From: Pedobacter aquatilis
Lineage (GTDB): Bacteria; Bacteroidota; Bacteroidia; Sphingobacteriales; Sphingobacteriaceae
Length of the DNA stretch: 64,000 bases
Assembly (NCBI RefSeq): GCF_030409415.1
Contig: NZ_JAUFPW010000011.1
Location: forward strand, 124,001-188,000
Direction: 5' to 3'
In this document: piece by piece, positions 1 to 64,000 of the stretch
How positions within the stretch are numbered: the first letter of the stretch is position 1
Layout of the letters: each line of letters begins with the position of its first letter
Program-made: the position numbers and the translations under genes
The notes under the pieces: model-generated
The model's database searches: none
What the model was told of the DNA's origin: nothing
What the model saw: only the letters and a program-made list of their open reading frames with translations

Positions 1-696
1 GATGATAAAATTGCAGCTGCGCAACCTAAAATTAAATCGCAATTAGCTAAATATCAATTTGAATATGCAGGTGCTGCCGGTGGCTATTTAGATGTGTATA
101 GTTATCCTTTCTGTAGAGGCAGATTGTTTAATGTTTACGAAACGGATAATGGACAATACAATGAAACCAAAGAAATTTTTTGGGCAAGTGGAGCAGCTTT
201 CTTCATTAAAAGTAAATATTGGAAAGAAACAGGTGGATTAGATGCTGATTTATTTGCGCACATGGAAGAAATTGATTTGTGCTGGAGGCTGAAAAACTTA
301 AATTACAAAATAGTTTATTGTCCGGAAAGTGAAGTTTTCCATGTTGGTGGCGGAACTTTGCAGACTGAAAATCCTTTTAAAACCTACCTTAATTTTAGAA
401 ACAACTTAATTATAATGCAAAAGAATTTGCCTTTTGGTGATGCCATATTTCGCATATCAATTAGAATGTGTATCGATTTTATCGCCTGGTGGCACTTTCT
501 TTTATCCGGGAAACCAAAATTTACAATGGCTGTAAGCAAAGGTCATTGGCATTTTCTTAAATCTTTAACCAAGACCGCTAAAAAAAGAAATCAATATCAA
601 AAACCTTACTTAAAGCATAAAGGTGTTTATAGAAACAGCATTGTTTGGGCGTTTTTTATCAATAAGATTAGGTCATTCTCCAATCTCAATTGGTAA
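1..696 (+). CDS. Glycosyltransferase family 2, C-terminal part (5' end outside window)
   Basis: The reading frame is open from base 1, so the gene begins upstream of the window; 231 residues are visible. The stretch ASGAAFFIKSKYW ... GGLDADLFAHMEEIDLCWRL is the acceptor-side signature of GT2 enzymes, in which the acidic E-E-x-D-L-C-W-R block carries the likely catalytic base. These enzymes transfer a sugar from a nucleotide-sugar to a growing polysaccharide at the cytoplasmic membrane face. A hydrophobic segment (IFRISIRMCIDFIAWWHFLL) and a basic tail near the C-terminus suggest membrane attachment. The substrate cannot be told. The 3' end overlaps the convergent thioredoxin gene by 11 bases. 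Confidence 0.85.
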   Translation, partial: DDKIAAAQPKIKSQLAKYQFEYAGAAGGYLDVYSYPFCRGRLFNVYETDNGQYNETKEIFWASGAAFFIKSKYWKETGGLDADLFAHMEEIDLCWRLKNLNYKIVYCPESEVFHVGGGTLQTENPFKTYLNFRNNLIIMQKNLPFGDAIFRISIRMCIDFIAWWHFLLSGKPKFTMAVSKGHWHFLKSLTKTAKKRNQYQKPYLKHKGVYRNSIVWAFFINKIRSFSNLNW

Positions 697-1411
697 CTAA
701 TGCTTCGTCAATTGATTTCTTGATGTAGGAAACGGTGTTCATGGCTAAACCAATGGTGCTGAATTTAACCTTGCCATTTTTATCGATTACGACATGTGTT
801 GGATAGCCCTTAACGCCATATTTATCAGAAATATATCTCGCATCGTCAACTATATTATAATTGTAAGGCATTGTTTTTAAAAAATCCTTTAATTCTCCTT
901 TAGTATCCAACGCCATAGCTAAAAACACAACATCTTTATTTTCTTTATAACCTTCAACAAGTTCGTTTAACTCTGGTATTTCCATTTTACATGGCGGACA
1001 ATTGATAAACCAAAAGTTTAAAACAATAACCTTCCCGGTATTTGTTCTTAAATCGAACTTGTTACCATTCATATCTTTGGTCTTGAAACCTTTAAACTGT
1101 GTTCCCTCAGCAAAAGCATCACTAGGGCGAGGTTTTGGCAAGCGGTCCATTAAACTTTTACGCTGTTCGGCGGTTAGTTCATATAAAAGAAATTCAGGTT
1201 CGCCATTATCAGTTTTGGTGTTTCTACTTCTTAAACCATATTTCCCGGTTCGCATTAAATTTTGCCAAATATTATAAGGATAAACCATACCATCTTCCCC
1301 CCTAACAATGGTTTTTTCATCTGTTCTGATGGCCGATTTAATGGCTGTAGTTTGTGCGGTGCACCAAAAGAAAAGAAGAATTAGAGAGATGAAGAGCGTG
1401 TTTTTAATCAT
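686..1411 (-). CDS. TlpA/ResA-like thioredoxin-fold protein, exported
   Basis: A 241-residue protein. It opens with a hydrophobic signal segment (residues 1-20), then a spacer of about 80 residues, then a thioredoxin fold from about residue 100. The redox motif CPPC is at 138-141 inside LNFWFINCPPCK, and the cis-proline loop is GYPTHVVI around P204. TlpA-like proteins act outside the cytoplasmic membrane as thiol-disulfide reductants, for example in cytochrome c or cell-envelope maturation. The cysteine after the signal segment (FWC) is a poor lipobox, so periplasmic and lipoprotein forms are both possible. The gene starts one base after aroQ ends and is probably cotranscribed with it. The partner protein is unknown. 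Confidence 0.85.
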   Translation of the reverse strand: MIKNTLFISLILLFFWCTAQTTAIKSAIRTDEKTIVRGEDGMVYPYNIWQNLMRTGKYGLRSRNTKTDNGEPEFLLYELTAEQRKSLMDRLPKPRPSDAFAEGTQFKGFKTKDMNGNKFDLRTNTGKVIVLNFWFINCPPCKMEIPELNELVEGYKENKDVVFLAMALDTKGELKDFLKTMPYNYNIVDDARYISDKYGVKGYPTHVVIDKNGKVKFSTIGLAMNTVSYIKKSIDEALVTN

Positions 1412-1412
1412 A

Positions 1413-1841
1413 TTATTTATTTGAATTCATTAGTAAACTTTCTAACGCAAGGCGATAGCCATTCATTCCAAATCCGGTTAAAACTCCCTGGCAATTTTTG
1501 CCGGTTAGCGATGTATGCCTAAATTCTTCTCTGGCGTAAATATTTGAAATATGTACCTCAACAACAGGTGCCTTGATTGCTGCAATTGCATCTGCAATAG
1601 CAACAGAAGTATGTGTGTAACCGCCCGCATTTAAAATAATTCCATCAAAAGAAAATCCAACTTCGTGAAGTTTGTTAATAATTTCACCTTCAACATTGCT
1701 TTGGTAATATTCAATTTCTACAATTGTATAAATGGCTTTTAATTCCTTAATATAATCTTCGATGCTTGTATTTCCATAAATTGAAGGTTCTCTTACACCC
1801 AAAAGATTGAGATTTGGACCGTTGATAATTTGTACTTTCAT
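1413..1841 (-). CDS. aroQ: Type II 3-dehydroquinate dehydratase
   Basis: A 142-residue protein, the normal size for the family. It converts 3-dehydroquinate to 3-dehydroshikimate in the shikimate pathway, in the cytoplasm. The opening INGPNLNLLGVREPSIYG is diagnostic and includes catalytic Tyr22. NAGGYTHTSVAI, VEVHISN (His97) and Arg108 complete the active site. It is the first gene of a likely aroQ-thioredoxin operon and is divergent from xerD across 63 bases. No other aromatic-pathway gene is nearby. Confidence 0.95.
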   Translation of the reverse strand: MKVQIINGPNLNLLGVREPSIYGNTSIEDYIKELKAIYTIVEIEYYQSNVEGEIINKLHEVGFSFDGIILNAGGYTHTSVAIADAIAAIKAPVVEVHISNIYAREEFRHTSLTGKNCQGVLTGFGMNGYRLALESLLMNSNK

Positions 1842-1904
1842 TTTGATTTTTATCGCATTATTTATTGTAACGTTGCAATGTTATAAAAAAATCTCAAACA
1901 AAAC

Positions 1905-2804
1905 ATGCTTTGGCAAACATATATTAAAGGATTTAAAAGCTACATAAAATTAGAGCGCTCATTGTCGGGTAATTCTGTTAATGCTTACTTAAACGATGTT
2001 GATAAGCTAAATCAATATTTTAAATCGATAAATAAAGAGCCAAGGTTAAGCGACATAAAAACCACCGATATTAAATTGTTTATAACCTGGCTAAATGAGC
2101 TTGGTATGCTTGCCACAACGCAGGCAAGAGTAATCTCAGGTTTAAAAGCTTTTTTCTCTTATTTAATATTAGAAGAAGTTATACAAGCTGACCCAATGGA
2201 ACTTATCGAAGCGCCGAAAATAGCCAGAAAGTTACCAGATACATTAAATATTGAGGAGATAAATCGGCTAATAGATGCCATTGATGCTTCAAAACCTGAA
2301 GGAATGCGCAATAAAGCAATACTTGAAGTTTTGTACGGTTGCGGACTTCGGGTTTCAGAATTAACAGAATTGAAAATTTCGAACCTTTATACACAAATTG
2401 AATTTATAAAAGTTACAGGAAAAGGAAACAAAGAAAGATTAGTCCCTGTGGGAAGTGTGGCCTTAAAGCTAATCGATATTTATCTTAAGCAAATTAGAGT
2501 TCATCAAACTATTAAAAAAGGCAACGAGGACATTGTATTTCTAAATCGTTTTGGGGCTAAACTATCAAGAATATCGATATTTACATTAATTAAAAGTCTG
2601 GCAGCTATTACCGGCTTAAAAAAAACAATAAGTCCGCATACTTTTCGCCATTCTTTTGCAACGCATTTAATAGAAGGAGGGGCAGATTTAAGAGCCGTTC
2701 AAGAAATGCTGGGGCACTCGAGCATAACCACAACTGAAATTTATACGCATTTGGATAGAGATTATCTGAAGGATGTAATTACCCAATTTCATCCACGTTC
2801 TTAA
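1905..2804 (+). CDS. xerD: Tyrosine recombinase XerD/XerC-like
   Basis: A 299-residue site-specific recombinase of the Xer type, which with a partner resolves chromosome dimers at dif. The N-terminal SAM-like DNA-binding domain covers residues 1-105. In the catalytic domain the full set R149 (GCGLRVSEL), K173 (TGKGNKERLVP), H245 and R248 (SPHTFRHSF), H271 (MLGHSS) and nucleophile Y280 is present. No integrase arm-binding domain, attachment site or phage gene is nearby, so this is the housekeeping enzyme rather than a mobile-element integrase. XerC and XerD cannot be separated safely from sequence alone. Its stop overlaps the convergent prmC by 4 bases. Confidence 0.9.
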   Translation: MLWQTYIKGFKSYIKLERSLSGNSVNAYLNDVDKLNQYFKSINKEPRLSDIKTTDIKLFITWLNELGMLATTQARVISGLKAFFSYLILEEVIQADPMELIEAPKIARKLPDTLNIEEINRLIDAIDASKPEGMRNKAILEVLYGCGLRVSELTELKISNLYTQIEFIKVTGKGNKERLVPVGSVALKLIDIYLKQIRVHQTIKKGNEDIVFLNRFGAKLSRISIFTLIKSLAAITGLKKTISPHTFRHSFATHLIEGGADLRAVQEMLGHSSITTTEIYTHLDRDYLKDVITQFHPRS

Positions 2805-3646
2805 GGATTCGTTCTTGCCATTATCATTCTATCTTTACCCTGCATGTCCTTTCTTAACTCTATGTTTTTAAATTGCTTATCAATTAATATCTGAAGTGTT
2901 TCTTCCCATAGATATTCATTAATTTCGAAAAAAAGGTAACCATTTGGATTCAGGTTTTTAACTGCGAAATTGGCAATTGCCTCGTAAAAAATAAGTGGGT
3001 TTTCATCGCTCACAAACAACGCACTGTGAGGCTCGTGCTCTAAAACATTTTTATGCATTTCTGCCTTTTCGAGCTCCCGAATATATGGTGGATTGCTAAC
3101 AATAATGTCGTAAAATTCATCTGAAGCGTATTTCAAAATATCAGCCTCAATAAAATTAACCTCTACCTTATTGAGCTTAGCGTTATCCGTGGCAACCTGC
3201 AAAGCTTTAGATGAAATATCAATTGCAGAAACATCTAAATGAGGTAAATTTTGTTTCAAACTTACAGCAATACAGCCTGAACCTGTTCCAATATCAAGCA
3301 ATTTTTTCTTGCTATCTTTTACTTCATTTATAATCCAATCGACCAACTCTTCAGTTTCTGGTCTGGGAACCAAAACATTTTCATTAACGATGAATGGTAA
3401 CCTATAAAATAGTGTTTCACCAAGAACATGCTGAATGGGTTTGCCAGTATTCAAATCTTCCAAAATTTTTAAAAGTTTATTAGATTCTTTAACAGCAACT
3501 TCCCTATCTTGTTTCAAAAGTATTTCACTTTGTGTAAGTTTTAAAATATTCGATGTTGATAATATGAATAAAGCTTTCGCTTCTTCGGCACCATATAGTT
3601 CGCTTAAATTCTTTATATATTCTTTCTCTAATTCTTTAATATCCAT
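2801..3646 (-). CDS. prmC: Peptide chain release factor N5-glutamine methyltransferase
   Basis: A 281-residue protein that methylates the glutamine of the GGQ loop in release factors RF1 and RF2 using SAM. An N-terminal helical domain (1-85) precedes a Rossmann methyltransferase. The SAM loop is LDIGTGSGCIA near 117-127, and the substrate-amide motif NPPY is at 185-188. VPRPETEELVDW is also typical of PrmC. It is divergent from ribD, with 61 bases between the starts, and convergent with xerD. Confidence 0.93.
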   Translation of the reverse strand: MDIKELEKEYIKNLSELYGAEEAKALFILSTSNILKLTQSEILLKQDREVAVKESNKLLKILEDLNTGKPIQHVLGETLFYRLPFIVNENVLVPRPETEELVDWIINEVKDSKKKLLDIGTGSGCIAVSLKQNLPHLDVSAIDISSKALQVATDNAKLNKVEVNFIEADILKYASDEFYDIIVSNPPYIRELEKAEMHKNVLEHEPHSALFVSDENPLIFYEAIANFAVKNLNPNGYLFFEINEYLWEETLQILIDKQFKNIELRKDMQGKDRMIMARTNP

Positions 3647-3694
3647 CTATTGCAAAAGTAATAAATAGAGTAAGTATCCTTGTCATAATTTAAC

Positions 3695-3702
3695 TACTTT
3701 TG
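3695..3702 (+). promoter_or_regulatory. -7 box of the ribD operon promoter
   Basis: TACTTTTG fits the Bacteroidota -7 consensus TAnnTTTG exactly. The ribD ATG lies only 5 bases after it, which would give a leaderless or nearly leaderless transcript. No good -33 TTG is seen at the usual spacing, so the call is tentative. Confidence 0.45.
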
Positions 3703-3707
3703 CGTTA

Positions 3708-4754
3708 ATGAGCGATGAATTTTATATTAAGCGCTGCTTAGAATTGGCCTCTAATGCAATTGGCAATGTAAGTCCAAATCCTATGGTTGGCTGTGTAATC
3801 GTTTCGAATGGAGAAATAATTGGCGAAGGTTATCACCGAAAATATGGCGAAGCCCATGCTGAACCAAATGCAGTAAAAGCCGTTTTGGATAAATGTGGTG
3901 CAGATGCAGAAAAATTACTTAAAACAGCCACAGCTTACGTTAATTTAGAGCCTTGCGCACACTTTGGTAAAACTCCACCCTGTGCTGATTTATTTGTAAA
4001 ACATCAGCTTAAAAGAATTGTAATCGGTAATCTCGATCCTTTTTCTGGTGTTGATGGTAAAGGGATTGAAAAACTAAAAAACGCCGGCATTGAGGTGGTG
4101 AGTGGAATTCTTGAAGAAGAATGCAGGCACTTTAACAGAAGATTTTTTACAAGAATACAAAAACAACGACCATTTATTGTACTTAAATGGGCAGAAACTG
4201 CTAATGGTTTTTTCGCCAGCTTGGATGGTCATCAGAAGTGGATTAGCGGCAATTTAGCGAAAAGATTAGCGCACAAATGGCGTACTGAGGAAGATGCTAT
4301 TTTAATCGGGAAACAAACTGCTGTTATTGATAATCCTAAATTAACAAGTAGAATGTGGCCAGGCAAAAATCCAATAAGGTTAATTATTGATAAAAACCTT
4401 CAAGTTCCAGCTTCCAATAATATTTTTAATGATGAAGCTAAAACAATAATTTTCAACGAAGTGAAAACTGACGTTGTGGGAAATATCCATTACATACAAA
4501 TGGAAGATATGCACTTTTACTTGGCTCAAAAAGTTGCCTTTCAGCTTTATCTAATGGATATTCAGTCTGTAATTATAGAAGGTGGCGCAAGCATTTTAAA
4601 ACAATTTTTAGATGCCGGGCTTTGGGATGAGGCAAGGATTATTAGTTCCTCTAACAGTTGGAATGAAGGTGTACCTTCGCCATCAATTACGGGTGATTTA
4701 ATTGAACAAACTCAAATAAGGTGCGATAAACTTTCTGTATATATAAATAACTAA
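3708..4754 (+). CDS. ribD: Bifunctional riboflavin deaminase-reductase
   Basis: A 348-residue two-domain enzyme performing the second and third steps of riboflavin synthesis: deamination of the pyrimidine intermediate, then NADPH reduction of its ribose. The zinc deaminase domain (1-145) has HAE at 50-52 and the cysteines C83 and C92 in EPCAHFGKTPPC. The RibD_C reductase domain runs from about 155 to the end (RPFIVLKWAET, VIIEGGASIL). It heads a compact four-gene run with the EamA transporter 4 bases downstream, then YigZ and a nucleoside phosphorylase. No FMN riboswitch is seen upstream; the 61-base gap to prmC is too short for one. Confidence 0.95.
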   Translation: MSDEFYIKRCLELASNAIGNVSPNPMVGCVIVSNGEIIGEGYHRKYGEAHAEPNAVKAVLDKCGADAEKLLKTATAYVNLEPCAHFGKTPPCADLFVKHQLKRIVIGNLDPFSGVDGKGIEKLKNAGIEVVSGILEEECRHFNRRFFTRIQKQRPFIVLKWAETANGFFASLDGHQKWISGNLAKRLAHKWRTEEDAILIGKQTAVIDNPKLTSRMWPGKNPIRLIIDKNLQVPASNNIFNDEAKTIIFNEVKTDVVGNIHYIQMEDMHFYLAQKVAFQLYLMDIQSVIIEGGASILKQFLDAGLWDEARIISSSNSWNEGVPSPSITGDLIEQTQIRCDKLSVYINN

Positions 4755-4758
4755 ATTA

Positions 4759-5625
4759 ATGGTATTCATAATTTTAAGTGTTTTTTGTAGCGTTACAGTA
4801 GCAGTACTTTTAAAACTTGCAAAAAGATATAATATAAGTATTATTCAAGCAGTTACAGTTAATTATCTAATTGCATTGCTTCTGTGTTTTTTGTTTTTTA
4901 AACCCGATGTAAGCTTAATTAACGCATCCGCACCATGGTCCATTTATATTGCTCTGGCAATTTTGTTACCATCGATATTTCTCGTACTGGCGGCATCGGT
5001 TAAAAATTTAGGAATTGTAAAAACAGATATCGCACAACGGCTATCCTTATTTATTCCCATTGTTGCAGCTTATTTTATTTTTAAAGAAAATTTTAACCAA
5101 TTGAAGTTTGTAGGTTTGGCTGTTGGTTTCGCTGCAATAGTTTTAACATTTCTTCGCAAAAGTGATGTGGGGAAAAGTTCAAATCGCTGGCTTTATCCCA
5201 TTTCTGTATTTATTGGCTTTGGCGTAATTGATGTTCTTTTCAAACAAATCGCTTTACATAAAGAATTTCCATATACAACTTCGTTATTTATTGTTTTCTG
5301 CCTTGCATTCATAGTTTCATTACTAATTGTTACGAGCATGATTTTGGCAAAAAAAACAAAAATACAGCTGGTAAACCTTGGTTGTGGCTTTATATTGGGC
5401 TTATTTAACTTTGGAAATATTTTATTCTATATGAAAGCCCATAAAGCACTTTCACAAAATCCATCAACTGTATTTGCGGCTATGAATTTAGGTGTTATTG
5501 TAGTGGGTAGTTTAATTGGCGTACTCGTTTTTAAAGAGAAATTAACGCGAATAAATTACATCGGAATTGCTTTTGCAATTTGTGCGGTTATCTTAATCAC
5601 ATTATCCCAACTAAATGCTTTTTGA
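4759..5625 (+). CDS. EamA/DMT-family membrane transporter
   Basis: A 288-residue integral membrane protein with about ten hydrophobic segments arranged as two EamA halves. The second half includes NPSTVFAAMNLGVIVVGSL and ends ISRINYIG-like (TRINYIGIAFAICAVIL), both common in drug/metabolite transporters. The substrate cannot be read from sequence. Its position 4 bases behind ribD and overlapping YigZ by 11 bases puts it in the ribD operon; a link to flavin export or uptake would be only a guess. Confidence 0.8.
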   Translation: MVFIILSVFCSVTVAVLLKLAKRYNISIIQAVTVNYLIALLLCFLFFKPDVSLINASAPWSIYIALAILLPSIFLVLAASVKNLGIVKTDIAQRLSLFIPIVAAYFIFKENFNQLKFVGLAVGFAAIVLTFLRKSDVGKSSNRWLYPISVFIGFGVIDVLFKQIALHKEFPYTTSLFIVFCLAFIVSLLIVTSMILAKKTKIQLVNLGCGFILGLFNFGNILFYMKAHKALSQNPSTVFAAMNLGVIVVGSLIGVLVFKEKLTRINYIGIAFAICAVILITLSQLNAF

Positions 5626-6229
5626 CGATTCATACCAAACTATAAACAAAACATCTGAAGGCATTTTTAGAGATAAGGGCAGCAAATTTATTGCTTACGC
5701 TTATCCAATACGTTCTGATGAAGAAGTTAAACCAATACTGATTGCATTGAGGAATGAGCATGCCAAAGCCAGGCATTTTTGTTACGCTTACAGATTAACA
5801 ACAGACCGTTCAGTTTTCAGAATTAATGACGATGGAGAACCATCCGTAACCGCAGGTCGGCCAATTTTAAATTGTTTATTATCAGAAGATTTAACCTATG
5901 TTTTAGTTGTTGTAGTTAGGTATTTTGGCGGTACTTTACTTGGCGTTCCAGGATTAATCAACGCCTATAAATCTGCTACCATAGAGGCACTGCAAAATGC
6001 TGAAAAATTAACTAAAACCATAAATGATGTTTACGAAGTTCATTTCGATTACCTGCAAATGAACGACGTTATGAAACTTATTAAGGATGAACACTTAGAG
6101 GTAATCAATCAGAACTTTGATATTGATTGCGTAATTAAATTTGAAATCAGAAAGGCACAATTAAATCAGGTTTTAGGAAAGTTTGATAAAATTGAAAGCA
6201 TCAAATTAAAATATTTAGAAACCTTGTAA
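5615..6229 (+). CDS. YigZ/IMPACT family protein
   Basis: A 204-residue protein of the UPF0029/IMPACT family, widespread and of unsettled role, often tied to translation or stress. The signature covers DDGEPSVTAGRPIL and VVVVRYFGGTLLGVPGL (residues about 68-115), followed by a ferredoxin-like C-terminal domain. It starts inside the last codons of the EamA gene, so the two are translationally linked. The length is typical and nothing is missing. Confidence 0.88.
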   Translation: MLFDDSYQTINKTSEGIFRDKGSKFIAYAYPIRSDEEVKPILIALRNEHAKARHFCYAYRLTTDRSVFRINDDGEPSVTAGRPILNCLLSEDLTYVLVVVVRYFGGTLLGVPGLINAYKSATIEALQNAEKLTKTINDVYEVHFDYLQMNDVMKLIKDEHLEVINQNFDIDCVIKFEIRKAQLNQVLGKFDKIESIKLKYLETL

Positions 6230-6265
6230 AGCATATTATCTAATTTTAAATTCTAACCAAATCCT

Positions 6266-7126
6266 ATGAAAATTCCAGAAAGCGACCTAATAATAAATCC
6301 TGATGGTACGATATATCACCTAAATATATTACCAGAGGATGTAGCAGATACTGTAATCACAGTTGGCGACCCTGACCGTGTTGGGGAAGTGAGCAAATAT
6401 TTTGATAGTATAGAACTCAAAAAAGGTAAACGTGAATTTATTACGCACACAGGTTTTGTAGGCAAAAAAAGAGTTACAGTGCTTTCAACAGGAATTGGAA
6501 CAGATAATATTGATATCGTTTTTAATGAACTTGATGCCTTGGTGAACATTGATTTCGAAACTAGAGAAGTTAAGAACGAATTAAAATCATTAGATATTAT
6601 TAGAGTTGGTACTTCAGGTGCTGTACAACCAGATATCCCAATGGGAACAATTTTAGCTTCTTCTTATGGTTTGGGCATGGATGCACTTATGAATTATTAC
6701 GTGCATAACTTAAATGGCGATGAGCAAAATATTTTGAATGACATAAATATTCATTTCGGGCATTTAAAGAACATCAAACCCTACTTAACAGCAGCAAGCA
6801 GTGCTCTAATAAATACAATTGGGAAAGATATGGTTAAAGGAATAACCGTTACAGCACCAGGTTTTTATGCACCTCAAGGTAGAAAAGTACGGGCAAAAAA
6901 TGCTGTACCAGATTTTGTTGGTTTAATTAATAGCTTTAAAAGCAATCAGGAAAGGATTACAAACTTGGAAATGGAAACAGCTGGAATTTATGCTTTAGCC
7001 AAAGTTTTAGGGCATAACGCACTTTCTGTTAATGCAATCTTAGCTAGTAGAGTTAAATATGAATTTAGCAACAATCCAGAAAAAATAGTTGCCAAGGCAA
7101 TTGAAACCGTATTGGAAAGGATATAA
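6266..7126 (+). CDS. Nucleoside phosphorylase, uridine phosphorylase-like
   Basis: A 286-residue PNP/UDP-family enzyme that splits a nucleoside with phosphate into base and ribose-1-phosphate for salvage. VGDPDRVGEVSKYFD, STGIGTDNIDIVFNELDAL, RVGTSGAVQPDIPMG and NLEMETAGIYALAKVLG match the phosphate-binding and nucleoside-binding segments of uridine phosphorylases. Exact base preference is not provable here. It is the last gene of the ribD run, 36 bases after YigZ. Confidence 0.85.
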   Translation: MKIPESDLIINPDGTIYHLNILPEDVADTVITVGDPDRVGEVSKYFDSIELKKGKREFITHTGFVGKKRVTVLSTGIGTDNIDIVFNELDALVNIDFETREVKNELKSLDIIRVGTSGAVQPDIPMGTILASSYGLGMDALMNYYVHNLNGDEQNILNDINIHFGHLKNIKPYLTAASSALINTIGKDMVKGITVTAPGFYAPQGRKVRAKNAVPDFVGLINSFKSNQERITNLEMETAGIYALAKVLGHNALSVNAILASRVKYEFSNNPEKIVAKAIETVLERI

Positions 7127-7156
7127 AAAATCATTTTGGAAATTTAAAATAAATTT

Positions 7157-7248
7157 TCGTCATGCTCAGCTTGACTGGGCATCTTAATACTTTAGCTTGA
7201 TTATATTTTGCAATTGCATTAAGATTCCCGTTTTTACGGGAATGACGA
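7157..7248. repeat. Intergenic inverted-repeat element
   Basis: The element is bounded by TCGTCAT (7157-7163) and ATGACGA (7242-7248). It contains an inner hairpin ATTCCCG-ttttta-CGGGAAT and the phrase CATGCTCAGCTTGACTGG. It belongs to the GTCATnCTnA class of short palindromic repeats seen elsewhere in this window (39.1 and 44.6 kb). It lies between convergent genes and may also end transcription. Confidence 0.65.
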
Positions 7249-7260
7249 TAGTTTGAGTAA

Positions 7261-7656
7261 TTATACTCTTGGAATATTTTCTTTTACCAATTCCTTTTGT
7301 TCTGTATCAAGGTAAGTGCAAGTCATCTTCGGAATATCTATAACCCATTTTTCTACTCCTGCATCAGCTGCTTGCTTGCAAAACGCAAAATAATCAGTTT
7401 CTCCTTTTTGATGAATTTTCAAAGCATGCTCTAATTTACCAGCAGATGATTCATCATTTATTATTAATTCGGGATATTCTTCTGGACTTGCTTGTTCAGT
7501 GTGGTTTTCATTATCAAAGTAAACAGATAATCCGTTAGAGACATAGACATCATTTCTAACGACACCTAAATCTTTAATTTCTTTAATAAATTGAGGGAAA
7601 TCTGCTCCAGTTTTTATTTTAGATTCTGCAGATTTTATTTCTTCTATCGTAAACAT
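7261..7656 (-). CDS. DUF1398 family protein
   Basis: A 131-residue cytoplasmic protein matching the DUF1398 pattern: FTIEEIKSAESKIKTGADFP at the start, YVSNGLSVYF in the middle and CKQAADAGVEKWVIDIPKMTC near the end. No catalytic motif is visible and the family has no assigned function. It follows galM by 7 bases on the same strand, so cotranscription with the galactose epimerase is likely. Whether it has anything to do with sugars is unknown. Confidence 0.75.
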   Translation of the reverse strand: MFTIEEIKSAESKIKTGADFPQFIKEIKDLGVVRNDVYVSNGLSVYFDNENHTEQASPEEYPELIINDESSAGKLEHALKIHQKGETDYFAFCKQAADAGVEKWVIDIPKMTCTYLDTEQKELVKENIPRV

Positions 7657-7663
7657 AAGTTAT

Positions 7664-8707
7664 TTATTTTTTTGATACTTTATAAATGGTTGTCTGCGTA
7701 TATAAATCATCCGGATACAAAATTGTTGATGGAAATTCTTCAATATTTATCGCATTTGGATGGTGTTGTGTTTCCATGCAAAAAGCTTCAAAACCATTAT
7801 AATCCTTCCCTCCTTTGGCATTTTTAACCTTTAGATATTTCGACGTATAGAAATGGGCCACAGGTTCTGTAGTGTAAATACTGAGCACTAAACCACTTTC
7901 ATCCTCAGTTGTTTTGCTTGCTAATGATAAATCACCATAATTTTTATCTAAAACATAAGTTTGATCGTAACCTTCATCTGGATTCCAATCTCTGCCAATT
8001 TCTTTTAATTGAGTAAAGTCTAAAGCAGTATTTTTAACAGGAATTGATTTTCCTGTAACACAATAGTTAGAATCCTGTTCAAGATAATTGGTTGCAAAAA
8101 TTTGTTGCTTATGTTTATCAATTTTTCCACCTTGTGGAGCTAAATTAAAATAACCATGATGGGTTAAATTTAATGCAGTAGCCTTATCGGTTTCTGCTTC
8201 GTAGCTTAAAATAAGTTCATCATTTTCTGTTAATTCAAAAGTTAAATCAACAATTAAATTTCCAGGGAAACCCTCCTCGCCATCAATGCTTTCGTATTGT
8301 AGTGTAACAGATTGGGTATCTTCATTAAAATCTATAATATCCCAAACCTTTTTATCAAAACCATCTATTCCACCATGTAAGCTATCATTCTGATTATTTT
8401 TGGCTAGATGATACGTTTCTCCATCAATTTTGAATGATGCGCCTTTTATTCTGTTTGCATATCTGCCAATCACTGCACCAATATGTGGGTTATTTTCAAG
8501 GTATTCTTCATCAAAATACTGATTAAAATCATCGAAACCTAAAACGATATCTTGCATATCGCCTTTACCATTTTTAACTATAAAATTATTAATAATGGCT
8601 CCATAATTATATATTTTAACATATGTGCCATTACTGTTGGTTAATTCAATCGCGATAACTTCTTCGCCATTAATTATATTTCCTGTGGGTATTTGCTTAA
8701 TGCTCAT
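7664..8707 (-). CDS. galM: Aldose 1-epimerase (mutarotase)
   Basis: A 347-residue enzyme that interconverts the alpha and beta anomers of galactose and feeds galactokinase. HGG with H111, the catalytic-acid histidine H184 in THHGYFNL and the base E312 in FEAFCMETQHHP are all present. It has no signal peptide, so it acts in the cytoplasm. It is divergent from galK with 75 bases between the starts. A TATGTTTG -7 box lies on the minus strand at 8739-8746 between them. Confidence 0.95.
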   Translation of the reverse strand: MSIKQIPTGNIINGEEVIAIELTNSNGTYVKIYNYGAIINNFIVKNGKGDMQDIVLGFDDFNQYFDEEYLENNPHIGAVIGRYANRIKGASFKIDGETYHLAKNNQNDSLHGGIDGFDKKVWDIIDFNEDTQSVTLQYESIDGEEGFPGNLIVDLTFELTENDELILSYEAETDKATALNLTHHGYFNLAPQGGKIDKHKQQIFATNYLEQDSNYCVTGKSIPVKNTALDFTQLKEIGRDWNPDEGYDQTYVLDKNYGDLSLASKTTEDESGLVLSIYTTEPVAHFYTSKYLKVKNAKGGKDYNGFEAFCMETQHHPNAINIEEFPSTILYPDDLYTQTTIYKVSKK

Positions 8708-8738
8708 AAATTGTAACTTAGGGCTTTTGTTTACTTAA

Positions 8739-8746
8739 CAAACATA
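8739..8746 (-). promoter_or_regulatory. -7 box of the galM-DUF1398 promoter
   Basis: The minus strand reads TATGTTTG, an exact TAnnTTTG. It would place the transcription start about 25 bases upstream of the galM ATG. No convincing -33 TTG is seen at 19-21 bases. Confidence 0.45.
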
Positions 8747-8782
8747 CTATTAATACTCGCTTTTTATAAATATTTTAAACTG

Positions 8783-9934
8783 ATGAAATCCCAACTCGAA
8801 GAAAAATTTGCAGAACAATATCAAAAAAATGCTGATGCAGTATATTTTACACCTGGCCGTGTAAATTTAATTGGTGAACATATTGATTACAATGGTGGCC
8901 TCGTAATGCCCTGTGCAATTACATTAGGTACATGGCTGGCAATTTCACCAAATAGCGATGGCAAATTTAGATTTAGGAGCTTAAACTTCAGCGAGCAGAT
9001 TGAAGTAGAAAGCAATGTGCTACATCAAAAGAATGGAAGTTTATGGGCTAATTACCCAATTGGAGTAATAAATGAATTCATTAAGGATGGCAAAGAAATT
9101 ACTGGATTAGATTTTCTTTATTTCGGTAATATTCCGATTGGATCGGGTTTATCTTCTTCGGCATCAATTGAAATTGCTACAGCTTTTGCGCTTAACGATT
9201 ATTTCAACTTAGAATATGATAATCTCGATTTAGTAAAGATTGCCAAAAGAGTTGAAAATGATTTTATCGGATTAAACTCAGGTATAATGGATCAGTTTGC
9301 GGTTGCCTATGGCGAAAAAGATAAAGCCATAGTTTTAGATTGCGAAACATTAAAATATAAGATGGTTGATGTTGATTTAGGAAAATATGTTTTGGCCATC
9401 ATCAACACAAAAAAGCCCAGAGAACTTGCAGATTCTAAATACAATGAGCGAGTTGAAGAATGCCAGACTGCTCTGCAACTGCTAAATTCTGAAATAAAAC
9501 TTAACAATTTGTGTGAGTTGAACGCAGAGAAATTTGCACTGCATAATCACTTAATTACCGATGAAACTATCCTAAACAGGGCCACACACGTTGTAAAAGA
9601 AAATGATAGAGTACATTTAGCTGCAAAGGCCCTAAATGCTGGAGCATTAGATGAGTTTGGAAGATTAATGTACGCTTCTCATCAATCACTACGAACTTTA
9701 TATGAGGTTAGCGGAAAGGAATTAGATACAGTTGTTGATTTTTGTGCTGATTATGAGCATGTAATTGGTGCAAGAATGACTGGTGCCGGATTTGGTGGTT
9801 GCGCAATCGCACTTTTAGAGAAAGGCTTTGAAGAAGATTTTGCTAAACACTTAACAGATTATTACGTAGAACACATAGGTTACCCAGCAGAGATTTATGT
9901 AAGCAAAATTGGTAACGGCCCTACCAAGTTGTAA
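8783..9934 (+). CDS. galK: Galactokinase
   Basis: A 383-residue GHMP kinase that phosphorylates galactose at C1 with ATP in the Leloir pathway. The galactokinase signature GRVNLIGEHIDYNGG lies at residues 25-39, the ATP loop is PIGSGLSSSAS, and the C-terminal motif is GARMTGAGFGGCAIAL. The catalytic Asp is in GLNSGIMDQF. It forms a divergent galactose pair with galM; galT and galE are not in the window. Confidence 0.95.
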   Translation: MKSQLEEKFAEQYQKNADAVYFTPGRVNLIGEHIDYNGGLVMPCAITLGTWLAISPNSDGKFRFRSLNFSEQIEVESNVLHQKNGSLWANYPIGVINEFIKDGKEITGLDFLYFGNIPIGSGLSSSASIEIATAFALNDYFNLEYDNLDLVKIAKRVENDFIGLNSGIMDQFAVAYGEKDKAIVLDCETLKYKMVDVDLGKYVLAIINTKKPRELADSKYNERVEECQTALQLLNSEIKLNNLCELNAEKFALHNHLITDETILNRATHVVKENDRVHLAAKALNAGALDEFGRLMYASHQSLRTLYEVSGKELDTVVDFCADYEHVIGARMTGAGFGGCAIALLEKGFEEDFAKHLTDYYVEHIGYPAEIYVSKIGNGPTKL

Positions 9935-9990
9935 CTTTTTAAATTACTGTTATTCATGGTTAAAAGTCTGTGTACATCTATTTTATTAAA

Positions 9991-10521
9991 ATGAAAAAAT
10001 TGAAACTTGATGAACTTAACAGAACGGATGTTGAGTCGTTTAAAATACAAGAAAAACTACCAGTTGTAGCAGTTTTGGATAATGTTAGAAGTATGCATAA
10101 TGTAGGTTCTATCTTTCGTACTGCCGATGGTTTTGCTTTAGAAAAGGTTGTACTTTGTGGCATCACAGCTCAACCTCCACATCGTGAAATTGAGAAAACC
10201 GCACTCGGAGCAACACAATCTGTAGATTGGATTCATTATACAGAAACAACTACTGCTGTTGATGAATTAAGAGTCCAAGGTTATGAAATTGTTGCAATTG
10301 AACAAGCTGAAAACAGCACAATGCTTAATACATTCACGCCTGATAAAAACAAAAAGTATGCATTAATATTTGGAAATGAAGTTGATGGTGTAAGTGATGA
10401 AGTAATGAAAAAAATTGATGAATGTATCGAGATTCCTCAGTTTGGTACAAAACATTCATTCAACATAACCATTTCTGCCGGTATAGTTTTTTGGGATTTT
10501 TTTGCAAAGTTAAGGTTGTAA
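9991..10521 (+). CDS. SpoU/TrmH-family RNA 2'-O-methyltransferase
   Basis: A 176-residue SPOUT methyltransferase that adds a methyl group to a ribose in tRNA or rRNA using SAM bound in a trefoil knot. The three family motifs are present: SMHNVGSIFRTADG, IFGNEVDGVS and IPQFGTKHSFNITISAGI. I chose the ATG at 9991 (MKKLKLDELNR) over an in-frame GTG at 9970, because homologues of this short class begin close to the L-x-R-x-x stretch. There is no extra N-terminal substrate domain, so the RNA target is unknown. Confidence 0.88.
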   Translation: MKKLKLDELNRTDVESFKIQEKLPVVAVLDNVRSMHNVGSIFRTADGFALEKVVLCGITAQPPHREIEKTALGATQSVDWIHYTETTTAVDELRVQGYEIVAIEQAENSTMLNTFTPDKNKKYALIFGNEVDGVSDEVMKKIDECIEIPQFGTKHSFNITISAGIVFWDFFAKLRL

Positions 10522-10691
10522 AATTAAAAATTTATTAGAAAGTAACTTTTTTGTGAATATTTATTTTGTGTATAAACTACTGATTCATTGTGAATTGTAC
10601 TGTAAAAGTAGATTTTGATAAGATTTTTTCCTATTGGTGACCAAACAGAATTAGAAAAAAGCTGTTTATCCACTATTATAAGAAAATAAAT

Positions 10692-11975
10692 ATGAATACG
10701 AGAATTACAAAATCAACAATGTTGGTTGCCTTATTAGGCCTATCATCGCAACTATTTGCACAAGAAACGCCAACTACATCAGGCAGATTTGGCAAACAAA
10801 ATTTAAGAACATGGAGCGTAGGTGCTCAAGCTGGTATATTCAGTCAGAATACTATTTTAGGTGGCGGAAGTGTTAAAGCGAGAGAATTTAAAAGTGTTGG
10901 TTACGGTGCTTTTGTTAAAAAACAAATCTTACCAGCTTTAGGTTTACAAGCTGATTTTTTACGTGGTGAAATTAAAACACTAAATGCATCGAGCACAATT
11001 GAACAAAAAAATAGTATTAACTGGGCAGGTTCATTAACAGCTGTATTAAACATTGCAAATTTCAGCTTAAATACTGAGAACGCAGTTTTAATTCCTTATA
11101 TTAAAGCTGGTGCTGGTTATATGTCATCAGATTCGCAGGTTGGTGCTACTCAAGTTTTCCAAGATAGAGAAGGTTGGTATATTCCAACAGGTGTTGGTTT
11201 CAAATTTGGCGTTTCCAAAGGCATAAATATCGATTTAGGTTATGATATTAACTTTATAAAATCATCTCCTACTGTTAAAAGTGCTTACTTAGAAAACAGA
11301 TATTCTTACTCACACGTTGGTTTAGAATTTGCTTTAGGTAGCAAAGATAAGTCGCAATTACAAAATTACAGCGCCATTGCAGATTTACGTAAACAAACTG
11401 CAGAGGAAAGTAACGAGTTAAGAAGGGCATTATCTACAGCTGAAGAAAATGCAGCAAGAGATAGAGCGCAGTATGCAAAAGATTTAGCAGATGATGACAA
11501 TGATGGTGTAGCTAACAAATTCGATAAATGCCCTGGAACTGTTTCAGGTACAGTTGTAGATGGTTCTGGTTGCCCGATTAAAGTTCAACGCGAAGTAATT
11601 AAAGAAACAAAAGTTGTTGTTACAGAAGAAGACCGCAAAGTTGTTAGAGATGCAATTTCTAACTTGGAATTCGATTTAGGTAAATCGACAATTCGTTCTA
11701 AATCTTACACTACATTAAATAGAGTTGCTAATTTGTTAGTAGAGAAAAACTTTAGCCTAAAATTAGCTGGACATACTGATAATACTGGTGGTAGAGAATT
11801 AAACTTACGTTTATCTAAAGAAAGAGCAGAATCTGTTAAAGCTTACTTAGTTTCGCAAGGTGCTAATGCATCGAGAATTGAGGCTACAGGTTATGGTCCA
11901 GACCAACCAATTTCTACGAATAAAACTGCAGCCGGTCGTCAAGAAAACCGTCGTGTAGAATTTACATTGTTTTAA
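10692..11975 (+). CDS. OmpA-family outer membrane protein with TSP3 linker
   Basis: A 427-residue outer membrane protein. It has a signal peptide (1-24, ending SSQLFAQ), an eight-strand-type beta-barrel (about 35-220), a charged helical segment, a calcium-binding TSP3-like linker (DDDNDGVANKFDKCPGT), and an OmpA peptidoglycan-binding domain (about 325-427). The last domain shows GHTDNTGG, LSKERAESVKAYL and ENRRVEFTLF. It anchors the outer membrane to peptidoglycan and is usually abundant. It is preceded by an intergenic leader of 170 bases and followed by a strong terminator, consistent with a single highly expressed gene. Confidence 0.93.
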   Translation: MNTRITKSTMLVALLGLSSQLFAQETPTTSGRFGKQNLRTWSVGAQAGIFSQNTILGGGSVKAREFKSVGYGAFVKKQILPALGLQADFLRGEIKTLNASSTIEQKNSINWAGSLTAVLNIANFSLNTENAVLIPYIKAGAGYMSSDSQVGATQVFQDREGWYIPTGVGFKFGVSKGINIDLGYDINFIKSSPTVKSAYLENRYSYSHVGLEFALGSKDKSQLQNYSAIADLRKQTAEESNELRRALSTAEENAARDRAQYAKDLADDDNDGVANKFDKCPGTVSGTVVDGSGCPIKVQREVIKETKVVVTEEDRKVVRDAISNLEFDLGKSTIRSKSYTTLNRVANLLVEKNFSLKLAGHTDNTGGRELNLRLSKERAESVKAYLVSQGANASRIEATGYGPDQPISTNKTAAGRQENRRVEFTLF

Positions 11976-11998
11976 TCGATAGCTTTAAATAGCATATT

Positions 11999-12030
11999 AA
12001 GCCCCGATGGATTTAATTCATCGGGGCTTT
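11999..12030 (+). terminator. Rho-independent terminator of the OmpA gene
   Basis: AAGCCCCGATG (11999-12009) pairs perfectly with CATCGGGGCTT (12019-12029) around a 9-base loop, 24 bases after the stop codon. The T-run is short. Confidence 0.8.
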
Positions 12031-12261
12031 GTTGTGAATTATGGTCTAGATATAAAGGAAATTTAAACGAGTTCAGAATGACGGACCTTCTCATATACAT
12101 CACGTCTTTGTGAGGTACGAAGCTACTCCTAACTACTACTCAAGGTTTGAATTTGCGACTGGTTTAGATAGTTTATCTTGCTACTAAATGGCGAAAGAGT
12201 TTAAAATTAGAGTGCTTTATAAATATTCGAAGCGCAAATACAGTGAAAATTAGGTTAAAGC

Positions 12262-12481
12262 AGTCCCGCCAATGCTGCAATCTTTTGGCAATAAAACTTA
12301 CAAAGCCTGTTCATGTTTTTTAAGTACACTTCGTAAGTTTTGCCAAAAGGATTTTCGCTATGTCGGGGCTATTTAACTTCTGGCATAACCTTTTTGAAGG
12401 GTTTTTATTGCACAAGCCTTTGTGTTTAAACCCGACATTAACGAACACGAAGCGCAGCGGAGTAAAGTGTTTGGCGGGACT
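12262..12481. repeat. Nested palindromic element with 11-base terminal inverted repeats
   Basis: The ends are AGTCCCGCCAA (12262-12272) and TTGGCGGGACT (12471-12481), perfect inverted repeats. Inside are a 16-base stem with a small bulge (CTTTTGGCA...AAACTTA at 12282-12300 against TAAGTTTTGCCAAAAG at 12334-12349) and an 8-base pair ATGTCGGG (12360-12367) with CCCGACAT (12430-12437). Small hairpins lie at CACAAgccTTTGTG and AACCtttttgaaGGGTT. The size of about 220 bases and lack of a gene fit a MITE-like or REP-like element. Confidence 0.7.
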
Positions 12482-12551
12482 ACAGACCGCCATGATAAAG
12501 AATCTTTCATTTTCAAATTCGTAGATAATGACTGTATTTATTATGCTTAAA
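12416..12551. repeat. Direct repeat copy 1 (right part of palindromic element plus flank)
   Basis: This starts at GCCTTTGTG and includes TTTAAACCCGACATTAACGA, ACGAAGCGCAGCGGA, the GACCGCCATGA block, AATCTTTCATTT and TAATGACTG, and ends at GCTTAAA. It aligns along its whole length with 12686-12819. Confidence 0.65.
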
Positions 12552-12685
12552 GTTTCTGAATCAAGTTCAGAATGACGAACTGCATTATGAATAACGTGAT
12601 TGTGAAGCACGAAGCAATCTTTAAAACTATCGCTTTACATTTAATGAGATTAAGAATTGAGTTGAGAATGACATAGTTTTAACCT

Positions 12686-12819
12686 GCCTTTGTACTTTAA
12701 ACCCAATATTAAAGAATACGAAGCACAGCGGACTAAACTGTATGGCGGTATTGAAGACCGCAATGAAATAACAATCTTTCATTTCCGAATTGTAAATAAT
12801 GAATGTTTTTTTGCTTAAA
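12686..12819. repeat. Direct repeat copy 2, diverged
   Basis: It carries the same order of blocks as 12416-12551: GCCTTTGTA, TTTAAACCC, ACGAAGCACAGCGGA, GACCGCAATGA, AATCTTTCATTT, TAATGAATG and GCTTAAA. There are many substitutions and the GGCGGGACT terminal repeat has been lost. The left half of the element is absent here. Confidence 0.6.
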
Positions 12820-12883
12820 CATTCTGGCAAAAGTTAATAATGAAGATAGTTTTAAACTTGAATTGAAGTTTAATACACACAAA

Positions 12884-12914
12884 AAATGGCAACCAGATAA
12901 ACTGATTGCCATTT
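12884..12914 (-). terminator. Terminator of the glycine-zipper lipoprotein gene
   Basis: AAATGGCAACCAG (12884-12896) pairs with CTGATTGCCATTT (12902-12914) with one wobble. On the minus strand it is followed by a T-run, as expected for a terminator of the gene ending at 12947. Confidence 0.75.
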
Positions 12915-12946
12915 CATATATTTAAAACTCTTAAGAAGTGTAAATA

Positions 12947-13444
12947 TTAGTTTTTAGGTTGCACACGACCTGATTTTCTATCTTCACCTCTACCGATTAA
13001 ATATCCACCACCGGCACCAACTAAACCACCGATAATTGCACCTCTACCTTTTTTCTTGTCGATTAATGCACCACCAACTGCTCCGGCTGCACCGCCAATA
13101 ACCGAACCTTTTGCAGCATCACTCCATCCTTGTTTTTTAGCTGTTGGCTGTGTACCGCCGTAAGAACTTGAACTGCTACTAGAATATGAACGGCCGGCGG
13201 TAGAACGTTGACCTGCTTTTCTTGCGGCTGCTAGTTCTGCCTGATGTTTGGCTTCTTTTTCAGCTTCGACTTTTGCTGTTTCAGCTCTTTTGAAGCTATC
13301 CAATCTTAAACTATCTTTAACAGCTTTTACAGCCATTGCTTTTTCAGCTTCTGCCTGTTTTAATGCAGCTTCTTCTTTTGCTTTATTGTTACAAGCAAAT
13401 AATACTGAACTACTTAATGCGATTACTACTAATATCTTTTTCAT
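12947..13444 (-). CDS. Glycine-zipper lipoprotein
   Basis: A 165-residue predicted lipoprotein. The start at 13444 gives MKKILVVIALSSSVLFACNN with a lipobox (LFAC); an in-frame codon 33 bases upstream would only bury the signal peptide. A charged Ala/Lys/Glu-rich helix (about 25-75) and a Ser/Tyr-rich linker follow. Two glycine-zipper hairpins come next (GSVIGGAAGAVGGALI and GAIIGGLVGAGGGYLIG), each followed by basic residues. Such zippers insert into or span membranes in small envelope proteins. It stands alone with its own terminator. The function is unknown. Confidence 0.75.
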   Translation of the reverse strand: MKKILVVIALSSSVLFACNNKAKEEAALKQAEAEKAMAVKAVKDSLRLDSFKRAETAKVEAEKEAKHQAELAAARKAGQRSTAGRSYSSSSSSSYGGTQPTAKKQGWSDAAKGSVIGGAAGAVGGALIDKKKGRGAIIGGLVGAGGGYLIGRGEDRKSGRVQPKN

Positions 13445-13570
13445 AACATAAATCTTTAAAAATAAACCGTTGGCCACCTAAAGCCGAAGGTCTCATTTGG
13501 ATGTGTTTTTTAGTTAATTATAGATAGTAAAGAAAAAATGATGCCAAAAAGTTTTAATATTTTGATTTTT

Positions 13571-14293
13571 TTATTCTAAATCTACATACCAGAAACCTAA
13601 AATATCTGATTCACTGGTAGATAAACTACTATCTTGACCTGTACTGAGTGGTTTGCTGTATGTTCTAAAGACTAATTCGCCAATCGTAAAACTGATTTTA
13701 TTTTTAAACAGTGGCCCATCAAAGGCAAAAGTATGAAACTCTCCATTTTCGCCGCATGAATCTATTTCTGACGGAAGGCTATTAATTAATTCATTATCTA
13801 AAACTTTTCCACAGATATATTTTAAATTCTGTTGAGCACAAACTATTATGGTTTTGTATTCTAAGGTTAAAAAATCATCTATTATAATTGAAGAGTTTAT
13901 ACTCCATAAAGGAAATATGGCTTTCATCCCTATTTCAGATAATTTTTCTTCCCTGTATTTCTTTAAATCTTCCAAAAAGATATCTCCGAATATCGAATGT
14001 GTAATCCCCTCTGCCTTGAATTTACTCATGTGAGTTTTCATAACATCATCATAGGTTTTCATGTCGGGCATTTCGGGCAAACGGATTTGGTAAAGCGGAA
14101 TACCGATGCTTTCGGCTTGTTTTATCAATAAAGATTCACGGACGCCATGCATTGAAACCCGATTATACTTTTCGGTTATTGTTGTAACTAAATATTTAAT
14201 TTCTAGCGAATTATCTTGTAATGCATAATGTAATGCTAGTGTACTGTCCTTTCCTCCACTCCAATTAAATATGCATTGTGTCTTATTCTGCAT
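13571..14293 (-). CDS. DUF71/COG2102 PP-loop ATPase, B12-salvage type
   Basis: A 240-residue protein with the PP-loop SGGKDS at 12-17, GDIFLEDLKKYRE and the family signature CGENGEFHTFAFDGPLF near the C-terminus. Eukaryotic and archaeal relatives amidate diphthine on EF2, which bacteria lack. A published comparative-genomic study of DUF71/COG2102 separated a bacterial group predicted to act in B12 salvage. The neighbourhood here (sirtuin, BtuF-like protein, BtuB, cobalamin riboswitch) places this copy in that group. Databases would probably label it diphthine-ammonia ligase, which would mislead. It overlaps the sirtuin gene by 11 bases. The reaction is not known. Confidence 0.8.
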   Translation of the reverse strand: MQNKTQCIFNWSGGKDSTLALHYALQDNSLEIKYLVTTITEKYNRVSMHGVRESLLIKQAESIGIPLYQIRLPEMPDMKTYDDVMKTHMSKFKAEGITHSIFGDIFLEDLKKYREEKLSEIGMKAIFPLWSINSSIIIDDFLTLEYKTIIVCAQQNLKYICGKVLDNELINSLPSEIDSCGENGEFHTFAFDGPLFKNKISFTIGELVFRTYSKPLSTGQDSSLSTSESDILGFWYVDLE

Positions 14294-14969
14294 TCAATAA
14301 AATATTCTTTATGTACTGCATTCCGTTTATAGCAGTTTGCTCAATGTTTATAACATTACCATAACGCTTTACATCAGGTGTTTTCGGATCGATAATATAT
14401 TTTGGTGCATCTCTAGGTACAAAGTCAATTAAACCAGCAGTGGGGTAAACAGCTAAAGAAGTTCCGATAAGCAGGAAAACATCAGCTTGTGCACATATCT
14501 CAGCAGCAACTTCTATCATTGGAACTGCTTCACCAAACCATACTACATGCGGCCTAAGTTGAGTACCAAGTTCACAAAGTTCGCCCATTTTAATTTCAGT
14601 TCCATTTATAGGATAAGTAAGCGAAGCATTTTTATCTGATTGAGCTTTTGTTATCACACCGTGAAGATGTGTGACTTTAGTTGAACCTGCCCTTTCATGT
14701 AAATCATCAATATTCTGTGTGATAATTTCAACATCGAAATCATTTTCCAATTCGGCTAAAATGGTATGCGCTAAATTTGGTTTAGCAGCTAAAACCTGTC
14801 TTCGTCTTTGATTATAAAAATCCTGAACCAAATTTGGGTTTCTTTCCCAGGCTTCGGGTGTAGCAACATCGTAAACGTTATAACCTTCCCATAAACCATC
14901 CGAATCTCGAAAAGTTCTCAATCCGCTTTCTGCACTAATTCCTGCACCTGTTAGAACAACTAATTTCAT
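14283..14969 (-). CDS. cobB: Sir2-family NAD-dependent protein deacylase (CobB-like)
   Basis: A 228-residue sirtuin. The NAD-binding GAGISAESGLRTFRD (8-22), TQNIDDLHERAG (84-95) and catalytic His103 in HLHG are intact. Y52 and R55 in FYNQRRRQ match the pair that binds acidic acyl groups in SIRT5-like sirtuins, so desuccinylation or demalonylation is plausible. The four zinc cysteines usual in the family are absent: only one Cys lies in that region (GELCELG). The gene sits between the BtuF-like and DUF71 genes with a 2-base gap and an 11-base overlap, so it is part of the B12 run. Salmonella CobB was first noted for a cobalamin-synthesis phenotype, which makes the context notable. Confidence 0.88.
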   Translation of the reverse strand: MKLVVLTGAGISAESGLRTFRDSDGLWEGYNVYDVATPEAWERNPNLVQDFYNQRRRQVLAAKPNLAHTILAELENDFDVEIITQNIDDLHERAGSTKVTHLHGVITKAQSDKNASLTYPINGTEIKMGELCELGTQLRPHVVWFGEAVPMIEVAAEICAQADVFLLIGTSLAVYPTAGLIDFVPRDAPKYIIDPKTPDVKRYGNVINIEQTAINGMQYIKNILLNAE

Positions 14970-14971
14970 AA

Positions 14972-15904
14972 TTAGCTAAAAACTTTTATTTCTGAATAGT
15001 TAATAAATTTCTGAGCAATTCTATCATCAGCGGTAAAAATCTCTGGATGAAACATGCAAGATAAAGCCTCAATACCCTCAACTAAAGTTCCGATACTTGG
15101 TTGCGTAAACATATCAAAATCGGCGATATACACCTGGTTGTTTTTTACGGCTTCAAGATTATTCCAGCCTGGTTTTGAAGTTAGTAAAGTCATTTCTTCA
15201 GCGCTGCGCTTTACATCAAAACCACAAGGTGCAACAACTAAAACTTCCGGGTTATATTTTATGATTTTATCCCATTGGGTAACAAGAGAATCACCGGCAG
15301 GATTTGATAACATATCTACACCGCCTGCTGCGGCAACTTGAAAAGGAATCCAATGTCCGCAATTGTAAATGGGTTGAATCCATTCCATTATCATTACCCG
15401 TTTTAGTGGTGCTCTATTGGCTCTTATTTTATCTAAAATGGTGTCCGTTTTCTGTTGCAAGCCAGCTAAGTATTTTAAGGCAACTTCCTCTTTATCCATC
15501 GCTTTGGCAATTGTTATTGCGCATTCAAAAACATCTTGCAGGTTATTTGGCGAAAGTGGTACAAGTTTAGGCTGCTTGCTTAACTTCATAACAGCCGTTT
15601 CGGTACAAACCGTATCGATATTACAAACCTCACATATATCTTGCGTAAATACAATATCTAGTGAAATGCTTTCTAAAAGTTCATCATCAACCCAGTATAA
15701 GCTTTTGCCTTGCGCTTTTGAGGCAGAGAAAATTCTATCGATTTCTATACTCGAATAATTTTTGCCCTCTAAAATGCAACGTACAATTTTTGGCATTTCA
15801 GCAGCTTCCTTTGGGCATTCGAAAGTAACGCCATGTAGATACTCCTGCAAGCCCATATCGTAAATCATTTTGGTTGCAGCGGGGAGAAAAGAAACAACTT
15901 TCAT
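14972..15904 (-). CDS. BtuF-like cobalamin-binding protein without signal peptide
   Basis: A 310-residue protein of the helical-backbone metal-receptor fold used by BtuF (VSFLPAATKMIYDMG at the start, EWIQPIYNCGHWIPFQ in the second lobe). I set the start at 15904, because the upstream in-frame start at 15982 lies inside a terminator hairpin and adds no plausible signal peptide. The protein would then stay in the cytoplasm, unlike classical BtuF. It carries a CX2CX5C group (C91, C94, C100, within QDICEVCNIDTVC) that could bind metal or a corrinoid. It heads the run BtuF-like / sirtuin / DUF71. No BtuC or BtuD gene is present. Cobalamin binding is inferred from family and context. Confidence 0.75.
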   Translation of the reverse strand: MKVVSFLPAATKMIYDMGLQEYLHGVTFECPKEAAEMPKIVRCILEGKNYSSIEIDRIFSASKAQGKSLYWVDDELLESISLDIVFTQDICEVCNIDTVCTETAVMKLSKQPKLVPLSPNNLQDVFECAITIAKAMDKEEVALKYLAGLQQKTDTILDKIRANRAPLKRVMIMEWIQPIYNCGHWIPFQVAAAGGVDMLSNPAGDSLVTQWDKIIKYNPEVLVVAPCGFDVKRSAEEMTLLTSKPGWNNLEAVKNNQVYIADFDMFTQPSIGTLVEGIEALSCMFHPEIFTADDRIAQKFINYSEIKVFS

Positions 15905-15958
15905 AGAATGAAAAATATATTCGTTAAAATGGATATGTAAGTATGATAAAGATAAAAA

Positions 15959-15992
15959 AAATCCTCTTTTGATAGGATTCAAAAGAGGATTT
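15959..15992 (-). terminator. Terminator between the DUF6580 and BtuF-like genes
   Basis: A perfect 14-base stem (AAATCCTCTTTTGA at 15959-15972 with TCAAAAGAGGATTT at 15979-15992) has a 6-base loop and is followed on the minus strand by TTTTTATCTTT. It would end the btuB-DUF6580 transcript just after the DUF6580 stop. Confidence 0.85.
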
Positions 15993-16013
15993 ATGTATTC
16001 GTTTAAAGAATGA

Positions 16014-16604
16014 TTATATTTTTTGTGGTTGTAACTTTAACACCGGATATTTCGCTTTTAGAATTTCAAATGCTCCGAATAAAATCGCACCATAAATAAT
16101 TGTTCCTTCTAAAAATCTAATTTCAAATGGAATTGCCTTTTCTAAGCAAAGCCAAAAACCTGCTAAATCTTGTGTGTAAGCTGGGTTTCTAAACCAAATC
16201 GGGAAATCAGTTACAATCCAGTGGATTAAAACAATTACAAATGTTGAAGTTAGTAAATTAACTACATTCACATTCTTTAATAACACTCTGCCTACTAAAA
16301 CCATCAATGCAAAGGCAAAATAAACCACATACCAGCCTTCATATAAAAATCCACTGCTGTATTTACTGAAAATGGTGGTTGATAATACAAAATCGCTTAA
16401 AAACAAACTTAATAAAGGAAAGGCAAATGCTTTCAGATGGTCCTTAAAGTAAGCACCGCCAAATAATGCAACCGCACCAATTGATGAGAAATTAGCAAAT
16501 TTTAGTTCATCAGAATTAAAGGTTACCAGTAAACGAAATCCGGTAATTACCAAAATCATTAATAGTAAAATTGCCGTACGTGGATTAAATTTTAAGTGAG
16601 CCAT
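16014..16604 (-). CDS. DUF6580 membrane protein, candidate B12 transporter
   Basis: A 196-residue integral membrane protein with about six hydrophobic segments (roughly 11-28, 40-54, 58-76, 92-110, 116-134 and 168-184). The second segment reads FSSIGAVALFGGAYF, reminiscent of vitamin-binding S-components. There is a single cysteine, C153, in GFWLCLEKAIPFE. It lies directly behind the riboswitch-controlled BtuB-like receptor gene and is followed by a terminator, so it is the second gene of a B12-regulated unit. Size and topology resemble BtuM, a solitary S-component-like B12 transporter of other bacteria. That role is my inference; the family itself has no proven function. Confidence 0.7.
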   Translation of the reverse strand: MAHLKFNPRTAILLLMILVITGFRLLVTFNSDELKFANFSSIGAVALFGGAYFKDHLKAFAFPLLSLFLSDFVLSTTIFSKYSSGFLYEGWYVVYFAFALMVLVGRVLLKNVNVVNLLTSTFVIVLIHWIVTDFPIWFRNPAYTQDLAGFWLCLEKAIPFEIRFLEGTIIYGAILFGAFEILKAKYPVLKLQPQKI

Positions 16605-16678
16605 GTCGTAGTATAAAGTATTTAGTATCAGGTATCAAGTTTGTATAGCTAGACACCTGATTGCAAAGTTAATTTTTC

Positions 16679-18541
16679 TTATCGGATATTAAAACTAACA
16701 CCTGTATTAAAATTGAAACCCATAGCATTATAACCTATGATTTCATTATATTTTTCGTTTAAGATGTTTTTAGCATCAAAGAAAATCTTAACACGTTTGT
16801 TTGCCAATGTATATTCTGCATAAGCATTTAATAATTTGTATGCTGGCAAAGTATCAACAGTATATGTAGCAAAATTACCATCCGTACGGTTACCGAAGTA
16901 ACGATAATTTGCACTAACATATAAATTATTAGTAGCCTGAACACCTGCATTTAAGCCAAAGGTATGTTTTGGTCTGCGGAATAAATAATCGGCAATTGCA
17001 TTATCAACAAAGTTGAATTCATTTCCTTCAACGTAGCCATAATAACCGTTAAAATTAAACTTACCAAATTTCACAGCCGGCTCTACTTCAAAGCCTTTTG
17101 TTTTTTGACTAACCTGATTTACATATCCTGCCGGGAAAGCATAAATAATTGCATCGGTTAAATCACGTTTGTAACCCGCAACTCTTAGGCTAAATTTATC
17201 ATCAGCAAAACTGAAATTAACACCAGCTTCGTAGTTTTGAGATTTCTCCGGTTTCAAATCTAAATTGGCACCAAACTGCCCGAACAACATATTTAAAGTA
17301 GGGATTTTAAATGCAGTTGAAACCGTACCAAATAATTTAATTTCCTTAATGATGTTGATGGCTGGCGTTACCGAATAAGTATAGTTTTCGCCATACTGTT
17401 CGTGTTTGTTATAACGACCACCAACTTCTAAATTGAAAATACTTAAATCATGCAATAACACAGAAGTGTAAGCTGCAAAAATATTTGCATTCGGACTAGC
17501 TGTACCAGATTTTAGCTTCATGTTTCTGTTATCCAAGCCAACCAATAAATCAACCTTGTCGCCAAGTTTTTGATTGTAAAACAAATCAACAATATTGATT
17601 TTTCCTTGAGAAAAGCTTGGGAAGCTGCTGTGTGCATCATTAGATGTACTTTCGTAACTATAATTCAAGGTTACTTTACCAGTTCCAAATTCATACTTAG
17701 CATTTGTTCCGACTGCAACGTTTTTTAAAATTGAATAATTACCGGCATCAACGAAAGCACCACCATCAAAGCTATAATTGCCATAATAATATCTTACAAA
17801 TGGATTCACTGTAAAGTTTTTATCTAACTGAATTCCAAAATTTGCATTTACAGCTCCCGTTCTAAAACCATCTTTATCAAATTCAGTATTATTTCCGACT
17901 GGATTTGCAGCTTCAGAAATACCATTTGTTTTGTGTTGAGTATAGTTAATGTTGTAATTGAATCCTTCTACACCGCCATTTAAACCTATCGTACCTTTGT
18001 AAGTTTCGTAAGTTCCGGCAGTTGCAACACCATAAATGGTATTACCTTTTGGCCCGCCTTTTTTAGTAATGATGTTAATTACACCCGCAACAGCATCAGA
18101 TCCATAAATAGTAGATTGACCGCCTCTTAATATCTCAATATGGTCAATTTGGTCGATAGATATTAAACGTAAGTCGAAAGCACCACCATTTCCTGATGGG
18201 TCATTTTGTACAATTCCATCAATTAAAACAACTGCATATGAACTTCCGGCTCCACGGAAAAATACCGATTTATTTAAACCTGGGTTACTACTTGAACCCG
18301 CTACAATAATTCCGGCTTGCTCGCTAATTAATTCTGGTAAGGATTTACCATGACTTTGCTCTAAAGTTTCTTTTGAAATGATGGTAACAACTTTACCAGT
18401 TTGCGACTGCTTTTGGTCGTTCTTAGTCGCAGTAATTACAACATCTTTAAGTTGCAAACTGTCTTGTGCATTAGCCGATTGACTAACTGTTAACTGAGCA
18501 AACCCCAGGCCTGCCGCAATTAAAATTCTTTTTTTGTTCAT
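16679..18541 (-). CDS. btuB: TonB-dependent cobalamin receptor, BtuB-like
   Basis: A 620-residue outer membrane receptor. The start at 18541 (MNKKRILIAAGLGF) gives a clean signal peptide ending near NAQD. Then come a TonB-box region (LKDVVITATKND), a plug domain (about 45-160, with GSSYAVVLIDGIVQND and GGQSTIYGSDAVAGVINI), and a 22-strand-type barrel. It ends with the aromatic outer-membrane signature GVSFNIR. The length near 600 fits BtuB rather than the large SusC-like receptors. The cobalamin riboswitch immediately upstream is the main reason for assigning cobalamin as the ligand. It imports corrinoids into the periplasm with energy from TonB-ExbBD, which are encoded elsewhere. Confidence 0.88.
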   Translation of the reverse strand: MNKKRILIAAGLGFAQLTVSQSANAQDSLQLKDVVITATKNDQKQSQTGKVVTIISKETLEQSHGKSLPELISEQAGIIVAGSSSNPGLNKSVFFRGAGSSYAVVLIDGIVQNDPSGNGGAFDLRLISIDQIDHIEILRGGQSTIYGSDAVAGVINIITKKGGPKGNTIYGVATAGTYETYKGTIGLNGGVEGFNYNINYTQHKTNGISEAANPVGNNTEFDKDGFRTGAVNANFGIQLDKNFTVNPFVRYYYGNYSFDGGAFVDAGNYSILKNVAVGTNAKYEFGTGKVTLNYSYESTSNDAHSSFPSFSQGKINIVDLFYNQKLGDKVDLLVGLDNRNMKLKSGTASPNANIFAAYTSVLLHDLSIFNLEVGGRYNKHEQYGENYTYSVTPAINIIKEIKLFGTVSTAFKIPTLNMLFGQFGANLDLKPEKSQNYEAGVNFSFADDKFSLRVAGYKRDLTDAIIYAFPAGYVNQVSQKTKGFEVEPAVKFGKFNFNGYYGYVEGNEFNFVDNAIADYLFRRPKHTFGLNAGVQATNNLYVSANYRYFGNRTDGNFATYTVDTLPAYKLLNAYAEYTLANKRVKIFFDAKNILNEKYNEIIGYNAMGFNFNTGVSFNIR

Positions 18542-18617
18542 TTGATTGTGAGTTTTGCCCACAGCCAACAGATTAGGAAAGGAAATGAAAATACGAAAAC
18601 GTTTAGTACCTCAATCC

Positions 18618-18639
18618 TAGCTTCAATCCCCGAAAGCTA
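18618..18639 (-). promoter_or_regulatory. Possible expression-platform hairpin of the B12 riboswitch
   Basis: TAGCTT (18618-18623) and AAGCTA (18634-18639) form a short stem between the riboswitch core and the btuB start. No T-run follows, so control would be on translation or through an alternative pairing. The evidence is weak. Confidence 0.35.
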
Positions 18640-18649
18640 TGAAATTATT

Positions 18650-18816
18650 CGCTTAAGGCAGGTCTTCTGACTTACTCCAGTTTCTTCAACCTTCCCGAAT
18701 TATAATCAGTGGTTATTAGAATGAAAAAACGTTACAGAGCTTACAGCTGCGGGACAGTTGCAGAATTACACTGCATTCCCTTTTAATCCCGATTGTAAGA
18801 TCGGGAACCAAAAGCG
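18650..18816 (-). ncRNA. Cobalamin riboswitch
   Basis: The minus strand shows the conserved parts of the AdoCbl riboswitch in order: GGGAATGCAGTG near the 5' side, CTGTCCCGCAGCTGTAAGC, then AACCACTGATTA (the B12-box region), CGGGAAGGTTG, and AAGTCAGAAGACCTGCC at the 3' side. The outer stem P1 is formed by CGCTTTTGG (18808-18816) and CCTTAAGCG (18650-18658). It lies in the leader of the BtuB-like gene and should reduce expression of btuB and the DUF6580 gene when cobalamin is plentiful. Confidence 0.95.
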
Positions 18817-18819
18817 CTG

Positions 18820-18827
18820 CAAAAGTA
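18820..18827 (-). promoter_or_regulatory. -7 box of the btuB riboswitch transcript
   Basis: The minus strand reads TACTTTTG, an exact TAnnTTTG, with a weak TTA at -33 spacing. The predicted start falls at about 18810-18815, right at the first bases of riboswitch stem P1, so promoter and riboswitch support each other. Confidence 0.7.
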
Positions 18828-18911
18828 GTAAAATAATGTAACTTGTAAAATGGATGATGGAAAATGGCATTTACTATACAAAAAGTTAACTTTATTATTC
18901 AAATTCAAACT

Positions 18912-20159
18912 ATGAAAGCAATCTTTACATCACTCCTTTTGTTAATTTATACATCAAGCATGGGTCAAAAAATAGATACGGTTTTTCTTGAGAAATTAAT
19001 GAGTACCAAGCCGGAGCTTTTCAGTAGTGTTTTAAATCATCCGGATAAAAATCAAGTACAGATTTTATATACTCAAATTAATCGAGATGTAAATAATAAG
19101 CCAAGTTTCAAAAGTTTTAGTTACAATCTTGATGCCCACCATTACTTTTATCCCGCAAGCACAGTAAAGTTAGCTGCTGTAATTTTTGCATTGGAGAAAG
19201 TAAATCGATTAAAAAGTACTGGTTTATCTGCGAAAAGTTCAATGATCACAGATAGCGCATTTAAAGATCAAACAAAAGTTGTAAATGATACTACAGCTAA
19301 AAATGGTCTTCCAAGTATCGAACACTACATCAAAAAGATTTTATTAACCAGCGATAACGATGCATTTAATCGTTTATTCGAATTTATTGGTCGGGCCGAA
19401 ATTAATGAGAAACTAAAGAAAAATGGTTTACTAAATAGTAGAATCTTAAATCGCTTGGCCATTGGCGATGCCGGAGAAAGCGCTAAGCATACCAATCCAA
19501 TCAAATTTTTCAATGGAACTAAATTAGTTTACACTCAGGATGCTCAGTATGATGCCAAAGAATACGATTTAAAATTAACCAATACCGTAATGGGAAAAGG
19601 TTATTTGGATAGTGCCGATAAATTGGTAAACAAGCCCTTTAGCTTAGCAAACAAAAATGCCTTTGCCATTGAAGACCAACAGATGTTGATGAAAAAACTA
19701 ATGTTCCCGGAAGCTTTTCCGGTAAAGGAGCGTTATAACTTAACTGCTGAAGATTACAAATTGATTTATACTTACATGAGTAAGTTTCCTACAGAAAGTG
19801 ATTTCCCTAAGTATGAGGCAAAGGAATTTTGGCCAACTTATGCAAAGATGCTTTATTATGGTCGCGAACAAAATGCTGATTTAAATTCAAACATTAGAAT
19901 ATTCAATAAATATGGTGATAGTTATGGCTTCATTATAGATAATGCCTACCTCGTTGATTACAAAAACGGAATAGAGTTTTTATTAACGGCTGTTGTCCAA
20001 AGTAATGAAGATGGAATTTATAACGACAATAAATATGAATATGAAACCCTTTGCTTTCCTTTTATGAAGCATTTAGGTAGAATCATTTATGAGGAAGAAT
20101 TAAAAAGAAAGAAGAATAACAAGCCAAATTTGGAAAAATTCAGGATGGTTTATAAATAG
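18912..20159 (+). CDS. Exported serine hydrolase, class A beta-lactamase-like
   Basis: A 415-residue protein. The ATG at 18912 gives a signal peptide (MKAIFTSLLLLIYTSSMGQ); an in-frame ATG 48 bases upstream adds a non-signal extension. The catalytic motif S83-x-x-K86 (PASTVKLA) and S147-D-N (LLTSDNDAFNRL) match the beta-lactamase2/transpeptidase-like fold. A clear KTG triad is not seen and the C-terminal half is longer than in true beta-lactamases. A role in the envelope, perhaps on peptidoglycan or an ester, is more likely than antibiotic hydrolysis. It is transcribed away from the B12 locus, with 370 bases of regulatory DNA between the starts. Confidence 0.8.
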   Translation: MKAIFTSLLLLIYTSSMGQKIDTVFLEKLMSTKPELFSSVLNHPDKNQVQILYTQINRDVNNKPSFKSFSYNLDAHHYFYPASTVKLAAVIFALEKVNRLKSTGLSAKSSMITDSAFKDQTKVVNDTTAKNGLPSIEHYIKKILLTSDNDAFNRLFEFIGRAEINEKLKKNGLLNSRILNRLAIGDAGESAKHTNPIKFFNGTKLVYTQDAQYDAKEYDLKLTNTVMGKGYLDSADKLVNKPFSLANKNAFAIEDQQMLMKKLMFPEAFPVKERYNLTAEDYKLIYTYMSKFPTESDFPKYEAKEFWPTYAKMLYYGREQNADLNSNIRIFNKYGDSYGFIIDNAYLVDYKNGIEFLLTAVVQSNEDGIYNDNKYEYETLCFPFMKHLGRIIYEEELKRKKNNKPNLEKFRMVYK

Positions 20160-20240
20160 TTTTGTATTTGAAACTGATTTTATAACTTTAATTCAAATCG
20201 TCCCTTATAAATAATTATAAAAATTAATTAAAAATTAGAA

Positions 20241-20573
20241 ATGGGAAAATTTGTAATCAGTACAAGAAAAAACGGTGAATTTCAGTTTAATCTAAATGCC
20301 AGCAACGGGCAAACTATTTTAAGCAGCGAAGGTTATGTAGCAAAATTAAGCTGTGAAAACGGAATCGAATCTGTAAGAAAAAATTCACAGGATGATTCAA
20401 AATTCGAAAAGAAAACATCGACAAATGGCAAGGCTTACTTTAACTTAAAGGCAACAAATGGCCAAATTATTGGCTCCAGCCAAATGTATGAAAGCGAAGC
20501 TTCGAGAGATAATGGCATAGCTTCGGTAAAAAGCAACGCACCCGATGCCTCAATTGATGACCAAACACTTTAA
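20241..20573 (+). CDS. YegP/DUF1508 tandem-repeat protein
   Basis: A 110-residue protein made of two DUF1508 repeats (about 3-50 and 54-103). Each has the pattern FxFNLxAxNGQxIxSSxxY followed by NGIxSV: FQFNLNASNGQTILSSEGY, then YFNLKATNGQIIGSSQMY. It is like E. coli YegP in length and repeat number. The function of the family is not established. It is a single gene and shares a two-way terminator with rplT. Confidence 0.9.
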   Translation: MGKFVISTRKNGEFQFNLNASNGQTILSSEGYVAKLSCENGIESVRKNSQDDSKFEKKTSTNGKAYFNLKATNGQIIGSSQMYESEASRDNGIASVKSNAPDASIDDQTL

Positions 20574-20576
20574 ACA

Positions 20577-20608
20577 AAAAAAGTCCTGATTTGCATCAGG
20601 ACTTTTTT
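20577..20608. terminator. Bidirectional terminator between the YegP gene and rplT
   Basis: AAAAAAGTCCTGAT (20577-20590) pairs perfectly with ATCAGGACTTTTTT (20595-20608) around a 4-base loop. The A and T runs on both sides serve both the plus-strand YegP gene and the minus-strand thrS-infC-rpmI-rplT operon. Confidence 0.9.
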
Positions 20609-20638
20609 CAAATATGATTATCGCCTAAGCGAAAATTT

Positions 20639-20983
20639 CTATTTTACTGCATCGATTACAGCTTTGAAAGCTTCTGGGTGATTCATTGCTAAATCAGCCA
20701 ATACTTTACGGTTTAAACCGATTTCTTTTGAAGCAAGTTTACCGATTAATTGAGAGTAAGAAATACCGTGCTGACGAGCACCTGCATTAATACGTTGGAT
20801 CCATAATCCGCGGAATTCTCTTTTCTTAACTTTACGGTCACGGTATGCATATTGCAAACCTTTTTCTACTGTGTTTTTGGCAACAGTATAAACCTTACTT
20901 CTTGCTCCCCAGTAACCTTTTGCAAGGTTAAGGATTTTTTTTCTTCTTCTTCTCGAAGCTACTGCGTTTACCGAACGTGGCAT
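20639..20983 (-). CDS. rplT: 50S ribosomal protein L20
   Basis: A 114-residue basic protein with the usual opening [20 protein letters not shown] and [20 protein letters not shown], which place it as L20. It binds 23S rRNA domain I early in 50S assembly. It is the last gene of thrS-infC-rpmI-rplT, 75 bases behind rpmI. In E. coli L20 also represses its own operon; I see no obvious copy of that pseudoknot here. Confidence 0.98.
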
Positions 20984-21058
20984 GTTGTTGTTGTTTTTTG
21001 GTAAGCGGCGTTCCGTTTATTGGAAACTTTAATGCCTGATACCTGGTGAATTAATAAA

Positions 21059-21259
21059 TTACTTTCCGATACAAAGCATACGTTTAACGTTACCAGTATC
21101 TGCTGCTGTTACCATGCTAGCGTTTCCTAGTGCACGTTTACGTTTAGTGCTCATCTTTGTTAAGATGTGACTTTTGTATGCGTTGTTTCTTTTGATTTTA
21201 CCTGTTCCAGTAAGCGAAAAACGCTTTTTAGCACTGGAATTGGTTTTCATTTTTGGCAT
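21059..21259 (-). CDS. rpmI: 50S ribosomal protein L35
   Basis: A 66-residue protein starting [20 protein letters not shown] with the conserved basic [15 protein letters not shown]. The size and order between infC and rplT are the universal arrangement. It lies 29 bases behind infC. Confidence 0.98.
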
Positions 21260-21288
21260 AACCTGTTTTTTAATTTATAAACCTATTT

Positions 21289-21858
21289 TTATTTTTTTGC
21301 TACTTTAGGCGCAACCGTTAGGAACATACGTTTACCTTCTAATTTAGGTAATAACTCTACTTTTCCTACATCTTCCAAAGCCTGGGCAAATTTTAATAAT
21401 AAAATTTCTCCCTGCTCTTTGTAAACGATTGCTCTACCTTTAAAATGCACATAAGCTCTAACTTTCTCTCCGTTCTCTAAAAAGCTTACTGCGTGTTTTA
21501 ATTTAAATTGAAAATCGTGGTCGTTTGTATTTGGACCAAAACGAATTTCCTTAATAACCGTTTGCTTAGCGTTTGCTTTAATCTCTTTCTGTTTCTTCTT
21601 CTGCTCGTAAACAAACTTGCTATAATCAATAATTCTACAAACCGGAGGAACTGCATTTGGAGAAATTTCTACCAAATCTAATTCCAGTTCATCAGCAAGT
21701 GCCAAAGCTTTAGCCAAAGGATAAATCCCCGGTTCAACATTATCGCCAGCTAAACGCACTTCGGGCGATTTTATATACTGATTGATGTTATGTTCTGCTT
21801 CTTTTTTCTTAAAAGGTGGACGTGGTCCCCTGTTAAATCCTGGTCTTCCTAATGCCAA
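21289..21858 (-). CDS. infC: Translation initiation factor IF-3, non-AUG start
   Basis: A 189-residue IF-3, which keeps the 30S subunit free and checks the start codon and initiator tRNA. The N domain includes [12 protein letters not shown] and [18 protein letters not shown]; the C domain includes [17 protein letters not shown] and [12 protein letters not shown]. No ATG, GTG or ATT occurs in frame between the upstream stop at 21871-21873 and the N domain: the only candidates are TTG at 21858 and ATA at 21861. The next methionine is near the C-terminus. infC genes are known for rare start codons that let IF-3 repress itself, and this looks like another case. It begins 23 bases after thrS. Confidence 0.96.
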
Positions 21859-21881
21859 TATTGTATAATGTTAATTTTTAT

Positions 21882-23807
21882 TTAAACTGTTATTTCTTTT
21901 AATAATAAGCCGCTGAACTCTTCCAACGTCATTTCTCCTAAATCTCCCTCTCCATGTTTTCTGATTGAAACTTTACCTTCAGCCATTTCTTTCTCACCAA
22001 TGATGAGCATGTAAGGGATTTTTTTAACCTCCGCATCGCGGATTTTGCGACCGATTTTCTCATCCCGAAAGTCAATCAGCCCGCGAATATCGGAATTATT
22101 TAATTCATCTAAAACTTTTTTTGCATATTCTTCATATTTTTCTGAAATAGGAAGAATAATAAATTGCTCCGGACTTAACCACAAAGGGAAGTTTCCGGCA
22201 CAATGTTCTATCAAAACAGCAATAAAACGTTCCAATGAACCAAATGGTGCACGGTGAATCATCACAGGTCTGTGTTTTTGATTATCGCTACCAGTATATT
22301 CCAATTCAAAACGTTCTGGTAAATTATAATCAACCTGGATTGTACCCAATTGCCATTTTCTACCCAAGGCATCTTTGACCATAAAATCCAGCTTCGGGCC
22401 ATAAAAAGCCGCCTCGCCATATTCTACAACTGTATTTAAACCTTTCTCAGCAGCAGCCTCGATAATTGCATTTTCAGAAAGCTTCCAGTTTTCATCCGAA
22501 CCGATATATTTAGCTTTATTATCTGGATCTCTTAACGAAATTTGAGCAGTATAGTTTTCGAAACCTAAAGATTTAAATACATAAAGCACTAAATCTATAA
22601 CTTTTTTAAACTCATCTTTAACCTGCTCTGGCATACAGAACAAGTGCGCATCATCTTGAGTAAAACCACGCACACGTGTTAAACCATGCAATTCGCCACT
22701 TTGTTCGTAACGATAAACAGTTCCAAACTCTGCGAAACGAACCGGCAAATCTTTGTAAGAACGTGGTTTTGTTTTATAAATTTCGCAATGGTGCGGGCAG
22801 TTCATCGGTTTTAAGAAGAACTCCTCTCCTTCTTGCGGCGTTTTTATCGGTTGAAATGAATCCTTACCATATTTTTCCCAGTGACCAGAAGTTACATACA
22901 AATTCTTATGACCAATATGCGGGGTAACCACTTGCTCGTAACCTGCTTTTGCTTGTGCTTTAGTTAGGAAATTTACCAAACGTTCACGTAAAGCTGTTCC
23001 TTTAGGCAACCATAAAGGCAAACCCATTCCAACTTTTTCAGAAAAAGCAAATAACTCTAATTCTTTTCCAAGCTTACGGTGATCACGTTTTTTAGCTTCT
23101 TCAATCATTGCCAGATATTCAGTAAGCTCGCTTGCTTTTGGAAAAGTTACACCGTAAATACGAGTTAACTGTTTTTTAGTTTCATCACCCCTCCAATATG
23201 CGCCTGCCACATTCATCAGTTTTACTGCTTTTACAAAACCAGTATTTGGAATGTGCGGACCGCGACATAAATCGGTAAATTGACCTTGAGTATAAAAAGT
23301 AATTTTCCCATCTTCCAAACCATCAATTAAATCAAGTTTGTACTCATCGCCTTTTTCTGTAAAATATTTTATTGCATCAGCTTTGCTAACACTTTCACGA
23401 GTAAAAGTTTCTTTCTGCTTAGCTAATTCAATCATTTTGGTTTCGATGGCTTTAAAATCATCCGAAGAAAATTCTTTATCGCCGAAATCTACATCGTAAT
23501 AAAAACCAGTTTCAATTGCCGGACCAATACCGAATTTTGTACCCGGATAAAGCGCTTCTAAAGCCTCGGCCATTAAATGCGCTGATGAGTGCCAGAAAGT
23601 AGTTTTGCCCTCAGCATCATTCCAGGTTAACAATTTAACAGAAGAATCTGCTTCAATTGGACGAGTTGAATCCCAAACTTCGCCGTTAACTTCGGCAGCT
23701 AAAACGTTTCTTGCTAATCCTTCGGAAATTGATAATGCAATTTGATGGGCAGATGTGCCCTTTTCGTACTGACGAACGGAGCCGTCAGGTAATGTAATAT
23801 TAATCAT
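21882..23807 (-). CDS. thrS: Threonyl-tRNA synthetase
   Basis: A 641-residue class II synthetase. It has an N-terminal TGS domain (1-60), an editing domain with [11 protein letters not shown], the catalytic core with motif 2 ([29 protein letters not shown]) and the zinc ligands around MNCPHHC. Motif 3 is [18 protein letters not shown], and an anticodon-binding domain follows. It charges tRNA-Thr and hydrolyses Ser-tRNA-Thr. It is the first gene of the operon with infC, rpmI and rplT. A promoter at 23905-23935 and a leader hairpin precede it. Confidence 0.98.
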
Positions 23808-23874
23808 CTACAACTATGATTTTGTTCCTCATCAATCAGAAATATTGGAACGGTTTAAAAATAATGTTATTTCT

Positions 23875-23895
23875 AAATCACTTACTACGTGATTT
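23875..23895 (-). promoter_or_regulatory. Leader hairpin of the thrS operon
   Basis: AAATCAC (23875-23881) pairs with GTGATTT (23889-23895) around a 7-base loop just inside the predicted transcript start. It may stabilise the mRNA or take part in ThrS feedback; no anticodon-like loop is obvious. Confidence 0.4.
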
Positions 23896-23904
23896 TATTT
23901 GCTG

Positions 23905-23935
23905 CAAAGATGCTGTTTTTTCATCAGAAATGCAA
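23905..23935 (-). promoter_or_regulatory. Promoter of thrS-infC-rpmI-rplT
   Basis: On the minus strand TTG (23933-23935) is followed after 20 bases by CATCTTTG (23905-23912), one base off the TAnnTTTG consensus. Spacing matches Bacteroidota primary-sigma promoters. The leader would be about 90 bases. Confidence 0.65.
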
Positions 23936-23993
23936 GTTTGACCATTTTAATGACACGAAATCAGGCTGAAATTTAATCTTGTCAAACTTTGTT

Positions 23994-25091
23994 TTACATC
24001 CACTTATTTTGTAGATATTTACGAAGCGGAACATCAACAAATCTCATGATCAAGCATGAAAACAATATCAATACAATAAGATAAATTGGTACGGTAACTT
24101 TGAGTACCGACATTTCTGGTTTTGCTGTCATAAAATATGTTAGAAAGACCCAAATAAATGGATAGTGCGTCATGTATAATGGATAAGAAATCTCTCCGGA
24201 AAGCTTACAAAGCTTTTGTAATCTAGGCTTCACGGTTGCTCCGGCACCAAGCGCAACCAAAACAGGGAAATAAATTAATACAATTAATGGCTCTGTTAGC
24301 CAGTTATATTTATCATCAAAAGGAACAATAAAAGCCAAAAGTAGTAATGCTGATAAACCAAGAAAGCCTAAATTATTCTTGATTGCCCACTTAGAACGAT
24401 AAACCAACATCCCAACTAAAAACGAATAAAAAACGCGTACGCCACCATCCCAAAATGTTGGGCCACTCCAACCGCCCATTAAATTGGTTGATTTAAAAGC
24501 AATGAAACAAATTAACGCAGCAGCGATAAAAGTAAAAATCTGTAAGGTATTGCGACTCAATCTGTACAAAACGAATACATAAAAAATATTTGCAACATAC
24601 TCCCAAAATAGCGACCAAGCTGGTGCATTTAAATTGAATAAGTTGAAATAACGCTCAGGCATTAAAGGATAAGGAATAACAAATGCCGATGCTAAAAACA
24701 TCAGAAACGTTTTACCAAAACCATAAGTAGAATAAAAATCACTAAAAGGATCTATTAAAAATGTCATTAACCCTAAAACCGAACCAATTACAACTAGTGG
24801 ATGTAATCTGATTAACCTCAGTTTTATAAACTGCCATACACCAATTTGTTCTATTCTACTATCATAAGCATATGCAATAACAAAGCCTGATAGGCAAAAG
24901 AAAAAATCGACTGCCATAAAACTGTGCGCAATAAGGTTTTCTTTTGGAAGAAATATTATCTCTATGAAATGAAATAATACCACCGATATGGCGGCAATGC
25001 CCCTTAATCCATCTAAAATCTCGAAATGCTTTTTTGTTTTTAGTAATGAATTATCGTTTTGCATTTGGCTATGGCTAAAAATTTTGTTCAA
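23994..25091 (-). CDS. Acyltransferase 3 family membrane protein (OafA-like)
   Basis: A 365-residue integral membrane acyltransferase with about ten hydrophobic segments. The family signature LDGLRGIAAISVVLFHF (about 27-43) includes the conserved His in the first membrane helix, and FFCLSGFVIAY follows. Such enzymes move acetyl or similar groups onto sugars of polysaccharides or glycolipids. It has no SGNH extension. The true start may be the methionine 27 bases downstream (MQNDNSLLKTKK). No glycan cluster is beside it, so the acceptor is unknown. Confidence 0.88.
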   Translation of the reverse strand: MNKIFSHSQMQNDNSLLKTKKHFEILDGLRGIAAISVVLFHFIEIIFLPKENLIAHSFMAVDFFFCLSGFVIAYAYDSRIEQIGVWQFIKLRLIRLHPLVVIGSVLGLMTFLIDPFSDFYSTYGFGKTFLMFLASAFVIPYPLMPERYFNLFNLNAPAWSLFWEYVANIFYVFVLYRLSRNTLQIFTFIAAALICFIAFKSTNLMGGWSGPTFWDGGVRVFYSFLVGMLVYRSKWAIKNNLGFLGLSALLLLAFIVPFDDKYNWLTEPLIVLIYFPVLVALGAGATVKPRLQKLCKLSGEISYPLYMTHYPFIWVFLTYFMTAKPEMSVLKVTVPIYLIVLILFSCLIMRFVDVPLRKYLQNKWM

Positions 25092-25187
25092 TAATAATCA
25101 TTTTGTATTTGAGGCGAAAATCTGAAGATGTATTGATTAAGTGTAACCAAAAATATACTTTGAATTTATGATAAATTTCAATAAAAA

Positions 25188-25217
25188 AGCCTGCTCAAAA
25201 TATAAATTGAGCAGGCT
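25188..25217 (-). terminator. Terminator of the GLPGLI-family gene
   Basis: AGCCTGCTCAA (25188-25198) pairs with TTGAGCAGGCT (25207-25217). On the minus strand it is followed by TTTTTTA, ending the gene that stops at 25244. Confidence 0.85.
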
Positions 25218-25243
25218 CTACTTTTTTTTTTTATGGTCCTGTT

Positions 25244-26158
25244 TTAGTTAACCATAATTACTCTTTGTCCGCCAGCGCCGCCAGGTCTATTATTTCCGTT
25301 TCCTCTGAAACGTTTCATCATGTTTTCCATTTTAACTTTATATTCTGCATCAGTAATTGGGGTTGCCTTTTTAGGTGCTGTAACATCTTTACTGCTAACA
25401 TTTCTATATTCGATACTTTTGGCAATCGTACTATTTCCTCTTCCTTCGATAGCCAAAACAGTTCCTTCCGTCCACATATTTGGGTTTGGAGAAAAATCAA
25501 ATCCTAAATCTTTTGTATACCAAATGTGTGTTTCTTCAGTAACATCTTTATCCATATCCAATATTTTAACTGAACGTGTAGATTTCACGATAACCTCATT
25601 ACAGGTTAAACCTAAAATTTGTTTAGTTGCATCAGTTTTAACCACCTCAATTTTTGGTGGAACAACTGGTTTTGGTTTACTTGTATCGTTTGGATTATTT
25701 CTACCCATTCCCATTCCGCCAAATGTACCGATTGGACCCGAAGTATTTAGTTTTAAGCTGCTTGGCATAACATAAGTCGTATCACTTAAATCGAAAACTT
25801 CAACCAATTTCTTATCGGCAAAAGTGTAATAATATTCTCTATTGCCACCTGCACCTCCAAAACCTCTCATCATACGGCCCATTCCACCGCCGCCACCTCC
25901 AGCACCATTACTATCTTCGGTTTCTTCAACCGGCATATAACTTGCATTGGTTGCATTAAATAATAATTCGAAATTTGATTTACTTGTTGATGGCATTCTT
26001 GCAGCCATTTGTTCAGGAATTTTAACGCCACTTGCAGCCATCATCGCAGCCGGGTCTATCGTAGTTTCAAACTGTATTGCTCCAGAAGTTTTCTTTTGTG
26101 CATTTGCTACTGATGCAAAAGTTAAAACGCCTAATAAAGCGAAGATTGCTCTTTTCAT
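25244..26158 (-). CDS. GLPGLI-family exported protein with glycine-rich insert
   Basis: A 304-residue exported protein. The signal peptide is MKRAIFALLGVLTFASVANAQ. SGAIQFETTIDP opens the domain, and ILGLTCNEVIVKST together with THIWYTKDLGFDFSPNPNMW are the marks of the GLPGLI family common in Bacteroidota. A glycine/methionine-rich insert (around 85-110) and a second one (around 145-155) interrupt it, and the C-terminus is also glycine- and arginine-rich. The function is unknown; family members are thought to be periplasmic or surface proteins. It is a single gene with its own terminator. Confidence 0.78.
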   Translation of the reverse strand: MKRAIFALLGVLTFASVANAQKKTSGAIQFETTIDPAAMMAASGVKIPEQMAARMPSTSKSNFELLFNATNASYMPVEETEDSNGAGGGGGGMGRMMRGFGGAGGNREYYYTFADKKLVEVFDLSDTTYVMPSSLKLNTSGPIGTFGGMGMGRNNPNDTSKPKPVVPPKIEVVKTDATKQILGLTCNEVIVKSTRSVKILDMDKDVTEETHIWYTKDLGFDFSPNPNMWTEGTVLAIEGRGNSTIAKSIEYRNVSSKDVTAPKKATPITDAEYKVKMENMMKRFRGNGNNRPGGAGGQRVIMVN

Positions 26159-26278
26159 TTTGTTATGTTTTGTTTGTTAGATATAAAACTTAAAGAAAGG
26201 TTTAACAAAGTTATTTCAATTTAACTTAAAGCTTGTTAAAAAGTGTTAAACACTTAGAAATCAGAGGTAATAATATTG

Positions 26279-27016
26279 TTAATATTCAGTGCTTTCTAAC
26301 CAACCATTACACAAAACATCAGCAATATGCATGGTTTTGATGGGTAAATTATTTTTTTCGATGTAACCTTGAAGATGTAACAAGCAAGATAAATCTGTAG
26401 AAATAATATAGTCAGCTTGTTGGGCAAGCGCATGATTAACTTTTTGTTCTGCCATTGCAGAGGAAATAGCATCGAATTTTACGGCAAATGTGCCCCCAAA
26501 TCCACAGCACATATCATTATCCGGCAATTCTAGCATCTCCAAACCATGTACTTTTGATAAAAGCTGACGAGGTTCATCTTTAATTTTACATTCACGTAAA
26601 GCACTGCAAGAATCGTGATAAACGGCTTTACCTTCTAATTCTGCACCGAAATAATCTTTTTTAGCTACATTGATTAGAAAATCAGACAGTTCCCAAATAT
26701 TTGATTGTAAGCTGCGACATTTGTTATGAACGATTGTATTGGTAAATAAATCATTAAAACCACCTTTTACCATACCCACGCAAGATGCCGAAGGTGCAAC
26801 AACATAAGTGTTTTCGGTAAAATCGTTTAAAAATTTAGTACCAACTTCTTTAGCTTCGTCCCAATAACCAGCGTTGTATGCAGGTTGACCGCAACAGGTT
26901 TGCTTTGAATTGTATTCGACATTGCAGCCTGATTTTTCTAATAATCTTAAAGTATTAAATGCGGTTTCAGGATATAATTGGTCTACAAAACAGGGAACAA
27001 ACAATTCTACTTTCAT
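26279..27016 (-). CDS. LutA/YkgE-like CCG-domain Fe-S oxidoreductase subunit
   Basis: A 245-residue protein with two cysteine-rich CCG domains: C9, C31 and C41-C42 (KQTCCGQPAYNAG), then HDSCSALRECKI and DMCCGFGGTFAVKF. These bind an iron-sulfur cluster in LutA-type subunits of L-lactate or glycolate oxidation systems. LutB and LutC are not beside it, so either they lie elsewhere or it works with another dehydrogenase. It follows the UMF1 transporter by 37 bases and may be cotranscribed with it. Confidence 0.87.
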   Translation of the reverse strand: MKVELFVPCFVDQLYPETAFNTLRLLEKSGCNVEYNSKQTCCGQPAYNAGYWDEAKEVGTKFLNDFTENTYVVAPSASCVGMVKGGFNDLFTNTIVHNKCRSLQSNIWELSDFLINVAKKDYFGAELEGKAVYHDSCSALRECKIKDEPRQLLSKVHGLEMLELPDNDMCCGFGGTFAVKFDAISSAMAEQKVNHALAQQADYIISTDLSCLLHLQGYIEKNNLPIKTMHIADVLCNGWLESTEY

Positions 27017-27053
27017 CTATTATAATTACGATTCGAGCTACAAACTTACAATT

Positions 27054-28352
27054 TTACTTTTCTTTGCGCTCGATTTTCCTCAAGATTACTAAAAAGATTA
27101 AGCCAACAATAAAAAATGATGCCAAAGCAATGATGGATTGGCGCATATTGTGCGTGATTCCTTCTATAAAAGCAAAGCTGAATAAACCTATGACAATTGC
27201 TAATTTCTCTGTTGCATCGTAAAAACTGAAGAAAGATGCAGTATCTGTAGTATTTTCAGGAATATGTTTTGAATAAGTAGACCGAGAAAGTGACTGGATT
27301 CCACCCATAATTAAGCCTACTATTGCTGCCAACCCATAAAACTGATATTCTGTAGTAATAGAATAACCGTAAATGCAACAAGCTATCCAAACTAAAACCA
27401 CAAGAATTAACACATTGATGTTACCCCATTTCTTTGCCAAAAGCGACATTAACCAAGCACCTAAAATTGCAACCAACTGAATAATTAAAATTACTGCAAT
27501 TAAACTACCCGATTCTAATTTTAAAACTTTAGCACCAAAACCTGCAGCTGCAAGCATAATGGTTTGAACACCCATTGAGTAAAAGAAAAAGGCAAACAGA
27601 TATGTTTTTAAAAAACTAATTCGTTTTAGCTGTTGCCAAACTTTTGCAAACTCGCCAAAACTACTTTTAACAATGCCCTTACCAACAGATGCCGGGTTTG
27701 GTATATCTTTTGGCAATGCTTTAAAAGGAATTTGAGCAAATAACAGCCACCAAATACCTACAAGTAAAAATGATATTTGTGCAGGTAATGATTTGTCAGT
27801 AATGCCAAAAAGCTCGGGTTTCAAAACAAATACGAAGCAAATTAACTGTAAAATTACGCTACCAACATAGCCGTATGAAAATCCTTGTGCACTTACTTTG
27901 TCCTGATTTTCGGTTGAAGCAATTATTGGTAAATAAGAATTATTAAACATAACACCGCCAACATAGCCCATTGCGGCTAAAACAAAGCATATTAGTCCAG
28001 CTTCTAAAGTCTCAAGCTTAAAAAAAAACAAACCCATGCAAGCAATTGAACCTACATATGTAAACAGTTTCATAAAGAATTTCTTTTTACCCTTTGCATC
28101 AGCATAAGAAGATAAAATTGGCAAAAGCACAACCATTATCAAATAAGCAAAAGCCAACGCATAGTTTGATAAAACAGTATTGATAAACGTTTTTCCGAAG
28201 AATGTAACCTCATCGCCATGCGCTTCGGTTGTGGTTACCGCTACATAATAAACAGGGAAAATTGTTGAAGTTATCACTAAGTTGTAGGCAGAATTTGCCC
28301 AGTCGAAGAAAGCCCATGAACGAATGGTTTTCTTATTATCTTTTTTTATCAT
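27054..28352 (-). CDS. MFS transporter of the UMF1/Atg22-like family
   Basis: A 432-residue transporter with about twelve membrane segments. The opening IRSWAFFDWANSAYNLVI (11-28) is the hallmark of UMF1/Atg22-like permeases. GLIMGGIQSLSRSTYSKHIP in the second half is also conserved. Yeast Atg22 exports amino acids from the vacuole; the bacterial substrate is unknown. It sits between recQ (57 bases upstream) and the LutA-like gene on the same strand. Confidence 0.87.
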   Translation of the reverse strand: MIKKDNKKTIRSWAFFDWANSAYNLVITSTIFPVYYVAVTTTEAHGDEVTFFGKTFINTVLSNYALAFAYLIMVVLLPILSSYADAKGKKKFFMKLFTYVGSIACMGLFFFKLETLEAGLICFVLAAMGYVGGVMFNNSYLPIIASTENQDKVSAQGFSYGYVGSVILQLICFVFVLKPELFGITDKSLPAQISFLLVGIWWLLFAQIPFKALPKDIPNPASVGKGIVKSSFGEFAKVWQQLKRISFLKTYLFAFFFYSMGVQTIMLAAAGFGAKVLKLESGSLIAVILIIQLVAILGAWLMSLLAKKWGNINVLILVVLVWIACCIYGYSITTEYQFYGLAAIVGLIMGGIQSLSRSTYSKHIPENTTDTASFFSFYDATEKLAIVIGLFSFAFIEGITHNMRQSIIALASFFIVGLIFLVILRKIERKEK

Positions 28353-28409
28353 TTGAATTTTCGCTTCGCGGATGATTACACTGATTGTTTGATTGTAATG
28401 ATTTTACAG

Positions 28410-30302
28410 CTAAAGATAATACTTCTTTCCGTCAGTTTTAATCTTGCCGGCATCTAATAATTCGCGAATGGTATCGATACGCTCATTTTCAGAACCATTT
28501 TTTATGTTGATAACCAAATCATCTAAAATTAAGGCTTGTTGTTGAAGTAAGGAAACAATTTCAAATTCAATTTCATCGTTTAATTGCACCTCATTTTCTA
28601 GTCTTTTTTCTGCCAGACAAATATCACAAACACCGCATTTTGTAGTATTGTGTTCATCAAAATAATTAAGTAATTGTACGCTTCTGCAAATATTGGATGA
28701 TGCATAACTAACCACAGCATTTATTTGTCTAAGCAGAATTTCCTTCCGAAGCTCTAAATATTTTACGTCTACATCGAAATGGTGCATATCAACCCTTGCT
28801 CTTATGTATTGCAATTGTGGCTGGTCTGTTTGTTGTATGTAAGTAAGCATTTCCATCGACTGTAATTTATCCAGAAATACTATAATTTCTTTATAAGATA
28901 ATCCCGTTTTTTTTGCTAAATCTGATTCATTTATTTTAACAAAACCATCAAAAGCACCGCCGTAAGAACGTAAAATGGTTTTAATAATTCCATCATAAGC
29001 CTTGTTTTCAATCTGAAAACGGTACACATCTTCATGGCCGACAGTAAACATTAACCTTGATGGTAAGAAAACACTTTCTGAAAGAATCACATAACCATCG
29101 TGCTCTAAAAATTTTAATGCAGAAATTGTTTTTAAAACGCTAAAATTAAATCGTTTACAGAAATCAGCTATATCAAAAGTAAAAGTCAAGCCCTCACCTG
29201 CACCAAAAGCCAATTGAAAATAATTTCCTAAATAATGATAAACTTTTCTAATTTCATCCGGAGAAGGAAAGCTGTTTACATATCTGGTTTCCAAGCTTAA
29301 AATATCCGATTGATTGGCTAATAAAACAGCATAACTTCGATTTTCATCGCGTCCGGCTCTACCCGCTTCCTGATAGTAGGCTTCTAAACTTTCAGGCAAA
29401 TCTAAATGAACCACAAATCGAACATCCGCTTTATCAATCCCCATTCCGAAAGCATTTGTTGCCACCATTATCCTGGTCTTGTTTAGCTTCCAGTCTTCTT
29501 GTTTTTGAAAACGAACATCACGCTCTAAACCGGCATGATAGAAATCGGCCTTGATTTGGTTTCTGTTTATGAAATTTGAAACCTCTGCAGTTTCTCGTCT
29601 GTTTCGAACATATACTAAACCAGTGCCTTTAACCTTTCTACAAATGTCAATTAGCTTTTTATATTTATCTTCCTTATTAAAAACAACATAGCTTAAATTA
29701 TCTCGAGCAAAGCTTTTAATAAAAACTTCAGGGTTTTTCATCTCAAGCTTTTCGATGATGTCATGTCTAACAAAATCTGTAGCGGTGGCCGTGAGTGCTA
29801 AAACAGGTACATCAGGATGAATTTCCCTGAGCTTGGCAATTTGCTGGTATGGTGGACGAAAATCGTAACCCCACTGCGAAATACAATGCGCTTCATCAAC
29901 AGCAATTAAATTAACATTCATGTAAGAAATTCGAACACGAACCAAATCTGATAATAATCTTTCTGGCGATAAATAGAGGAATTTTATCTTTCCATAAATG
30001 CAATTATCCAAAAGAATATCGATTTCCCGTTTGCCCATTCCTGCATAAATGGCAATGGCCTCAATCCCTTTCGACTTCAGGTTTTCTACCTGATCTTTCA
30101 TTAAGGCAATTAATGGCGAAACCACGATACAGATTCCTTCTTTTACCAATGCAGGAACCTGGAAGCAAATAGATTTACCACCGCCAGTTGGCAATAAAGC
30201 CAAACTATCATTTCCTTCTAAAACAGAAGTAATAATATCTTGCTGCAAGGGTCTGAAAGCTTGATGTCCCCAATATTTTTGTAAAATCTCTATTGCTGTC
30301 AT
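28410..30302 (-). CDS. recQ: ATP-dependent DNA helicase RecQ
   Basis: A 630-residue 3'-5' DNA helicase for recombination and fork repair. Walker A is at 38-44 (PTGGGKS), the DEAH box at 136-139 followed by the aromatic-rich HCISQWGYDFRP, and motif VI is QEAGRAGRDE. The zinc-binding cysteines C-(x)n-CGVCDIC and a winged-helix domain complete the RQC region. No clear HRDC domain follows; the C-terminus is a different short helical region. It has its own -7 box at 30316-30323 on the minus strand. Confidence 0.95.
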   Translation of the reverse strand: MTAIEILQKYWGHQAFRPLQQDIITSVLEGNDSLALLPTGGGKSICFQVPALVKEGICIVVSPLIALMKDQVENLKSKGIEAIAIYAGMGKREIDILLDNCIYGKIKFLYLSPERLLSDLVRVRISYMNVNLIAVDEAHCISQWGYDFRPPYQQIAKLREIHPDVPVLALTATATDFVRHDIIEKLEMKNPEVFIKSFARDNLSYVVFNKEDKYKKLIDICRKVKGTGLVYVRNRRETAEVSNFINRNQIKADFYHAGLERDVRFQKQEDWKLNKTRIMVATNAFGMGIDKADVRFVVHLDLPESLEAYYQEAGRAGRDENRSYAVLLANQSDILSLETRYVNSFPSPDEIRKVYHYLGNYFQLAFGAGEGLTFTFDIADFCKRFNFSVLKTISALKFLEHDGYVILSESVFLPSRLMFTVGHEDVYRFQIENKAYDGIIKTILRSYGGAFDGFVKINESDLAKKTGLSYKEIIVFLDKLQSMEMLTYIQQTDQPQLQYIRARVDMHHFDVDVKYLELRKEILLRQINAVVSYASSNICRSVQLLNYFDEHNTTKCGVCDICLAEKRLENEVQLNDEIEFEIVSLLQQQALILDDLVINIKNGSENERIDTIRELLDAGKIKTDGKKYYL

Positions 30303-30315
30303 AAATCGGCGGTAT

Positions 30316-30323
30316 CAAAACTA
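30316..30323 (-). promoter_or_regulatory. -7 box of recQ
   Basis: The minus strand reads TAGTTTTG, matching TAnnTTTG, 13 bases before the recQ ATG. No clear -33 element is seen. Confidence 0.4.
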
Positions 30324-30375
30324 TAAAAAAGCTTGTTATATTACTAAATTGCGCCACAATTAATCCAAAACTTTA

Positions 30376-33300
30376 ATGAAAAAACTCTACTTTCTATCGG
30401 CACTCTCGCTCCTATTTTTTACTTCAAACGCACAGGAAAAGAAATGGGATGTAGAAAAATACATGGGAACAACCAAAAACTTCACCTTAAATACAGATGA
30501 AGGAACCTGGATGAATCTGGATGTAAGTCCAGATGGTCAGGAAATTGTTTTTGATTTACTGGGTGATATTTATACCATGCCAATTGCAGGCGGACAGGCT
30601 AAATTAATTAGTGGCGGTATCGCTTACGATGTACAACCTCGTTTTAGCCCTAACGGAAAGTATATTTCTTACACGAGCGATAAAAATGGTGGTGATAATA
30701 TTTGGATTATGAGCCGCGATGGTTCGAATAAAAAGCAAGTTACCAAAGAAAGCTTTAGGCTTTTGAATAATGCAACATGGATGCCCAATAGTGAATATAT
30801 TGTGGCTAGAAAACACTTTACAGCAGGTCGTTCTCTAGGTGCAGGCGAAATGTGGATGTATAATATTAATGGCGGTGACGGTGTTCAGTTAACGAAACGC
30901 AAAAACGACCAGCAAGATGCAGGAGAACCAAACGTTTCGCCCGATGGCAGATTTGTTTATTTTAGCGAGGATGTTACGCCAGGACCAAATTTTGAATACA
31001 GTAAAGACCCAAATGGAACGATTTATGCCATTCGTCAGCTGGATTTAACAACTGGTAAATTAACAACGCTAATTAACGAACAAGGTGGAGCTTGCCGTCC
31101 GCAAGTTTCTCCTGATGGAAATTTAATTGCCTTTGTAAAACGTGTTCGCTTAAAATCTACTTTGTATGTTCAAAATATAAAAACAGGCGAAGAGTGGCCT
31201 GTTAACGAAGATTTATCTCACGACCAACAAGAAACGTGGGCTATTTTTGGTGTTTATCCAAACTTTGCCTGGACGCCCGATAGCAAGAGTTTGGTGTTTT
31301 ATGCGAAAGGAAAAATCAGAAAAACCGAATTGGCTACATTAATCACTTCGACCATTCCTTTCCAAGCAAATACAGTTCAAACCGTACAGCAAGCTTTACA
31401 TTTCGAACAAAATGTTTTTAGCAATGATTTTTCGGCTAAAATGCTTCGCCAGTTAACAACATCACCTGATGGCAAAACAATCGTTTTTAACGCTGCAGGT
31501 TATTTATATAAGCAAGAATTGCCAAACGGAACACCAGAAAGATTAACAAGTGGTTTGGATTTCGAGTTTGAACCAAACTTTAGTCCGGATGGAAAGTACG
31601 TAATTTACACCAGTTGGAGCGATGAACTTCGCGGAGCGATTAAAAGAACAGATTTAAAATCGGGCAAAACGATAACGCTGAGTGATGAAAAGGGCTTTTA
31701 TTATTCACCGCAGTATTCTACCAAAGGTGATAAAATCGTTTTCAGAAAAGGAAGTGGAAATGATGTTTTAGGCTATAATTACGGTCGCGGAACCGGTATT
31801 TTTATCATTGCTGCAAATGGTGGTGCTAAAACATTGGTTTCTGAAAATGGAATTAAACCATCTTTCAATAATACTGATACCAGAATTTATTTTCAAAGTT
31901 TTGCTGAAGGAAAAAAGGCTTTGAAAAGTATTGATTTGAATGGAGCGAATGAAAGAACTCACTTTACTTCTCAATATGCAAATCAATTTGTTGTTAGTCC
32001 TGATAATAAATGGCTGGCCTTTAACGAGTTGTTTAATGTCTACATCACGCCGATGATCAATGTTGGTGTGGCGCAAGATGCATCTGCAGGAAACAAAGCA
32101 ATTCCTGTAGCTAAAGTTACAACCAATGGCGGTACATATATGCAATGGAGCGCAGATAGTAAAAATTTACATTGGACTTTAGGACCAAAATATTTTACCA
32201 TTGATGTAAATAGTGCTTTCAATTTTGATGGTACAACTCCAAAAACACAAGCTTCATCAATTGATATCAATCTAACTTTAAAATCTGATGCGCCAACTGG
32301 AATTGTAGCATTAAAAGGTGCAAGAATAATTTCAATGAAAGGCGATGAAGTTATTGAGAATGGAACCATCTTAACGGATGGAAATAAAATTACGGCAATT
32401 GGAAAAGCTGATGCGGTTACAATTCCTGCAAATGCAAAAATTATCGATGTAACCGGCAAAACCATTATCCCTGGGATTGTTGATGTGCATGCACATTTAC
32501 GCACCAGTCCGGATGGAATTACGCCACAAAGTGATTGGAGTTATCTGGCTAATCTGGCCTTTGGGGTTACCACTGCTCACGACCCATCGAGCAATACGGA
32601 AATGGTTTTTAGTCAAAGTGAAATGCTTAAAGCTGGCCGAATGATTGGACCAAGGGTTTATTCAACTGGTGGAATTTTGTACGGTGCCGATGGCGATTTC
32701 AAGGTTGTGATTAACAGCTTAGATGATGCCTTGGCAAACCTAAAACGCCTAAAAGCTGTAGGTGCATTTTCAGTAAAATCATACAATCAACCTCGTAGAG
32801 AACAACGCCAGCAAATTTTAGAGGCTGCCCGTCAATTAAAAATGGAAGTGGTTCCGGAAGGTGGTTCCACATTTTTTCACAATATGAATATGGTTGCTGA
32901 TGGACACACCGGAATTGAACACAGCATCCCGGTTTTACCAGTTTATAAAGATGTAACCACGCTTTGGAACAATACCACTGTTGGTTACACACCAACTTTA
33001 ATTGTTGCTTATGGCGGTCAGTGGGGCGAAAATTATTGGTATGATAGAACTAATGTTTGGGAAAACGAAAAGTTAATGACGTATACACCTCGTTCGATTA
33101 TTGATTCGAGAGCAAGACGTAGAACAACTTCAGAATATAGCGATTACAATCATATCGACATTGCAAAAGCAACTAAACAAATTGCTGATGGTGGCACAAA
33201 AGTTAACCTTGGCGCACACGGACAAATTCAAGGTTTGGGCGCACATTGGGAATTGTGGATGTTTGTACAAGGTGGATTTTCACCCTTACAAGCCATAAGA

Positions 33301-33603
33301 AATGCAACTTTAAATGGTGCACATTATTTAGGAATGGATAAAGAAATTGGTTCGTTAGAAGTTGGAAAATTAGCGGATATGGTTATTATGGATGCAAACC
33401 CTTTGGATGATATCCGTAATTCAGAGAAGATTAAATATGTAATGATTAATGGGCGTTTATACGATAGCGCAACGATGAATGAGATTGGAAGCCGAGACAA
33501 ACTTCGTGGAAAATTATGGTTCGAAAATGCAAAAGGCACAGGTTACATTATTCCAAATGGAGAATCAGAAACCTGGACTTATACCGTTCCGCATTGCGAT
33601 TAG
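30376..33603 (+). CDS. Exported TolB-like beta-propeller / amidohydrolase fusion
   Basis: A 1075-residue exported protein. The signal peptide is residues 1-19 (ending FFTSNAQ). A long region (about 45-610) is built from PD40/TolB-type blades (PRFSPNGKYISYTSDKNGG, PNVSPDGRFVYFSED, PNFSPDGKYVIYTSW). A metal-dependent amidohydrolase follows (about 645-1060), with VDVHAHLRTSPDG, the lysine segment FSVKSYNQPRR, GHTGIEHS, LGAHGQIQGLGAHWE and EVGKLADMVIMDANPLDD. Such fusions probably cleave a cyclic amide or peptide bond outside the cytoplasm, with the propeller as a docking or gating part. The substrate is unknown. It is a single gene divergent from recQ and ends in a strong hairpin. Confidence 0.88.
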   Translation: MKKLYFLSALSLLFFTSNAQEKKWDVEKYMGTTKNFTLNTDEGTWMNLDVSPDGQEIVFDLLGDIYTMPIAGGQAKLISGGIAYDVQPRFSPNGKYISYTSDKNGGDNIWIMSRDGSNKKQVTKESFRLLNNATWMPNSEYIVARKHFTAGRSLGAGEMWMYNINGGDGVQLTKRKNDQQDAGEPNVSPDGRFVYFSEDVTPGPNFEYSKDPNGTIYAIRQLDLTTGKLTTLINEQGGACRPQVSPDGNLIAFVKRVRLKSTLYVQNIKTGEEWPVNEDLSHDQQETWAIFGVYPNFAWTPDSKSLVFYAKGKIRKTELATLITSTIPFQANTVQTVQQALHFEQNVFSNDFSAKMLRQLTTSPDGKTIVFNAAGYLYKQELPNGTPERLTSGLDFEFEPNFSPDGKYVIYTSWSDELRGAIKRTDLKSGKTITLSDEKGFYYSPQYSTKGDKIVFRKGSGNDVLGYNYGRGTGIFIIAANGGAKTLVSENGIKPSFNNTDTRIYFQSFAEGKKALKSIDLNGANERTHFTSQYANQFVVSPDNKWLAFNELFNVYITPMINVGVAQDASAGNKAIPVAKVTTNGGTYMQWSADSKNLHWTLGPKYFTIDVNSAFNFDGTTPKTQASSIDINLTLKSDAPTGIVALKGARIISMKGDEVIENGTILTDGNKITAIGKADAVTIPANAKIIDVTGKTIIPGIVDVHAHLRTSPDGITPQSDWSYLANLAFGVTTAHDPSSNTEMVFSQSEMLKAGRMIGPRVYSTGGILYGADGDFKVVINSLDDALANLKRLKAVGAFSVKSYNQPRREQRQQILEAARQLKMEVVPEGGSTFFHNMNMVADGHTGIEHSIPVLPVYKDVTTLWNNTTVGYTPTLIVAYGGQWGENYWYDRTNVWENEKLMTYTPRSIIDSRARRRTTSEYSDYNHIDIAKATKQIADGGTKVNLGAHGQIQGLGAHWELWMFVQGGFSPLQAIRNATLNGAHYLGMDKEIGSLEVGKLADMVIMDANPLDDIRNSEKIKYVMINGRLYDSATMNEIGSRDKLRGKLWFENAKGTGYIIPNGESETWTYTVPHCD

Positions 33604-33623
33604 GTTTTAACATTGGAAAGAAC

Positions 33624-33663
33624 TTAAGATTCATTTAGGACAATAAGCTTAAATGAATCTTAA
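33624..33663 (+). terminator. Terminator hairpin after the propeller-amidohydrolase gene
   Basis: TTAAGATTCATTTA (33624-33637) and TAAATGAATCTTAA (33650-33663) are perfect 14-base arms around a 12-base loop, 20 bases after the stop codon. The stem is AT-rich and the T-run (ATTTCTT) is weak. Confidence 0.65.
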
Positions 33664-33737
33664 ATTTCTTGAAAGGTTAATTTTAGCCACTCATACTCGC
33701 TTAAAGTACTCCAATTTATACATTATGGATACCAAGA

Positions 33738-34094
33738 TTAAGCTAATAATACAGCTGCAGGGATACCTAATTTTTGATGAAACAACTTTGCAATGCGTAA
33801 GGTAAGTGGCTTTTTACCATTTAGCAAAGCAGAAACATAACCCTTACTTCCTATCAAATCAACTAAATCTTTGTTGATTAAACCTTTTTCTTCCATCTTT
33901 AATTTCACAACCTCTAATGGGTCGGGGAATGGAATTACATAATGCAAATCTTCATATTGTTTAATAAGCAATAATGCAATTTGTAGTTTTTGTCCATCTT
34001 TGCTATCAGGATGTACAGATAAATCAAATTGCTCATCAACCCAATTTAATAGATTATGATATTCCTTTTCTGTATTAATTATTTGTAAATCCAT
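33738..34094 (-). CDS. higA: HigA-type antitoxin (HTH)
   Basis: A 118-residue antitoxin. A helical N-terminal part (1-60) precedes an XRE-like helix-turn-helix (about 70-112: NKDLVDLIGSKGYVSALLNGK). The proline-containing stretch VIPFPDPLEVVKLKMEEKG is typical of this longer HigA class. It should bind and neutralise the HigB toxin encoded 2 bases upstream, and repress their common promoter. The order toxin-then-antitoxin is the HigBA hallmark. Confidence 0.88.
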   Translation of the reverse strand: MDLQIINTEKEYHNLLNWVDEQFDLSVHPDSKDGQKLQIALLLIKQYEDLHYVIPFPDPLEVVKLKMEEKGLINKDLVDLIGSKGYVSALLNGKKPLTLRIAKLFHQKLGIPAAVLLA

Positions 34095-34096
34095 CT

Positions 34097-34405
34097 TTAT
34101 GATTTAAATTTTACTGTAGCCACATCAATTTCATCATATTCTTTATGGGTGCCGAACCATTTTATCTGGATGGTTTTATATAGAAAAACAATCCTTATAA
34201 CTAATCTATACTTATTGCCCATAATATTTATAACTACCCTGTCATCACCAACTAAACTGGCATTGCCATAAATGCTTTTTAGTTCCTGAAAATTCTTAAA
34301 GCTTGTAGTTAAAAATTCATAATACCATTCGAAAAGCGCATTTTTAGCTTTCGGATAGATTTTACTGTAATCCAAAAGGGTTTTTCTGTTAATGATATTA
34401 AACAT
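34097..34405 (-). CDS. higB: HigB-type mRNA interferase toxin
   Basis: A 102-residue RelE-fold toxin. I start it at 34405 (MFNIINRKTLLDYS) because the longer frame would read through the operator repeats and the family begins at this motif. Typical HigB blocks are present: EWYYEFLTTSFKNFQELK, GNKYRLVIRIVF and IKWFGTHKEYDEID, the last ending in the conserved GTHxEYD. Relatives cut mRNA on the ribosome. The two operators at 34412-34456 lie directly upstream. It is an ordinary chromosomal pair, apparently intact. Confidence 0.9.
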   Translation of the reverse strand: MFNIINRKTLLDYSKIYPKAKNALFEWYYEFLTTSFKNFQELKSIYGNASLVGDDRVVINIMGNKYRLVIRIVFLYKTIQIKWFGTHKEYDEIDVATVKFKS

Positions 34406-34411
34406 ATAATA

Positions 34412-34428
34412 GTTTTCTATTAGAAAAC
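34412..34428. promoter_or_regulatory. HigBA operator 1
   Basis: GTTTTC-TATTA-GAAAAC is a perfect 6-base inverted repeat with a 5-base spacer, 7 bases upstream of the higB start. It is a likely HigA binding site. Confidence 0.65.
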
Positions 34429-34439
34429 AAATATACAAA

Positions 34440-34456
34440 GTTCTCTGGTGGAAAAC
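34440..34456. promoter_or_regulatory. HigBA operator 2
   Basis: GTTCTC-TGGTG-GAAAAC repeats the arrangement of operator 1 with one arm mismatch. The two centres are 28 bases apart, close to three helical turns, which suits cooperative binding. Confidence 0.6.
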
Positions 34457-34466
34457 AATTTTCAAA

Positions 34467-36668
34467 TTACAACACCAACAATCCAAACTCTCTCAAAGTG
34501 TTAATCGGTTTCGAATACCAGAATAATTCAAAGTTTTCCATATCCTTTTCAAAATCAGTTTTTACTTCTTGAAATGAATAAATTTTATCTCCAGAAACTT
34601 TTATTTTATCTAGAATGGAAACCAACCATTCTCCTTCGGTTTTGCTGGTCTGAACGGTAAAGCTTTCTTTTTTATCATGAAAAGTTAGTGAAGCCATTTC
34701 CCAGGAATTGCCTTTTTTAGTTTTAGTAAAAAAATCAGCATTAGGTTTGCTACCTAACCAAACCACCTTTGCAGTAGGTTTTGTGTTGAAGTTATTATCT
34801 TCATTTATGGCTTTCTCAATAAAATCAGAGGGTATTTTTGTTCGTGGAATTTTAAAATCGAACCAATCTTGCAAGTCATAATCAAAGCAAATTCCATGCA
34901 TAAAGTTGAAAAGCGATTTCTTCAATCCGAAGCTAAATTTGTTGTGGTCGATGCCAGTTTTATCCGTGTAATTAATGTCGTTATTCGCAAAAGTTCCAAT
35001 CACTTCTGTTTCCTTAACCACGCCAAATTTTTCAGGATACATGCCTACAGGACTATGCGCTGTCATGGCAAACTGATGCCAAAAACCAGATTGCAAAATC
35101 CCAGCTTCAAATAATTGGCGAACCATTTCCAAACTATCAACCGTTTCCTGAACCGTTTGCGTTGGGTAACCGTACATCAAATAGGCATGCACCATGATGC
35201 CCGCTTCGGTAAAATTTCGAGTTACTCTTGCAACTTGTTCAACCGTTACGCCTTTGTCTATCAGTTTCAATAACCTATCAGATGCCACTTCTAGACCACC
35301 AGAAACGGCAATACAGCCAGAAGCTTTCAGTAATAAACATAAATCAGCAGTAAAACTTTTTTCAAAGCGGATGTTTGTCCACCAGGTTACAGCTAATTTT
35401 CTTCGCAGGATTTCCAAAGCTACTTCACGCATTAATGCTGGTGGTGCGGCTTCATCCACAAAGTGAAAACCATTCTGACCAGTTTTTGTGGAAAGTTCTT
35501 CTATCCTATCTACAATTTGTTTCGCCTGAACAGGTTCATAAACCTTAATATAATCTAAAGAAATATCGCAGAACGTACATTTGCCCCAATAACAACCGTG
35601 AGCCATCGTAAGCTTATTCCATCGTCCATCACTCCACATCCGATGCATTGGATTTACAATTTCGATTACGGAAATGTATTTATCTAATAACAAACCCGAA
35701 TAATCAGGTGTACCAACATCAGCTTGCTTATAATCTTTTCTAAAAGAATCGTTCTTGTAAGCTACTTTGTCATTTTCGAGCAAGAATGTACGCTTGTACA
35801 TTTGCATTTCAGATGGAACATTTCCGCTAATATTTTGAATCAGTAATTCAATCGGTAGTTCGCCATCATCCAACGTAATGAAATCGAAAAACTCAAAAAC
35901 ACGTTTATCCGAAAGGGAGCGTAATTCAGTATTTGGGAATCCCCCACCCATAGAAATTTTAATTTCTGGATGGTATTTTTTAACCCATTGTGCCGAACGA
36001 AATGCACTATATAAGTTCCCTGGAAAAGGAACTGAAATCAAAAATAATTTTGGTTGAACGGATTCTATATATTCTTTCAAAATAGAAATCAGAATGTTAT
36101 CAATGTAACTTGGCTCCTGGCACAACGCATTGTAAAGCTCATCAAAAGAGTTCGCACTTCTGCCCAAACGCTCCGCATATCTACTAAAGCCGAAGTTTTC
36201 ATCTACACATTCTACGATGAAATCAGAAATATCTTCGAGATAAAGCGTGGCTAAATGCTTGGCTTTATCTTGCGTTCCCATTGCGCCAAAAGCCCAATCC
36301 AATTCTTCTAATTGCGCAAATCTAGAGGCTTGAGGTAAGAAATTATCTCCACAAATTTGTAGTGCTAAAGTTGGATTTTTGCCTTGGAGAAAATCAATAA
36401 CCGAATCAATTGTTTTTAAGTATTCATCTTGTAAGGCTAAAATTCTTTTAGAATTTGGACTTGAAGCACTTCGACTATGCTCTGCCTTAAAAAATATATC
36501 AATCAAACCTTGTTTTGAAAACATTTTAAGAATCACTTCTATTCCCAAATCGGCCTGAGTTGAAGATATATTTTTTGTGTTTAGAAAGCCTTTTATATAC
36601 GCTGTTGCTGGATAAGGAGTATTCAGTTGGGTAAAAGGTGGCGTTATGATAAAAAGTTCTGTCTTCAA
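34467..36668 (-). CDS. B12-binding-domain radical SAM protein, unknown substrate
   Basis: A 733-residue protein. An N-terminal half resembling a cobalamin-binding Rossmann domain (PKLFLISVPFPGNLYSAFR, ISMGGGFPNTELRSL, DFITLDDGELPIELLIQNI) precedes a radical SAM core. The cluster motif is HGCYWGKCTFCDIS with C359, C364 and C367, that is CX4CX2C rather than the usual CX3CX2C. GFHFVDEAAPPALM and AYLMYGYPTQTVQET belong to the barrel. The C-terminal 200 residues match nothing I know. Class members methylate or rearrange unactivated carbons using cobalamin. No precursor peptide or partner gene is next to it. Confidence 0.82.
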   Translation of the reverse strand: MKTELFIITPPFTQLNTPYPATAYIKGFLNTKNISSTQADLGIEVILKMFSKQGLIDIFFKAEHSRSASSPNSKRILALQDEYLKTIDSVIDFLQGKNPTLALQICGDNFLPQASRFAQLEELDWAFGAMGTQDKAKHLATLYLEDISDFIVECVDENFGFSRYAERLGRSANSFDELYNALCQEPSYIDNILISILKEYIESVQPKLFLISVPFPGNLYSAFRSAQWVKKYHPEIKISMGGGFPNTELRSLSDKRVFEFFDFITLDDGELPIELLIQNISGNVPSEMQMYKRTFLLENDKVAYKNDSFRKDYKQADVGTPDYSGLLLDKYISVIEIVNPMHRMWSDGRWNKLTMAHGCYWGKCTFCDISLDYIKVYEPVQAKQIVDRIEELSTKTGQNGFHFVDEAAPPALMREVALEILRRKLAVTWWTNIRFEKSFTADLCLLLKASGCIAVSGGLEVASDRLLKLIDKGVTVEQVARVTRNFTEAGIMVHAYLMYGYPTQTVQETVDSLEMVRQLFEAGILQSGFWHQFAMTAHSPVGMYPEKFGVVKETEVIGTFANNDINYTDKTGIDHNKFSFGLKKSLFNFMHGICFDYDLQDWFDFKIPRTKIPSDFIEKAINEDNNFNTKPTAKVVWLGSKPNADFFTKTKKGNSWEMASLTFHDKKESFTVQTSKTEGEWLVSILDKIKVSGDKIYSFQEVKTDFEKDMENFELFWYSKPINTLREFGLLVL

Positions 36669-36747
36669 AAGAAATATTTAAAGTGCAAAAGTAAGGGAAT
36701 TTTAGGAGTTATCCGATTCGTAATCTCTGTCATTTCGAGGGAAGCCG

Positions 36748-36787
36748 AGAAATCTTTGTAATTAGCTTATCCGTTTCAAAGATTTCT
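36748..36787. repeat. Intergenic inverted repeat (GTCATTTCGAGG type)
   Basis: AGAAATCTTTG (36748-36758) pairs with CAAAGATTTCT (36777-36787). It is flanked by GTCATTTCGAGGGAAGCCG on the left and TTCGCTGCGCTGCAGTCGAA on the right. It is part of the short-repeat family scattered through the window and fills most of the 223-base gap upstream of the next gene. Confidence 0.65.
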
Positions 36788-36891
36788 TCATTTCGCTGCG
36801 CTGCAGTCGAAAAGACGGCACTTCGAGAGTTATGCTAAACTAAATCAATAAAAAACACGTTTTACAAATACATCAACGCCATTTACATAAT

Positions 36892-37608
36892 ATGAGATTT
36901 TTGCTATTCCTTTTATTGATAATTTTTGCTGAAATCTCTTTCGCTCAGAAATCATTTATTTTCCCAAAAGTTAAATCGCAAGGTTTAATAGCAGAAGATT
37001 TAAAACCTGCAAACTGGACTATCATTGAAACCGCAAATGGAGACTTAAACAATGACGGCGTTGAAGATTTGGTCCTTGTATTTGAATCGAATAAAATTAC
37101 AGATGAGACAAGAACTTATGGCGATAACAACTCCGAAATCATAAAAGAAACGCAAAAGCCACGAATTTTAGCGATTTATTTTAAGGATAAAACGAATGGA
37201 GAATTTCGGTTATCCATGCAAAATAACGATTTTATCTTACGGTCACAAGAGGGCGGCAAACTTGGAGACCCGCTTAACCAAATCGGAATTAAAGACCAAC
37301 AATTGTATTTGCGGTTTCAGGGTGGTGCCGAATGGCGTTGGGAAATGGGTTATACTTTTAAATTCGAAAATAAGGATTGGTTTTTAACTAGTGCGATTAA
37401 TCTCTATTTCAACCAAAATACTGGCGATATGACCGAAAGAATTTACGATTTTAAAACCCGTGAATTATTTACAACGGTAGGTAATTTACATCGACGTGAT
37501 GTGGCAAATCGAAAAAGTAGCGAGGTATTATATTTTAGTCAGTTGAGAACTTTTAAGACTTTTAAAAAGCCATGGGCATGGGAAATTATGCCTAATGTTT
37601 ATTTGTAG
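36892..37608 (+). CDS. Exported protein of unknown function
   Basis: A 238-residue protein with a signal peptide (MRFLLFLLLIIFAEISFAQ). The segment ANGDLNNDGVEDLVLVFES (about 49-67) looks like an EF-hand-like or FG-GAP calcium loop. The rest is beta-rich with many aromatic residues (GGAEWRWEMGYTFKFENKDW). I do not recognise a named family. It is preceded by repeats rather than another gene and is convergent with the BaiN-like gene. Periplasmic or outer-membrane lipid-free location is inferred from the signal only. Confidence 0.7.
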   Translation: MRFLLFLLLIIFAEISFAQKSFIFPKVKSQGLIAEDLKPANWTIIETANGDLNNDGVEDLVLVFESNKITDETRTYGDNNSEIIKETQKPRILAIYFKDKTNGEFRLSMQNNDFILRSQEGGKLGDPLNQIGIKDQQLYLRFQGGAEWRWEMGYTFKFENKDWFLTSAINLYFNQNTGDMTERIYDFKTRELFTTVGNLHRRDVANRKSSEVLYFSQLRTFKTFKKPWAWEIMPNVYL

Positions 37609-37620
37609 TTAATAAGCTTT

Positions 37621-37812
37621 TTGCCACGGAAACACGGAAGTCACTGAAAATCTTATTATAAGCAAATCGTCATTGCTTGGCACAAGCAATCCTAATGCTT
37701 TTGCTAATAATTTTCTATAAATGAGATGCTTTGTACATCGCAATCACTAGAGTTGAATATTTTGAAACGGAATTTCAGGATGCTCATTTTTTCTCCGTGA
37801 TTTCCGTGGCAA
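37621..37812. repeat. Element bounded by CCACGGAAACACGGA inverted repeats
   Basis: TTGCCACGGAAACACGGA (37621-37638) and TCCGTGATTTCCGTGGCAA (37794-37812) are inverted repeats of about 18 bases with one extra base. Between them lie a small hairpin TTGCTTggcacAAGCAA and no gene. The element fills the gap between two convergent genes. Confidence 0.65.
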
Positions 37813-37820
37813 TAAATACT

Positions 37821-39011
37821 TTACAAATTCTGTGCGATTACGAAACCACTAGCCCAGGCCCATTGAAAATTATAGCCACCAAGCCAACCCGTAACATCCA
37901 TACATTCGCCACCGAAAAACAAATTAGGAATTTTCTTACACTCTAAAGTTTTCGAAGATATCTCATTAGTATCAATTCCGCCACGCATAACTTCAGCTTT
38001 ATCATAGCCTTTATCGCCTGCTGGTTTTACTTTAAATTGATGAATGGTTTGCTCTATTAAGTCAATTTCGGCTTTTGTTAAGGATGCAACAGGTTTTGTT
38101 AAGGGTAGAAACTTACCTAAAGCATCAGTAAATTTCTTAGTGTAATAACGATTTAACAAAGTTGACAACATGTTTTTGCCGTTCGATTTACGTTCATCAT
38201 CCAATAACGAAATAATATTTTGTTTGGGCAGAAGATTTAAATTGACAACCTTACCCCTACGCCAAAATGATGAAATTTGCAGAATTGCTGGTCCGCTTAA
38301 GCCCCAATGTGTAAATAAAATATTTTCTTCAAATGAAATTTCATCATTGCTGACTTCGCAAAAAACCGAATTACCCGAAAGTTGCGCAAACCACTCTTCA
38401 TCCTTACCGGTAATGGTTAAAGGAACTAAGGCCGGAGCAGTTTCTATAATTTTTAAGTTATGTTTTTTAGCAAAGCGTAAAGCAAAATCGGTGGCACCCA
38501 TTTTTGGAATCGGTAAACCACCTGTTGCAATAACCAATTTTTCAGCTTTTAAAACTACTTTGTTTCCATTTTTCTCATAAGTTACCTTGAATCCATCAAG
38601 TAATACTTCGATATCTTTTACATCTGCATTGCAACGAATTTCCTGACCAAAATCTTCGCAAATCGAAGTAAAAACCTGAACTACATCTTTGGCGTTTTTT
38701 TCATCGGGAAATAATTGACCTAATGTTTTTTCTTTGCCTTGAATGCCATAGGTTTCAAAAAAACTGATGGTGTCATCAACCGTCCATTGCGTAAAGGAAG
38801 ATTTTATAAAGTGTGGATTAGCCGAGATAAATTGCTCTGCCGATGCAAATTGATTGGTATAATTGCAACGGCCACCGCCAGAAATCAGGATTTTGGCACC
38901 TGGTTTTTCATTCTTTTCCAGCAGAATCACTCTTTTTCCAAGATATCCAGCTTGCACCGCACACATTAATCCGCAAGCACCCGCACCAATAATTATTGCA
39001 TCAGCATTCAT
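37821..39011 (-). CDS. BaiN/YhiN-like FAD-dependent oxidoreductase
   Basis: A 396-residue flavoprotein of the HI0933/BaiN group. The dinucleotide loop IIGAGACGLMCAVQAG lies at 6-21, followed by PGAKILISGGGRCNYTN. GLPIPKMGATDFALRFAKK and the C-terminal VTGWLGGYNFQWAWASG complete the FAD site. Some relatives reduce double bonds in bile-acid intermediates, but most are uncharacterised. It is a single gene. The substrate is unknown. Confidence 0.88.
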   Translation of the reverse strand: MNADAIIIGAGACGLMCAVQAGYLGKRVILLEKNEKPGAKILISGGGRCNYTNQFASAEQFISANPHFIKSSFTQWTVDDTISFFETYGIQGKEKTLGQLFPDEKNAKDVVQVFTSICEDFGQEIRCNADVKDIEVLLDGFKVTYEKNGNKVVLKAEKLVIATGGLPIPKMGATDFALRFAKKHNLKIIETAPALVPLTITGKDEEWFAQLSGNSVFCEVSNDEISFEENILFTHWGLSGPAILQISSFWRRGKVVNLNLLPKQNIISLLDDERKSNGKNMLSTLLNRYYTKKFTDALGKFLPLTKPVASLTKAEIDLIEQTIHQFKVKPAGDKGYDKAEVMRGGIDTNEISSKTLECKKIPNLFFGGECMDVTGWLGGYNFQWAWASGFVIAQNL

Positions 39012-39094
39012 AGCAGCAAAGTTATAAGTTTTAGAGTTATTGTTGTGTTAGTTGTTTTATAGCCGCGATTGAAGTGGAAATACTTTTTGTTGGT

Positions 39095-39158
39095 GTCATC
39101 CTGATCTTGTCGAAGGATTGTTTGTTAGTTCCAGATGCTTCGACAGGCTCAGCATGAC
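39095..39158. repeat. 24-base imperfect inverted repeat (GTCATnCTGA type)
   Basis: The left arm 39095-39118 (GTCATCCTGATCTTGTCGAA...) and the right arm 39135-39158 (...TTCGACAGGCTCAGCATGAC) pair over 24 bases with a few mismatches and a 16-base loop. It is the same class as the elements at 7.2 and 44.6 kb. Confidence 0.75.
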
Positions 39159-39291
39159 AGAAGTTAATGGCAGTGATAACAAAAAGATTGTAACGAAAAG
39201 CGGGACTGAGCATTAATAGTTGTAATAGCCTTGCGCTTCGAAAATTAATGTTACAAATCAATCATTCTGCCTTTATCCTTGTTCTTTTTAC

Positions 39292-39299
39292 TATTTTTG
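39292..39299 (+). promoter_or_regulatory. -7 box of purK-purE
   Basis: TATTTTTG fits TAnnTTTG and lies 23 bases before the purK ATG. No -33 TTG is found at the right spacing. Confidence 0.45.
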
Positions 39300-39322
39300 T
39301 GACTTAAAAATCTCTTTTATTG

Positions 39323-40462
39323 ATGGCAAAACAGATAAGCGAATTAAAGTTAGGTATTTTAGGTGGTGGCCAATTAGGCAGAATGCTGATTCAGCAATCG
39401 ATTAACTACAACGTAACTTCTTTGGTTCTAGACCCTGACCCAGATGCGCCTTGCAAACACATTGCAAACCACTTTGAAAATGGCTCGATTACTGATTTTG
39501 ATACGGTTTATAACTTCGGTAAGAAAGCCGATATTATCACCATAGAAATTGAAAAAGTGAATATTGATGCTTTGGAACAGCTTGAAAAAGAGGGCAAACA
39601 GGTTTTTCCACAGTCGAGAGTTATTCGTTTAATTCAGGATAAAGGCGTTCAAAAACAGTTTTTTAAAGAAAATGACATTCCTACTTCCCCTTTTCAAATT
39701 GTAAATACGAAAGAGGATATGGAAAATTGCCAGATTCCGTTTCCATACATTTTAAAGTTGAGAAAGGATGGTTACGATGGCAAAGGCGTAATGCGAATTA
39801 ACAGCGCTGAAGATTTAAACGGTGCTTTTGATGCGCCTTGCATTATCGAAAAGTTAGTGGATTTTGAGAAGGAAGTTGCTGTAATAGTTGCCAGAAATTC
39901 TAAAGGTGATATGAAAACTTTCCCGATGGTGGAAATGGAATTTAATCCGGAAGCCAATTTGGTTGAATTTTTAATTTCGCCATCAACGTACGCAGAAAGT
40001 TTACAGCAAAAGGCAGAAAATATTGCCAAAAACATCGCTTCATCGATGAACATTACCGGAATTTTAGCTGTAGAAATGTTTGTATGTAAGGATGGTGAGT
40101 TATTGGTGAATGAGGTTGCACCTCGTCCGCATAACAGTGGCCACCAAACAATTGAGGGCAATTATGTTTCTCAGTTTGAACAACATTTACGTTCGATATA
40201 TAATTTGCCTTTGGGTGATACCACAAGTATTACGAATGCCATAATGATTAATTTATTGGGTGAAAAAGGCTCAGAAGGCGTTGCTAAATACGAAAATTTG
40301 GAAAAGATTTTAGCGATTGATGGTGTATTTGTTCATTTATATGGCAAAAAATATACAAAGCCTTTCCGCAAGATGGGCCACGTAACTATTGTTGATATTG
40401 ATAGGGAAAAGGCGATTGAAAAGGCCAGGTACGTGCAGAAAACATTGAGGGTGATTGCTTAA
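39323..40462 (+). CDS. purK: 5-(carboxyamino)imidazole ribonucleotide synthase
   Basis: A 379-residue ATP-grasp enzyme that attaches bicarbonate to AIR in purine synthesis. LGILGGGQLGRMLIQQS opens the protein; YPYILKLRKDGYDGKGV and NEVAPRPHNSGHQTIEG are the ATP-grasp and metal-binding parts. I take the ATG at 39323 over the TTG one codon earlier. purE follows 58 bases later, so PurK and PurE form the usual pair that replaces class II PurE. Confidence 0.96.
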   Translation: MAKQISELKLGILGGGQLGRMLIQQSINYNVTSLVLDPDPDAPCKHIANHFENGSITDFDTVYNFGKKADIITIEIEKVNIDALEQLEKEGKQVFPQSRVIRLIQDKGVQKQFFKENDIPTSPFQIVNTKEDMENCQIPFPYILKLRKDGYDGKGVMRINSAEDLNGAFDAPCIIEKLVDFEKEVAVIVARNSKGDMKTFPMVEMEFNPEANLVEFLISPSTYAESLQQKAENIAKNIASSMNITGILAVEMFVCKDGELLVNEVAPRPHNSGHQTIEGNYVSQFEQHLRSIYNLPLGDTTSITNAIMINLLGEKGSEGVAKYENLEKILAIDGVFVHLYGKKYTKPFRKMGHVTIVDIDREKAIEKARYVQKTLRVIA

Positions 40463-40520
40463 GGGAACAAAGATTAAAGAGCAAGGAATAAAGATTAAAG
40501 AACAAAGATAAAAGCAAAAA
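40463..40520 (+). repeat. Short tandem purine-rich repeats between purK and purE
   Basis: The spacer is made of variations of AACAAAGATTAAAG and GAATAAAGATTAAAG repeated about three times. It is low complexity, and slippage could change the spacing to purE. Confidence 0.55.
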
Positions 40521-41003
40521 ATGAGTGCGAAAGTTGGAATAATTATGGGCAGCAAATCTGATTTGCCTGTTATGCAAGATGCAGCTGATGTTTTAAAAGA
40601 ATTTGGGATTGACTATGAAATTACAGTTGTTTCTGCACACAGAACGCCTGAACGTATGTTCAATTATGCAAAGGAAGCTCAAAGCAGAGGTTTAAAGGTA
40701 ATTATTGCCGGCGCAGGCGGTGCAGCACACTTACCAGGAATGGTTGCATCAATTACTACGCTTCCCGTTATTGGCGTTCCTGTAAAATCATCAAATTCTA
40801 TTGATGGTTGGGACAGTATTTTATCAATTTTACAAATGCCAAATGGTATTCCTGTTGCTACGGTTGCGTTAAATGCCGCTAAAAATGCTGGTTTATTGGC
40901 TACTCAAATTTTATCTACTGCTGATGAATCTTTGACGGTTAAAATGCAAGCCTATAAAGATGAGTTGAGAAAGAAAGTTGAAGAAAGCGCTGATAGTTTG
41001 TAG
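40521..41003 (+). CDS. purE: N5-CAIR mutase
   Basis: A 160-residue class I PurE that moves the carboxyl group of N5-CAIR to give [27 protein letters not shown] and [13 protein letters not shown] contain the phosphate-binding and catalytic Ser and His residues. [19 protein letters not shown] is also conserved. It is coupled to purK upstream. Confidence 0.97.
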
Positions 41004-41106
41004 TCTGAGGCCAGGAGTTCGAAGTTGGATGATATATTGCTCATTTTAAATATAAAAAAATTACAGCTTAACATCAGACTTCCGACACCGGACTTTTTCT
41101 ACTAAT

Positions 41107-41670
41107 CTAATTCAAACTTGGGTCTACTGGGAAATTGCTCACATGAGCATATTTCGGACCCAGGTTTACGATAACATCTCTCCAGAGTTTCTCGTCATCA
41201 TTACCGAAAATAATATCAGGGTGTGAAACATCACTAACCATCCAGGCGTTTTGTTCAATTTCCTGACTTAATTGTCCATTATCCCAACCTGAATAACCCA
41301 AAAAGAATTTAACTTCATCTTCCTGTATTGCGTTGGTATTGATAAGAATTTTCAATGTTTCGAAATTACCACCCCAGTAGATACCGTTGCCAATTTCTTC
41401 CCCACTTTGCAACTTATCGTAAGCACGATGTATGAAATGCAATGTATCAGCAGCAACTGGCCCGCCAAAATAAATTTGATTCTGAGCTTCCCACAAATCC
41501 TGAATAACATCTTTTAAAAGCAAATTACCAACCTGATTTAAAATATAACCAACTGTTCCCTCTTCGCCGTGTTCGGTTATTAGAACCACGGAACGCTTAA
41601 AATTTGGGTCAGCCATAAAAGGTTCAGAAATCAGTAATCGGCCGGTTTTTGGTTTTATATTATTTAACAT
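41107..41670 (-). CDS. YqgE/AlgH (UPF0301) family protein
   Basis: A 187-residue cytoplasmic protein. The start at 41670 (MLNNIKPKTGRLLIS) matches the family; an in-frame start 24 bases upstream only adds a hydrophobic run of isoleucines. GRLLISEPFMADPNFKRSVV, YFGGPVAADTLHFIHR and FLGYSGWDNGQLSQEIE are the family blocks. The function is unsettled; AlgH in Pseudomonas affects alginate. It is divergent from pdxH, with 46 bases between starts that contain the pdxH promoter. Confidence 0.9.
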   Translation of the reverse strand: MLNNIKPKTGRLLISEPFMADPNFKRSVVLITEHGEEGTVGYILNQVGNLLLKDVIQDLWEAQNQIYFGGPVAADTLHFIHRAYDKLQSGEEIGNGIYWGGNFETLKILINTNAIQEDEVKFFLGYSGWDNGQLSQEIEQNAWMVSDVSHPDIIFGNDDEKLWRDVIVNLGPKYAHVSNFPVDPSLN

Positions 41671-41681
41671 GATGATAATCA

Positions 41682-41712
41682 TTTGAAGCACCATAAAAGA
41701 TGCCTATTTTTG
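41682..41712 (+). promoter_or_regulatory. Promoter of pdxH, full consensus
   Basis: TTTG (41682-41685), 19 bases, then TATTTTTG (41705-41712): both boxes match the Bacteroidota consensus at the standard spacing. The pdxH ATG is only 4 bases after the -7 box, so the mRNA is probably leaderless. Confidence 0.8.
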
Positions 41713-41716
41713 TTTT

Positions 41717-42367
41717 ATGCAAGTTACAAATGAATTTCTACAAAACCTGCGCCAAGATTACATAAGCGCTACATTAGATGAAAATGACGTAGATGATAAT
41801 CCGATTGTGCAATTTAAAAAATGGTTTGACCACGCCGTTGAAGCCCAGGTTTACGAACCAAACGTAATGACTTTGGCAACAGCCGATAAAGCCGGCCGAC
41901 CAGATGCTCGTATCGTACTTTTAAAAGGTGTTGATCAAGATGGCTTTAGATTTTTTACGAATTATTTAAGTGCTAAGGGAAAAGAGCTTAAGCGTAATCC
42001 TTATGCAGCTTTGGTTTTCTTTTGGCCTGATTTAGAACGACAAGTTCGTATTGAGGGTATGGTAGAAAAGTTGGATAAAGAAACTTCTGAAGCATATTTT
42101 AAAACCAGACCAGTTGCCAGCCAAATTGGAGCCGTTGCTTCTCCCCAAAGCCAAATTATAGAAAACAGGCAAATTCTAGAGCAGAAGTTTGAAGAACTAA
42201 AATCTAAAAGTGATGATAAAGAAATTTTAAAACCTGCACACTGGGGCGGTTATATCGTTAAACCTACGCGTATAGAATTTTGGCAGGGTCGACGAAGTAG
42301 ATTGCATGATAGAATTAATTTTGAATTAATAAAAGGAAGCTGGGTTAAGAATAGATTGGCTCCTTAA
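41717..42367 (+). CDS. pdxH: Pyridoxamine 5'-phosphate oxidase
   Basis: A 216-residue FMN enzyme that oxidises pyridoxine or pyridoxamine phosphate to pyridoxal phosphate. RIVLLKGVDQDGFRFFTNYL and KGKELKRNPYAALVFFWPDL carry the FMN site, RQVRIEGMVEKL and SQIGAVASPQSQ follow, and the C-terminal signature is EFWQGRRSRLHDRI. The length matches the family. The start is fixed by the promoter 4 bases upstream and probably leaderless. The next gene follows by 18 bases and may be cotranscribed. Confidence 0.96.
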   Translation: MQVTNEFLQNLRQDYISATLDENDVDDNPIVQFKKWFDHAVEAQVYEPNVMTLATADKAGRPDARIVLLKGVDQDGFRFFTNYLSAKGKELKRNPYAALVFFWPDLERQVRIEGMVEKLDKETSEAYFKTRPVASQIGAVASPQSQIIENRQILEQKFEELKSKSDDKEILKPAHWGGYIVKPTRIEFWQGRRSRLHDRINFELIKGSWVKNRLAP

Positions 42368-42385
42368 ACATCCAACGAAAAAATA

Positions 42386-43273
42386 ATGAAAAATATATCA
42401 GTAATAGGTTCAGGTACAATGGGAAATGGAATTGCACATACTTTTGCGCAGTTCGGGTTTAGTGTTAATTTAATAGATATTAACCAAGATGCTTTAGATA
42501 AGGCGATTGCAACCATAGGAAAAAACTTGGATAGACAGGTAGCTAAAGGAACCCTAACGGATGCTCAAAAAACTGATACCATAAATAATATCACAACTTA
42601 CATATCTATTGCTGATGGTATTAAATATGCTGATTTAGTTGTAGAAGCCGCTACAGAAAACATGGAGCTTAAACTTAAAATTTTTAAGGCCTTGGATGGC
42701 TTCGCTCCTGCTGATGCTATTTTGGCTTCCAATACTTCTTCAATTTCAATTACTCAAATTGCTGCTGTTACCAATCGTGGCGATAAAGTTATAGGTATGC
42801 ATTTTATGAATCCCGTTCCGGTGATGAAATTGGTAGAGGTGATTAGAGGATACCAAACCAGTGATGAAACCACCAAAACAATAATGTCGCTTTCTGAAAG
42901 TTTACAAAAAACACCAGTTGAGGTAAATGATTATCCTGGTTTTGTGGCTAACCGCATTTTAATGCCGATGATTAACGAGGCAATTTACACTTTGTATGAA
43001 AATGTTGCTGGTGTTTATGAAATTGATACCGTTATGAAATTAGGTATGTCGCATCCGATGGGACCACTGCAATTAGCTGATTTTATTGGCTTGGATGTTT
43101 GTCTGGCAATTTTAAAAGTGTTAAATGATGGTTTTGGTAATCCAAAATATGCACCTTGTCCGCTTTTGGTAAACATGGTTGCTGCTGGCAAAAAAGGCAT
43201 AAAAACTGGAGAGGGTTTTTATAAATATACCGCTGGTTCAAAAGAATTGGTAGTAGCTGACAAATTTAAATAG
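42386..43273 (+). CDS. 3-hydroxyacyl-CoA (3-hydroxybutyryl-CoA) dehydrogenase
   Basis: A 295-residue NAD-dependent dehydrogenase. The Rossmann loop GSGTMGNGIAHTFAQFG lies at 8-24. The catalytic His is in GMHFMNPVPVMKLVEVI. SNTSSISITQIAA and PGFVANRILMPMINEA follow, and the helical C-domain contains HPMGPLQLADFIGLD. The stand-alone size matches Hbd/PaaH rather than multifunctional FadB. It probably interconverts acetoacetyl-CoA and 3-hydroxybutyryl-CoA. It follows pdxH by 18 bases. Confidence 0.93.
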   Translation: MKNISVIGSGTMGNGIAHTFAQFGFSVNLIDINQDALDKAIATIGKNLDRQVAKGTLTDAQKTDTINNITTYISIADGIKYADLVVEAATENMELKLKIFKALDGFAPADAILASNTSSISITQIAAVTNRGDKVIGMHFMNPVPVMKLVEVIRGYQTSDETTKTIMSLSESLQKTPVEVNDYPGFVANRILMPMINEAIYTLYENVAGVYEIDTVMKLGMSHPMGPLQLADFIGLDVCLAILKVLNDGFGNPKYAPCPLLVNMVAAGKKGIKTGEGFYKYTAGSKELVVADKFK

Positions 43274-43333
43274 CAGTAATTATTTAGTAAAAAGTACTTA
43301 GATAAGGTTAATCATTCATCATAAAACACAAAT

Positions 43334-43378
43334 AATGTAAATCAAAATACTAAAAATTTGAGTATTTTGATTTACATT
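43334..43378. terminator. Perfect 18-base inverted repeat, probable terminator
   Basis: AATGTAAATCAAAATACT (43334-43351) and AGTATTTTGATTTACATT (43361-43378) pair without mismatch around a 9-base loop, about 60 bases after the dehydrogenase stop. There is no clean T-run. It may end that transcript or protect it, or belong to a repeat; just downstream the TACTAAATACTTGATAC words recur. Confidence 0.55.
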
Positions 43379-43439
43379 AGCAGCTTTGATTTAGGCATCA
43401 AGTCATGATACTAAATACTAAATACTTGATACTAAGAAA

Positions 43440-44462
43440 ATGAACGAAAATCTTGACCCAGAAGCAGGCAATTTAACGCCTACCGATAGAGACATCGAAC
43501 GTGTTTTACGGCCGCAAGCTTTTGAGGATTTTACCGGGCAGGAAAAAGTTATGGAAAACCTGAAAATTTTTGTTCAGGCAGCCAAACTTCGTGGAGAATC
43601 TTTGGACCATGTTTTACTTCATGGCCCCCCAGGATTAGGGAAAACAACATTATCGCACATTATAGCCAATGAAATGGCTACTGGTATAAAAGTAACATCT
43701 GGCCCTGTATTAGATAAACCTGGGGATTTAGCAGGCTTATTAACTGGTTTAGATGAGGGAGATATTTTATTTATTGATGAAATTCACCGTCTATCACCTT
43801 TGGTTGAGGAATATTTGTACTCCGCTATGGAAGATTTCAAGATAGATATTATGCTTGAAACCGGACCAAATGCAAGGTCAGTGCAAATTTCTTTAAACCC
43901 ATTTACACTTGTTGGTGCAACCACACGCTCTGGTTTGCTAACCGCACCATTAAGGGCTCGTTTTGGGATAAATGCAAGGCTAGCTTATTATGATGCAAAA
44001 CTACTTACTACCATTGTTCTGCGTTCTGCTGAGATTTTGAAAACGCCTATCAGCGATGAGGGTGCTTATGAAATTGCCAGAAGAAGTCGTGGTACGCCGC
44101 GTATTGCGAATGCGCTTTTACGCCGAACGAGAGATTTTGCCCAAATAAAAGGTAACGGCAAAATTGATACAGAAATTGCAAGTTATGCCTTAAATGCTTT
44201 AAACGTTGATGAGCATGGACTTGATGAAATGGATAATAAAATATTGGTAACCATTATCGATAAATTTAAAGGCGGACCGGTTGGTTTGAAAACCATTGCA
44301 ACAGCTGTTGGTGAAGATGAAGGAACAATTGAAGAGGTTTATGAGCCATTCCTGATTCAAGAAGGTTACATCATGCGTACTTCACGCGGGCGTGAGGTTA
44401 CCGAGGCGGCTTATAAGCACCTAAAGAAGAATTGGCCTGGTCAGACTGGGAAGTTGTTTTAG
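43440..44462 (+). CDS. ruvB: Holliday junction branch migration helicase RuvB
   Basis: A 340-residue AAA+ motor that drives branch migration with RuvA. Walker A is [11 protein letters not shown] (61-71), Walker B is [10 protein letters not shown], and sensor 1 is [26 protein letters not shown] is sensor 2, and the winged helix is at the C-terminus ([20 protein letters not shown]). All the usual motifs are present. It is a single gene; ruvA and ruvC are not nearby. Confidence 0.97.
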
Positions 44463-44985
44463 TGTTTTAAAAGGCTTTGGCAATATTTGCAGAATCCTTT
44501 GTTCTTAAACGGGATGGAAGCGTTATACTTTTTTGACAGATAAAACTTCGTATTCCTGCCATGCTGATGGTTAATTTATTTCGTAAGAGTGGATATAACT
44601 AACATTTTAAGCCGCTCGTCATTGCGAGGTACGAAGCAATCTCATTTAAAGATTAATAGGAATAGATTGCTTCAGCTCACACAAACCCAGCTTCGCAATG
44701 ACGACCGATGTAAAAACGTCAATGGTAGGATCGAAGCATCTGCAAGCGATGAAACAGATTATTCATGGTTGTTTATTCTTGTTATGGAATTCATGCTTGC
44801 TCCGCAGGTCTTAGTTCCTCAGAATGACAGTAGTTTCAAAAAAGATTTAGCGAACAGCCCGACTGTTTTTACCAATGAAATTGTGGCTTTCATTTCCAAA
44901 AACTAAACAATTCTACAAAAATGGCAGTTAAAAAGGCAAACATTAACCTCCTTTCTCTGTTCATTAGTTGTAAAACCAGCAAAGT
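44463..44985. other. Gene-less region with repeats
   Basis: About 520 bases between ruvB and the GNAT-nitrilase gene. It holds the inverted-repeat element at 44616-44704 and a fragment of a CTCAGAATGACAG repeat near 44818-44830. The open frame covering 44589-44906 reads through these repeats and has no protein-like features. I see no convincing promoter apart from general AT-richness. Confidence 0.65.
44616..44704. repeat. Nested inverted-repeat element (GTCATTGCGAGG type)
   Basis: Outer arms TCGTCATTGCGAGG (44616-44629) and CTTCGCAATGACGA (44691-44704) pair with one wobble. Inner arms GAAGCAATCT (44633-44642) and AGATTGCTTC (44664-44673) are perfect. This layout is common in genomes of many phyla as a short interspersed palindrome. 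Confidence 0.8.
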
Positions 44986-46494
44986 ATGAATATAGAATTA
45001 CGAAGATTAACGCTCGAAGATTATGCCGATTTGAAAGAATCTATGTTGCAGGCTTATGATAGCATGGGTGGTTCTATCTGGCCCAAATCTAGTATTGCCA
45101 AGCTTATAACTATTTTCCCAGAAGGGCAATTATGCATTGCTGTTGATGATAAAGTTGTGGCCTGTTCGTTAGCTATAATTGTTGAATATGACGAATATGG
45201 AGACAGGCATACCTACAAATTAATTACTGGCGATTATTCATTCACAACTCACGATCCAAATGGCGACACCTTATACGGAATCGAAATCTTTGTACATCCT
45301 GAATTTAGGGGGTTGAGATTAGGGCGTAGATTGTATGAAGCCAGAAAAGAGCTTTGCGAGAGTCTGAACTTAAAAAGTATTATTGCCGGAGGAAGAATTC
45401 CAGGTTACCATACCTATGCCGAAACTTTAACACCAAGGCAGTACATTGATAAGGTAAAAAGCAAAGAAATTTATGATCCTACCCTAACCTTTCAGATTTC
45501 TAATGATTTTCACGTTAGAAAGGTTTTAAAAAATTACCTTCCCGGAGATAAAGAATCAAAAGAATATGCAACACTAATTGAATGGAATAACATTTATTAT
45601 CAAGGATTAGATGCTTCGGCACGTTCTGCCATGACGATTAGATTGGGTTTGGTTCAGTGGGAAATGCGTTTATTTCCAGATTTAAAAACCTTTTACGAGC
45701 AAGTTGAATTTTTTGTTGATGCACTGAGCGGATATAAATCAGATTTCGTAATGTTTCCGGAGCTTTTTAACACACCGCTTCTGCAACCGTACAATCATTT
45801 ACCTGAAATTGAAGCCATGCGGAAGCTCGCCGAAAAAACGCAGGAAATTGTTGATAAAATGCATGAATACGCACTGAGTTACAATGTAAATATTATCACC
45901 GGAAGTATGCCATTGCTTGATGACGGCAAACTTTACAACGCAACCTATTTATGCCACCGAACTGGTAAAATTGATGAATACAGGAAAATTCATATTACAC
46001 CAAACGAACAGAAATATTATGGGATGATTGGTGGAGATAAAGTTCAGGTTTTTGATACCGATTGTGGGAAAATTGGGATTTTAATTTGCTATGATGTTGA
46101 GTTTCCGGAATTAAGCAGAATTTATGCCGACCAAGGTATGCAGATTTTATTTGTTCCGTTTTTAACCGATACGCAAAATGGCTATACCCGTGTTAGGCAT
46201 TGCGCACAAGCGAGGGCGATAGAAAACGAATGTTATGTTGCCATTGCTGGTTGCGTAGGTAATTTGCCAAAGGTGAATAATATGGATATTCAATTTGCTC
46301 AATCGGCTGTTTTTACGCCATCTGATTTTGCTTTTCCAACCAATGCGGTAAAAGCTGAAGCTACGCCAAATACCGAAATGGTTTTAGTAGTTGATGTGGA
46401 TTTGCATCTTCTGGATGAATTACATCATTATGGTACAGTGAAAGTTTTGAAGGACAGACGTAAAGATTTGTACCAGGTTAAGCTGTTAAAATAA
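44986..46494 (+). CDS. GNAT acetyltransferase / nitrilase-superfamily amidase fusion
   Basis: A 502-residue protein of two catalytic domains. The N-terminal GNAT domain (about 1-210) has the acetyl-CoA loop YGIEIFVHPEFRGLRLGRRL (98-117). The C-terminal carbon-nitrogen hydrolase (about 217-500) has the full Glu-Lys-Cys triad: E259 in MFPELF, K334 in YRKIHIT and C368 in ILICYDVEFPE. The linked activities suggest acylation and deacylation, or amide hydrolysis, of one small molecule, but the substrate is unknown. The fusion occurs as a known domain pair in Bacteroidota. It is a single gene ending in a terminator. Confidence 0.88.
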   Translation: MNIELRRLTLEDYADLKESMLQAYDSMGGSIWPKSSIAKLITIFPEGQLCIAVDDKVVACSLAIIVEYDEYGDRHTYKLITGDYSFTTHDPNGDTLYGIEIFVHPEFRGLRLGRRLYEARKELCESLNLKSIIAGGRIPGYHTYAETLTPRQYIDKVKSKEIYDPTLTFQISNDFHVRKVLKNYLPGDKESKEYATLIEWNNIYYQGLDASARSAMTIRLGLVQWEMRLFPDLKTFYEQVEFFVDALSGYKSDFVMFPELFNTPLLQPYNHLPEIEAMRKLAEKTQEIVDKMHEYALSYNVNIITGSMPLLDDGKLYNATYLCHRTGKIDEYRKIHITPNEQKYYGMIGGDKVQVFDTDCGKIGILICYDVEFPELSRIYADQGMQILFVPFLTDTQNGYTRVRHCAQARAIENECYVAIAGCVGNLPKVNNMDIQFAQSAVFTPSDFAFPTNAVKAEATPNTEMVLVVDVDLHLLDELHHYGTVKVLKDRRKDLYQVKLLK

Positions 46495-46505
46495 GTTTTT
46501 AAACA

Positions 46506-46544
46506 CAAAAAAAAGCCGATTATCAATACGATAACCGGCTTTTT
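46506..46544. terminator. Bidirectional terminator between convergent genes
   Basis: AAAAGCCGATTATC (around 46511-46524) pairs imperfectly with GATAACCGGCTTTT (46530-46543), with A and T runs on both sides. It serves the GNAT-nitrilase gene and the small membrane protein gene on the other strand. Confidence 0.8.
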
Positions 46545-46562
46545 CAATTGTACTAAAGCTAA

Positions 46563-46769
46563 TTACTTGCTCATGGCGAACCATACGATTAAGCCGATAA
46601 TTACGGCAATTGGTAATATCCATTTTAAGATCGAACCTGCACCATTTTCATCCTTTTCGGTAACTGCCGGTTGTGCTGGTCCTGGATCTTCTTTATGACT
46701 TTCGTAATCTTTTTCTATCGGTTTTGGAGCTTCTCCACTTTCCGTATGTTTCGGATCTATATTTTCCAT
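46563..46769 (-). CDS. Small tail-anchored membrane protein
   Basis: A 68-residue protein. The first 45 residues are acidic and proline-rich (ESGEAPKPIEKDYESHKED), followed by one membrane helix at the very end (ILKWILPIAVIIGLIVWFAM). With no signal peptide and a C-terminal anchor, the charged part should face the cytoplasm. I recognise no family. A shared terminator and coding-like composition support it as a real gene. Confidence 0.6.
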   Translation of the reverse strand: MENIDPKHTESGEAPKPIEKDYESHKEDPGPAQPAVTEKDENGAGSILKWILPIAVIIGLIVWFAMSK

Positions 46770-46891
46770 TGTTAAAAATTTGCGTTAGTTGGACTATTTG
46801 CCTAAAAGGATTCTGAAATGAAGTTCAAATCAATTTTGTAGCATTTAAAATAACAACAAGCAATAAAGCAAAAGGTTTTAATTCTAAGCCC

Positions 46892-46899
46892 TATCTTTG
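46892..46899 (+). promoter_or_regulatory. -7 box of queG
   Basis: TATCTTTG, an exact consensus match, lies 7 bases before the queG ATG, so the mRNA has almost no leader. The expected -33 TTG is not clear. Confidence 0.6.
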
Positions 46900-46906
46900 C
46901 AAAGCG

Positions 46907-47839
46907 ATGTATAATAATTCTGCAAAATATAGTCAATTGATAAAGGCCGAAGCCTTGCGCCTCGGCTTTCTTGATTGTGGCATTTCGAAAGCAGAATTTT
47001 TAGAAGCGGAAGCACCCCGTTTGGAAAAGTGGTTAAACAATAATCACCATGGCGAAATGAAATATATGGAAAATTACTTCGATAAACGCCTCGACCCTCG
47101 GTTATTGGTAGATGGTGCAAAATCAGTAATTTCCTTATCATTAAATTATTATACGGATGATAAACAACAAGACCCAAACGCTCCAAAAATTTCCAAATAT
47201 GCGTACGGAAAAGATTACCATACCGTAATAAAAGATAAGCTAAAGGAACTTACTCATTTTATTGAAGAAAATATTGGTGAAGTTTCGGGAAGGGCTTTTG
47301 TAGATTCTGCACCCGTTTTAGATAGAGCTTGGGCTAAACGTTCGGGAATTGGCTGGATAGGAAAAAACTCCAACTTAATCAGCAAGCAGAATGGTTCATT
47401 CTTTTTTCTCGCAGAGCTGATAATTGATTTAGAACTGGACTACGATAACCCATTTCAAACCGACCATTGCGGCACTTGTACGCGTTGTTTAGATGCTTGT
47501 CCAACGGATGCAATTATTGCTCCACAGGTTGTTGATGGTAAAAAATGTATTTCTTACTTAACCATCGAACTTAAAGATGAAATACCAAATGAGTTTAAAG
47601 ATAGAATGGATAACTGGATGTTTGGTTGCGACATTTGTCAGGATGTTTGCCCGTGGAATCGCTTTTCAAAAGCACATAATGAAGAAGCCTTTAAACCAGA
47701 AAATGGCTTGCTAGATTTAAGTGCTAAAGAACTTACCGAAATTACGGATGAGGTTTTTAAAAAGGTATTTAAAGGTTCTGCAGTAAAACGAACAAAATAT
47801 ATAGGTTTGAAAAGAAATATTGATTTTTTACAATCTTAA
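46907..47839 (+). CDS. queG: Epoxyqueuosine reductase (cobalamin-dependent)
   Basis: A 310-residue iron-sulfur enzyme that performs the last step of queuosine synthesis in tRNA, turning epoxyqueuosine into queuosine with cobalamin. [21 protein letters not shown] and the DUF1730 region precede two 4Fe-4S sites: [16 protein letters not shown] and [12 protein letters not shown]. The C-terminal HEAT repeat of long QueG versions is largely absent; this is the shorter form. It links to the B12-uptake locus at 14-19 kb as a likely user. The next gene starts one base after its stop. Confidence 0.95.
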
Positions 47840-47840
47840 A

Positions 47841-48680
47841 ATGAATAAGCTTTTATTCTTTATTATACTTTCCTTATCAATTCATATTGTTAGTGCACAA
47901 ACTTTAAAATTAAAGAAGAGAAAAGCCAATGCAGTTGTTGGTAGTGCTTTCGCACTGAGCATTTCTGATAGTTCTTTAAGTTTAAAAGAAAGAGAAAAGA
48001 TAATCTATAAAGAAATAAAAAGAGGTAATGTTCCAGAGTTTTTGAGAAAATTAACGCCAATGGTAAAAATTTTCTCGCATGACGAAAATAAATTGACTTA
48101 TTATGTTTTACCAGATTACTTTTCTATTGGAAGTGATGATGATTTCTTTTATGTACCGATGACACCAATGCTTGCTCAAAAAGTAGCCAACTTAACTAAA
48201 TGTAGCTTACCCACTAAACAAATTACTGATTTGATTTATGCTTTAGCAAGTATAAAATTAAATCCACAACCAATTGCACCGACAAGCGCTATGTCTACTG
48301 TACCAATTTTTGTTGCTCATAATGATTCTATTAAAAAACAACTTAAGCCATTCATCATTAAACACAAAGAAGGTGCTCTAACAGCAGGTCACAAAAAAGA
48401 TATCATTATATCAAACAAAATTTATGGGGAAACATCACCCAGGGTTGTCATTTACGGTTGGCATAAATCCAATTACAAAGCAATTCAACCGGTATATAAC
48501 AAACATAGTAACACATGGGTTGATTACAGTCATGGTATTAGGCTTATTCAGAACTATGTATATTTAAACACAAAAAAAACCACTTTAAAGAAGATTTTGA
48601 AAGAACCTAATTTAAATGGTTATTTTAGTGATGAGGGTGTGATTAAAAAGCCCTATTATCCAATTAGAACAAAATATTAA
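47841..48680 (+). CDS. Exported protein of unknown function
   Basis: A 279-residue protein. The ATG at 47841 gives a signal peptide (MNKLLFFIILSLSIHIVSAQ) and avoids overlap with queG; the longer in-frame start would bury it. After it come a basic stretch and a mixed domain containing YFSIGSDDDFFYVPMTPMLAQ and a C-terminal part with VVIYGWHKSNYKAIQPVYN and THSHGIRL-like (DYSHGIRLIQNYVYL). This looks like a complete enzyme or binding domain, but I recognise no family. It overlaps the convergent M1 peptidase gene by 4 bases. Confidence 0.7.
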   Translation: MNKLLFFIILSLSIHIVSAQTLKLKKRKANAVVGSAFALSISDSSLSLKEREKIIYKEIKRGNVPEFLRKLTPMVKIFSHDENKLTYYVLPDYFSIGSDDDFFYVPMTPMLAQKVANLTKCSLPTKQITDLIYALASIKLNPQPIAPTSAMSTVPIFVAHNDSIKKQLKPFIIKHKEGALTAGHKKDIIISNKIYGETSPRVVIYGWHKSNYKAIQPVYNKHSNTWVDYSHGIRLIQNYVYLNTKKTTLKKILKEPNLNGYFSDEGVIKKPYYPIRTKY

Positions 48681-50533
48681 TTCACCGAAAAACTATTGTC
48701 AGACTTAGCTTTATCAGGCGTGTGCGGATTTCCCATCACAATCTTTTTTAGCCTCTTTGTCGTTTTAATATCAATTGTTGTTTGACTACTTCCTTTTTCC
48801 CAAACGGAAATTGTGCTGTGATTTTTTTCTACAGAACCATCATCAAAAGTTAAGGTTAAATCTATTGGCAGAGGCTTACCTTTATTTTCAATTACAATAG
48901 TATAACCATCAGTTGTTTTAACGGCTGATTTTATAGCCATATCGGTTACCCCACCTTCAAAAAACCAACGTTTCCAAAACCAATTCAAATCTTTACCGCT
49001 TCCCTCATTCATGCTGTTAAAGAAATCGTAAGGCATGGGGTGTTTACCATTCCAATTTTTAATATAATAATGTAAAGCCTTGGTAAACAATTCATCACCC
49101 AAATAATCCTTTACATATAAATAAGCGAGCGCTGGTTTTGGATAAGAATTTGTAAATGAGCCAGAGCCTTTTAAATCAGGCGTTAAAGTCATAATTGACG
49201 TATCATCTCTTCCGCCAGAACTGGATGCAGTCGGTTGGATTCCATACTCATCAACAATTGTAGAATCTATCATGGGTGAAATTAACCACTCGCCTATCGT
49301 TGCCCAACCTTCATCCATCCACCCATATTTTGTTTCATTTATACCCATATAAAATGGAAACATCGTGTGGAAAATTTCGTGGTCGGTTAAGGTGATGGCA
49401 TCTTCGCGGTTATCTACCGGATTATCATTTACCATCATTGGGTATTCCATTTGGTCTAAACCATCAAAAACAGTTTCGTGGTTGTATGGAAAAGGCCATT
49501 TTGGAAACTTAAAACTCATTGCATCAACCGTTTTACGGGCAAAATCAATCACCTCGTAAAAATCCTTATGTTTAGGATTGAAAACCGCATCTACCCTGGT
49601 TCTTCTCTTAGTTGCAGAATCTACCACCAAACTTGATGATTTCCATAGATAATGGTCGCTTAGTGCGAAAACAAAATCCGTAACATTTTTTGCAGAATAC
49701 TTAAATGTATTAAAAGCTTTGTTTTGCGTTACTTTTTTTTCGGCTAAATCCTTTTCAGTAATAACATCAATTACCGCATCATTTTTTTCTGCTGATGAAA
49801 TTTTTGAAACGATATGTTTTTGAAAGACTTCAGAAGCATTTTTTAAATCGCCAGTTGCCCAAACACCAAAATTACCCGGAACGGTAATTTCAGCATTGAA
49901 ATTATCAAAATCGTTGTAAAACTCTTCTGAACCGGTATAAGGGTATTTATTCCAGCCGTCAACATCATCATAAACAGCAATTCTAGGAAAAAAATATGCA
50001 ATAAAGTGCGAACCTTCATCAACTTGCCCGGTGCGCATATGGGAGCCTTTGTTTAAAATATAATTGTAAGAAATGGTGAAATTTATAGTTTTACCGGGCA
50101 TTACTGTTGGTACGTTTACAGTCATGTTGGTTCCATCAATATTAAAATCGCCAATGTTTTTCCCGTTTGCGGCTAAACTTTCAATTTTAACACCTTCGCC
50201 TAAATCTGATTCGGCAATTTTTGCTTTATGAGAAACGCCTTTTTTATAAAGATTTGGGTACAACTTAAACCATATCGTTTTTAACGTATCGGGGCTGTTA
50301 TTTGTATAAACAACATCAACCTTTCCATTAAGCAATCTCGTTATCGGATTAAAATTAACTTTCAGGTTATAATTAGATGTATTTTGCCAATACTTCTTAC
50401 CAGGTTTTCCGTCTGTACTCCGGGTTTCCTTTTGATAAGTTTTTTGAAAAACTGGCTCAATCGGAAGCTGAGTTTGCGCATTCGCAAGGGTTCCGGCTAG
50501 TAGAAAAAGGATCGTTATTTTTAAAAAATTCAT
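48677..50533 (-). CDS. Exported M1-family metallopeptidase
   Basis: A 618-residue peptidase with a signal peptide from the start at 50533 (MNFLKITILFLLAGTLANAQ). The zinc motif HEIFH and the downstream glutamate of DEGWATIGEW form the gluzincin site. LDQMEYPMMV takes the place of the GAMEN exopeptidase loop, so specificity may differ from classical aminopeptidase N. The N-terminal beta domain and the C-terminal strand-rich domain are present. It likely acts in the periplasm or at the surface on peptides. Confidence 0.92.
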   Translation of the reverse strand: MNFLKITILFLLAGTLANAQTQLPIEPVFQKTYQKETRSTDGKPGKKYWQNTSNYNLKVNFNPITRLLNGKVDVVYTNNSPDTLKTIWFKLYPNLYKKGVSHKAKIAESDLGEGVKIESLAANGKNIGDFNIDGTNMTVNVPTVMPGKTINFTISYNYILNKGSHMRTGQVDEGSHFIAYFFPRIAVYDDVDGWNKYPYTGSEEFYNDFDNFNAEITVPGNFGVWATGDLKNASEVFQKHIVSKISSAEKNDAVIDVITEKDLAEKKVTQNKAFNTFKYSAKNVTDFVFALSDHYLWKSSSLVVDSATKRRTRVDAVFNPKHKDFYEVIDFARKTVDAMSFKFPKWPFPYNHETVFDGLDQMEYPMMVNDNPVDNREDAITLTDHEIFHTMFPFYMGINETKYGWMDEGWATIGEWLISPMIDSTIVDEYGIQPTASSSGGRDDTSIMTLTPDLKGSGSFTNSYPKPALAYLYVKDYLGDELFTKALHYYIKNWNGKHPMPYDFFNSMNEGSGKDLNWFWKRWFFEGGVTDMAIKSAVKTTDGYTIVIENKGKPLPIDLTLTFDDGSVEKNHSTISVWEKGSSQTTIDIKTTKRLKKIVMGNPHTPDKAKSDNSFSVN

Positions 50534-50598
50534 AATGCAAAGCAATTTAAGACACATGGTGCCTGTTTACTCTAAACTTTTGACTTTTAACTTTGAGT

Positions 50599-51543
50599 TT
50601 ATTTTCCAAACTTCATTTTCAACTGGTCAAGCATATCATTATTAATAGGCTGAGCAGGTTTTTCCTGAGGTTTTGGTTTGTCGAACTGAGGTTTATTTCC
50701 TTGATTATTCTGTGGACGCGGCGCCCTATTCTCGTTTTTCTTGGCATTAAATTTTGCCCATTCCTCATCAAGTTTTTTCTTGGTATAAAGCGGGAAATCT
50801 CCATTCTTCATCCAGGCATAATAACTTGGTTCGATGCTAAAAACTTGTTCGGTAGTTTTACCCTTATGTTTACCAAAATTAAAGCACACTTCGTTTTTAT
50901 CATTGTAAACCATTCTGCCAGCAAAATCTACAAGTTTATTAATGTTGGTAAAGGTGTGCAACGCATCGACATCATTTACAACAGGTTTAGATTTTACGCC
51001 CTGTTTATCTTCAAATTCTTTATCCTGATACATATCCAACTGGCCTAGCAAAACTTTGTATGTTGCAATAACATCAGCTTCGGCAGCGTGGGCATTTACC
51101 AAATCCTCATTACAATAAAATTTGTATGCCGCCTTTAAAGTTCTTTGTTCCATCTGGTGAAATATGTTCTGAACATCAACAAATTTGCGGTTGCTCATAT
51201 CAAAATCAACATCGGCACGTAAAAACTCTTCCAAAAGCATCGGAATATCAAACTTGTTTGAATTGTATCCTGCTAAATCGCTTTCCCCTATAAATTCTGC
51301 AATTTCTTTCGCTAGCTCGCTGAAAGTTGGTTCACCTGCAATATCTTCATCGTAAATTCCATGTATTAAAGAAGTTTGTAGCGGAATTGGCATTTCCGGA
51401 TTAACACGCCAAGTTTTTACAATTTCATCGCCTTCTGGCATAGCTTTTAAAATTGCTATTTCTACTATTCTATCGGCACCAACATTTATTCCGGTTGCTT
51501 CTAAATCAAAAAATGCTAGCGGACGCTTTAAATTTAATTTCAT
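50599..51543 (-). CDS. DEDDh 3'-5' exonuclease, DnaQ-like
   Basis: A 314-residue protein. The exonuclease domain (1-180) has D13 and E15 in AFFDLEATG, the second Asp in GYNSNKFDIPML, and the HxAxxD motif in NAHAAEADVIAT. A middle region (FNFGKHKGKTTEQVF, YYAWMKNGDFPLYTKKKL) is a DUF3820-type DNA-associated segment. A basic, proline- and glutamine-rich tail follows. It is not a full polymerase-epsilon subunit, so repair or RNA turnover is equally possible. I begin it at 51543 (MKLNLKRPLAFFD). Confidence 0.87.
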   Translation of the reverse strand: MKLNLKRPLAFFDLEATGINVGADRIVEIAILKAMPEGDEIVKTWRVNPEMPIPLQTSLIHGIYDEDIAGEPTFSELAKEIAEFIGESDLAGYNSNKFDIPMLLEEFLRADVDFDMSNRKFVDVQNIFHQMEQRTLKAAYKFYCNEDLVNAHAAEADVIATYKVLLGQLDMYQDKEFEDKQGVKSKPVVNDVDALHTFTNINKLVDFAGRMVYNDKNEVCFNFGKHKGKTTEQVFSIEPSYYAWMKNGDFPLYTKKKLDEEWAKFNAKKNENRAPRPQNNQGNKPQFDKPKPQEKPAQPINNDMLDQLKMKFGK

Positions 51544-51711
51544 TCTGATATAATTTTGGCGCATTTATAGCACCCATACGTTTCTAAATCAAAAGTGCTA
51601 AAAAGGTTTGGTTTGTTTTTTAAAAAGCATTTATAATTTTAAAAATTAATTAACATTTATTTCTAAATGTTGCCCCTTAAAATTAAATTGCAGCAAAATT
51701 AACCAAACTCA

Positions 51712-53685
51712 ATGCGTAGACTTCTATTATTATTTATCGCTTCTTTCTGTTCTATTTATTGTACTGCACAAAATTTTGAATTTGGCAGAATTACGCATGA
51801 TGATAACAATTTTGACAAAAATAAAATCGATAGTTCTGCCAATGCAGTTGTACTAAAAGAGTTTGGAACAACATCTATTCAAATAAGTGATAGAACAAAT
51901 AGTACCGAACTTTTTTTTGAATATCATGTCAAAATTAAAATCTACAATAAAGATGGCTATGACCAAGCTAATATTGTAATTCCTTCTTACAAAGATGGTA
52001 GCAGAGAAGAAATGATTAGCTCAATTAAAGCCTCAACATTTAATTATGAAAATGGAAAGTTTGTAGAAACAATAATGGATAAAAAGGCCATTTTTTCTGA
52101 AAGCAGATCGAAATATACCATGCTTACAAAATTCACCTTACCAAACATAAAGGATGGTTCTATAATTGAGTACAGCTATAAGTTAGAATCGCCAAATTTA
52201 TTCAACTTTAAAACATGGGAGTTTCAATCAGATATTCCCAAGGTTTACAGCGAATATTTAATCTATATTCCAGCCATTTACAACTATAATGTATCGCTAC
52301 GGGGATTTCAAAAACTAAGCGATACAAAAAGTGAAATTTCTAAAGAATGCTTAAGAGTTAATGGAACGCCAATAGATTGTTCGAAAATTTGGTACATTAT
52401 GAAAGATGTACCCGCTTTTGTAGAAGAAGATTTTATGACTGCGGCTAGCAATTTTAAATCTGCAATATATTTTGAGCTTTCAGACCAGATTACTACAACA
52501 GGTGCTAAAATTAATTACACTAAAAGCTGGCGAGATGTAGATTACGAATTAACAAGTGATAAAAGTTTCGGTTCTCAAATGAAGCGAAAAGATGTTTATA
52601 AAGACTTGCTCCCCTCGATTTTAAAATCTGCAACTGATGATTTATCTAAAGCCAAAGCAATTTATAACTATGTTAAAAATCAAATAAAGTGGAATAGATA
52701 TTATGGTAAATACAGCGAAGATAATATCAAAAAAGCGTTAGATCTACGCTCGGGTAACGTAGCGGATATAAACTTAAACTTGATTTCGGCACTTTCTACC
52801 GCAAATCTTGATGCTGAAGCTGTTATAATATCAACCAGAGATAACGGGACCGTAAATAAATTATTTCCTATTATAAGCGATTTTAATTACCTGGTTGCTA
52901 AAGTTAACATTGGCGATAAAAGCTATTTGCTTGATGCAACCGAACCTTTATTGCCATTTGGCTTATTACCGCTACGGTGTATTAACGATCAGGGTCGAGT
53001 AGTAAACCTAAAAAAGCCATCTTATTGGATTGATTTAACCGCATCGCAAAAATCATCAACCAGCTATATCTTGCAGGGAAAGCTAAATGTCGATGGTGTA
53101 ATTACTGGCACAATTACAACCCATAGCACTGGTTATGATGCATTTAATAAACGAAATGCGATTATAAAAAATAGTGGTGTTGATGAGTATGTAGAAAAAT
53201 TAGATGAATCAATGTCTAAAATAAAAATTCTTAAACACGAAATTAAGAATGTTGATAGTGTAGAAAAAACGCTTACCGAAATTTACGATATAGAATTTGC
53301 ACCCCTGCTAAATGCTGATAAAGATGAGCTTTACTTTAATCCGTTTTTTATAAATCCAATTACTAAAAACCCATTTAACTTAACTTCGAGAACTTATCCG
53401 GTCGATTTGGGCGCAACATCAGACCAAAGAATTTTAATTAATATCGAACTTCCTGGCAAGTATGAATTAAAGGATAAACCTAAGGATTTAGCAATTGGTT
53501 TACCAAATACAGGTGGCAAATATTTGCTAAAAACCGGAATCGAAGATAATATGATTTCGTTTAGTCAAATCATGCAATTTAATAAAGCTAGTTACATTCC
53601 AGAAGAGTATCCATATTTAAAAGAATTTTATAGTAAAATAATTCAAAACCAAAAGGCTGAACTTTTACTTAAAAAAACAAACTAA
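51712..53685 (+). CDS. DUF3857/transglutaminase-like exported protein, catalytic residues lost
   Basis: A 657-residue exported protein (signal MRRLLLLFIASFCSIYCTAQ). A DUF3857 beta domain (about 40-250) is followed by a transglutaminase-like core (about 295-420). The motif that is GxCxD in active enzymes reads GNVAD here (RSGNVADINLNL), and the usual His position reads FNYLVAKV, so the Cys and His are both gone while LLDATEP is kept. It is probably a binding or scaffold relative. Its stop codon overlaps the start of the next, catalytically complete paralogue, so the two are made together. Confidence 0.85.
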   Translation: MRRLLLLFIASFCSIYCTAQNFEFGRITHDDNNFDKNKIDSSANAVVLKEFGTTSIQISDRTNSTELFFEYHVKIKIYNKDGYDQANIVIPSYKDGSREEMISSIKASTFNYENGKFVETIMDKKAIFSESRSKYTMLTKFTLPNIKDGSIIEYSYKLESPNLFNFKTWEFQSDIPKVYSEYLIYIPAIYNYNVSLRGFQKLSDTKSEISKECLRVNGTPIDCSKIWYIMKDVPAFVEEDFMTAASNFKSAIYFELSDQITTTGAKINYTKSWRDVDYELTSDKSFGSQMKRKDVYKDLLPSILKSATDDLSKAKAIYNYVKNQIKWNRYYGKYSEDNIKKALDLRSGNVADINLNLISALSTANLDAEAVIISTRDNGTVNKLFPIISDFNYLVAKVNIGDKSYLLDATEPLLPFGLLPLRCINDQGRVVNLKKPSYWIDLTASQKSSTSYILQGKLNVDGVITGTITTHSTGYDAFNKRNAIIKNSGVDEYVEKLDESMSKIKILKHEIKNVDSVEKTLTEIYDIEFAPLLNADKDELYFNPFFINPITKNPFNLTSRTYPVDLGATSDQRILINIELPGKYELKDKPKDLAIGLPNTGGKYLLKTGIEDNMISFSQIMQFNKASYIPEEYPYLKEFYSKIIQNQKAELLLKKTN

Positions 53686-55592
53686 TGAAATTTGCTTTTA
53701 TCCTTTTATCGCTCTGCGTAACTTTTGTTCATGTATATGCGCAAGACACTTACAATGCAGATTTAATTCCAGCGAGTTTAAAGAACCGTGCCAATGCAAT
53801 AATAAGGAACGAAGAAACAACTGTTAATATGCTTGCCATAGATAATGTTACACAAACCGTAAAACAAGCAATAACAGTTTTAAATAAAAACGGAGAAAAC
53901 GCAGCCAGATTAGTTTTATTTTATGATAAAAGCATAACAATAAAAAGTTTAAAAGGAGAAGTTTACAATGCTGCAGGTAAGCTAACAGGCAAATTCAATC
54001 AGAGTAATTTTACAGATGAAAGTGCAGCCGATGGATTTTCTCTGTTTGTAGATAATAGAGTTAAGCATTTTTTGCCTAATGAAAGTGTTTATCCTTATAC
54101 TGTGGTTTATAACTATGAAATTAAGCATAAACAAAATCTTGTAATTCCAGATTGGAATCCAAAACCAGCTAATGATGTTTCAGTTGAGCAAAGCAGCTAC
54201 ACATTTATTTGTAACCTAATGGATGAATTAAGAATTAAGGCTCAAAACTATCCAGGTAATCCGTTAGAAACTAAAACAGATAAGCAAAAAACTTATGTTT
54301 GGGCTGTTAAAAATATAGCCGCTGTTAAACCGGAACCTTACAGTCCGGATAGAGATACTTACGAAACCAGTGTAAAAATTGCACCAAAAGATTTTGCTTT
54401 TTATAATTACAAAGGCACTTATAATAATTGGGATGAATTGGGTAAATGGATTTATAGTAATTTATTAAAAGGACGTTCTGCGCTCCCACAAGGTACTATT
54501 GAGGCGATTAAAGATTTAGTAAAGAATGATATTGATGATAAAGATAAGGCGAGAAAAATCTATCAATACATGCAAAATAAAACACGATATATAAGTGTTC
54601 AAATTGGCATTGGTGGTAATCAACCTGTAGCAGCGTCAGAAGTGGATAGACTAGGTTATGGTGATTGTAAGGCTTTGGTTAATTATACTCAAAGCTTGCT
54701 TAGTGTTGCCGGTATCGAATCTTATTATTGTGTAGTTGAAGCAGGAAGCCGCAAAAAGAGTTTCGATGCAAACTACGCAAGTATGGTGCAAGGAAATCAT
54801 ATTATTTTATGTATGCCTTTAAAAGGAGATACCACCTGGTTAGAGTGCACCAATCAAAAAATTCCGTTCGGTTTTTTGAGTGATTTTACCGATGATAGAT
54901 TAGTTTTAGCATGCACAGCTAATGGAGGAAAGTTATTAAAAACACCAAAACTCAGTACACAAGAAAATAAGCAACATAGAACTGCAAATTTATCTATTCT
55001 TCCAAACGGAGATGTTAAGGGAAATATAAAAACGATATTTTCTGGAGCACAGTACGATAACAGCGAACACATTATTGGTAAATCATTTCCAGAACAACAG
55101 AAGCTTTTAGCTGATGCTTATAATATTGATAACATTAATTTTAACAAGATAACTTATATTCAAAACAAAAGTCTCGCTCCCCAAATAACCGAAGAATTAG
55201 ATGTTAGCATCAATAAATATGCCTTTGTTAATAATGATAAATTATTTCTGATACCCAATGCTTTTAACATCAAAGAAAGCATAGCTGAAACTAAAACCCG
55301 AACGAAATCACTTTATTTAGATAGAGGCTTTACTGATGAGGATAGCATCACATACAATCTACCTGACGGGCTTTTAACTACCGCAATTCCGAATAATGAT
55401 AAAAAAATCAAAAATCAATTTGGTGAATACATAACTAAAGTAACTTTAGAAGGAAAGAAGTTAAATTACTACCGGAAACTTGTTATTAATGAAGGAACAT
55501 TTCCGCCTGATGCTTATGCAGAGTTTTATAATTTTATAACTGAAGTTTATACAGCAGATAGATATAAACTTATTCTTAGCTTAAAAAGATAA
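53685..55592 (+). CDS. DUF3857/transglutaminase-like exported protein, active-site Cys kept
   Basis: A 635-residue exported protein (signal MKFAFILLSLCVTFVHVYAQ). A DUF3857 domain (about 35-240) precedes a transglutaminase core with the active Cys328 in GYGDCKALVNY and His in QGNHIILCMP. The acid residue is Glu in TTWLECTNQ, a usual variant in this family. The C-terminal third is beta-rich. Relatives occur across Bacteroidota as exported peptidase- or amidase-like proteins of unknown substrate. It is cotranscribed with the preceding paralogue through a TAATG overlap. Confidence 0.87.
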   Translation: MKFAFILLSLCVTFVHVYAQDTYNADLIPASLKNRANAIIRNEETTVNMLAIDNVTQTVKQAITVLNKNGENAARLVLFYDKSITIKSLKGEVYNAAGKLTGKFNQSNFTDESAADGFSLFVDNRVKHFLPNESVYPYTVVYNYEIKHKQNLVIPDWNPKPANDVSVEQSSYTFICNLMDELRIKAQNYPGNPLETKTDKQKTYVWAVKNIAAVKPEPYSPDRDTYETSVKIAPKDFAFYNYKGTYNNWDELGKWIYSNLLKGRSALPQGTIEAIKDLVKNDIDDKDKARKIYQYMQNKTRYISVQIGIGGNQPVAASEVDRLGYGDCKALVNYTQSLLSVAGIESYYCVVEAGSRKKSFDANYASMVQGNHIILCMPLKGDTTWLECTNQKIPFGFLSDFTDDRLVLACTANGGKLLKTPKLSTQENKQHRTANLSILPNGDVKGNIKTIFSGAQYDNSEHIIGKSFPEQQKLLADAYNIDNINFNKITYIQNKSLAPQITEELDVSINKYAFVNNDKLFLIPNAFNIKESIAETKTRTKSLYLDRGFTDEDSITYNLPDGLLTTAIPNNDKKIKNQFGEYITKVTLEGKKLNYYRKLVINEGTFPPDAYAEFYNFITEVYTADRYKLILSLKR

Positions 55593-55698
55593 TTCCAAGG
55601 CTAATTCCAATAATCATAATTAAGTACATAAGGATTTCTGTAGTGGCAAAACGCTTATATTTTGTCCAGAATGAATAGTCTTTATCTTGATTCGGCAT
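55576..55698 (-). CDS. Small membrane protein, 40 residues
   Basis: A short frame from ATG at 55696-55698 to TAA at 55576-55578. It has a charged, aromatic N-terminal half (MPNQDKDYSFWTKYKRF) followed by one hydrophobic helix (ILMYLIMIIGISLGIIFL), a normal layout for small bacterial membrane proteins. It overlaps the end of the DUF3857 gene on the other strand by 17 bases. It is too short for ordinary gene finding. No family is recognised, but a clean start, one membrane segment and a free intergenic position favour a real gene. Confidence 0.5.
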   Translation of the reverse strand: MPNQDKDYSFWTKYKRFATTEILMYLIMIIGISLGIIFLS

Positions 55699-55876
55699 CT
55701 GTTTTCAAAGTTAAACAATTGCCTCATATAAGCATCTTAATATTTATCTCTCAATCAAATTATCAATATCAAAGAATTGTCATTAAGGAACTAGTATGAA
55801 TTTTGTATCGCCGCTGTTACAATATTTATCGAAAAGGAGCGTATAAGTAATTCAGAATCATACAAATATTCCCTTA

Positions 55877-56665
55877 ATGAGAAAAAGATTGGTGGGCGTG
55901 GCCTTATTCCTTTTGATAGGTATAGGCATTATTGGAACAGGTTGGAAAGCGGTTGAGCATCCGCAAAAGAATCAATCGATAACTCAGGTTTTATCAAGCG
56001 ATAGCCTTTACAATGAGCATATCGAAAACCTTTATCATGAAGTTCACCTCGATTCGATAGGTTTAAACATAAATGTATTCGAAAAGGCATTAACAGGGTT
56101 TTATAACCTTAAACATTCGGGTTTATTGCATTCTAAATCCATTTTAACTATTGCTGATTTTGATCAGGAAAGCCGCAATCGGAGACTTTATATTATCGAT
56201 ATAGAAAAAAGAGAATTGATTTTAAACACCTGGGTCGCTCATGGTTTAAATAGCGGTGATGATAAACCGAATTATTTTTCGAACACAAAGAACTCAAATG
56301 CCAGTAGCTTAGGTTTTTACATCACCGGAGAAACTTATTATGGTAAGCATGGTCGCTCGCTAAAACTTGATGGTGTTGATTATGGCTTTAATAATAATGC
56401 AAGAGAGCGGGCAATTGTTTTGCATGGTGCGGATTATGTTAGTCAGGCAAGTATTAACCAATTAGGTCGTTTAGGAAGAAGTCAGGGCTGCCCTGCCGTT
56501 TCATCAAAACTTGTAGATAAAGTAATCAATGTTATATCTGATAAAACCGTTTTATTTATTAATAATACAAACCAAAACTATAATTCCAGGTATTTAGATG
56601 AAACGCTTGCTGCAAATGTGGCGCTTAACCAGCAAGCAGATGTTTTAGCTTCGAATTTTGATTAA
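55877..56665 (+). CDS. L,D-transpeptidase-like murein enzyme (YkuD_2 family)
   Basis: A 262-residue protein with an N-terminal membrane or signal segment (VGVALFLLIGIGIIGTGW, 5-22). The C-terminal catalytic domain has LYIIDIEKRELILNTWVAHG, LSFYITGETYYGKHG-like (SLGFYITGETYYGKHGRSL), IVLHGADYV and the active cysteine in LGRSQGCPAVSSK. This is the YkuD_2 type common in Bacteroidota, related to L,D-transpeptidases that cross-link or trim peptidoglycan, and acting outside the cytoplasmic membrane. It is a single gene. Confidence 0.88.
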   Translation: MRKRLVGVALFLLIGIGIIGTGWKAVEHPQKNQSITQVLSSDSLYNEHIENLYHEVHLDSIGLNINVFEKALTGFYNLKHSGLLHSKSILTIADFDQESRNRRLYIIDIEKRELILNTWVAHGLNSGDDKPNYFSNTKNSNASSLGFYITGETYYGKHGRSLKLDGVDYGFNNNARERAIVLHGADYVSQASINQLGRLGRSQGCPAVSSKLVDKVINVISDKTVLFINNTNQNYNSRYLDETLAANVALNQQADVLASNFD

Positions 56666-57102
56666 GAAATTAATTTTTCATTGCCAATATTTTTGGGTAA
56701 AAACCAGGAAATTTGCCGTTTTAAACCAGAAATTAAATCCCAAAACCAGCGGTTCGTATCTTTATATTTTTCGCCACAATCTATAATTTCAGCTCTTTCA
56801 ATACCCTTTAGCAATATCTTTTTTAGCCATTTGATATTATTATATTTGTTGAGTAACAACCCAAAATAATGACTGTAAACATGTGCCCATATTTCTACAG
56901 TCAAAGAATTATCTGATATGTTTAGCTGTTTTTCAAAAGTGGCTTCGTAATCGGTTTTTATAAATCTAACAAGTTTTAATGTTTGTGAAATCGATCCACC
57001 ATCAAGATATAACCAAAGCGCCTTATCGCTCTTTAAACGGATTAAACCATCATCAAGTGAAACCTTAATTCTATAATTATCTATCTCGTAAAATTTATCC
57101 AT
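56662..57102 (-). CDS. Hypothetical protein
   Basis: A 146-residue cytoplasmic protein without signal or membrane segment. It begins with a beta-rich part (FYEIDNYRIKVSLDDGLIRL) and continues with helices rich in aromatic and basic residues (LKKILLKGIERAEIIDCG, RWFWDLISGLKRQISWFLP). I recognise no family. It overlaps the end of the transpeptidase gene by 4 bases on the other strand and stands alone. Coding is likely from length and composition. Confidence 0.65.
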   Translation of the reverse strand: MDKFYEIDNYRIKVSLDDGLIRLKSDKALWLYLDGGSISQTLKLVRFIKTDYEATFEKQLNISDNSLTVEIWAHVYSHYFGLLLNKYNNIKWLKKILLKGIERAEIIDCGEKYKDTNRWFWDLISGLKRQISWFLPKNIGNEKLIS

Positions 57103-57294
57103 TTTATCTAACTGTTAATGTTAGACAGTTGAAAACTAAAATTGTTAATATAAATTCAGATATATGCTGATTATCAATTAATTTATTTTCATTAGCAGCA
57201 CAATTTGCAAAGTGAAGCGTAATTGTGCATAATTTTTTACTTACTGGCAGCATATTTTTAATCATCTTTGGGGTTCAAAACACTAAAGCTTTTA

Positions 57295-59151
57295 ATGAAA
57301 ATTGTAATTGCAGAAAAACCATCGGTTGGTAGAGAGTTAGCTAAAGTTTTTGGCGCAACAACCAGAAAAGATGGATACATTGAAGGAAAAGGTTATTCAT
57401 TTACCTGGGCTTTTGGGCATTTATTACAATTAGCACCGCCACAAGATTATGGCTTTATTGGCTGGAGAAAACAACATTTACCAATGTTGCCTGCCAAGTT
57501 TAAACTTGCGGTTAGAAAAAATAAAACAAAAGATGGCTTTATTGAAGACCCGGCAGTTAGAAAACAATTAGATACCATCAAAAAACTTTTTGATGAAGCA
57601 TCGGAAATAATTGTTGCAACGGATGCTGGACGTGAGGGTGAATTGATTTTCAGATATATCTATTATTACTTAAAGTGCAAAAAACCTTTTAAGCGATTGT
57701 GGATTTCATCCCAAACTGATGAAGCGATTAAAGATGGCTTTAGAAATTTAAAGCCAGGTACCGATTACGATACGCTATTTAATTCAGCACATTGCAGGTC
57801 AGAATCTGATTGGTTGGTGGGTATGAATGCAACGCAAGCTTTGAGTATTTCTGCCGGAAACAGAACAGTACTTTCTTTGGGTCGTGTGCAAACCCCTACT
57901 CTGGCTATGATTTGCGCCCGCTTTTTAGAAATTAAGAATTTTGTTCCGCAAACTTACTTTCAGATAAGCATTCAACTTACTAAAGATGAGCAAACATTTA
58001 AAGCAATTTCAACAAGTAATTATAAAGATAAAACAGAAGCTGAAGCTGTTTTTAATTTAGTTGAAGATGTGCCTGCTGGTTTTCCTAACGGAGGAAATAT
58101 TACTGCCGTTGAAGCTAAACCAAGAAAAGAACCACCACCGCTTTTACACGATTTAAGTTCTTTACAACAAGAAGCCAATAAGAAAAAAGGTTTCACAGCC
58201 GACCAAACACTTAATCTTCTACAAAATTTATACGAAAGTAAATTGGTTTCCTATCCACGTACCGGAAGCAGATATATTGGCGACGATGTTTTTGCAGGCG
58301 TACCGAATTTAATTTCGAAGTTCATTAATCATCCGGACTTTGGTAAACAAGCCACTTTTTTGCAAACTACAAGTTTAAATAAGCGTAGTGTAAATGCAAA
58401 GAAAGTAACCGATCACCACGCTATATTGCCAACTGGCGAAGAAGCGTACGGCTTAAGTGCTGATAAGCAGGCAATTTATGATATGGTTGTTGGAAGGATG
58501 ATTGAAGCCTTTCATCAGGAATGTTTAAAGGAAATAACAAAAATAACCATACAATCTGCCACTACTTTTTTAGCAAACGGCACAGTAATTCGTTCAGCTG
58601 GATGGCGTTCTGTTTTTAATGAAACCGAAGACGATAAAAAGGATGAAGATAACGCCGCATTGCCAAAAGTTGCTGTTGGTGAAACATTACCAATCGTTGA
58701 AAAGACATTATTAGAGAAGCAGACCAAACCAAAGGCAATGTACAATGAAGCATCTTTATTAAAAGCTTTAGAAACATCTGGTAAAGAAATTGAAGATGAG
58801 GAACTTAGATATGCAATGAAAGATAGTGGTTTGGGTACACCTGCAACAAGAGCTTCAATAATTGAAACCTTAATAACCAGAGATTATATTAGCAGGGAGA
58901 AGCGAAATTTAATACCTACAAATAAGGGTTTAGCTGTTTATGAAGTAGTGAAAGATAAGCGTATTGCGCAAGCAGAACTTACAGGACAATGGGAAAAAAG
59001 ATTGGAAGAAATCCGTTCTGGTGCATCTGTTAAAGACTTTAAGGAAGAAATACAGGAGTATACCAAAACCATTACCACAGAACTTTTAATAGCAGGAGCT
59101 ACAATTTCAGGAAAAATTGAAGAGCAAAAAGTTGAAAGTTTAGCCAAATAG
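57295..59151 (+). CDS. topB: DNA topoisomerase III
   Basis: A 618-residue type IA topoisomerase that passes one DNA strand through another and often works with RecQ in decatenation; recQ lies about 27 kb upstream. The TOPRIM domain opens with MKIVIAEKPSVGREL and has ATDAGREGELIFR. The catalytic tyrosine is in LVSYPRTGSRYI. GLGTPATRASIIETL is near the C-terminus. The start at 57295 fits the family; an in-frame start 27 bases earlier adds nothing. No zinc ribbons follow, as in many TopB proteins. Confidence 0.95.
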   Translation: MKIVIAEKPSVGRELAKVFGATTRKDGYIEGKGYSFTWAFGHLLQLAPPQDYGFIGWRKQHLPMLPAKFKLAVRKNKTKDGFIEDPAVRKQLDTIKKLFDEASEIIVATDAGREGELIFRYIYYYLKCKKPFKRLWISSQTDEAIKDGFRNLKPGTDYDTLFNSAHCRSESDWLVGMNATQALSISAGNRTVLSLGRVQTPTLAMICARFLEIKNFVPQTYFQISIQLTKDEQTFKAISTSNYKDKTEAEAVFNLVEDVPAGFPNGGNITAVEAKPRKEPPPLLHDLSSLQQEANKKKGFTADQTLNLLQNLYESKLVSYPRTGSRYIGDDVFAGVPNLISKFINHPDFGKQATFLQTTSLNKRSVNAKKVTDHHAILPTGEEAYGLSADKQAIYDMVVGRMIEAFHQECLKEITKITIQSATTFLANGTVIRSAGWRSVFNETEDDKKDEDNAALPKVAVGETLPIVEKTLLEKQTKPKAMYNEASLLKALETSGKEIEDEELRYAMKDSGLGTPATRASIIETLITRDYISREKRNLIPTNKGLAVYEVVKDKRIAQAELTGQWEKRLEEIRSGASVKDFKEEIQEYTKTITTELLIAGATISGKIEEQKVESLAK

Positions 59152-59159
59152 TTCTTTTA

Positions 59160-59516
59160 TTATTTCCTAGTTGAAACATTCATATTTTCATCTTTTTGTA
59201 TAAAACCAAATGCTCCAGCAGCTTTGTACTCAGCCTCTAAAGTTTTTTTATCATTACCGGTAAACATTACTATAACCAGATCTGGATATTCCATTTTTAA
59301 TTCTATAACAGTATTTGGACTGCTATCACCATTTGGCATATTAATATCCAGCAGTAAAAGATCGAATTTTTCTTCTTTTAATTGTTGGTGCGTATCTAAA
59401 AGGTTTTCAGTTTCGAAAATATGAGGATTTATTAAAAGTTTTTTAAAGAAACCACGCATAACCAATCGCATTAACTCTGTATCGTCGGCAATTAAAATCT
59501 TTATGTTTCCTCGCAT
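59160..59516 (-). CDS. Single-domain response regulator
   Basis: A 118-residue receiver domain and nothing more. The acidic pair D11-D12, the phosphorylation site D57 in LLLLDINMP, T86 and K108 (FIQKDE) are all present, so phosphorylation should work. With no output domain it must act by binding a partner, as CheY or Spo0F do. No histidine kinase is nearby. It is convergent with topB, with 8 bases between them. Confidence 0.9.
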   Translation of the reverse strand: MRGNIKILIADDTELMRLVMRGFFKKLLINPHIFETENLLDTHQQLKEEKFDLLLLDINMPNGDSSPNTVIELKMEYPDLVIVMFTGNDKKTLEAEYKAAGAFGFIQKDENMNVSTRK

Positions 59517-59671
59517 TCTAAATTAGGTATGATGATTTAAAGAAAAAACACCGCTCATACAAGCAGTAGATATGCTATTTTACCTTAAAAATTAATGCAA
59601 AATTTGCTAGTATGGGATGATAACCAAAAATAACAATTTTATTGATTTACGGACAAAATATACAATTATTA

Positions 59672-61579
59672 TTAAACCGACATAAATTCCCAGGCGCTGT
59701 GATAGCCATTTAAATCTTCAGCATACTTTATAAAATCATTATAAAAAGAAAATCTTGATAGAGTACTTCCATCACCAATAACAACAAGCTTTTTTCTTGC
59801 TCTTGTCATGGCAACATTCATCCTTCTAATATCGGATAGAAAGCCAATAATACCGTCGTTATTACTTCTAGTGAGGCTGATATAAATTACATCTCTTTCC
59901 TGGCCTTGGAAACTATCAATCGTATTAACTGATATTTTGTGCGCATTATCGACCAAAATTTCATTGTTTTGTAGCAATTCTTTTAGGAGATAGACTTGTT
60001 GCTTGTAGGGAGAAATAATGCCAAATGTTGGCAAATTCATATTGCCTAATTTCAATTTTTCTATTAATGCGGTTAAATGATTTAGAGCAAATGTTGCTTC
60101 ATCTGGATTTGTTGTACTTGTACCATCAGCTTTTTCATCAAAACTGCAACCCGAAGTATCAATAAACATTACTGGCGGCTCATCTTCTGCAATCTGATGG
60201 TTAGCAACAGAAAAATGAGCCTGGAGCTTATTTTCATAAAAAACCTTTGATGAATAACCCATAATTTGAGTGTTCATTCTATATTGTTCTTGTAGAAGCG
60301 TAACATAATCTCTATTTAATTCAACAGATTTTTCGAGTAATGTTTTACTCAGACCCTTTTCAGCAGCCTCATTAGATTTTATTGTAGGCGAAAGCTGGAA
60401 ATGATCTCCTGCTAGAATAACTTTGTCAGCTTTTAATATTGGTATCCAGCAAGCGGGTTCTAAGGCTTGTCCGGCTTCATCTATAAAAACTGTGCTGTAT
60501 TTTAAATTTTTGACTGTGTAATGATTCGATCCAACTAATGTTGCTGTAATAATTTCGGTGTTGGCAAATATGTTTTCAATGATGTATTTTTCTGAGTTTT
60601 CTATCTCTCTGCCAATTTTATGTGCCTCATCAAATAACGCTTTTCGCTGCTCTCGCTCTGCCCTACCAAAACTGCGCTTATATTTATGCGCCATGTTTTT
60701 ATATTCTGCCGCCTGTTTCCTTAAAGCTTTAATACTTTTCATTTCCGCATGAACCGACATTTTATAATCCAGCGTTGCATGCATTAAATGTTCAGAAACC
60801 CTTGCCGGATTTCCAACTCTAACAATATTTAATCCGCTTTCGGCTAATTTTTCGGTAAGTAAATCTACAGCAGTATTACTCGGAGCAACAACTAATATTT
60901 TCTGCTTTTCTAATTTACTAACAGCTTTAATAGCTTCAACAAGGGTTGTTGTTTTACCAGTTCCTGGCGGACCATGAACAATTGCCAACTCATTAGCCGA
61001 TAATATTTTGTTAACGGCAGCTATCTGAGAATTGTTCAGCTTTTCAGATTTAAAATTACAATCTAAAGTTTTAAATGAAGGTGTTTTATGACCAATTAAA
61101 ATTTTAATGAGACTATTTTTGCCTTCATCTTCGATAATTGAACCAGCAGTTTTTAAGGCATTCCGCATTTCATCATAACTATTATTATCAAACAACAAAT
61201 CTACACCAAGCTTTCCATCTTTTGTCCAATCTGGCAATTCATCCAATTTTAAACTGATTTTCATCTTATCGCGACTTAAATGACTGATTACGCCTTCAAT
61301 TCTATCATCTTTTGGATTATGATTGGAGAAGATTACAACAGATGATCCGAAACGGAACTGCTGAGACAAATCCTTATGAGTTGTTCTTTCAATTTCGATA
61401 TTTAGATACTCTCCTCTCCCAATTTCCGTGTTGCGGATTGAAATTGGGTACCAGGTTAATCCTAAATTTCGCCTATCGGCAGCAGAACTATTTTCTGTAA
61501 GTTTTAAATAAGCTTCGTGATCTGCCTTTTGCTCAATTTGAAGCAATTCAAGCTGTTTTGTGAAATATTCTTTAAGCAA
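59672..61579 (-). CDS. UPF1/SMUBP2-like superfamily 1B helicase
   Basis: A 635-residue helicase. An N-terminal beta-barrel-like region (about 40-135) interrupts the start, then the motor: Walker A GPPGTGKT at 203-210, Walker B VFIDEAGQALEPACW, GDHFQLSPT, LQEQYRMN, ISPYKQQVYLL, DSFQGQERDVIYISLTRS and AMTRARKKLVVIGD. It matches the UPF1/SMUBP2/DNA2 group, which unwinds DNA or RNA 5' to 3'. The gene lies 39 bases behind the DUF3037 gene on the same strand, so it may share a transcript with the HipA-like kinase pair. Confidence 0.9.
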   Translation of the reverse strand: MLKEYFTKQLELLQIEQKADHEAYLKLTENSSAADRRNLGLTWYPISIRNTEIGRGEYLNIEIERTTHKDLSQQFRFGSSVVIFSNHNPKDDRIEGVISHLSRDKMKISLKLDELPDWTKDGKLGVDLLFDNNSYDEMRNALKTAGSIIEDEGKNSLIKILIGHKTPSFKTLDCNFKSEKLNNSQIAAVNKILSANELAIVHGPPGTGKTTTLVEAIKAVSKLEKQKILVVAPSNTAVDLLTEKLAESGLNIVRVGNPARVSEHLMHATLDYKMSVHAEMKSIKALRKQAAEYKNMAHKYKRSFGRAEREQRKALFDEAHKIGREIENSEKYIIENIFANTEIITATLVGSNHYTVKNLKYSTVFIDEAGQALEPACWIPILKADKVILAGDHFQLSPTIKSNEAAEKGLSKTLLEKSVELNRDYVTLLQEQYRMNTQIMGYSSKVFYENKLQAHFSVANHQIAEDEPPVMFIDTSGCSFDEKADGTSTTNPDEATFALNHLTALIEKLKLGNMNLPTFGIISPYKQQVYLLKELLQNNEILVDNAHKISVNTIDSFQGQERDVIYISLTRSNNDGIIGFLSDIRRMNVAMTRARKKLVVIGDGSTLSRFSFYNDFIKYAEDLNGYHSAWEFMSV

Positions 61580-61618
61580 TTTTAGTTTTTTTAATGTCGT
61601 CGTTCTATAAATAAATTA

Positions 61619-62002
61619 TTAAAGAACTAATTGCTGGTGCAATTTAATTAATGTTTCTTGGGCATCTGAACAAAAACCAGGATGTACTTTTGAGCATTGT
61701 ACAACCGTACTTCTTGTAGCAGTTAACCAACGGAATCTCGATGCAATGTCATAGCAACCAATCGTTCCCGAACCTTCGCCACCTAAACTTATTTTTTGTA
61801 AGGCTAAAAGATTTTCTTTAATGTCTATAATATCGGTTTCCGGAGAAAATATCTTCAATTTTTCTTGATCAATTGTGAAAATACTTTTTAAGAATTTTTG
61901 TTTCGCACAATATAAAATGACACCCACATTCAAAAATTCTTCGCGTTCTACCCTGGGCATAACTCGAATAACGGCATACTCAAATAAGAATTTCTCTTGC
62001 AT
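61619..62002 (-). CDS. DUF3037 protein, partner of HipA-like kinase
   Basis: A 127-residue protein matching DUF3037: FEYAVIRVMPRVEREEFLNVGVILY at the start is the family signature. No catalytic motif is visible. It starts inside the HipA-like gene (23-base overlap), so the two are translated together, and this pairing is seen in other bacteria. It could be a regulator, a substrate or an antitoxin of the kinase; sequence alone cannot tell. Confidence 0.82.
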   Translation of the reverse strand: MQEKFLFEYAVIRVMPRVEREEFLNVGVILYCAKQKFLKSIFTIDQEKLKIFSPETDIIDIKENLLALQKISLGGEGSGTIGCYDIASRFRWLTATRSTVVQCSKVHPGFCSDAQETLIKLHQQLVL

Positions 62003-62771
62003 GCTGTGCTTCTTTTAAAAATATATCCGAATGAGCTAACCTAATTTCTAAAAACTTGGCATATGCTTGCCTATGTTCATCTTTTGTTTCAAAAACATTT
62101 TCTCCTTCTAACCATTCATCAGGTATAATTGAAACAATTTTCTGGAAATGTTCTGGCTTTATTATTGATTTGAATTCTCGATCAACTTCCTCTAAATTCT
62201 CGGCCCAAGGAAGTAATACATGGTCTTTAATGAGCACAAATGGTTTTTTTGCCTGCTCTTCCCAATTTTGCCAAGAGTGATGAAAATATAAAGAAGCACC
62301 ATGATCTATCAACCACAATTCTTGGTGCCATAATAACATATTTGTATTACGGCAAGTTCTATCCATATTGGTTAAAAGAGAATCCAGCCAAACAATTTGC
62401 GAAGATAATTTAGCATCAACTTTAGTAACTGTTGGATCAAATGTTATTGCGCCAGAAAGGTAATGTAATGCTAAATTTAATCCAACACTTGCCTTTAATA
62501 AATCTTGAATTTCTTCATCGGGTTCAGTTCGACCAAACGCTTCATCCAAATTTGCAAAAACTAATTCGGGCATGTTGAAGCCTAAAATCCTCGCTATTTC
62601 ACCACCAATTAACTCGGCAATTAAAGCCCTCGAACCTTGTCCTGCACCTTTAAATTTTAGTACATAGAGAAAATCATCATCAGCTTCTGCAATTGCCGGC
62701 ATGGATCCGCCTTCTCGCAAAGGCGTTACATATCGAGTTACATTAACGCTTCTTAAATTAATATCATTCAT
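61980..62771 (-). CDS. HipA-like kinase (HipA_2 type)
   Basis: A 263-residue protein with a HipA-type kinase core: a basic glycine-rich segment (YVLKFKGAGQGSRALIAE, with K39), the catalytic loop LLTNMDRTCRNTNMLLW (N135, D137, N144) and the metal-binding D156 in LIDHGASLYFH. It is shorter than HipA (about 440 residues) and lacks the N-subdomain that HipB contacts. HipA proteins phosphorylate translation components and cause dormancy; the target of this shorter class is unknown. It overlaps DUF3037 by 23 bases, with a UPF1-like helicase behind. Confidence 0.8.
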   Translation of the reverse strand: MNDINLRSVNVTRYVTPLREGGSMPAIAEADDDFLYVLKFKGAGQGSRALIAELIGGEIARILGFNMPELVFANLDEAFGRTEPDEEIQDLLKASVGLNLALHYLSGAITFDPTVTKVDAKLSSQIVWLDSLLTNMDRTCRNTNMLLWHQELWLIDHGASLYFHHSWQNWEEQAKKPFVLIKDHVLLPWAENLEEVDREFKSIIKPEHFQKIVSIIPDEWLEGENVFETKDEHRQAYAKFLEIRLAHSDIFLKEAQHAREILI

Positions 62772-62866
62772 AATTGAGATTCTAAGCTAATTAAATAGCA
62801 TTAGCAAGCCTCAAATTTAAAAGAATTAAACTAAAAACAGATTAATGATTACTACCGTTTAGGGTT

Positions 62867-63064
62867 TTAGGAATTTATATGATTATGAAGAAAATCTGAA
62901 CCTGCAGGCGTAATCGTTGCCGACCATTGTACAGCTTCTCTATTAATGCTAATGTACCCAAGAAATTCCAGTTCTTCGTACTGTTCATCCATACCTCCAA
63001 GAATTGATGAACTAACCTGTTGTTCGATAACCTCAAGTAGAGATTGTATTTCTGCTCTATCCAT
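62867..63064 (-). CDS. Small hypothetical protein
   Basis: A 65-residue cytoplasmic protein, acidic in the first half (MDRAEIQSLLEVIEQQVSS) and ending in QWSATITPAGSDFLHNHINS. The ending resembles the wing of small winged-helix or DUF-type proteins (the T-PxGxxFL pattern), but the similarity is too short to name. It lies 95 bases upstream of the HipA-like gene on the same strand and could be the first gene of that unit. Confidence 0.5.
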   Translation of the reverse strand: MDRAEIQSLLEVIEQQVSSSILGGMDEQYEELEFLGYISINREAVQWSATITPAGSDFLHNHINS

Positions 63065-63163
63065 TATTTAAAGATTTGTTAATAAACATTTGATAATCAA
63101 TAAAGTTTATACAAACATTTACCATAACGTTAAAGTTAATATAGCTTAAGTATTTACTATTTT

Positions 63164-63544
63164 ATGGAAACGCATATTTATCATTTATTTGTATTGGCAA
63201 TTCCTGTTGCATGCATTGCCTGGACAGTTACCAAAGAGGAAATTTTTAGAGAAGCAAGAGAATTTTGCGTTGACCGCTCAAAAAGCTGCAACAAACTGTA
63301 TAAGAGAAAATTCTTTTACGTTTTTACGTGCGAGTATTGTTTTAGCCATTATGTAACCATATTGCTGCTAATAATTACAAAATTTACTTTATTATATGAT
63401 GATTGGCGTGGCTATTTAATTTCGGGTTTCAGTATAATTTGGATTGCTAATGTTTATATGAGTTTGTATAATTTAATTAGAATTGACCTTAAAAAAGAAA
63501 AAATCAGAGCTGCAAAAGAAGAGTCTGAATTTAATGAAAAATAG
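63164..63544 (+). CDS. Membrane protein with conserved-looking CEYC motif
   Basis: A 126-residue protein with an N-terminal hydrophobic helix (HLFVLAIPVACIAWTV) and two more (VTILLLIITKFTLLY, LISGFSIIWIANVYMSLYNL). Between the first two lies VFTCEYCFSHYVT, which could bind metal. The C-terminus is charged. I recognise no characterised family. It is a single plus-strand gene, divergent from the 65-residue gene. Confidence 0.6.
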   Translation: METHIYHLFVLAIPVACIAWTVTKEEIFREAREFCVDRSKSCNKLYKRKFFYVFTCEYCFSHYVTILLLIITKFTLLYDDWRGYLISGFSIIWIANVYMSLYNLIRIDLKKEKIRAAKEESEFNEK

Positions 63545-63670
63545 GTTATTGCTTCTTTTTCAAGCAAAACATAATTTTGCCATTTAAGCAATAACATCAG
63601 CCCTGAGTAATAAAATTAAAAAAAATGTAAAGATAATCGTTAAAAAATTAGATAATATCATAACTAACTC

Positions 63671-63737
63671 TATCTTTGTCCTCGAGAGCGTTAATTTAGA
63701 TGCGGGTATACGACGAAAGTTGTATGCCCGTTTTTTG
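63671..63737 (+). ncRNA. Candidate short RNA with promoter and terminator
   Basis: TATCTTTG (63671-63678) is an exact -7 box with TTA at -33 spacing (63648-63650). A hairpin of CGGGTATAC (63703-63711) and GTATGCCCG (63722-63730), with one G-U pair, ends in TTTTTTG (63731-63737). A transcript of about 50 bases would start near 63684. No open frame fits inside. The downstream gene idi is on the other strand, so the hairpin is not its terminator. It could instead end the 63164-63544 transcript. Confidence 0.45.
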
Positions 63738-63748
63738 TTTAGAACAAC

Positions 63749-64000
63749 TTAAACAGCTTCTATTACTCGTTCAAGGCAGATTTTTAACCAGGTTGTATAG
63801 TTTGTTGGATTGTTTTTAATTTCGTTTTGAAGTTCAGCCAGACTTAAATAACGAAAACTTTCAACTTCAGTTTTGTTAATGATTGGAAGTTCATCAGATA
63901 TTCCAAAAAATACATGGTCGAGTTCATGTTCAATTAAGCCATCTTCAAATTCACTTTTATAAATAAAGTTGAAACCATAACGTAAATCACATTGCATTCC
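63749..64000 (-). CDS. idi: Isopentenyl-diphosphate delta-isomerase, C-terminal part (5' end outside window)
   Basis: The frame is open through the window edge; about 83 residues are visible. FIYKSEFEDGLIEHELDHVFFG is the conserved Nudix-type IDI signature, with the metal-binding Glu and His residues in ELDH. It converts isopentenyl to dimethylallyl diphosphate in isoprenoid synthesis. The N-terminal half, with the catalytic Cys, lies beyond base 64000. The short tail after it (LQNEIKNNPTNYTTWLKICL) matches type I IDI. Confidence 0.88.
   Translation of the reverse strand, partial: GMQCDLRYGFNFIYKSEFEDGLIEHELDHVFFGISDELPIINKTEVESFRYLSLAELQNEIKNNPTNYTTWLKICLERVIEAV

Follow-up and report, generated by a model that had tools for sequence, protein, structure and literature searches.

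A DUF6580 membrane protein as a candidate solitary corrinoid permease of Pedobacter and other Bacteroidia without BtuCD

Introduction

Roughly 60% of the Bacteroidia genomes that we sampled encode a protein of the DUF6580 family, and most of them use B12 without a recognizable inner-membrane B12 transporter. How, then, does B12 cross the inner membrane of these cells? We addressed this question at a locus of Pedobacter aquatilis lying in a 64,000-nucleotide stretch of contig NZ_JAUFPW010000011.1 (positions 124,001 to 188,000), which is called the window here at its full length. An earlier note, made from the sequence alone, had proposed that a DUF6580 protein encoded there carries corrinoid over the inner membrane in the manner of BtuM. 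Our analysis indicates that DUF6580 very probably serves as the inner-membrane permease for corrinoid (B12) in this Pedobacter and in most Bacteroidia lacking BtuCD.

The fold and the mode of action are known from BtuM, while the DUF6580 family, its breadth in the Bacteroidia and its exchange with BtuCD are undescribed in the papers searched. DUF6580 was not mentioned in this literature, which took in only a minority of subscription journals and hardly any preprints, and the main text of a survey of the S-component fold mentions neither DUFs nor Bacteroidetes. If true, the assignment would close a large gap in models of B12 exchange in soil, aquatic and host-associated communities, allow better predictions of auxotrophy and provide a second, apparently sequence-unrelated family in which to study vitamin transport by solitary S-components without ATP or the cysteine chemistry of BtuM.

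Results

The DUF6580 gene belongs to a riboswitch-controlled unit

The open reading frame, a match to PF20221 and an AlphaFold model confirmed that the gene encodes a membrane protein of 196 amino acids with six helices. Its placement between a riboswitch-controlled BtuB-like receptor and a terminator, as described in the earlier note, was likewise borne out, by an Rfam match of 115 bits and by a strong terminator hairpin with a z score of -5.7 and a folding energy of -17.9 kcal/mol (Table 1). Model R1 scored the same riboswitch at 166 bits. The best NCBIfam match of the receptor was TIGR01779 (TonB-B12) at 260 bits, which is below the curated cut-off of 600 bits for that family. Beyond the terminator, the same strand continues with a BtuF-like gene, a Sir2 gene and a DUF71 gene, none of which had been noted earlier. 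The genomes nearest to the locus were those of Pedobacter, and a plasmid search gave no match. Elsewhere in the window, at 39057-39211 (+), lies a Flavo-1 small RNA (RF01705, 54.5 bits), the match being about twice the length of the model, which suggests an insertion.

Table 1. Features of the DUF6580 locus, with positions in the window
Feature	Position	Strand	Remarks
Cobalamin riboswitch RF00174	18640..18827	-	Leads the unit of btuB and DUF6580; E 3.3e-28, 115.4 bits (Rfam)
BtuB-like TonB-dependent outer-membrane receptor	16679..18568	-	PF00593/PF07715
Membrane protein of the DUF6580 family, candidate corrinoid permease (solitary, S-component-like)	16014..16604	-	PF20221, E 3.4e-48
Intrinsic terminator	15959..15992	-	Closes the riboswitch-btuB-DUF6580 unit; 14-pair stem, then T-run
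BtuF-like protein, Peripla_BP_2 fold, without signal peptide	14972..15904	-	PF01497, E 2e-14
Sir2-family protein, adjoins the BtuF-like gene	14283..14969	-	PF02146, E 2e-43
DUF71/COG2102 ATP-pyrophosphatase, DUF71-B12 type by context	13571..14293	-	PF01902, E 9e-35

DUF6580 is the only recognized inner-membrane importer candidate of the genome

We then considered the genome as a whole, using family searches on an assembly that is 99.5% complete. The absence of btuC, reported earlier for the window, was found to hold genome-wide, with zero matches to FecCD (PF01032). Since the genome encodes MetH, three B12-binding domains and one cobalamin adenosyltransferase, while CbiC was not found and only two cobalamin riboswitches are present, namely, the btuB-DUF6580 leader and one on metE, the cell looks like one that imports corrinoid and does not make it. 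DUF6580 was the only candidate for an inner-membrane importer recognized in this genome. The second riboswitch (L212, 8681-8884, minus strand) controls 6152-8485 (-), that is, metE, the B12-independent methionine synthase.

DUF6580 has the predicted fold of S-components

The protein matched PF20221 with 164.4 bits (cut-off, 27) over residues 5-189 and positions 2-162 of the 162-position profile. An AlphaFold2 model built with 51 relatives as input (mean pLDDT, 89; pTM, 0.85) placed the membrane helices at residues 8-30, 42-52, 56-76, 91-108, 114-139 and 158-185, with a short extra helix at 147-156. Loop charges predicted both termini to be inside and loops L1, L3 and L5 to be periplasmic, as in S-components. 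The earlier note had called for a structural comparison with BtuM and S-components, and when the model was compared with the PDB by Foldseek, the top six matches were all S-components or BtuM (probability, 0.94-1.00), namely, the S subunit of 4huq, three chains of ThiT and two structures of BtuM. BtuM 8ovv had a higher TM-score than any other PDB match (0.60 on the query, 0.65 on the target). However, the E values, only 0.07-0.2, do not reach significance by themselves, and MreD and 5TMR kinases share this fold (PMC11109136). For these reasons, the modeled fold supports transport by DUF6580 without proving it. At the sequence level, a DUF6580 profile of 55 members retrieved zero PDB chains at E values up to 10, the BtuM structures being included in the search.

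No EcfT was found in the Pedobacter genome and hardly any in the class

ECF S-components (ThiT 3rlb, the S subunit of 4huq and RibU 5kc0) matched the DUF6580 fold with Foldseek probabilities of 0.87-1.00, which would suit an ordinary S-component that docks on an unrecognized ECF-like or other ATPase module. Unlike an ECF S-component, which is energized by an ECF module, however, DUF6580 occurs in a class almost devoid of EcfT: EcfT (PF02361) gave one weak match among 247 Bacteroidia genomes and was not found in the window's genome. Moreover, the AxxxA motif of helix 1, which serves docking to EcfT, is not present in the window's protein, and only 18 of 100 members have it in a fixed register, indicating that it is not conserved. 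We consider such a docking partner highly unlikely. DUF6580, if it is a transporter, would thus act by itself, as has been proposed for BtuM, which occurs without an ECF module (PMC6072759).

DUF6580 and BtuC-type permeases are distributed in a complementary manner

Among the 247 genomes, 152 had DUF6580 and 96 had a strong FecCD permease (BtuC family), the latter count including siderophore permeases, as in genus g2 described below. The two rarely coincided (Fisher P = 6e-44): DUF6580 alone was present in 142 genomes and FecCD alone in 86, both occurred in 10, and 9 genomes had neither. The same trend was seen for taxonomic families, 45 having DUF6580, 30 FecCD and 8 both (P = 1.5e-8), although counts of families, like those of related genomes, are not fully independent. 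When only the 222 genomes encoding MetH were considered, DUF6580 alone was found in 129, FecCD alone in 79 and the two together in 10, while 4 genomes had neither, and at least three of these last four belong to the same families as genomes with DUF6580. Thirteen genomes harbored DUF6580 without MetH; B12-binding domains were still present in them, in two or three cases only below the family cut-off.

Within the window's order, all 101 genomes with DUF6580 encoded B12-binding-domain proteins above the cut-off; 80 of them had no FecCD at all, and the other 21 did. Genus g2, which belongs to the window's family and lacks DUF6580 (G038, G226 and 18 others), has apparently undergone a wholesale loss of B12 use: none of its 20 genomes encoded a B12-binding-domain protein above the cut-off, and neither MetH nor a cobalamin riboswitch was found in the two members tested. 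FecCD was nevertheless present in 16 of these 20 genomes. Judged by these genome counts, DUF6580 appears to stand in for BtuCD in most sampled Bacteroidia genomes.

The distribution also bears on whether DUF6580 could be a non-transporting accessory of the BtuB system, such as a receptor or sensor domain or an assembly factor, as the occurrence of its fold in the non-transporters MreD and 5TMR kinases would allow. Some FecCD genomes without DUF6580 retain cobalamin riboswitches and MetH, an absence that fits the replacement of BtuCD better than a helper of BtuB. In addition, DUF6580 carries no fused signaling domain, and in Runella the riboswitch controls DUF6580 alone. We consider an accessory role highly unlikely.

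DUF6580 is linked to B12 genes in several lineages

We next surveyed the linkage of the family to B12 genes and riboswitches, as the earlier note had proposed, and found such linkage in many other genomes. Of 100 DUF6580 loci drawn evenly from the class regardless of B12, the window included, 22 had a cobalamin riboswitch in flanks of up to 7 kb, against a chance expectation of about 0.5 loci, which we estimated from roughly one cobalamin riboswitch per 3 Mb. In 20 of these 22 cases the riboswitch was upstream and on the same strand. Among closer relatives, it was present at 73 of 80 loci. The riboswitch label, traced over a 118-member tree, required about nine changes, at least four of them forced by well-supported branches, showing that the linkage is not limited to one clade.

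The arrangements were diverse. In Runella (L114, L171, L172, L177 and L179) and also in L194 and L196, btuB did not intervene and the riboswitch preceded DUF6580 by 26-145 bases. In L194 the order was riboswitch, DUF6580 and a btuF-like gene, followed by cobU and DUF71, and in L066 it was riboswitch, btuB, DUF6580, cobU, DUF71, cobT and cobS. BtuG-type (DUF5074) surface proteins accompanied DUF6580 in L053, L057 and L103, the second of which additionally has DUF4465; both families bind B12 and have been described in Bacteroides (PMC10404256, PMC13398666, PMC12751083).

For 73 of the 100 class-wide members, no riboswitch or B12 gene was found within about 7 kb. That most members are not beside B12 genes could mean that DUF6580 imports another compound (another vitamin, a base of the lower ligand such as DMB or alpha-ribazole, or cobinamide only) and that B12 crosses elsewhere; the S-component fold serves many vitamins, and cobU, cobT and cobS in L066 would suit an importer of precursors too. 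The neighbors of the unlinked members pointed to no common other function, the largest families, thioredoxin-like proteins and carboxyl transferases, accounting for 5-6 of 141. With neither FecCD nor EcfT detected, no second inner-membrane route for B12 was found in the Pedobacter genome; the partners BtuB, BtuG and DUF4465 handle whole corrinoids, and the exchange with FecCD among MetH-positive genomes is nearly perfect. Another substrate is thus unlikely.

A putative cytoplasmic corrinoid-binding protein and a model for import

The BtuF-like gene is kept beside DUF6580 in about 50 loci, and its product has conserved CEVC and CGHW motifs. By Foldseek, its model matched periplasmic B12- and heme-binding proteins, including Vibrio cholerae BtuF (5ysc, E 6e-13). 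In almost all of these neighbors, the conserved N terminus starts with MKVVSFLPAAT, where strand 1 of the binding-protein fold already begins, and no signal peptide was found before it. Because of this, the protein is probably located in the cytoplasm and represents a candidate cytoplasmic corrinoid-binding protein, whose position beside a motor-less permease suggests that it may act in trapping. At the 80 relative loci, Sir2 was found on the same strand in 45 and DUF71 in 62; a DUF71-B12 subgroup has been described (PMC3541065).

The family, gene order, riboswitch, fold match, lack of FecCD and EcfT and complementary distribution are results of this analysis; the substrate, direction, mechanism and trapping we infer as follows. 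BtuB would bring B12 through the outer membrane, after which B12 would bind directly at the periplasmic loops of DUF6580 and be carried inward with no ATPase module involved, facilitated diffusion being the simplest means. Adenosylation would then trap it inside, possibly helped by the cytoplasmic BtuF-like protein, and when B12 is plentiful, the riboswitch would turn off both btuB and DUF6580.

The proposed pathway resembles that of BtuCD-F of Bacteroides thetaiotaomicron (PMC10404256, PMC12751083) in its place behind BtuB/BtuG and in its riboswitch control. The proteins themselves are unrelated and, across MetH-positive genomes, mutually exclusive (both in 10/222), and unlike BtuCD-F, the DUF6580 locus has no ATPase and its BtuF-like neighbor no signal peptide. 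A broader scenario would be that DUF6580 replaced the ABC importer across the Bacteroidia and that, in the branch of Pedobacter and Chitinophagaceae, the former binding protein moved to the cytoplasm, there to capture corrinoid as it enters, making passive transport one-way; we put this forward only tentatively, as it is rather doubtful in its entirety.

DUF6580 resembles BtuM except for the functional cysteine

BtuM of Thiobacillus denitrificans (PDB 8ovv and 8c7p; PMC6072759) is similar to DUF6580 in size, in its six helices and S-component fold, in its B12 gene context and in its occurrence without an ECF module. However, no sequence similarity was detected between the family profile and the PDB chains, and the contexts differ: BtuM is mainly proteobacterial and often beside btuR, whereas the partners of DUF6580 here are BtuB, BtuF-like, DUF71 and Sir2 proteins. 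The two also differ in their cysteines. C153, the sole cysteine of the window's protein, had been tentatively likened to the functional cysteine of BtuM, but this parallel failed, since C153 sits in predicted L5 and is found in about half of the family only, whereas the invariant Cys80 of BtuM is in L3. In the C153 column of the 100 class-wide members, C occurred 50 times, S 21, T 11 and A 10, and 21 members had no cysteine whatever. L127, a close Pedobacter relative with about 89% identity, has V in this column. We thus rejected a cysteine acting as a BtuM-type cobalt ligand as the general mechanism and conclude that, given the different position of C153 and the variability of its column, the cysteine chemistry of BtuM is not general in DUF6580.

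The earlier reading of a BtuM-like B12 permease is hence supported by the fold, the B12 linkage and the genome-wide replacement of BtuC-type permeases, while its cysteine parallel is not. Neither of the outcomes that the earlier note had named as refuting it, an unrelated fold or a lack of B12 links in other genomes, was obtained. Most likely DUF6580 works like BtuM, although membership in the BtuM family is not demonstrated, since no homology turned up and the family does not conserve the defining cysteine.

R24 was the only residue invariant in all 100 members; N38, D71, Y95, G105, W137, P159, F160 and F176 were more than 90% conserved. Most members have a histidine just before the NFTP motif (residue 35 of the window's protein). 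The Pedobacter-type clade lacks it and instead has H128, together with W129 and D133. When we looked for a substitute ligand common to the family, only a partial exchange emerged, with 73 members having only the histidine before N38, 10 only H128, 2 both and 15 neither, a pattern in which the two histidines may possibly have been exchanged as ligands or pocket residues.
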